Below, one piece after another: positions 1 to 23,096 of a stretch of DNA of 23,096 bases. The notes under the pieces are model-generated. The model saw nothing but the letters and a program-made list of their open reading frames with translations. It did no database searches and was not told the DNA's origin. The stretch spans positions 1 to 23,096 of IMG/VR virus record IMGVR_UViG_3300009156_000087; one strand, written 5' to 3'. A program made the position numbers and the translations under genes. Within the stretch, counting starts at the first letter, position 1; each line of letters starts with the position of its first letter. This DNA comes from a virus.

Positions 1-175
1 AGAACACGACGTCGGTGCCTTCCGGTTTGTGCGTGGTCACAAAGCCGGTCGCCTGATACTCCAGCGGGCGGACGATCATCAGCTTGCCTCGCGTGCGGGC
101 CATCGGAACGAACTTGCGTTCCCCCATGACCTCTTCGGCCGGCCGCACCGTGGTGAACGGGTTGGGACTGGTCAT
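1..175 (-). CDS. Hypothetical protein, N-terminal part only
   Basis: The gene runs off the left edge; only the first 58 residues are visible, starting MTSPNPFTTVRPAEEVMGE. The start is an ATG at 175 preceded by a GAGGGGAA ribosome site. No catalytic motif is visible in this part. It follows the nuclease gene on the same strand by 41 bp, so it is probably the next cistron of a DNA-metabolism operon. A recombination or single-strand-binding role would fit next to a RecB-like nuclease, but that is inference from position only. Confidence 0.75.
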   Translation of the reverse strand, partial: MTSPNPFTTVRPAEEVMGERKFVPMARTRGKLMIVRPLEYQATGFVTTHKPEGTDVVF

Positions 176-216
176 CTGCGTGTTCCCCTCGAAAGATTCA
201 AAAGTTTCATGGATTC

Positions 217-1062
217 CTAGGAAGCCCGATATCCCGGGCATCCCCGACCGGAAACCGTCGACGCCTCCCGCCGAAACCACGGGCACCAGCCGCATAGCCG
301 ACTAGGCGTGCGTGGGATCTGGGCGTACGCCTCCGGGTGGTTTTCGATGTCCAAGTCAATGAGCTGACTACCTATACGATAGATGCGTTCCAGGGCCTGC
401 TCGGCAATCCGCCGATCGAACTCAGTTGTCCAGATGAACATATCTTTGAGCCAACCCTGCCGGCCCAAAGCGACTATGCCTACCCGGTCAACTGTGCGCC
501 CGGCATTCAGATGCCCCAATCCATATAGGTGAACTTGGACTTGGTACTGCCATGGCACGCCATCATCGCGCATCTTGCGCAGATTGTCCGGCGACGGGAA
601 CTTCCAGTCCAACACCAAACCTTTGCGGTACAAGTCGGTGTGGCCCTTCACCAAAGGCGAGGGCAGCACCTCCATCTCCGTGACCCATTCCGCGATGCCG
701 TGCACGGCCTGGAAATCTGCGAACGCCCGCTCCATCCACGAGTGGATCGACGTGCCCACCACGGCCGGCCACGGGTCGTTGCCGAACCCCGTAACCGGTG
801 CTCCGGCCATCTTGTAGGCCAGACGCAGGTCGCAGTCGTGCCCGACTTCGCTGCAGCCCAAAGCGACCTGCTGGGAACGTTTCGCATGGTGGGCCGCCCA
901 CCTGATGATCTCGATCAGATCCTCGCGCAGCTCCATGTCGAACGGGGTCATCTTCGTGCCGGGGATCTGGGTGAACTGGGGGATGCAGGCGGGATGCCAC
1001 GGGAACCCCTCAACAGATTCGATGAGGGGCTTGTTGCACCCGACGCAGATGGTTTGCTTCAC
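217..1062 (-). CDS. Cas4/RecB-like PD-(D/E)XK exonuclease
   Basis: Predicted metal-dependent DNA exonuclease of about 281 residues. It has a Cys-rich N-terminus (CVGC near 6-9, HPAC near 23-26), cysteines near 70 and 77, the motif GTSIH near 103-107, and the nuclease core GHTD (140-143) followed by LDWK (151-154) with QVQVHLY near 175-180. A C-terminal cluster CGWC plus a later CPG could bind Fe-S or zinc as in Cas4/AddB-type enzymes. The GTG start overlaps the stop of the upstream gene by 4 bp (GTGA), which implies translational coupling. Phage members of this family usually serve recombination or DNA-end processing; no CRISPR array is present. The Cas4-like assignment rests on motifs alone. 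Confidence 0.85.
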   Translation of the reverse strand: MKQTICVGCNKPLIESVEGFPWHPACIPQFTQIPGTKMTPFDMELREDLIEIIRWAAHHAKRSQQVALGCSEVGHDCDLRLAYKMAGAPVTGFGNDPWPAVVGTSIHSWMERAFADFQAVHGIAEWVTEMEVLPSPLVKGHTDLYRKGLVLDWKFPSPDNLRKMRDDGVPWQYQVQVHLYGLGHLNAGRTVDRVGIVALGRQGWLKDMFIWTTEFDRRIAEQALERIYRIGSQLIDLDIENHPEAYAQIPRTPSRLCGWCPWFRREASTVSGRGCPGYRAS

Positions 1063-1367
1063 GCGATCTTGGCCGCCAGGTTAGCGCCCAACCGTTCGAT
1101 CAACGCCGAAATGTCTTCGTCGGTCATCGCCGGCATCGCGGCGATCGCGGCCTCCACCTTCTCTAGGTTGAGGTCTAGTGGCGCCCAGTTGTTCACGAAG
1201 GCGGTTTCCACCTCCACGGTGTAGGTCTTCTCCCAATTGGTGCCCCACCGTCCTCGGCTGCCCCAGTAGCCCTTGAATGAACGGACCGAAGAGGTCTTGG
1301 TGAACACTTCACGCTTGTAGATGCCGCCGTCGGAACGGCGGCGCACAGTAACCCGGTACAGCTTCAC
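1059..1367 (-). CDS. Small hypothetical protein upstream of the nuclease
   Basis: A 102-residue protein of unknown function. I chose the GTG at 1367 because GAAGGAG lies 6 nt upstream; the open frame continues further but would then run through the divergent tRNA gene at 1448-1521. The N-terminal half is basic and beta-like (VKLYRVTVRRRSDG), with aromatic residues near the centre. The C-terminal half is an Ala-rich amphipathic helix. It is the first gene of the leftward nuclease operon and its stop overlaps the nuclease start. No family recognised. Confidence 0.8.
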   Translation of the reverse strand: MKLYRVTVRRRSDGGIYKREVFTKTSSVRSFKGYWGSRGRWGTNWEKTYTVEVETAFVNNWAPLDLNLEKVEAAIAAMPAMTDEDISALIERLGANLAAKIA

Positions 1368-1433
1368 AGTTGCTCCTTCACAAGATCGCTTAGGATCGTT
1401 GGGCAAACCGTATCGCGGGCCTACGACAAAACC

Positions 1434-1442
1434 TGCTATGGT
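1434..1442 (+). promoter_or_regulatory. Extended -10 promoter for the initiator tRNA
   Basis: TGC-TATGGT matches an extended -10 (TGN-TATNNT) and ends 5 nt before the first base of the mature tRNA, so transcription could begin almost at the mature 5' end. No good -35 is visible. This is prediction from sequence. Confidence 0.4.
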
Positions 1443-1447
1443 GGTGA

Positions 1448-1521
1448 AGCGGTGTAGAGGAAGTTGGTACCTCGTCGGGCTCATAACCCGAAGGCTGCCG
1501 GTTCAAATCCGGTCACCGCCA
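1448..1521 (+). tRNA. tRNA-fMet (CAT), initiator type
   Basis: Full cloverleaf with anticodon loop CTCATAA. It has the bacterial initiator hallmarks: a 1-72 mismatch (A1 x C72), an A11:T24 pair in the D stem, and three G:C pairs at the base of the anticodon stem (GGG/CCC). The discriminator is A and CCA is not encoded. It is the only tRNA on the plus strand. Elongator Met would not normally have all three features. Confidence 0.93.
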
Positions 1522-1550
1522 CGAAACGCCTGGATTCCCACCCCAGGAAG

Positions 1551-1577
1551 ACCCCCGGTCCCCCAGTAGCCGGGGGT
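1551..1577 (+). terminator. Rho-independent terminator after tRNA-fMet
   Basis: ACCCCCGG pairs with CCGGGGGT across an 11-nt loop, followed directly by a T tract (TTTT). It separates the initiator tRNA from the next plus-strand gene. Confidence 0.75.
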
Positions 1578-1587
1578 TTTCCGCGTC

Positions 1588-1593
1588 TACACT
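1588..1593 (+). promoter_or_regulatory. -10 box of a probable leaderless transcript (DUF4417 gene)
   Basis: TACACT fits TANNNT and ends 7 nt before the ATG at 1601. The gene has no Shine-Dalgarno, so transcription would start at or next to the start codon. It lies just after the tRNA terminator, which means the gene needs its own promoter. Confidence 0.45.
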
Positions 1594-1600
1594 CACGCTT

Positions 1601-2272
1601 ATGACCCTGATCGACTCTCTCGGGCCTACGCGTACCTCCCACAAATGGTCGGAGATGCCCGGCAACTTCGACGTGCTCAACACCCGCGCCCTGTACAAGT
1701 CCTCGAACCAGTGGGGCATCCCCGACCTGCCGCGCGCCGAGTTCATACCGCAGCACCTGGTGGCCTACAACGACCGTTGGACCACCTCGAACCCGCCGCC
1801 TGAGGCCTGCGTGCATTTCTTCCTGGACGACTACCGCTTCGAAACGTTGTGGACTAAGCCGACCAGGCCGATCACGCGGCTGCAGCGGGTGGGTTTCTCG
1901 TTGACGCCGGACTTCTCCATGTGGTCGCAGATGCCAAAGATCATGCAGTTGTGGCAGGTGTACCGCGCTCGCTGGTGCGGTGCGTGGATGGCACACCACG
2001 GCATCGGTGTGATCCCCACTGTCGGCTGGTCGACCAGCGACTCGTTCGACTTCTGTTTCGAAGGCATCCCGAAATGGTCCGTGGTAGCCGTGTCCGCCGT
2101 GGGCGTGCTCAGAGACAAAGAAGCCGCAGGCATGTTCGCCTGCGGCCTGAATGAGTTGGTGGACCAGCTGGAACCGACAAAGGTACTCGTCTATGGCAAG
2201 CTACCTGACATAGTTAACCCAGAACACTACGATGAAGACCTGTTTAGGTTCTACCCCACCCGGTGGAGGTGA
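1601..2272 (+). CDS. DUF4417 family protein
   Basis: A 223-residue protein that resembles DUF4417 along its length: an N-terminal GIPDLPRAEFIPQHLVAYN region, the central FLDDYRFETLW and LTPDFSMWSQMP blocks, GIGVIPTVGWS, and FCFEGIPKWSVVAVS. The molecular function of the family is not established. Members occur in phages and mobile elements. The ATG at 1601 has no Shine-Dalgarno but has a TANNNT box 7 nt upstream, so a leaderless mRNA is likely. The next gene starts 4 nt after its stop. Confidence 0.85.
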   Translation: MTLIDSLGPTRTSHKWSEMPGNFDVLNTRALYKSSNQWGIPDLPRAEFIPQHLVAYNDRWTTSNPPPEACVHFFLDDYRFETLWTKPTRPITRLQRVGFSLTPDFSMWSQMPKIMQLWQVYRARWCGAWMAHHGIGVIPTVGWSTSDSFDFCFEGIPKWSVVAVSAVGVLRDKEAAGMFACGLNELVDQLEPTKVLVYGKLPDIVNPEHYDEDLFRFYPTRWR

Positions 2273-2276
2273 GACA

Positions 2277-2708
2277 GTGGGCGGCCGGGGTGGAGGGTCA
2301 CCGGGCGGCGCCGGTAACTGGCGCGCTGACGTGGAAGACAACAGGGTCAAGCTCGATCGATCATCAGGCGCTCAATCATTCATCGGCGACGAAGACACGT
2401 GGCCGCGTCCGCATTTGCTTGCCAACGCCGCCGAACAGACGCGGCTGGAGAACCTGCTGCGCGAGGTGTATCGAACCTTGAGCGTGGGGAAAACAGAGGG
2501 GTGGGTCAGGCTGCCCGCTATACGCGACGCCCTGGCCAAACGCGGCCTGAACAGGGCACGCCAAGATTCCGCCCTGTTGGGTATAGCAACAAAACGAGAC
2601 GCCCAAGTCATCAACATCGCCAACCTGAAGTCGCTGTCAAACGATGACAGGCGCGCGGCCATACTCCTCGGCGGGGAATTTAACCATGCCATCCGGATCG
2701 GGTTCTGA
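2277..2708 (+). CDS. GGRGG/winged-helix-like protein, copy 1
   Basis: First of three tandem paralogues. The GTG at 2277 is preferred because GGAGG lies about 7 nt upstream and the protein then begins VGGRGGG, matching the MGGRGG starts of the next two genes. The 143 residues contain a Gly-rich N-terminus, a longer linker than in the other copies, and a C-terminal alpha/beta domain. The GWVRLPAIRDAL, NLKSLS and RRAAILLGGEFNHAIRI blocks of that domain are shared by the set. The pattern (helices followed by a basic strand) suggests a winged-helix fold, which is inference. The stop overlaps the next start by one base (TGATG). Function unknown. Confidence 0.8.
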   Translation: MGGRGGGSPGGAGNWRADVEDNRVKLDRSSGAQSFIGDEDTWPRPHLLANAAEQTRLENLLREVYRTLSVGKTEGWVRLPAIRDALAKRGLNRARQDSALLGIATKRDAQVINIANLKSLSNDDRRAAILLGGEFNHAIRIGF

Positions 2709-3064
2709 TGGGTGGTCGTGGCGGAAGTAGCGCGGTCAGCCGGGAACGGATGTTGTCGGACTTCAATGCGCTGATGCGTGAACAAGGTCGACTCGGGCCG
2801 GAGCAGCAAATCCAGCAGGCGTTGAAATCTTTGCCACAAGGACCTGGCGGTTGGGTCGGTTTAGCCGATTTGCGGGAACGACTAAACAGTTCTGATCTCA
2901 CCCGTAGCCAGATAGACGCGGCGATCATGGGCCTGGTGGATAATCGTATTGCAACTGTAGCGCCCGTGGCCAACAGAAAGTCGTTGACGCACAGAGACTA
3001 TGCAGCCGCCATGCGGTTCGGCGAAGATCTTGTCCACATGATTAGAATCAGAGGGACGACCTGA
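2708..3064 (+). CDS. GGRGG/winged-helix-like protein, copy 2
   Basis: Second tandem paralogue, 118 residues, starting MGGRGGSSAV. It keeps GWVGLADLRERL, NRKSLTHRDYAAAMRFGED and HMIRI at the same relative positions as copy 1 but has a shorter linker. It is joined by one-base TGATG overlaps to the genes on both sides, so the three copies are probably translated as a coupled set. The Gly/Arg-rich start could bind nucleic acid or act as a flexible tag; no catalytic residues are evident. Confidence 0.82.
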   Translation: MGGRGGSSAVSRERMLSDFNALMREQGRLGPEQQIQQALKSLPQGPGGWVGLADLRERLNSSDLTRSQIDAAIMGLVDNRIATVAPVANRKSLTHRDYAAAMRFGEDLVHMIRIRGTT

Positions 3065-3381
3065 TGGGCGGCCGGGGTGGCGGGGGCCGCACCGAGATCT
3101 CTTCCCCCGGCGCGGTACGCGACGACACCCGCATCGTGGATCTGGTGCGCCAGCTGATGCCGATCTCGCAGGACTGGGTGTCGCTGGCCAGGCTGCGTGA
3201 CAACTTGGAGGGCATGTCTCGGGAGCGGCAGGACGCGGCGATAGGAAGGCTCCTGCGGGAAGGCCTGATAAGCCTGATACCCGAACAGGAGCCTCGCATG
3301 ATCCGCGCGCGCGAGAGGCGTGCCGCCTACCGCCATCACGGGGTGAATTTTCATCTCATCCGCGTACGAAGAAGCTCTTGA
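3064..3381 (+). CDS. GGRGG/winged-helix-like protein, copy 3
   Basis: Third and shortest tandem paralogue, 105 residues, starting MGGRGGGGR. The shared domain reads DWVSLARLRDNLEGM, SRERQDAAIGRLLREGLI and then RRAAYRHHGVNFHLIRV; helix 3 plus a basic strand look like a DNA-binding winged helix. The last 26 bp overlap the 3' end of the convergent gene on the minus strand, so no terminator separates the two operons. The three copies have diverged strongly from one another, so the duplication is old or under diversifying pressure. Confidence 0.82.
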   Translation: MGGRGGGGRTEISSPGAVRDDTRIVDLVRQLMPISQDWVSLARLRDNLEGMSRERQDAAIGRLLREGLISLIPEQEPRMIRARERRAAYRHHGVNFHLIRVRRSS

Positions 3382-3757
3382 CCCATTCCCAAAGCGCCAG
3401 CCATGCCCACCATGCCTTCTCGTACCAGTGCGGTCTGAAGTCTGGCATGAGTTGCTGGATGCTGGAAGACTTTGCTGCCACGCAGCAGCCGTCGCATTCG
3501 TGGATCCCGCACATGGACGCCCAATGAGCTCCGCAGGCGCGATGCTTATAGGCCAAGTCGTCGGGGTCTGGGTGCCAGATGGCGTCGTGTCCACAGAAAC
3601 GGACCATGAGGTTGCGGGCCGAATCCCACTTCATGACTCGGTCGCGCAGTGGATGATTTGAGGGATTATGCAGGGAGCAGTGTTGGCCGGCGCATTCTCT
3701 TGGGCCGTGGGTTTTGAGCAGGGTGCCGTTTTCCATGCTGAACAGGTCGTAGCTCAT
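3356..3757 (-). CDS. Cys/His-rich protein with a Trp-rich C-terminal helix
   Basis: A 133-residue protein. The N-terminal part carries ECAGQHCSLHNPSNHPL and FCGHDAIWHPDPDDL, then CGAHWASMC and CDGCC, giving many potential zinc ligands. The C-terminus (WYEKAWWAWLALWEWVK) is Trp-rich and could insert in or lie on a membrane. The HNPS-HP and HGI-HPDPDD-like pattern is one I associate with small actinophage proteins of unknown function. Its ATG overlaps the stop of the HicA-like gene (ATGA), and a GAGGGA lies about 11 nt upstream. A structural zinc site is inferred. Confidence 0.78.
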   Translation of the reverse strand: MSYDLFSMENGTLLKTHGPRECAGQHCSLHNPSNHPLRDRVMKWDSARNLMVRFCGHDAIWHPDPDDLAYKHRACGAHWASMCGIHECDGCCVAAKSSSIQQLMPDFRPHWYEKAWWAWLALWEWVKSFFVRG

Positions 3758-3951
3758 GCCGGCACTATCCCTCGTCGTCTAAGTTCGGCGGATTTGTTTC
3801 GTATGGCGCGTACATCACTGGTGGTGCTGGGCATGACGGTTACAAGTCGTCTTCCGTCATAGACTTTCCAGTGGCCTTTGCCGCCCATGACGAAGGTGTA
3901 TCCGGCTTTTTCTAGTTTTCGGCGTAGGTCGTTCCATTCCGATCGTCGCAT
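3754..3951 (-). CDS. HicA-like mRNA interferase-type protein
   Basis: A 65-residue protein with the double-stranded-RNA-binding-like HicA pattern: SEWNDLRRKLEKAGY, then GGKGHWKVYDGRR with a candidate catalytic His at about 27, then a basic C-terminal helix ending RRRGIV. HicA toxins cleave mRNA and are normally neutralised by HicB. No HicB-like gene lies beside it; its downstream partner is the Cys/His-rich gene, overlapping by 4 bp. The ATG at 3951 is chosen for the strong GGGAGGAAG site. A -10-like TATAGT at 3982-3987 would give a short leader. Confidence 0.72.
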   Translation of the reverse strand: MRRSEWNDLRRKLEKAGYTFVMGGKGHWKVYDGRRLVTVMPSTTSDVRAIRNKSAELRRRGIVPA

Positions 3952-3981
3952 GACTTCCTCCCGATGTCTCGAAACGACCTT

Positions 3982-3987
3982 ACTATA
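3982..3987 (-). promoter_or_regulatory. Candidate -10 for the HicA-like operon
   Basis: TATAGT on the minus strand, about 30 nt upstream of the HicA-like start, directly downstream of the 16-bp hairpin that would end transcription arriving from the tRNA array. No convincing -35. Confidence 0.35.
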
Positions 3988-4006
3988 CCTTAGCCGAAAA
4001 GGGAAG

Positions 4007-4055
4007 AGCCCCAACATGATCGGGCCGTCGGGCTCAAAACGATCATGTTGGGGCT
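4007..4055 (-). terminator. 16-bp perfect inverted repeat, probable terminator of the tRNA array
   Basis: AGCCCCAACATGATCG and its exact complement are separated by 17 nt. Read on the minus strand the hairpin is followed by CTTCCCTTTT, so it can stop leftward transcription coming from tRNA-Cys before the HicA-like operon begins. It is one of the longest perfect stems in the window; a protein-binding operator is the alternative. Confidence 0.6.
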
Positions 4056-4189
4056 TGAAAAGGCGCAGCTGCAGCTCCCCGGAAAGTCCCCAGCTCAGGA
4101 CAAGCTGCCGAAAGCCTGAACTGGAGCGAAACGGATCATGGCTGTGCTTTGGGCGGAGTTCTCATGGAAAACATGTTCCCTTAACGCCG
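4056..4189. other. Spacer between hairpin and tRNA-Cys
   Basis: About 130 bp in which I see no convincing gene. It contains the short GC-rich repeats CAGCTGCAGCT and CCCCAGCTCAGG, which can pair in part. The only open frames here run into tRNA-Cys and look non-coding. Confidence 0.4.
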
Positions 4190-4260
4190 AACCCCTGGCC
4201 GGATTCGAACCGGCGTGCACGGCTTTGCAGGCCGCTACCTGGCCTCTCGGTCACAGGAGC
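4190..4260 (-). tRNA. tRNA-Cys (GCA)
   Basis: Cloverleaf with anticodon loop CTGCAAA, T-loop TTCGAAT and the U73 discriminator expected for Cys. G1.U72 closes the acceptor. CCA not encoded. It is the last tRNA of the leftward array. Confidence 0.93.
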
Positions 4261-4266
4261 ACAAGC

Positions 4267-4311
4267 GGGTGCCGGGAAGGCCAACGGGGAGGAAGTCACC
4301 TCCCGACACCC
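4267..4311 (-). other. Spacer hairpin, 11 bp in minus-strand RNA
   Basis: Between the gene ending at 4318 and tRNA-Cys. The minus-strand arms GGGTGTCGGGA and TCCCGGCACCC pair at all 11 positions with one internal U.G; the plus strand would have a C/A mismatch there. The inner part contains CTTCCTCCCC. There is no T tract, so it is not a typical terminator. Confidence 0.55.
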
Positions 4312-4317
4312 ACGCCA

Positions 4318-4662
4318 TCATAACCGGATACTCACCTTCCCCATCGACAAAAGCTCGGCGTCCGCGTCGAACAAATACACGTTGGGATCCACCCAATGCC
4401 CGTCCGATGAGGCGACGATCGCGTACTCGTCGATTTGCCGCTGCAGTTCTTGGCGGGCCGACGATTCGGTGTAGAACAAACTATCCACATACATGAAGAA
4501 TTCGCCGTCGATCAGGCGCATCTGTCGGTACACCGCCCAGGTCTCATCGCGCAAGACCTCGTCGTCAAGTTCAAGCTGCAGTGGCGGGTCGAACTCGATA
4601 CGGATCGTGCCGCAATGCTCGCACCGGCTTTCCGTTCTTTTATGTTGCGTCGGCTCGGTCAT
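4318..4662 (-). CDS. Hypothetical acidic protein with an N-terminal CxxC
   Basis: A 114-residue protein starting MTEPTQHKRTESRCEHCGTIRIEF. The single CEHC pair could be half of a zinc site. The rest is acidic and alpha/beta, ending in SMGKVSIRL. I chose the ATG at 4662, 9 nt after GGGAGGAGG; an ATG three codons upstream sits too close to that site. It overlaps the small membrane-protein gene upstream by 23 bp. No family recognised. Confidence 0.7.
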   Translation of the reverse strand: MTEPTQHKRTESRCEHCGTIRIEFDPPLQLELDDEVLRDETWAVYRQMRLIDGEFFMYVDSLFYTESSARQELQRQIDEYAIVASSDGHWVDPNVYLFDADAELLSMGKVSIRL

Positions 4663-4900
4663 GGTCTTCATCCTCCTCCCAGAACCATCGCCGGAACCAA
4701 TCCCACCGGCCGCATGCCCACGACAGCGGGCAGGACAGGAAAGCTGAGCGGTTCCAGATGGGCACCCACCACATGCGGTGCAACACAAAGCATGGGGCCA
4801 TCAGAATAAATTCCACCAGCCGGCGTGCGCACCTAGTCCCAGTGCCAATGAGCCCAGAGCCACCTTTGGGTGGGGAGATTTTCTGTTGAGTCAATATCAT
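4640..4900 (-). CDS. Possible small Trp-rich membrane protein
   Basis: The open frame of 86 residues ends in a hydrophobic, Trp-rich stretch (FILMAPCFVLHRMWWVPIW, then SWACGRWDWFRRWFW) and an acidic tail. It overlaps the upstream gene by 68 bp if the ATG at 4900 is used; an internal ATG at 4801 would avoid this but has no ribosome site. The membrane-protein character and its fit between two co-oriented genes support it. Start position and reality are both uncertain. Confidence 0.45.
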   Translation of the reverse strand: MILTQQKISPPKGGSGLIGTGTRCARRLVEFILMAPCFVLHRMWWVPIWNRSAFLSCPLSWACGRWDWFRRWFWEEDEDHDRADAT

Positions 4901-5219
4901 CCACCTCGGCAGCGGTCAGCCATTTGTGCCGCAACCGCCGAAGATCTGCACGGGCGCGGCCGTCCTTGGAATCCAGGCGCCGACTCTTCCCGGTCGGGCG
5001 GCGGCCATAGATCTTGTCGTTGTCCTGGTAACGCGGCCACACGTGGCAGTAATCGAACAGATTGTTGAGGCTGCCAGTGCGTCCTTGGCGCGGGCGTGGC
5101 ATCCAGATACCCACGTTGCATTCGCGGCTGTAGCAGTAGTGGTCAATGTGGACCTTGACATCTTTGAGCTTGTCGGTCAGCTGCACCCAGTATGGGCGCG
5201 TCTTGTCTGTCTTGGACAT
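4833..5219 (-). CDS. Hypothetical basic protein
   Basis: A 128-residue, Arg/Lys-rich protein. The ATG at 5219 has GGGAGA 7 nt upstream. A central region with HYCYSRECNVGIWM and YCHVWPRY could hold a metal; the C-terminal third is very basic (KSRRLDSKDGRARADLRRL) and may bind nucleic acid. It lies just downstream of a 4-codon open frame and a hairpin that could control it. No family recognised. Confidence 0.7.
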   Translation of the reverse strand: MSKTDKTRPYWVQLTDKLKDVKVHIDHYCYSRECNVGIWMPRPRQGRTGSLNNLFDYCHVWPRYQDNDKIYGRRPTGKSRRLDSKDGRARADLRRLRHKWLTAAEVDDIDSTENLPTQRWLWAHWHWD

Positions 5220-5233
5220 GAGTTCTCCCGTTC

Positions 5234-5249
5234 AGAGGCGTTCGCCTCT
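5234..5249 (-). promoter_or_regulatory. Hairpin between mini-ORF and the gene ending at 4833
   Basis: AGAGGCG pairs with CGCCTCT, with a 2-nt separation (effectively a 6-bp stem with a tetraloop). It covers the stop codon of the 4-codon ORF and sits just before the ribosome site of the next gene. Confidence 0.4.
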
Positions 5250-5262
5250 ACAAATCGCTCAT
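5248..5262 (-). CDS. 4-codon mini-ORF (MSDL) with a perfect Shine-Dalgarno
   Basis: ATG AGC GAT TTG TAG is preceded 6 nt upstream by AAGGAGG, part of AAGGAGGTG (5267-5275), the strongest ribosome site in the window. The stop lies inside the hairpin at 5234-5249. It could be a leader controlling the next gene by ribosome position, or a ribosome trap. Coding by chance cannot be excluded at this length. Confidence 0.35.
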   Translation of the reverse strand: MSDL

Positions 5263-5338
5263 GTCGCACCTCCTTATAGATCCAATGTGCACAGTCCGCA
5301 ACGACGCATCTCCTGCGCAGCCTGACTTTATACGCGCG

Positions 5339-5411
5339 TAGGGTGTGCGGGACTCGAACCCGCGATGACCTGTTCGAGAGACAGGCGACTTGGCCGCTAG
5401 TCGAACACCCC
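5339..5411 (-). tRNA. tRNA-Glu (CTC)
   Basis: Cloverleaf with anticodon loop CTCTCGA, T-loop TTCGAGT and a GGGGTGT/ACACCCT acceptor with terminal G.U. Discriminator A. The HNH reading frame ends inside this gene. Confidence 0.88.
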
Positions 5412-5879
5412 ATAGGCGAAGGGAGAAGGGATCGAACCTCCGTGCGGCTCGTCACCGCAGCCACCGGCTAGCAACCGGCCCCATTCCCGCTCTGGCATCC
5501 CTTTCCTGTTTTGCCGATCTATCCTCTTGGCCTCACGGCATAGCTCGCATCTGCACTTGTACGTGTAATAGGCATGAGTGGTTCCATGGGTTAGCGGGCG
5601 CTTTCTTGTGGCACCACCCGGGTTCTCTCCGTTGATTCGTGTCTTCTCAATGTGGCATGGGTGACAAAGAAGCTGACACTTATTCACCTCGGCCACCAAG
5701 AGATTCCACGCCTTGTCCAGGTGGCGCGTTATTCTAAACATCTTGGTGGAGGGGTCAATGTGATCGAATTGGAGTTTTTCGGACCCTCCGCATCCGGCGC
5801 ATCGATTCCCCAGCAGCTCAAGAAGTTTTCTCTTTCGTAGTTGACGCCATTCTCTCCTGTAGGTGACGTAGTCGAACAC
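5397..5879 (-). CDS. HNH endonuclease whose frame runs through two tRNA genes
   Basis: A 160-codon frame. Residues 1-80 form a zinc-bound HNH nuclease: C27/C30, the catalytic-type DH at 39-40, a conserved NxC region, and C72-x2-CH at 75-76. Residues 98-125 hold an HGT...KCRCELC element also found twice in the gene at 15015. Residues from about 126 to the end are encoded by the tRNA-Ser gene and part of tRNA-Glu, so the tail is tRNA sequence read as protein. The GTG start lacks a Shine-Dalgarno but has TGG-TAATGT 6 nt upstream. Probably a homing-type nuclease inserted next to tRNAs; target unknown. Confidence 0.85.
   Translation of the reverse strand: MFDYVTYRREWRQLRKRKLLELLGNRCAGCGGSEKLQFDHIDPSTKMFRITRHLDKAWNLLVAEVNKCQLLCHPCHIEKTRINGENPGGATRKRPLTHGTTHAYYTYKCRCELCREAKRIDRQNRKGMPEREWGRLLAGGCGDEPHGGSIPSPFAYGVFD
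5417..5504 (-). tRNA. tRNA-Ser (GCT)
   Basis: Class II tRNA with a long variable arm, anticodon loop TTGCTAG and G73 as expected for Ser. The first acceptor pair is A1 x C72 (mismatch). The whole gene lies inside the C-terminal part of the HNH reading frame on the same strand. Confidence 0.85.
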
Positions 5880-5885
5880 GTCGCT

Positions 5886-5894
5886 ACATTACCA
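5886..5894 (-). promoter_or_regulatory. Extended -10 of the HNH gene, probable leaderless transcript
   Basis: TGG-TAATGT on the minus strand ends 6 nt before the GTG start at 5879. No Shine-Dalgarno is present. Confidence 0.45.
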
Positions 5895-5911
5895 GCTGGC
5901 ATCCCTCCGTG

Positions 5912-6274
5912 CTACCGCTGCGGATCCAGATCGTCCGCGAACTTAGTCAACCAGGACACCGTTTCTTCCTGGGTTTTGAACACACCGTCGTTCCACGCCG
6001 GGGCATTGCGCCAGCCGTAGCTACCGACTGGTGCGTCATCGGGGTAGTGCTCTTCCATCCACTGACCGAACCGTGTGGTGAACACGCACCCCAACGCCAG
6101 CCGTTGCGTCTTATGGATCGGGGAAACCGCGCGGTCGAAGGCGCCCATGAGGCACACCTGCCCCTGCTCATTCTCCAGCATGCCCTGCACCCAGCCGCGT
6201 TCTTCGATGATCGTGGCGGCTTTGCGGGCATGCCGCCCGATGATGTTGGCCTGTGTCGGCCTGAACTTGCCCAT
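5912..6274 (-). CDS. DUF6197-like protein
   Basis: A 120-residue protein with the pattern WVQGMLENEQGQVCLMGAF in the first half and a WND motif followed by a C-terminal helix (TQEETVSWLTKFADDL). This resembles DUF6197-type proteins of actinobacteria and their phages, whose function is unknown. The ATG at 6274 follows a strong GAGGAGG site at 5 nt spacing. It is first in its unit; a TATAAA lies just upstream, too close to be judged. Confidence 0.7.
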   Translation of the reverse strand: MGKFRPTQANIIGRHARKAATIIEERGWVQGMLENEQGQVCLMGAFDRAVSPIHKTQRLALGCVFTTRFGQWMEEHYPDDAPVGSYGWRNAPAWNDGVFKTQEETVSWLTKFADDLDPQR

Positions 6275-6427
6275 CGAACCTCCTCTTTTATACTGCCGGC
6301 GAGGGGCCTGCCATTAACAATGGCGATGCGAACCTCAGAGCCCGTGATCGTATAGAACGCAACCACAGCCACCCTCGCCGGAGCTCTATGTGGTGGGGGG
6401 AAACAAGTCCAGGGCGCCTCCACCAAA
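6275..6427. other. Intergenic stretch between DUF6197-like and SPFH genes
   Basis: No convincing gene. It contains the small inverted repeat GCCATT-AAC-AATGGC near 6310-6324 and ends at the terminator hairpin of the SPFH gene. Open frames crossing it on the minus strand are shadows. Confidence 0.4.
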
Positions 6428-6447
6428 CCCCGGCAGCGCTACCGGGG
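6428..6447 (-). terminator. Terminator-like hairpin after the SPFH gene
   Basis: CCCCGG and CCGGGG pair across an 8-nt loop, about 15 bp past the stop at 6462. On the minus strand it is followed by TTTGG, only a short T tract. Confidence 0.5.
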
Positions 6448-6461
6448 GCGAGTCTATTTGG

Positions 6462-7421
6462 TCACGAGATGATCAGGTTGCCGTCGGCGCCGACGATCAG
6501 CCGGCATTCCTTCGCCACCTTGCAAGCCTCGATCAACGCGTTCATCTGTGTGATCTGCTTCTGCAGCTCCACCCAACCCGGCGAGCGGTACAACGCGTCC
6601 AGCTTAGCCGCCGCGTCTGCCTTGCCCTGTGCTTCGGCCACCAAAGCTCGTGCCTCAGCCTCGGCTGCGGCGACCTTCGCGGCGCCCAGTTCGATTGCCT
6701 TCTGCTTCTCGTTACGGGCCTGTTGAATGCCGGGATCGGTGAACTCGACGTTGATGATCGAAAGTTCCAGCGGCGGGCATTCAGAGTGCAACCGGTTGAA
6801 GCTCGGCCCGCAGAAGAACGGGCCTCCGGTGATGCGGTTGAACTCCGTCGCCAACGCCTTACCCACGTCGATTTGGGCCTGGGTGCGGATGCCGTTCTTG
6901 TTCGCCACCAAGTCATCGGCGGAATACTGACGCACCACGTCCGCGATAATCTTCTGCTGCGTCGGCACGAACTCGGCCAGCAGCATCTTCTTCCAGCCGT
7001 CTTCGGTGTTGGCGTTGTACCGATGCCCCACCGTCTCCCAGAACTGGCGGACGACGCCGCCTGCAGCGTCGCAGAACGTGTTCAGCTTGAAGTTTGTCTT
7101 GGTCCAGACGTTCACCTGGACACCGGATGGTTGACCATCCTCCGGCTTAGCCGAGACGGTGATGGTGTCCTTGGAGTCAGCACCGTCCTGATTGGCGATA
7201 ACCCAGGTGCGCAGGTTGGTGGGCAGGAACACAACCTCGTTGTTCCACTCGAACTTGCCGGCGTCGGATGGTTCGATGCAGAAACCGAACCGGTCACCGT
7301 CTGAGGGGCCTTGCCAGTAGTACAAGCCGACCTGGTCATTAGGTGCGACGGTGGTGCATGCGGCGGTGCCCAGGAGGATCGCTGCGACAAGCGCGAAAAG
7401 TGTGGGTTTGTTGGGTTTCAC
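6462..7421 (-). CDS. SPFH/Band-7 domain lipoprotein
   Basis: 319 residues. The N-terminal signal (LFALVAAILLGTAAC) ends in a lipobox-like TAAC, so it is probably exported and lipid-anchored outside the membrane. Residues of about 30-230 look like an SPFH/prohibitin domain (VQVNVWTKTNFKL, EFVPTQQKIIADVV). Residues 230-290 are an Ala/Glu/Lys-rich coiled coil (AKVAAAEAEARALVAEAQGK), the usual oligomerisation arm. The C-terminus ends GADGNLIIS. The GTG start has AGGAGAAAG upstream and overlaps the stop of the small membrane-protein gene (GTGA). Family members organise membrane microdomains; the phage role is unknown. Confidence 0.88.
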   Translation of the reverse strand: MKPNKPTLFALVAAILLGTAACTTVAPNDQVGLYYWQGPSDGDRFGFCIEPSDAGKFEWNNEVVFLPTNLRTWVIANQDGADSKDTITVSAKPEDGQPSGVQVNVWTKTNFKLNTFCDAAGGVVRQFWETVGHRYNANTEDGWKKMLLAEFVPTQQKIIADVVRQYSADDLVANKNGIRTQAQIDVGKALATEFNRITGGPFFCGPSFNRLHSECPPLELSIINVEFTDPGIQQARNEKQKAIELGAAKVAAAEAEARALVAEAQGKADAAAKLDALYRSPGWVELQKQITQMNALIEACKVAKECRLIVGADGNLIIS

Positions 7422-7573
7422 TGAAGTTCTTTCTCCTGCTCCCTGTTGAGTTTGCGTTGCTTGCGGTCATACCGGGTGAAGATCCAGAAGCGGACGCCAT
7501 TGACGATCAGCAGGATCACCAGATAGCCGATCACCACACCCAGAAGCGCTGCCAAAACGAGAACGCCTTTCAT
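7418..7573 (-). CDS. Small one-helix membrane protein (51 aa)
   Basis: One hydrophobic segment (VLVLAALLGVVIGYLVILL) follows MKG; a basic cytoplasmic-type tail (RYDRKQRKLNREQEKEL) comes after it. GGGAGGGG is placed just before the ATG. The gene overlaps its neighbours on both sides by 4 bp, so it is coupled to the SPFH lipoprotein and may act with it at the membrane. Confidence 0.8.
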   Translation of the reverse strand: MKGVLVLAALLGVVIGYLVILLIVNGVRFWIFTRYDRKQRKLNREQEKELQ

Positions 7574-7722
7574 TTCCCCTCCCTTTGCTGTCGGGCGCCG
7601 TGGTGTCGCTCTTGCGGGTTGCGGTGTTCACGGCAGTACCCCTCGACGGTGGCGCGCGGCTGCGCGCATGAATGTTCTTTGCAGCTGGCCTGTCTACGTG
7701 TGGCCTTTTTGCGTTTCTTCAC
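7570..7722 (-). CDS. Small Cys/His protein (50 aa)
   Basis: Begins VKKRKKATRRQ (basic) and carries CKEHSC and YCREH, four possible zinc ligands of a small zinc-finger type. The stop overlaps the next ATG (ATGA). No good Shine-Dalgarno precedes the GTG; a 19-codon open frame (start 7753, end 7694, GGCGG upstream) overlaps it and may couple translation. Function unknown. Confidence 0.6.
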   Translation of the reverse strand: MKKRKKATRRQASCKEHSCAQPRATVEGYCREHRNPQERHHGARQQREGK

Positions 7723-7775
7723 TTAGTCGATGAATTTTGTTTTTGGCATTCATCAAGCCGCCAGAGAATATTGCG

Positions 7776-7849
7776 GGTGTCTGATGGGATTCGAACCCAC
7801 GAGTACTGGCACCACAAGCCAGCGCATAATGCCTTCCTGCTTCAGACAC
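7776..7849 (-). tRNA. tRNA-His (GTG)
   Basis: Anticodon loop TTGTGGT, perfect GTGTCTG/CAGACAC acceptor and C73. The base before position 1 is T, so the G-1 usual for bacterial His tRNAs is not encoded. Confidence 0.9.
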
Positions 7850-7851
7850 AG

Positions 7852-7909
7852 TGGACCTGGCGGGACTCGAACCCGCATCACGCGTTCGCCTACCTTTAGC
7901 TACAGGCCC
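7852..7909 (-). pseudogene. 58-nt tRNA remnant lacking a normal anticodon arm
   Basis: The acceptor (GGGCCTG/CAGGTCC, A73) and T-arm (GCGGG/CCCGC around TTCGAGT) are intact. Only 26 nt join them and no 5-bp anticodon stem with a 7-nt loop can be drawn. It is either a deletion product or a minimal tRNA-like RNA. It sits 2 nt after tRNA-His in the array. Confidence 0.7.
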
Positions 7910-7913
7910 ACGT

Positions 7914-8012
7914 CTACTTTCCTCGGGCGCTGAACGCACCGAGAGCGGCGGCCACCAAGATGCAGATCAAGAAGATCCCACACGGGCCGAGAGCTTTCAC
8001 GAAATCACGCAT
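7914..8012 (-). CDS. Tiny membrane protein (32 aa)
   Basis: MRDFVKALGPCG, then a hydrophobic run (IFLICILVAAALGAF), then SARGK. AAGGGAGGA lies 8 nt before the ATG, a strong site that supports real translation despite the size. It lies between tRNA-Ser (TGA) and the tRNA remnant. Function unknown; phage proteins of this kind may alter the host membrane. Confidence 0.68.
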   Translation of the reverse strand: MRDFVKALGPCGIFLICILVAAALGAFSARGK

Positions 8013-8037
8013 CGCCTGTCCTCCCTTGTCGGCGTCG

Positions 8038-8122
8038 CGAAGGGTAAAGGAATCGAACCCTCACCGCTCATCACGATGGCACGGTTTTCAAGACCGCTTC
8101 CCCACCTTGGGGGCTACCCTCC
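8038..8122 (-). tRNA. tRNA-Ser (TGA)
   Basis: Class II tRNA with a long variable arm, anticodon loop CTTGAAA, GGAGGGT/ACCCTTC acceptor with one wobble, and G73. Its 5' end overlaps the 3' end of the upstream small gene by 9 nt. Confidence 0.9.
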
Positions 8123-8299
8123 TAAGCGATTCAACGCAGCACGGTTACGCTCGCTGGCCTCGCGCATCATCTGCTTCGCCTTGTGCACGGGCGGCTCGGC
8201 ATAGAACCAGCAGTAGTTGTACTGCCAGCATTTGCGAGGCCCCCGGCACGGCGGGTGGATGCACAGCCGTGCCGGTTCAATCGTCTTGATGCTTTTCAC
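8114..8299 (-). CDS. Small Cys-rich protein (61 aa)
   Basis: Contains LCIHPPCRGPRKCWQYNYCWFY, with four cysteines that could bind a metal, then a basic helix ending RNRAALNRLGG. The GTG at 8299 has no clear ribosome site but lies inside the 3' end of the upstream gene, so coupling is likely. The last 9 nt overlap tRNA-Ser. No family recognised. Confidence 0.6.
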   Translation of the reverse strand: MKSIKTIEPARLCIHPPCRGPRKCWQYNYCWFYAEPPVHKAKQMMREASERNRAALNRLGG

Positions 8300-8483
8300 A
8301 ACGGTAGTCGTTCGTCTCGAATCGCAGGCACCATTTGTGCCAGCACAAGCGCCAATTGGGGAACCTGGTGTTGAACGCTACCTTCACATTCCATGTTCGG
8401 CGCAGCTCCTCCGGGTAGCAGCCGTAACGCTGCTTGAAACCCATATATTGGTGCATGAGGGCTTTACGTAGGTTGTCGTCCAC
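8277..8483 (-). CDS. Hypothetical protein starting right after tRNA-Gln
   Basis: 68 residues from the GTG at 8483 (VDDNLRKALMHQYMGF...). The body is Trp/Arg-rich (NWRLCWHKWCLRFETNDYRCEKH) with Cys and His that could bind a metal. The GTG lies one nt beyond the discriminator base of tRNA-Gln (CTG), so RNase cleavage there would leave an mRNA with a single-base leader. Starting earlier would place the N-terminus inside the tRNA. Confidence 0.6.
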   Translation of the reverse strand: MDDNLRKALMHQYMGFKQRYGCYPEELRRTWNVKVAFNTRFPNWRLCWHKWCLRFETNDYRCEKHQDD

Positions 8484-8484
8484 G

Positions 8485-8555
8485 CTCCAGATCGAAGATT
8501 CGAACTCCAATTTCCGGGTTCAGAGCCCGGCGTCTTACCATTAGACGAATCTGGA
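8485..8555 (-). tRNA. tRNA-Gln (CTG)
   Basis: Anticodon loop CTCTGAA, acceptor TCCAGAT/ATCTGGA with the T1:A72 pair typical of Gln tRNAs, and G73. Confidence 0.92.
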
Positions 8556-8567
8556 CTGCGCCATCTG

Positions 8568-9197
8568 CTACCCCAGCAGAGCCGCGTCGGTCACGGTGTA
8601 GGAACCCCGCGAGATCCAGACGTACCCGGTGGTTTTGTTGCGTTTGATCTGGAACATCGTCGACTTGTTCACGTCAGTTCCGAATCCGCTGACCGACCCC
8701 GCGAACGCCATGATCGGGTTGTTCCACTGGTCGCACAGCTGAGCCACAGCCTGCGTGCCAGTGAAGTTGTTCTTCACGGCCCGCCAGGCGAAGTTGACGA
8801 GCGGGACACCACGATCGTTGTTCTGGATGCGCATGTTCGCGAACTGCTGGGAGTTGGCGAATAGCGAGTCTTTGGCGCTGTCGGAGACGTAGACCGTAGT
8901 GAAGCCAACGGTCCTGATGATGTTGTCGCCGCATGAGATTGCGATGACGGAAGAGTCTTCGATCTTCTCGCCCTTCTTGTTGTACCGATCGAACATGGTG
9001 TCGCGCTGGAAGTCCAGGCTGCGGCAGTGTACTTCGTATACCAGTTGACCGTCTGTGCCGAAGTTGTAGATCGTGCCCGGCGACGCGCCCAGTGCCCTCA
9101 TCGCGTCGGCGATGGCGTTGTCAAACGCGGAACAGCCCGGCAGCGCTACCGCGATGACCAGTGCGAGGCAGATGAGTCGTGCGAAACGTTTGTACAT
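8568..9197 (-). CDS. Exported lipoprotein, unknown function
   Basis: 209 residues from the ATG at 9197, which follows GGGGAGGAC. The signal peptide (LICLALVIAVALPGC) ends with a lipobox LPGC at Cys22. The mature part is beta-rich with scattered cysteines (EVHCRSLDF, ISCGDN, AQLCDQW) and many Asn residues near the C-terminus. It is the second lipoprotein of the array after the SPFH protein. Surface display or superinfection exclusion is possible but only by analogy. Confidence 0.82.
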   Translation of the reverse strand: MYKRFARLICLALVIAVALPGCSAFDNAIADAMRALGASPGTIYNFGTDGQLVYEVHCRSLDFQRDTMFDRYNKKGEKIEDSSVIAISCGDNIIRTVGFTTVYVSDSAKDSLFANSQQFANMRIQNNDRGVPLVNFAWRAVKNNFTGTQAVAQLCDQWNNPIMAFAGSVSGFGTDVNKSTMFQIKRNKTTGYVWISRGSYTVTDAALLG

Positions 9198-9238
9198 CTT
9201 AGTCCTCCCCGGACGATTTAAACTATGTGGGTTATGCG

Positions 9239-9309
9239 CCTCGGGGCAGAGATTCGAACTCCAATTACCGGAACCAAAATCCGGTGGCCTGCCGTTAGCC
9301 GAACCCGAG
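9239..9309 (-). tRNA. tRNA-Gln (TTG)
   Basis: Anticodon loop TTTTGGT, T-loop TTCGAAT, acceptor CTCGGGT/CCCCGAG with a single 7-66 mismatch, G73. It starts one nt after the ACCA end of the 154-nt tRNA-like RNA. Confidence 0.88.
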
Positions 9310-9310
9310 T

Positions 9311-9464
9311 TGGTGGGGGACTGGGACTCGAACCCAGCTCTCAACAACCTTTTTATCGCATATGGCGCTAGCGGCCGGCAGCGGCGGCGAGGCGGATCCC
9401 AACCTACGCCCAGTTGTTGCGCATCAAGCGCAGACCAGGTCGGCGCCCCCGACGCTTTCCCCCA
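9311..9464 (-). ncRNA. 154-nt tRNA-like RNA with a tmRNA-like outline
   Basis: A perfect T-arm (CTGGG, loop TTCGAGT, CCCAG) is followed by TCCCCC and ACCA. The matching 5' acceptor strand TGGGGGA is found 135-140 nt upstream, right after tRNA-Asn. No normal anticodon arm fits between. A 7-bp helix (CAACAAC/GTTGTTG) can take the place of the tmRNA P2 helix, ending 4 nt before the T-stem. Stop codons inside one frame bracket VGIRLAAAAGR and, before it, MRNNWA. tmRNAs are normally longer and carry the G3.U70 pair; here pair 3-70 is G:C. A tRNA with a large insertion is the alternative. Confidence 0.5.
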
Positions 9465-9465
9465 G

Positions 9466-9537
9466 CTGGTCACCCCAGATTCGAACTGGGATCCCCCGGA
9501 TTAACAGTCCAGTGCTTTGCCGTTAAGCTAGCGACCA
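9466..9537 (-). tRNA. tRNA-Asn (GTT)
   Basis: Anticodon loop CTGTTAA, T1:A72, acceptor TGGTCGC/GTGACCA with one G.U, G73. All stems form. Confidence 0.92.
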
Positions 9538-9541
9538 TCAG

Positions 9542-9614
9542 CGCCACCGGCAGGATTCGAACCCGCATCTTCCCGCTTTGGAGGCGGGCGCTCTACCAAT
9601 TGAGCTACGTTGAC
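9542..9614 (-). tRNA. tRNA-Trp (CCA)
   Basis: Anticodon loop CTCCAAA and G73 as expected for Trp. The acceptor GTCAACG/CGGTGGC has one A5 x G68 mismatch and one wobble. Confidence 0.9.
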
Positions 9615-9624
9615 AGCCCCCCGT

Positions 9625-9810
9625 TTACAAATCGAACTCGCCATTCAATACCCCGGCGACGAAAAGTTTCCATTCAGCCGGGGTGAATGTCAATACGAGC
9701 TCAGGCAAGTCGGACTGCCGCATCATCACGTTACCTTCGGGCAGCGAGGCGACCTCCGCGCAACCGTTAGAGTCGCAGAAGCTGGACTTGCGCCACACCA
9801 GATCCTTCAT
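9625..9810 (-). CDS. DUF397 family protein
   Basis: 61 residues, full length for DUF397: WRKSSFC near the N-terminus, CAEVASLPEGNVMMRQSD in the middle, and FTPAEWKLFVAGVLNGEFDL at the end. In actinobacteria DUF397 proteins usually sit beside an XRE-type regulator and are linked to development and signalling; no XRE gene is seen in this window. The ATG at 9810 has AGGGA at close spacing and also TAAGGT 7 nt upstream. It follows the vWA gene by 5 bp on the same strand. Confidence 0.85.
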   Translation of the reverse strand: MKDLVWRKSSFCDSNGCAEVASLPEGNVMMRQSDLPELVLTFTPAEWKLFVAGVLNGEFDL

Positions 9811-9815
9811 CGTCC

Positions 9816-10832
9816 CTACCTTAGAATCAGAAGTTTCGTGCCTGGCACCAGCTTACGGTTCACCGACGTTGATTGCACGAACACTTCGAACTCCGGGTTG
9901 TGCTCAGGCCTGACCCGGATCTCCGTATCAGGCAGGCCCAGAACAGCCCGCGCGTTGGCGCCCGAGAACACCAGACCTGTCCTCTTGTTGCGCACCAGGA
10001 TGTCTTTGCGCGCCTGGATCAGTTCGGTCTTGGTGAGCTGGTAGTAGGCGCTACCCATCTGATATGTGAGGCCGCGTGCTTCCACCCATTCCCGGATCGG
10101 CCACGACTGGTCGACGTCCAGGAGGAAGAATTGGCCCGCCTGCAGTGGCTTCAAGTCGGCCTTCACCAGCGCCGCCGTGTTCAGCGTGTCGGTGCCCATG
10201 GAGAACAGGTTGCGGGTGCCACGGAACGTGCCAGTGGACCGCGCGGTCATGTAGTTGTCCACGGCCCTGCGGATCGTTTCACCCGCCTCGGTCACGCCCT
10301 GGACGGTGTTGGCGTCCCAGATCGCGATGTTGTCAGCGGGGAACCCGAAGTTCTTCGCCTCGAACTTGCCCCGCTGATCCGGCACAAGCACCGCCACGGT
10401 CCAGTTGGACGCCTGCCCGCCTAGTAGCCGCGTCAACGCCGCAGGGGTCTGCTTGGACTCGTTCTCCTCCCCGTCGGTGACGACGAAGGTCAGGAATGCG
10501 TGGTCGCCGTAGATGGTGGACGTCGTGGCAAGATCCTGCTGGGACTTGATCGTCGCGTCGATTAAAGCGGTGCGACCGGTGGTGCCGTACAGGCCGGCGA
10601 TCGATGGTAGACGCAGCACGTCCTTGTCGAAGATCAGGCACCGCACGGTGTTGTTGAAGGTGTACACCGACACGCGTGTTTCCTGGTCGCGTTCTTTGGA
10701 GCGTTTCGCGAGGTAAGAGATCTGCCCGTCAACGACTTTGACCACGTCACGAGCCAGATGCGCCATCGACGACGAAGCGTCCACGACCACAGCAATATGG
10801 TTGATGAAGTTCTGTTTCACTACCTGCAACAC
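9816..10832 (-). CDS. von Willebrand factor A domain protein
   Basis: 338 residues. A complete MIDAS metal site is visible: D-x-S-x-S at 18-22 (DASSS), Thr at about 88 in TTGRTAL, and Asp at 120 in VVTDGEEN. The vWA fold spans about 10-190. The C-terminal half contains a GTFRGTRNLFSMG segment and a long basic region without a known motif. vWA domains bind proteins through a metal ion; the partner is unknown. The GTG at 10832 has no Shine-Dalgarno but TATGGT ends 6 nt upstream, so a leaderless mRNA is likely; a GTG four codons later is an alternative. Confidence 0.88.
   Translation of the reverse strand: MLQVVKQNFINHIAVVVDASSSMAHLARDVVKVVDGQISYLAKRSKERDQETRVSVYTFNNTVRCLIFDKDVLRLPSIAGLYGTTGRTALIDATIKSQQDLATTSTIYGDHAFLTFVVTDGEENESKQTPAALTRLLGGQASNWTVAVLVPDQRGKFEAKNFGFPADNIAIWDANTVQGVTEAGETIRRAVDNYMTARSTGTFRGTRNLFSMGTDTLNTAALVKADLKPLQAGQFFLLDVDQSWPIREWVEARGLTYQMGSAYYQLTKTELIQARKDILVRNKRTGLVFSGANARAVLGLPDTEIRVRPEHNPEFEVFVQSTSVNRKLVPGTKLLILR
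9818..9823 (-). promoter_or_regulatory. Candidate -10 before the DUF397 gene
   Basis: TAAGGT (TANNNT) ends 7 nt before the ATG at 9810. It overlaps the end of the vWA gene and a weak ribosome site, so either initiation mode is possible. Confidence 0.3.
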
Positions 10833-10838
10833 ATAATG

Positions 10839-10844
10839 ACCATA
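10839..10844 (-). promoter_or_regulatory. -10 box of the vWA gene, probable leaderless transcript
   Basis: TATGGT on the minus strand ends 6 nt before the GTG at 10832; no ribosome site lies between. Confidence 0.42.
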
Positions 10845-10863
10845 GGCACGGGGTGTGACATTC

Positions 10864-11427
10864 TCACGGCAGCGAATCCACCAGCGCTCTGAGCTGCTGA
10901 TACGCGACCGGCCTGTAGTCCCACACGTCGACGCCGACGTTGACCTGCCGCCCGTTGACCTTCCACGCCTCGTGTACGTGTCCGTGGATCAGCGCGTTGA
11001 AGCCGGCCTGCAGTTTCGGTCGGTGCGCTGTGTAACGGTCGAAGTCGTGGCTGTCGCCGGCCTCGGGGAAGTGACACAGCAGCCAGTCGCCGTAGACGTG
11101 CTGACCTTCCAACACGGTGAACCCGACACGTTCGTACAACGCGACACTTTGTGGCCCGGCTTTACGGTGACCCCGCCAGCATTTGTCGTGGTTGCCAGGC
11201 ACCAGGAACTTCGTGCCGTTGAGCAGTTGCACCAGCGGCAGGGTGTCGGCCAGCCGGCCCATCGCCACATCACCCAGGACGTAGACAACATCTTCGTCGC
11301 CCACGGCGCTGTTCCAGTTGTCGACCAACGCCGCGTTCATCTCTTGCACGTCGGCGTATGGCCGGTTGCAGTGGTCGATGATGTTGGCGTGGCCGAAGTG
11401 CAGGTCCGACGTGAACCAAACGTTCAT
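10864..11427 (-). CDS. Calcineurin-like metallophosphoesterase
   Basis: 187 residues with all metal-binding motifs of the family: DLHFGH (8-13), GDV (52-54), GNHD (78-81), LCHFPE with His118, and GHVH (149-152). It should hydrolyse phosphomono- or diesters; the substrate may be RNA or cyclic-phosphate ends given the tRNA context, which is inference. The ATG at 11427 (MNVWFTSDLH is a normal start for the family) lies one nt after the discriminator of the upstream tRNA, leaving no room for a ribosome site outside the tRNA. Confidence 0.9.
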   Translation of the reverse strand: MNVWFTSDLHFGHANIIDHCNRPYADVQEMNAALVDNWNSAVGDEDVVYVLGDVAMGRLADTLPLVQLLNGTKFLVPGNHDKCWRGHRKAGPQSVALYERVGFTVLEGQHVYGDWLLCHFPEAGDSHDFDRYTAHRPKLQAGFNALIHGHVHEAWKVNGRQVNVGVDVWDYRPVAYQQLRALVDSLP

Positions 11428-11428
11428 G

Positions 11429-11502
11429 TACCCCGGGAGGGACTCGAACCCCCAACCTTCTGATCCTAAATCAGACGCCGCTGCCAATTAGGCTACCGGG
11501 GC
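11429..11502 (-). tRNA. tRNA with TAG anticodon (Leu), short variable loop
   Basis: Clean cloverleaf with anticodon loop TTTAGGA (UAG, Leu CUA codons), acceptor GCCCCGG/CCGGGGT and A73. The variable loop has only 5 nt, whereas bacterial Leu tRNAs have a long one. The amino acid is therefore assigned by anticodon only. Confidence 0.8.
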
Positions 11503-11659
11503 CTGACCTCACCCTCCGGGGTACATGCGCACACGTGTGTCTCACTGGCTCTCAGGTGGTGCGCCTGGAGCTGACATGGACCGGAAGGTGAAGCCACTGT
11601 CCTCGCGGATACAGCATCTGCCGTCGCATCCCCGCGTCCGGGGCCAACATTGCAGACCG
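11503..11659 (-). other. 157-nt tRNA spacer with hairpins
   Basis: No gene or tRNA seen. It holds the palindrome CACACGTGTG (11530-11539), a CTCAGG...CCTGGAG hairpin near 11560-11580 and a GCGGAT...ATCCCCGC pairing near 11606-11635. CCCCG-CGT-CCGGGG lies close to tRNA-Gly. Confidence 0.4.
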
Positions 11660-11730
11660 AGCGTGATACCAGAGTCGAACTGGTGGCTCCTACTTGGAAG
11701 GAAGGTGTGTTACCGCTACACCAATCACGC
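11660..11730 (-). tRNA. tRNA-Gly (TCC)
   Basis: Anticodon loop CTTCCAA, perfect GCGTGAT/ATCACGC acceptor, U73 typical of Gly. One T30 x T40 mismatch in the anticodon stem. Confidence 0.9.
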
Positions 11731-11746
11731 GATTTGCAGGCCGTAG

Positions 11747-12109
11747 TTATGCGCTGGCCCCAACGGGTTCAGCGGATTCAGCGAGCACCGCAACCCATGC
11801 CGCCGTCAACGCCCGCGTCCGCGCGGCTTGAGGGTCATCTTCGTCGCTGCTGTCATCGTCGTCGAGTTCCGGCTCAGCGAACCCGGCCGCCTCGGCGAAC
11901 TTTTCGCAGATGCCCAACCTTTCCTTGCCCCGATGATAGTCGCCGAAGATCTGACCGAGGACGCAATCGGTGCTGTCGTTCAGGTCGATACGTCCCGGCG
12001 CGAGCAAGTTGCGCCAGTCGCTGGGGCCGTTGGCCTCAAGGAACTTGATACCTTCGCGCACACGCGGTTTGAACGGTTCGATGTCCGGGGTGGGGCAGTG
12101 TTTGCACAT
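11747..12109 (-). CDS. Small acidic protein, paralogue of the gene at 12481
   Basis: 120 residues. The core VREGIKFLEANGPSDWRNLL, DSTDCVLGQIFGDY matches the gene at 12481 (VREGIAYLDA, CVLGQLYGSY). An N-terminal CKHC and a strongly acidic stretch (LDDDDSSDEDDP) are specific to this copy. GAGGAG precedes the ATG. The two copies sit in the same tRNA array with tRNAs between them, which suggests duplication. Function unknown. Confidence 0.78.
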   Translation of the reverse strand: MCKHCPTPDIEPFKPRVREGIKFLEANGPSDWRNLLAPGRIDLNDSTDCVLGQIFGDYHRGKERLGICEKFAEAAGFAEPELDDDDSSDEDDPQAARTRALTAAWVAVLAESAEPVGASA

Positions 12110-12136
12110 GGGTTTCTCCTCTTGTGTGGGTTTGCG

Positions 12137-12207
12137 AGCATCACGCCAGAATCGAACTGGCTCCGCAACCTTGGCAAGGTGGCATGCGGCCTTTACAACA
12201 GTGATGC
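12137..12207 (-). tRNA. tRNA-Gly (GCC)
   Basis: Anticodon loop TTGCCAA, perfect GCATCAC/GTGATGC acceptor, T-loop TTCGATT, U73. D-stem is weak. Confidence 0.9.
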
Positions 12208-12215
12208 GCGGTGAC

Positions 12216-12309
12216 GGGGGCGGGACACTTTCAACCAGCCGGATGGCGAGTCAGATGGTTGTTGTGACAAAGGAGGAACTTCCTGGTGAGGAAGGACTAT
12301 CCCGCCCCC
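12216..12309 (-). ncRNA. Structured spacer RNA, three-way junction
   Basis: Fills the gap between tRNA-Asp and tRNA-Gly. A perfect 10-bp stem (GGGGGCGGGA/TCCCGCCCCC, extended by a U.G) closes two hairpins: CTTCCT-CACC-AGGAAG, and CAACCA...TGGTTG with an inner GCC/GGC. Between them the single-stranded part of the minus-strand RNA reads TTCCTCCTTTGTCA, containing CCTCCTTT, the same as the anti-Shine-Dalgarno 3' end of 16S rRNA. No promoter seen; it would be cut from the array with the tRNAs. Confidence 0.55.
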
Positions 12310-12311
12310 AG

Positions 12312-12384
12312 CGAACCGTACGGGTCTCGAACCCGTGGCCTTCGGATCGACAGTCCGATGCTCTGACCCCTGAGCTAACGGTCC
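12312..12384 (-). tRNA. tRNA-Asp (GTC)
   Basis: Anticodon loop CTGTCGA, TCGGA/TCCGA stem, GGACCGT/ACGGTTC acceptor, G73 as expected for Asp. Confidence 0.93.
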
Positions 12385-12394
12385 ACGAACCACC

Positions 12395-12484
12395 TTATAT
12401 TCCCAGCGCTCGCGCGGCAATCGCCAACGCGATGAACACCAGGAAGAAGATGATCCAAAATCGGGTGTACCGCTTACGTGTCAC
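12395..12484 (-). CDS. Tiny membrane protein (29 aa)
   Basis: Begins VTRKRYTRF and continues as one hydrophobic helix (WIIFFLVFIALAIAA) ending RALGI. The GTG overlaps the stop of the upstream gene (GTGA), so translation is probably coupled. It is one of four one-helix mini-proteins in the array. Function unknown. Confidence 0.65.
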   Translation of the reverse strand: MTRKRYTRFWIIFFLVFIALAIAARALGI

Positions 12485-12837
12485 ACCAACACCGGAGCCA
12501 TGATCTGCTTCCACGTCTGTGTCAGCAGCTCGTAGCGACGCTCCCATTCCCGGTCTGCCCCTTCGAGTCCTTCGAACTCGTGCGCAGGCGGTGTGATCCA
12601 ACACGTATGGAAGCGGCAAAACCCTAACGACGACGGCAAGGTTGTGTGCACGTCGATCCCCTCGATCCCCAGCTTCATCAGGCCCAACCCGTAGGAGCCG
12701 TACAGTTGGCCGAGAACGCACAACTGTTCATTGCGCATGTCCAGCATGTCCCAGTTGACCGCTCGACGCCAGCTGTGGTCGTTGCATGCGTCCAGGTAGG
12801 CGATACCCTCGCGAACTTGTTCCTCTGCGTACAACAC
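12481..12837 (-). CDS. Small protein, paralogue of the gene at 11747
   Basis: 118 residues from the GTG at 12837, chosen for AAGGGGAG just upstream; longer readings would cross two tRNA genes. The core VREGIAYLDACNDHSWRRAV, QLCVLGQLYGSY matches the gene at 11747. The C-terminal half has FCRFHTCW and a Trp/Glu-rich helix. Overlaps the tiny membrane-protein gene by 4 bp. Confidence 0.8.
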   Translation of the reverse strand: MLYAEEQVREGIAYLDACNDHSWRRAVNWDMLDMRNEQLCVLGQLYGSYGLGLMKLGIEGIDVHTTLPSSLGFCRFHTCWITPPAHEFEGLEGADREWERRYELLTQTWKQIMAPVLV

Positions 12838-12864
12838 GTTCTCCCCTTTGCTCGATTCTGTGCG

Positions 12865-12938
12865 TGACGCGTACGGGGATCGAACCCGTGACCTGAAGTT
12901 TGAAGGACTTCTATGCTTACCAGCTACACCAACGCGCC
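12865..12938 (-). tRNA. tRNA-Glu (TTC), with C33
   Basis: Well-paired cloverleaf (GGCGCGT/ACGCGTC acceptor, GAAGT/ACTTC anticodon stem). The loop is CCTTCAA, so position 33 is C in place of the near-universal U. Discriminator A. Confidence 0.82.
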
Positions 12939-12942
12939 AATG

Positions 12943-13017
12943 TCGCCACGTGAGGATTTGAACCTCAAACCTTCCGCTTATCAGACGGATGCTCAAACCA
13001 AGGCGAGCTCCGTGGCG
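12943..13017 (-). tRNA. tRNA-Ile (GAT)
   Basis: Anticodon loop CTGATAA, perfect CGCCACG/CGTGGCG acceptor, T-loop TTCAAAT, A73. Shares its acceptor sequence with tRNA-Ile (TAT). Confidence 0.93.
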
Positions 13018-13025
13018 TCCCCCTT

Positions 13026-13838
13026 TTACTGCTTACTCATCAACGCCTTCACCTGCGCCGAAGTTTCGCGCTGACGGCGAAGCGTCGACTCGTAATCCTT
13101 GAACCGGGCCTTCACCACAAGCGAACGCGCCCATGAACGCAGCACCACACCCTCCGGCGCACCGCTGCCACCCGGCGACAGTTTCGCCTGCGACTGCGGC
13201 AAGATGGTCTTCATCCACCCCAGCGTCCCCGCAAGCGTTGTCGGCAGCCGGTCACCAAGCTCGACACACACACGCGGTGTCAGCTCTAGTCCCGTTTGCT
13301 GCGCGAAGCGCACAAGGCCAGGTTCGGCGTAGAACTGCTGGCCGCGATGCTCACGCCACAACGCGATCTGATCGCGTTCCCAGCCCATGATCTCAAGCCA
13401 GTTCTCGACCGTCATCACATCAAAGACGCGGAACCCGCCGACTTCTTTGCGGCTGGTGTAGTTACCCCACGGCCCGTTGCCGATGCCATACACCTCCCCG
13501 AACACCACCTTGATGTTGTCGCGCTGCGGACCGGACAGCCGGTCGGCGATGTATTTCAAAGTGGCGACGATGCCATGCGCCGGGTTTTCGATCAGGTCGC
13601 CCTGGCCGTACAGCAGCGTGTCGCGGGAACCGAGGATGTAATTGCCTTCCGGCATGATGATGATGCGGGCGTTGACCCCGTCGATTTTTTCCGTCACCAC
13701 GACGGTACCGGTGAATGTGGTGACGTCGTCCTCCAGCAGCATCCCGTTCTGGCCCATGCCGTGGTATGTCTCGATCGACGGATATTTCGTCATCGAATCC
13801 AACTTGGACAGACCTTCGTTACTCCACCGTTGTGTCAA
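13026..13838 (-). CDS. RNA ligase (Rnl2-like)
   Basis: 270 residues from a TTG start that has GAGGGAGG 7 nt upstream; an earlier GTG would lie inside tRNA-Ile (TAT). Nucleotidyltransferase motifs are all visible: TEKIDG with the adenylated Lys at about 51, VFGEVYG (113-119), GFRVFDV (135-141), PEGVVLR (228-234) and VVKARF (241-246). Such enzymes join RNA ends and, in T4, repair tRNAs cut by host anticodon nucleases. Its place in the middle of the tRNA array, beside anomalous tRNAs, fits tRNA repair or tRNA end joining. Confidence 0.92.
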   Translation of the reverse strand: MTQRWSNEGLSKLDSMTKYPSIETYHGMGQNGMLLEDDVTTFTGTVVVTEKIDGVNARIIIMPEGNYILGSRDTLLYGQGDLIENPAHGIVATLKYIADRLSGPQRDNIKVVFGEVYGIGNGPWGNYTSRKEVGGFRVFDVMTVENWLEIMGWERDQIALWREHRGQQFYAEPGLVRFAQQTGLELTPRVCVELGDRLPTTLAGTLGWMKTILPQSQAKLSPGGSGAPEGVVLRSWARSLVVKARFKDYESTLRRQRETSAQVKALMSKQ

Positions 13839-13858
13839 GTGTTTTCCTCCCTCGGTTG

Positions 13859-13935
13859 TCGCCACGGCAGGATTTGAACCTGCGCATCACCCGCTTATAA
13901 GACGAGCGCTATTAACCAGACTTAGCTACGTGGCG
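13859..13935 (-). tRNA. tRNA-Ile (TAT)
   Basis: Anticodon loop CTTATAA reads AUA directly, without the lysidine-modified CAU used by most bacteria. Acceptor CGCCACG/CGTGGCG as in tRNA-Ile (GAT). Its first 24 nt overlap the 3' end of the upstream gene. Confidence 0.92.
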
Positions 13936-14193
13936 CGGCTTACCATGCGTGACACAGCGCTTATCCGATTCGATGATGTGCCACGAAACCCCGCCGGCCT
14001 CACCCTCGTACACGGAAGCCCAGTCACAAGTGCAGTTGTGCTTGGCGCTGTTATGATCGCGGGCTTCGCTGCGGGCCTGCGGCTGCGCCGCGAAGTTGCC
14101 TTTACGGTTGCAGGCCAGACACCGCCAAAAGTAAGGCCCCGGGCCGTACCACGAAAACGGCGGGTGCCCGTACAGTTCAACAGTTGCTGCCAT
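13912..14193 (-). CDS. Cys/His-rich hypothetical protein starting right after tRNA-Val
   Basis: 93 residues with WRCLACNRKGNF, then HNSAKHNCTCDW and a final KRCVTHGKPRH, enough Cys/His for one or two zinc sites. The ATG lies one nt after the discriminator of tRNA-Val (GAC), with no ribosome site outside the tRNA. The last 24 nt are inside tRNA-Ile (TAT), so the mRNA and both tRNAs compete for the same precursor. No family recognised. Confidence 0.68.
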   Translation of the reverse strand: MAATVELYGHPPFSWYGPGPYFWRCLACNRKGNFAAQPQARSEARDHNSAKHNCTCDWASVYEGEAGGVSWHIIESDKRCVTHGKPRHVAKSG

Positions 14194-14194
14194 G

Positions 14195-14266
14195 TGGTCC
14201 CAGGTAGGATCGAACTACCGGCCTCCACCTTGTCATGGTGGCGCTCTTCCACTGAGCTACGAGACC
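14195..14266 (-). tRNA. tRNA-Val (GAC)
   Basis: Anticodon loop ATGACAA, GCTC/GAGC D-stem, acceptor GGTCTCG/TGGGACC with two wobbles, A73. Confidence 0.92.
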
Positions 14267-14271
14267 TGGAT

Positions 14272-14308
14272 CGTGCCCTGACAACCTGATCCCTCGTATC
14301 AGGGCACG
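14272..14308 (-). other. Spacer hairpin, 10-bp perfect stem
   Basis: CGTGCCCTGA and TCAGGGCACG are separated by 17 nt, just upstream of tRNA-Val (GAC). An alternative CCTGAT/ATCAGG pairing overlaps it. The rest of the 162-nt spacer (14267-14428) holds CATAGT/ACTATG (14313-14335) and ACCTGG...CCAGGT near 14405-14424; no gene is convincing. Confidence 0.5.
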
Positions 14309-14428
14309 GGAACATAGTGTGGAATCGTGACTATGCGAACCCCTCCGCGTAACTACCTTGTCACTCATAGCTGCCTTGGGTTCCAATCTCCGGCAGCCGG
14401 AAACACCTGGGATGCGGGCCAGGTGCAG

Positions 14429-14499
14429 TACCCCCTGACAGAATCGAACTGCCATCTACTGTGCGTGAAACAGCCGCTCTTCCACTGAGCTAAGAGGGC
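14429..14499 (-). tRNA. tRNA-Val (CAC)
   Basis: Anticodon loop TTCACGC, GCTGT/ACAGT stem, acceptor GCCCTCT/AGGGGGT with wobbles, A73. Confidence 0.9.
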
Positions 14500-14506
14500 A
14501 TGGAAA

Positions 14507-14580
14507 CGGGCAGGCTACTGCTTCATGTGGGTCATGCGGCCCTGTCCGAACGTCTCGATCGGCACCACAACACCTGCCCG
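14507..14580 (-). other. Spacer bracketed by an 8-bp inverted repeat
   Basis: CGGGCAGG and CCTGCCCG pair the two ends of the spacer between tRNA-Phe and tRNA-Val (CAC). The next outer position is A/C on the plus strand and would be G.U in the minus-strand RNA. Two small hairpins (CCGA/TCGG and GGG/CCC) can form inside. Confidence 0.45.
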
Positions 14581-14583
14581 CAG

Positions 14584-14656
14584 TGGCTCCCAAGGGAATC
14601 GAACCCCTCACCTCACCCTTTTCAGGGGTGCGCTCTACCGGCTGAGCTAGAAAGCC
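14584..14656 (-). tRNA. tRNA-Phe (GAA)
   Basis: Anticodon loop CTGAAAA, CACCC/GGGTG stem, acceptor GGCTTTC/GGGAGCC with wobbles, A73. Confidence 0.93.
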
Positions 14657-14661
14657 TTGCC

Positions 14662-14745
14662 CCGGCTGATTTCGAAACCTGCGCGTTGCCTCGCGAGCCC
14701 GCACAAGCCCCGGCGACGAACAACGTCCGCCCACCCCACAGCCGG
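14662..14745 (-). other. Spacer bracketed by a 7-bp inverted repeat
   Basis: CCGGCTG and CAGCCGG pair the ends of the spacer between tRNA-Thr and tRNA-Phe. Inside are GACG-TTGTT-CGTC and the palindromes CTCGCGAG and TTTCGAAA. No gene seen. Confidence 0.4.
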
Positions 14746-14760
14746 AAGAGGTGGATGCTG

Positions 14761-14835
14761 AGCCCCCGGACGGATTCGAACCGCCGACCCGCTGCTTACA
14801 AGGCAGCAGCTCTGACCAGACTGAGCTACAGAGGC
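14761..14835 (-). tRNA. tRNA-Thr (TGT)
   Basis: Anticodon loop CTTGTAA, perfect GCTGC/GCAGC stem, acceptor GCCTCTG/CGGGGGC with wobbles, U73. Confidence 0.92.
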
Positions 14836-14840
14836 TAGTT

Positions 14841-14959
14841 GGCGGTGTGCAGCTTTAAGTCCCCACGCCGCCCATGGACTTTGCCAGTTTGCCCAACATG
14901 TCACGGCGATCAGGGCGTTGTGCACAACCGCTAGCAGTTGTTCGTCCACACACACCGTC
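14841..14959. other. Spacer bracketed by a 9-bp inverted repeat
   Basis: GGCGGTGTG pairs with CACACCGTC (one G.T on the plus strand; A/C on the minus strand, opposite to most other spacers). Inside is the 12-bp palindrome GTTGTGCACAAC (14917-14928). A hydrophobic open frame on the minus strand crosses it without a stop until past the tRNA and lacks a ribosome site. Confidence 0.4.
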
Positions 14960-14986
14960 TGTTGGATTTGAGGTTTCTGGCGCCTG

Positions 14987-15059
14987 TACCCCCGGAAGGA
15001 TTTGAACCTTCGACCTACCGATTAAGAGTCGGCGGCTCTGGCCTCTGAGCTACGGAGGT
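14987..15059 (-). tRNA. tRNA-Lys (CTT)
   Basis: Anticodon loop CTCTTAA, acceptor ACCTCCG/CGGGGGT, A73. Its first 45 nt overlap the 3' end of the upstream gene on the same strand. Confidence 0.92.
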
Positions 15060-15650
15060 AGGCTTTTTACGCTTGTAACCGTTGGCTTTCACGTAGGCTT
15101 CCCATTCTCTCTTGTAGTCGCGGCGCCGCTGCAAACACAACTCACATTTGCAATCTTTGACACCGCGTGTCCCCTCCCCGTGCTGCGTCTTGCTTCGAAG
15201 CTCCATAGGCTGGCCGGCAGCGATCTTCGCCTGACGCGCCAAATGCCATTGCGCCTTATACTCCCTGCGTTTGGCTAGGCAAAGTTCGCAGCTGCATCCT
15301 CGGATGCCTGCCGACCCGCCACCATGGACGGTGATCTTCTGCGCGCCGTGGGCGCGCGTCGGTACCGGCCAGCCCTGGTCGCGGCATTTCTTGACAAAGT
15401 TGGAGATGTAGCTGCGGTTCAGGCCAAGCTCATTAGCGATTTCGATCTGCGTCATGCCTTTGCTGAACCGCTCGCAGTATTGCCTGTAGCGCACCGCGAG
15501 CGGTACACCCTTCTTCGGTTTAATGACACCGTCGGCGATGAGCAGCGCGCGGCATGACGGGCAGTACGGCCAACTCTTGTGTTTCTTACGTGTCTTGCAT
15601 CGGATGCATGTTTGATCGGGTGCGTGTTGGTAACGTGCTTTCGGCGGCAT
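15015..15650 (-). CDS. Zinc-finger/HTH protein with two CxCxxC repeats
   Basis: 211 residues. An N-terminal zinc finger (C15-x2-C18, C30-x2-C33) is followed by a helix-turn-helix (TQIEIANELGLNRSYISNF, 67-85) and two copies of an HG...GCSCELCL / HG...CKCELCL element (about 109-128 and 157-176), each followed by a basic helix. The same element ends the HNH protein at 5397. It probably binds DNA. The last ~15 residues are encoded by the tRNA-Lys gene. The ATG follows the upstream tRNA-Arg by 5 nt (CCATC), so a ribosome site would have to lie in the tRNA. Confidence 0.85.
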   Translation of the reverse strand: MPPKARYQHAPDQTCIRCKTRKKHKSWPYCPSCRALLIADGVIKPKKGVPLAVRYRQYCERFSKGMTQIEIANELGLNRSYISNFVKKCRDQGWPVPTRAHGAQKITVHGGGSAGIRGCSCELCLAKRREYKAQWHLARQAKIAAGQPMELRSKTQHGEGTRGVKDCKCELCLQRRRDYKREWEAYVKANGYKRKKPTSVAQRPEPPTLNR

Positions 15651-15655
15651 GATGG

Positions 15656-15727
15656 TGTCCCTGACCAGAGTCGAACTGGCAACCTTCGGCTTCGGAGACC
15701 GACGCTCCTCCATTGAGCTTCAGAGAC
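15656..15727 (-). tRNA. tRNA-Arg (CCG)
   Basis: Anticodon loop CTCCGAA, TCGGT/GCCGA stem, GTCTCTG/CAGGGAC acceptor, A73 followed by an encoded CCA. Confidence 0.92.
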
Positions 15728-15741
15728 CGGAGCGCGGAGCG

Positions 15742-15907
15742 GAGATGAACCTGACACATATCTAGGGCTTTGCTGCTTTTGACGCTAGTCGGCTACTTGA
15801 CGTGCACGCTTCTGCCGCGTTCCCGCCTTTTATTGGTCTTCACCCCTGTGCACGGGGATAGGCACCCGTCGATGCTGCGACCGCCTGTCCGTTCTCACGT
15901 TCATCTC
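15742..15907 (-). other. 185-nt spacer bracketed by a 9-bp inverted repeat
   Basis: GAGATGAAC and GTTCATCTC pair the two ends of the spacer between tRNA-Lys (TTT) and tRNA-Arg (CCG). Inside, CCCC-GTGCACA-GGGG forms a hairpin on the minus strand (about 15844-15858). No gene or tRNA seen. Confidence 0.45.
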
Positions 15908-15912
15908 ACGCG

Positions 15913-15984
15913 TACCCCCGGCAGGATTCGAACCCGCGTCTACGCGTTAAAAGCGCGCAGCTAAACCATCTCAGCTACGGAGGC
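15913..15984 (-). tRNA. tRNA-Lys (TTT)
   Basis: Anticodon loop CTTTTAA, GCGCG/CGCGT stem, acceptor GCCTCCG/CGGGGGT, A73. Confidence 0.93.
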
Positions 15985-15990
15985 ATTATA

Positions 15991-16021
15991 GGGACCAGCG
16001 ATATCCGGAATCGCTGGCCCC
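15991..16021 (-). other. Spacer hairpin, 12 bp with one G.U in minus-strand RNA
   Basis: The CCAGCGAT/ATCGCTGG core is extended by four more positions, one of which is A/C on the plus strand and G.U on the minus strand. A second 7-bp hairpin (GGTGTCG/CGACACC, 16046-16083) ends next to tRNA-Tyr. Confidence 0.5.
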
Positions 16022-16084
16022 GCAACCGATTCGATGTTTTAGTAGGGTGTCGTCATCGTCTCTCGGTCAGCTCTTTCGACACCG

Positions 16085-16163
16085 TGGGTGTGGCAGGGAT
16101 CGAACCTGCCATGCGCGAGCACCTGATTTACAGTCAGGCTTCACCACCAGGTGAATCACACCC
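16085..16163 (-). tRNA. tRNA-Tyr (GTA)
   Basis: Anticodon loop CTGTAAA, GGGTGTG/CACACCC acceptor, medium-long variable arm as in bacterial Tyr tRNAs, A73. Confidence 0.93.
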
Positions 16164-16170
16164 ATATGCG

Positions 16171-16242
16171 TCCCCCCACCAGGAATCGAACCTGGACATC
16201 CCCCTTAGGAGAAGGGCGCTCTGTCCGTTGAGCTATAAGGGG
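16171..16242 (-). tRNA. tRNA-Arg (CCT)
   Basis: Anticodon loop CTCCTAA, CCCTT/GGGGG stem with wobbles, CCCCTTA/TGGGGGG acceptor, A73. Its D-arm is identical to that of tRNA-Arg (TCT), so the two probably arose by duplication. Confidence 0.92.
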
Positions 16243-16246
16243 TTGG

Positions 16247-16319
16247 TCCCCCGGCCGCGATTCGAACGCGGACACATCCAGTTAGAAGCTGGGTGCTCTG
16301 TCCGTTGAGCTACCGGGGG
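16247..16319 (-). tRNA. tRNA-Arg (TCT)
   Basis: Anticodon loop CTTCTAA, perfect CCCCCGG/CCGGGGG acceptor, A73 followed by an encoded CCA. One 27-43 mismatch. Confidence 0.9.
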
Positions 16320-16323
16320 TTGA

Positions 16324-16395
16324 GGGGCACGCCAGGGGTCGAACCTGGATCTTCGGTTCCGCCGAATGCTCTGCCTTTTGAGCTACGTACGTCCC
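16324..16395 (-). pseudogene. Defective tRNA with a 5-nt anticodon loop
   Basis: The T-arm (CCAGG/CCTGG) and D-arm (GCTC/GAGC) are sound. The anticodon stem TTCGG/CCGAA encloses only CGGAA, the variable loop has 3 nt, and the acceptor GGGACG/CGTGCCC needs a bulge. A two-base loss from a CTCGGAA loop (Pro CGG) would explain the loop; that is a guess. Confidence 0.65.
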
Positions 16396-16400
16396 ATGGG

Positions 16401-16449
16401 GCGACGGTACGGTCACCGGCCTGCACGTGAGCATGGACCGTACCGCCGC
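16401..16449 (-). other. Spacer hairpin, 14 bp with one G.U in minus-strand RNA
   Basis: Minus-strand arms GCGGCGGTACGGTC and GACCGTACCGTCGC pair at all 14 positions with one internal G.U; the plus strand has A/C there. Loop of 21 nt. Second-longest stem in the array. Confidence 0.55.
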
Positions 16450-16479
16450 TGCGGGGTGATCGGCATGACACACCCAGCG

Positions 16480-16551
16480 TCCCCCTGACAGGAGTCGAAC
16501 CTGCACCCTACCGCTCCGTAGGCGGTCGCTCTTCCATTGAGCTTCAGAGGG
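16480..16551 (-). tRNA. tRNA-Arg (ACG)
   Basis: Anticodon loop CTACGGA, ACCGC/GCGGT stem, CCCTCTG/CAGGGGG acceptor, A73. A34 would need deamination to inosine by host TadA to read all CGN partners. Confidence 0.92.
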
Positions 16552-16555
16552 AAGT

Positions 16556-16651
16556 GGAAACACAGGCTACCGCTGTTCGGCGGCCGACGCGGACTTTATC
16601 TCCCGAGCGACTTGCCGCCGTCGCTATTCGGGTCTAGTGGCCTGTGTTTCC
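16556..16651 (-). ncRNA. Structured spacer RNA, 12-bp closing stem and two hairpins
   Basis: GGAAACACAGGC and GCCTGTGTTTCC pair perfectly (14 bp if one bulged base is allowed), closing a CCGC/GCGG hairpin and a CCCGA-GCGAC...GTCGC-TCGGG hairpin. The three-way-junction plan is the same as at 12216-12309, with no sequence similarity. It fills the spacer between tRNA-Ala (TGC) and tRNA-Arg (ACG). Confidence 0.55.
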
Positions 16652-16676
16652 CACGCCAGGCATGCCTTGGCGCTTG

Positions 16677-16749
16677 TGGAGAGGAGGGGACTCGAACCCC
16701 TAACCTGCGGTTTGCAGGACCGCTGCTCTTCCAGTTGAGCTACAACCCC
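16677..16749 (-). tRNA. tRNA-Ala (TGC), with C33
   Basis: Anticodon loop CCTGCAA, GCGGT/ACCGC stem, G3.U70 alanine identity pair, A73. Position 33 is C and acceptor pairs 5-68 and 6-67 are mismatched. Confidence 0.8.
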
Positions 16750-16754
16750 AAGAC

Positions 16755-16787
16755 CCTGATTGTTGACAGCTCCATCCGACAATCAGG
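16755..16787 (-). other. Spacer hairpin, 9 bp
   Basis: CCTGATTGT and ACAATCAGG pair across 15 nt between tRNA-Ala (GGC) and tRNA-Ala (TGC); the next outer pair is C/A on the plus strand and U.G on the minus strand. Confidence 0.5.
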
Positions 16788-16828
16788 AAACGGTGCGCGT
16801 AGGCCAGTGCGGGCGGGTGGAACTGCTG

Positions 16829-16901
16829 TGGACCAGCCGGGATTCGAACCCGGAACCTTCGCCCTGCCAGGGCGATGCCCGACCTGTCGAGCTGCAAGCC
16901 C
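16829..16901 (-). tRNA. tRNA-Ala (GGC)
   Basis: Anticodon loop CTGGCAG, TCGCC/GGCGA stem, G3.U70 identity pair, A73; one acceptor mismatch at 6-67. Confidence 0.92.
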
Positions 16902-16915
16902 AAAGCCACACGTTC

Positions 16916-16956
16916 CCCAGGACGGACGTGGCCTCCGTAGTGTCCATGCGCCTGGG
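16916..16956 (-). other. Spacer hairpins between tRNA-Pro and tRNA-Ala
   Basis: CCCAGG...CCTGGG encloses ACGGA-CGTGGCC-TCCGT; a separate CGTCC...GGACG stem (16961-16978) follows next to tRNA-Pro. Confidence 0.4.
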
Positions 16957-16981
16957 CTGACCGTCCCCCCTTAAGGACGAG

Positions 16982-17055
16982 TCTGGATGGAGAGATTCGA
17001 ACTCCCGATCGCCTGCTCCCAAAGCAGGTGCCCTACCAAGCTGGGCCACATCCAG
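16982..17055 (-). tRNA. tRNA-Pro (TGG)
   Basis: Anticodon loop TTTGGGA, CCTGC/GCAGG stem, perfect CTGGATG/CATCCAG acceptor, A73. Confidence 0.93.
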
Positions 17056-17062
17056 ATTTGGC

Positions 17063-17094
17063 GCCGGGAGCCTCCTACCCAAGAGGCCCCCGGC
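17063..17094 (-). other. Spacer hairpin, 12 bp with one G.U in minus-strand RNA
   Basis: Minus-strand GCCGGGGGCCTC pairs fully with GAGGCTCCCGGC with one internal G.U; the plus strand has A/C. It fills the spacer between tRNA-Pro and the 8-nt-loop tRNA. Confidence 0.5.
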
Positions 17095-17103
17095 TATATG
17101 TGT

Positions 17104-17176
17104 TTTCAACTGCAGGACTCGAACCTGCACATTTGGTTTTCGACGACCAATGCCCTACCGATTGGGCTAAGTTGGT
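17104..17176 (-). tRNA. Atypical tRNA with an 8-nt anticodon loop
   Basis: D-arm (GCCC/GGGC), T-arm (GCAGG/CCTGC) and anticodon stem (TTGGT/ACCAA) form, but the loop is CGTCGAAA, eight bases, and acceptor pairs 1-72 and 2-71 are mismatched. Possible anticodons are TCG (Arg), CGA (Ser) or GTC (Asp). It is either decaying or a frameshifting tRNA. Confidence 0.6.
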
Positions 17177-17220
17177 TCCTTCATGCTCGGCGTCCTACCG
17201 CCACTGGGTTACAGGTCACG

Positions 17221-23096: not shown

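Follow-up and report, generated by a model that had tools for sequence, protein, structure and literature searches.

Start codons one base behind tRNA genes: candidate tRNA-punctuated leaderless genes in an actinophage-like contig, with a parallel at glmU of Microbacterium

Introduction

How does a ribosome find a start codon that lies a single base behind a tRNA gene? The question is raised by a stretch of 23,096 bases from an IMG/VR virus record, here called the window. It contains 31 tRNAs by ARAGORN, nearly all of them on the minus strand, and its terminase, portal and head genes are found at the right end. At three places in the array the last tRNA base, the discriminator (D), is followed by one C and then by GTG, ATG and ATG, respectively, as judged by Infernal and ARAGORN. 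The number of bases that separate D from the start codon is called n in the following; these three genes thus have n=1.

Junctions in the window

The positions of D were taken from ARAGORN and, independently, from Infernal with RF00005. The two methods agree at 8485, 11429 and 14195, which confirms the three junctions reported in a first-pass annotation of this DNA, the starts being at 8483 (GTG), 11427 and 14193 (both ATG). All features are compiled in Table 1.

Table 1. tRNAs and adjoining reading frames in the window
Feature	Position	Strand	Remarks
tRNA-Gln(ctg), body to D	8485..8555	-	C74 at 8484; ARAGORN, Infernal
68-aa ORF, n=1 after tRNA-Gln	8277..8483	-	GTG at 8483-8481; no homologue found
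tRNA-Leu(tag)	11429..11502	-	C74 at 11428; ARAGORN, Infernal
Metallophosphoesterase, 187 aa, n=1 after tRNA-Leu	10864..11427	-	ATG at 11427-11425; conserved N-terminus
tRNA-Val(gac)	14195..14266	-	C74 at 14194; ARAGORN, Infernal
93-aa ORF, n=1 after tRNA-Val	13912..14193	-	ATG at 14193-14191
tRNA-Arg(ccg), CCA encoded	15653..15727	-	D at 15656; ARAGORN, Infernal
211-aa HTH/HNH-like ORF	15015..15650	-	ATG 5 nt after D, 2 nt after CCA
Contrast: RNA ligase gene, 20 nt after tRNA-Ile	13026..13838	-	TTG start; ribosome site GAGGGAGGAAAA in spacer
Contrast: ORF 27 nt after tRNA-Glu(ttc)	12481..12837	-	AAAGGGGAG in spacer
Contrast: ORF 27 nt after tRNA-Gly(gcc)	11747..12109	-	AGAGGAG in spacer

The three genes are not equally well founded. 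The 187-aa protein matches PHROG 547 (E 2e-49) and Pfam Metallophos, both from residue 1, and its start is therefore as secure as had been claimed. For the 68- and 93-aa frames, family and phage searches yielded neither a family match nor a phage homologue; they are supported by their length, by a third-position GC of 0.70 and 0.69, and by the n=1 pattern itself. In the surrounding region scanned, the 93-aa frame has no alternative in-frame start. The gene at 15650 had been listed as a fourth case. Its ATG indeed begins 5 nt after D, but the tRNA encodes its CCA, and the gene does not fit the class of +1 leaderless genes.

Only a minority of the window's tRNAs encode a full CCA, and nearly every one has a C after D, as is also the case in related phages. 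Of the 27 CCA-less tRNAs in the window, 3 have an RTG at n=1 that opens a frame of 60 codons or more, whereas the other offsets have about 0.18 each (P ~9e-4). The other genes behind tRNAs of the array start at n=20-39, with visible ribosome sites upstream.

A DNA search revealed no near relative of the window in the phage collection. The best phage matches of the protein encoded at 9816-10832 are in the Mycobacterium phages Phabba and Myrna, those of the metallophosphoesterase in Streptomyces phages; such relatives make an actinobacterial host likely. Closest to the window is another contig, L008, with synteny across the tRNA array.

Excess of start codons at n=1 in actinophages

tRNA regions were fetched from ten Stanwilliamsviridae, from Myrna, Phabba, Satis, Kela, Forza and Sixama, and from two IMG/VR contigs. 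The sample, from 19 actinophage records, comprised 398 non-redundant tRNAs in which a C, but not the full CCA, follows D. ATG or GTG frames of at least 60 codons start 26 times at n=1, as compared with 1.6 times per offset at n=2-12. If each protein family is counted once, 20 are at n=1 against 1.55 per offset. The excess persists when the window is removed (17 versus 1.36), when the ten Stanwilliamsviridae are (8 versus 0.91) and when both are (5 versus 0.73). The n=1 junctions are not due to chance, and they are not limited to the window. Myrna, Phabba, Satis and Kela, however, show no peak at n=1 (0 families in 72 tRNAs); the use of the arrangement is therefore lineage-dependent.

The peak is also selective for the start codon. 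Frames of at least 60 codons open at n=1 with ATG 17 times, with GTG 9 times and with TTG twice, the latter being the background level. No n=1 peak was seen in this sample for frames opening with TTG, ATA/ATC/ATT or CTG; ATG makes up 24 of the 26 ATN triplets at that offset. A slight excess of GTA/GTC/GTT frames (5 versus 1.8) is explained by GT being common there. The mix of start codons comes close to that of leaderless mRNAs in Propionibacterium acnes, for which PMC3848588 gives 68, 29 and 3% for ATG, GTG and TTG.

Phage genomes are compact, of course, and unrelated genes do adjoin tRNAs. Genes might simply crowd the tRNAs, and the spacing would then be functionally meaningless. Compaction alone, however, predicts n=1-10 to be used alike and with any start codon. 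What is seen is a bimodal distribution of first starts: 26 lie at n=1, n=2-10 forms a trough with roughly one start at each position, and a broad second mode spans n=21-25; a peak of TTG is missing. Nor does compaction explain expression without a Shine-Dalgarno (SD) site or the placement of glmU throughout the genus Microbacterium (see below). We rate it as highly improbable.

The earlier statement was that the n=1 genes have no room for a ribosome site outside the mature tRNA. In the wider sample, SD-like pairing of -5 kcal/mol or stronger is found in 4% of the n=1 genes and in 50% of genes at n=12-40. Where no gene starts at n=1, 10% of the tRNA ends reach this strength. A ribosome site could still be hidden in the tRNA itself, if the uncleaved tRNA-mRNA were translated and the G-rich acceptor strand (GGGG, GGAG) served as SD site. 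The 3' strands of acceptors are in fact often G-rich; the tRNA-Gln of Microbacterium, for instance, ends with GGCGGAGC. Yet the tRNAs at n=1 junctions are no more SD-like than other tRNAs of these regions (means -1.57 and -1.88, P 0.46), the spacing of 1-4 nt is too short, and the site would be base-paired in the folded tRNA. Such a site should, moreover, favour n=4-8, precisely where the trough is observed. This explanation is very unlikely.

Alternatively, a promoter within the tRNA gene could give rise to an ordinary leaderless transcript. A -10 box of the form TANNNT is typical of actinobacterial promoters, and it is common in these bacteria for a leaderless transcript to start at a promoter (PMC3848588). 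TANNNT was present at the expected place upstream of none of the 26 n=1 starts, and the sequence of acceptor and T-arm is under tRNA constraint. We give a promoter inside the tRNA hardly any credit.

Conservation and change of form

Whether relatives keep the 1-nt spacing had been proposed as a check of the pattern. Orthologues do so, despite near-saturating synonymous change. In the family of frames behind tRNA-Leu(gag), n=1 is found in five phages with differing acceptor stems; pS is 0.6-0.9 and dN/dS 0.04-0.19, i.e., the family is under purifying selection. An endonuclease behind tRNA-Gln(ttg) starts with GTG at n=1 in both TunaTartare and Byblos, and in the frame behind tRNA-Phe GTG and ATG are swapped at the identical position. 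In Daubenski and TunaTartare the phage annotators had independently set coding starts at n=1.

One and the same gene can also adopt two forms. The frame behind tRNA-Ser(tga) is at n=1 and devoid of an SD site in TunaTartare, Sham and Faust; Comrade, Gilson, Jada, Annadreamy and Beuffert have it at n=20-22, preceded by AAGGAG. In L008 an 82-aa frame occupies n=1 after tRNA-Leu, and its stop overlaps the start of the metallophosphoesterase (TGATGATG). The window lacks this frame, and the metallophosphoesterase takes the n=1 place after tRNA-Leu.

A possible mechanism: the tRNA-finishing cut as the start of a message

The idea that leaderless mRNAs are made by tRNA 3' processing has strong, though indirect, evidence in its favour: the n=1 peak is sharp and confined to ATG and GTG, SD sites are missing, the junction is conserved in orthologues, and the same gene occurs in two forms. 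In detail, the tRNA and the downstream gene would be co-transcribed as one RNA, and the enzyme that forms the 3' end of the tRNA would cut one nucleotide past D, i.e., behind the encoded C74. The freed tRNA would end with D-C and have its tail completed by the CCA-adding enzyme. The downstream RNA would begin with AUG or GUG and carry a 5' monophosphate, and actinobacterial ribosomes, which initiate at +1 AUG/GUG ends without an SD site, may translate it.

The individual steps have precedents in actinobacteria. In Streptomyces coelicolor most of the tRNAs that encode CCA are cut between the two Cs, according to Romero et al. (2014, PMC4681348); for CCA-less tRNAs the same paper places the cuts only within a few nucleotides downstream of the 3' end. 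A cut between the Cs of CCA is also described for P. acnes by Lin et al. (2013, PMC3848588), whose method clones 5'-phosphate but not 5'-hydroxyl ends. If the cut were the same on CCA-less precursors, in which RTG directly follows D-C, the product would start exactly at AUG or GUG. In mycobacteria an RTG at +1 is necessary and sufficient for leaderless initiation, positions +2 to +5 being weaker (Shell et al. 2015, PMC4633059). Taken together, a cut after C74 and initiation at a +1 RTG would explain why the starts lie at n=1, why they are ATG or GTG, why SD sites are missing and why a C is encoded almost universally. This C is present after D in all tRNAs examined in two host chromosomes (38/38 and 42/42, i.e., 80 tRNAs). 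We consider it rather probable that the n=1 genes of the window are tRNA-punctuated leaderless genes, with the cut after C74 freeing an mRNA that starts at +1 with AUG or GUG.

The original proposal differed in the position of the cut. RNase Z would cleave right after D and leave C-AUG or C-GUG, a message with a 1-nt leader. Its general part, leaderless mRNAs arising by tRNA processing, agrees with the indirect evidence given above; its particular 5' end fares less well. RNase Z usually cuts just past the discriminator, as stated for Gram-positive bacteria (PMC10673834), and a tRNase Z homologue is present in S. coelicolor (PMC4681348). Nearly all tRNAs have a C after D, and a cut after D therefore cannot be told from one after C74 by the sequence pattern itself. 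The cuts mapped in two actinobacteria, however, fall between the Cs, and in M. tuberculosis RTG is far more enriched at +1 than at +2 to +5 and yields more N-terminal peptides (PMC4633059). P. acnes has no obvious tRNase Z (PMC3848588), and to name RNase Z is therefore premature. A cut directly behind D thus appears doubtful; the mRNA probably starts at +1 with AUG or GUG rather than with C-AUG.

Bacterial chromosomes

The junction is not a peculiarity of phages: it recurs at glmU of Microbacterium and at three genes of Ca. Planktophila. Bacterial genomes were scanned for a T-arm pattern followed by D-C-ATG. In Microbacterium 73 out of 79 genomes had a match, nearly all with the ending of tRNA-Gln. 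At the loci inspected, glmU opens at n=1 after tRNA-Gln, and the length of its N-terminus varies.

In Microbacteriaceae glmU adopts either of two forms. It starts at n=1 (with ATG, once with GTG) or at n=22-91, then usually behind a strong SD site; the latter range holds for most Microbacteriaceae outside Microbacterium. No clear case was seen within this family at n=2-21, and two others lie further off. The initiating Met is typically the same in both forms, 10 codons upstream of a LAAG motif. At the level of the order, the glmU search pattern was too strict.

In Ca. Planktophila versatilis 3 of the 38 tRNAs have a D-C-start junction. The genes behind them, named from their N-termini, are presumably a peptidyl-prolyl isomerase, leuS (with GTG) and a response regulator. 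The tRNA-Gln-glmU pair of this organism has n=16 and an SD site. Streptomyces was discarded as a further example: 45 D-C-RTG matches in 61 chromosomes are not evidently above chance, and the long frames that follow them mean little, because these genomes are so GC-rich.

We find it somewhat better than an even bet that in bacteria and their phages alike tRNA 3' maturation at position 74 makes translatable +1 AUG/GUG mRNAs, for phage genes as well as for glmU of Microbacterium, and that such starts are exchanged in evolution with SD-led ones.

Relation to known systems and possible significance

Neither leaderless translation nor tRNA punctuation is new in itself; the new part would be their combination in phages and bacteria. 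In agreement with the earlier remark that tRNA-punctuated leaderless genes of phages are undescribed, we found no account of the two combined, be it for phages or for bacteria, in the open literature, outside of which most subscription journals lie. The papers listed there for tRNA punctuation deal with mitochondria or touch on the term only in passing.

In mitochondria, too, genes adjoin tRNAs with almost no spacer, and excision of the tRNAs yields mRNA 5' ends that have little leader or none. In contrast, the junctions discussed here occur in phages and bacterial chromosomes, concern a minority of genes, share a cluster with SD-led genes and would owe their spacing to the encoded C74. Most genes of the window are not delimited by tRNAs: 3 of about 30 tRNAs are involved, and most other spacers have at least 20 nt and SD sites.

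The leaderless mRNAs that promoters make in mycobacteria, P. acnes and S. coelicolor likewise start with AUG or GUG and lack an SD site, and the +1 position is probably shared as well. Here, however, the 5' end would result from RNA cleavage, a -10 box is missing and a 5' monophosphate is predicted. The MazF-made leaderless mRNAs of E. coli, as outlined in PMC3848588, also arise by an endonuclease acting after transcription, but MazF leaves a 5' hydroxyl and acts under stress, whereas the source here would be constitutive tRNA maturation. The inter-C cut of S. coelicolor and P. acnes belongs to the same host group, and its site, 74/75, is where the start codon of the phage genes begins; in the available parts of those reports the cut is not linked to downstream genes.

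glmU, which encodes an enzyme of cell-wall precursor synthesis, is essential in bacteria. Should the proposed mechanism hold, its expression would be tied to tRNA processing across the genus Microbacterium. Actinobacterial tRNA maturation would then also control the make-up of the mRNA pool: a message would start with the very cut that completes a tRNA. Phages could express genes within dense tRNA arrays without spacers. An arrangement so far described for mitochondria would extend to bacteria. The reason for the encoded C74 in almost every CCA-less actinobacterial tRNA would become directly testable, and annotators would gain a start-codon rule for genes behind tRNAs.

Other viruses and minor observations

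A universal viral rule was considered and dropped. Viral contigs taken as a whole show no enrichment of CATG at n=1 (6 matches versus about 6 per offset), and at other CCA-less viral tRNAs the n=1 excess is at most weak (2 versus 0.27 and 0 versus 0.45). One sample of CCA-less viral tRNAs gave 4 versus 0.73 at n=1, but it was biased towards the pattern.

Two side observations may be added. Junctions with n=1 are present in some AT-rich phages. Long frames at n=1, release-factor-2-like and YvcK-like ones, were seen in candidate CPR bacteria.

Degenerate tRNAs before conserved starts

The single C between the discriminator base (D) and the ATG start codon (n = 1) persists in Sham, TunaTartare and Faust behind a tRNA-Phe(gaa) in which the elbow motifs G18G19 and TTCGA are gone. 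Its T-loop reads TGCGTTA; the cloverleaf and the anticodon are retained. ARAGORN does not detect this tRNA, and the Infernal model RF00005 scores it at 40.7 bits. Within the fetched regions it is the sole tRNA-Phe(gaa) seen in the three phages.

In Jada, Gilson and Comrade, what lies at the usual spacing upstream of the Leu(gag)-type ORF appears to be only the 3' half of a tRNA, i.e., T-arm and acceptor strand; the T-arm scores 13.8 bits with RF00005. This element is perhaps a relic retained as a cutting signal.

Location of degenerate and additional tRNA-like elements (L-numbers, fetched phage loci)
Element	Location	Strand	Remarks
tRNA-Phe(gaa)	L236:13595-13666; counterparts in L231, L225		Sham, TunaTartare, Faust
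Apparent tRNA 3' half	L242:18957-19051; counterparts in L228, L219		Jada, Gilson, Comrade
Short tRNA-like element	window 7849-7909	-	directly before tRNA-His
Extra tRNA match	window 12943-13017	-	53.5 bits; undetected by ARAGORN
Extra tRNA match	window 16327-16390	-	31.2 bits; undetected by ARAGORN

Further RNA-like elements in the window

The short element before tRNA-His apparently lacks the anticodon arm; the same stretch gives a weak full-length tmRNA match (28.1 bits, under the cut-off). The higher-scoring extra match reads, by eye, as tRNA-Ile(gat). Positions 17235-17298 (-) weakly match the Y RNA-like YrlA (35.6 bits versus a cut-off of 69). In the annotations of Sixama and Daubenski, genes for Ro-like proteins adjoin tRNA arrays.

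Similar junctions elsewhere

In Microbacterium genomes (e.g., L524), tRNA-Gln, one base and the glmU start follow each other across the genus; in most other Microbacteriaceae (loci L639-L675) a Shine-Dalgarno site usually precedes the glmU start. Several CPR genomes (Patescibacteria contigs L321, L324, L312, L289) have tRNAs followed at n = 1 by long frames, among them apparent release factor 2 and YvcK genes. AT-rich phages (viral contigs L381, L390/L415, L429/L437; GC content 0.29-0.38) carry D-C-ATG junctions that open long frames, some of them homologous between contigs.
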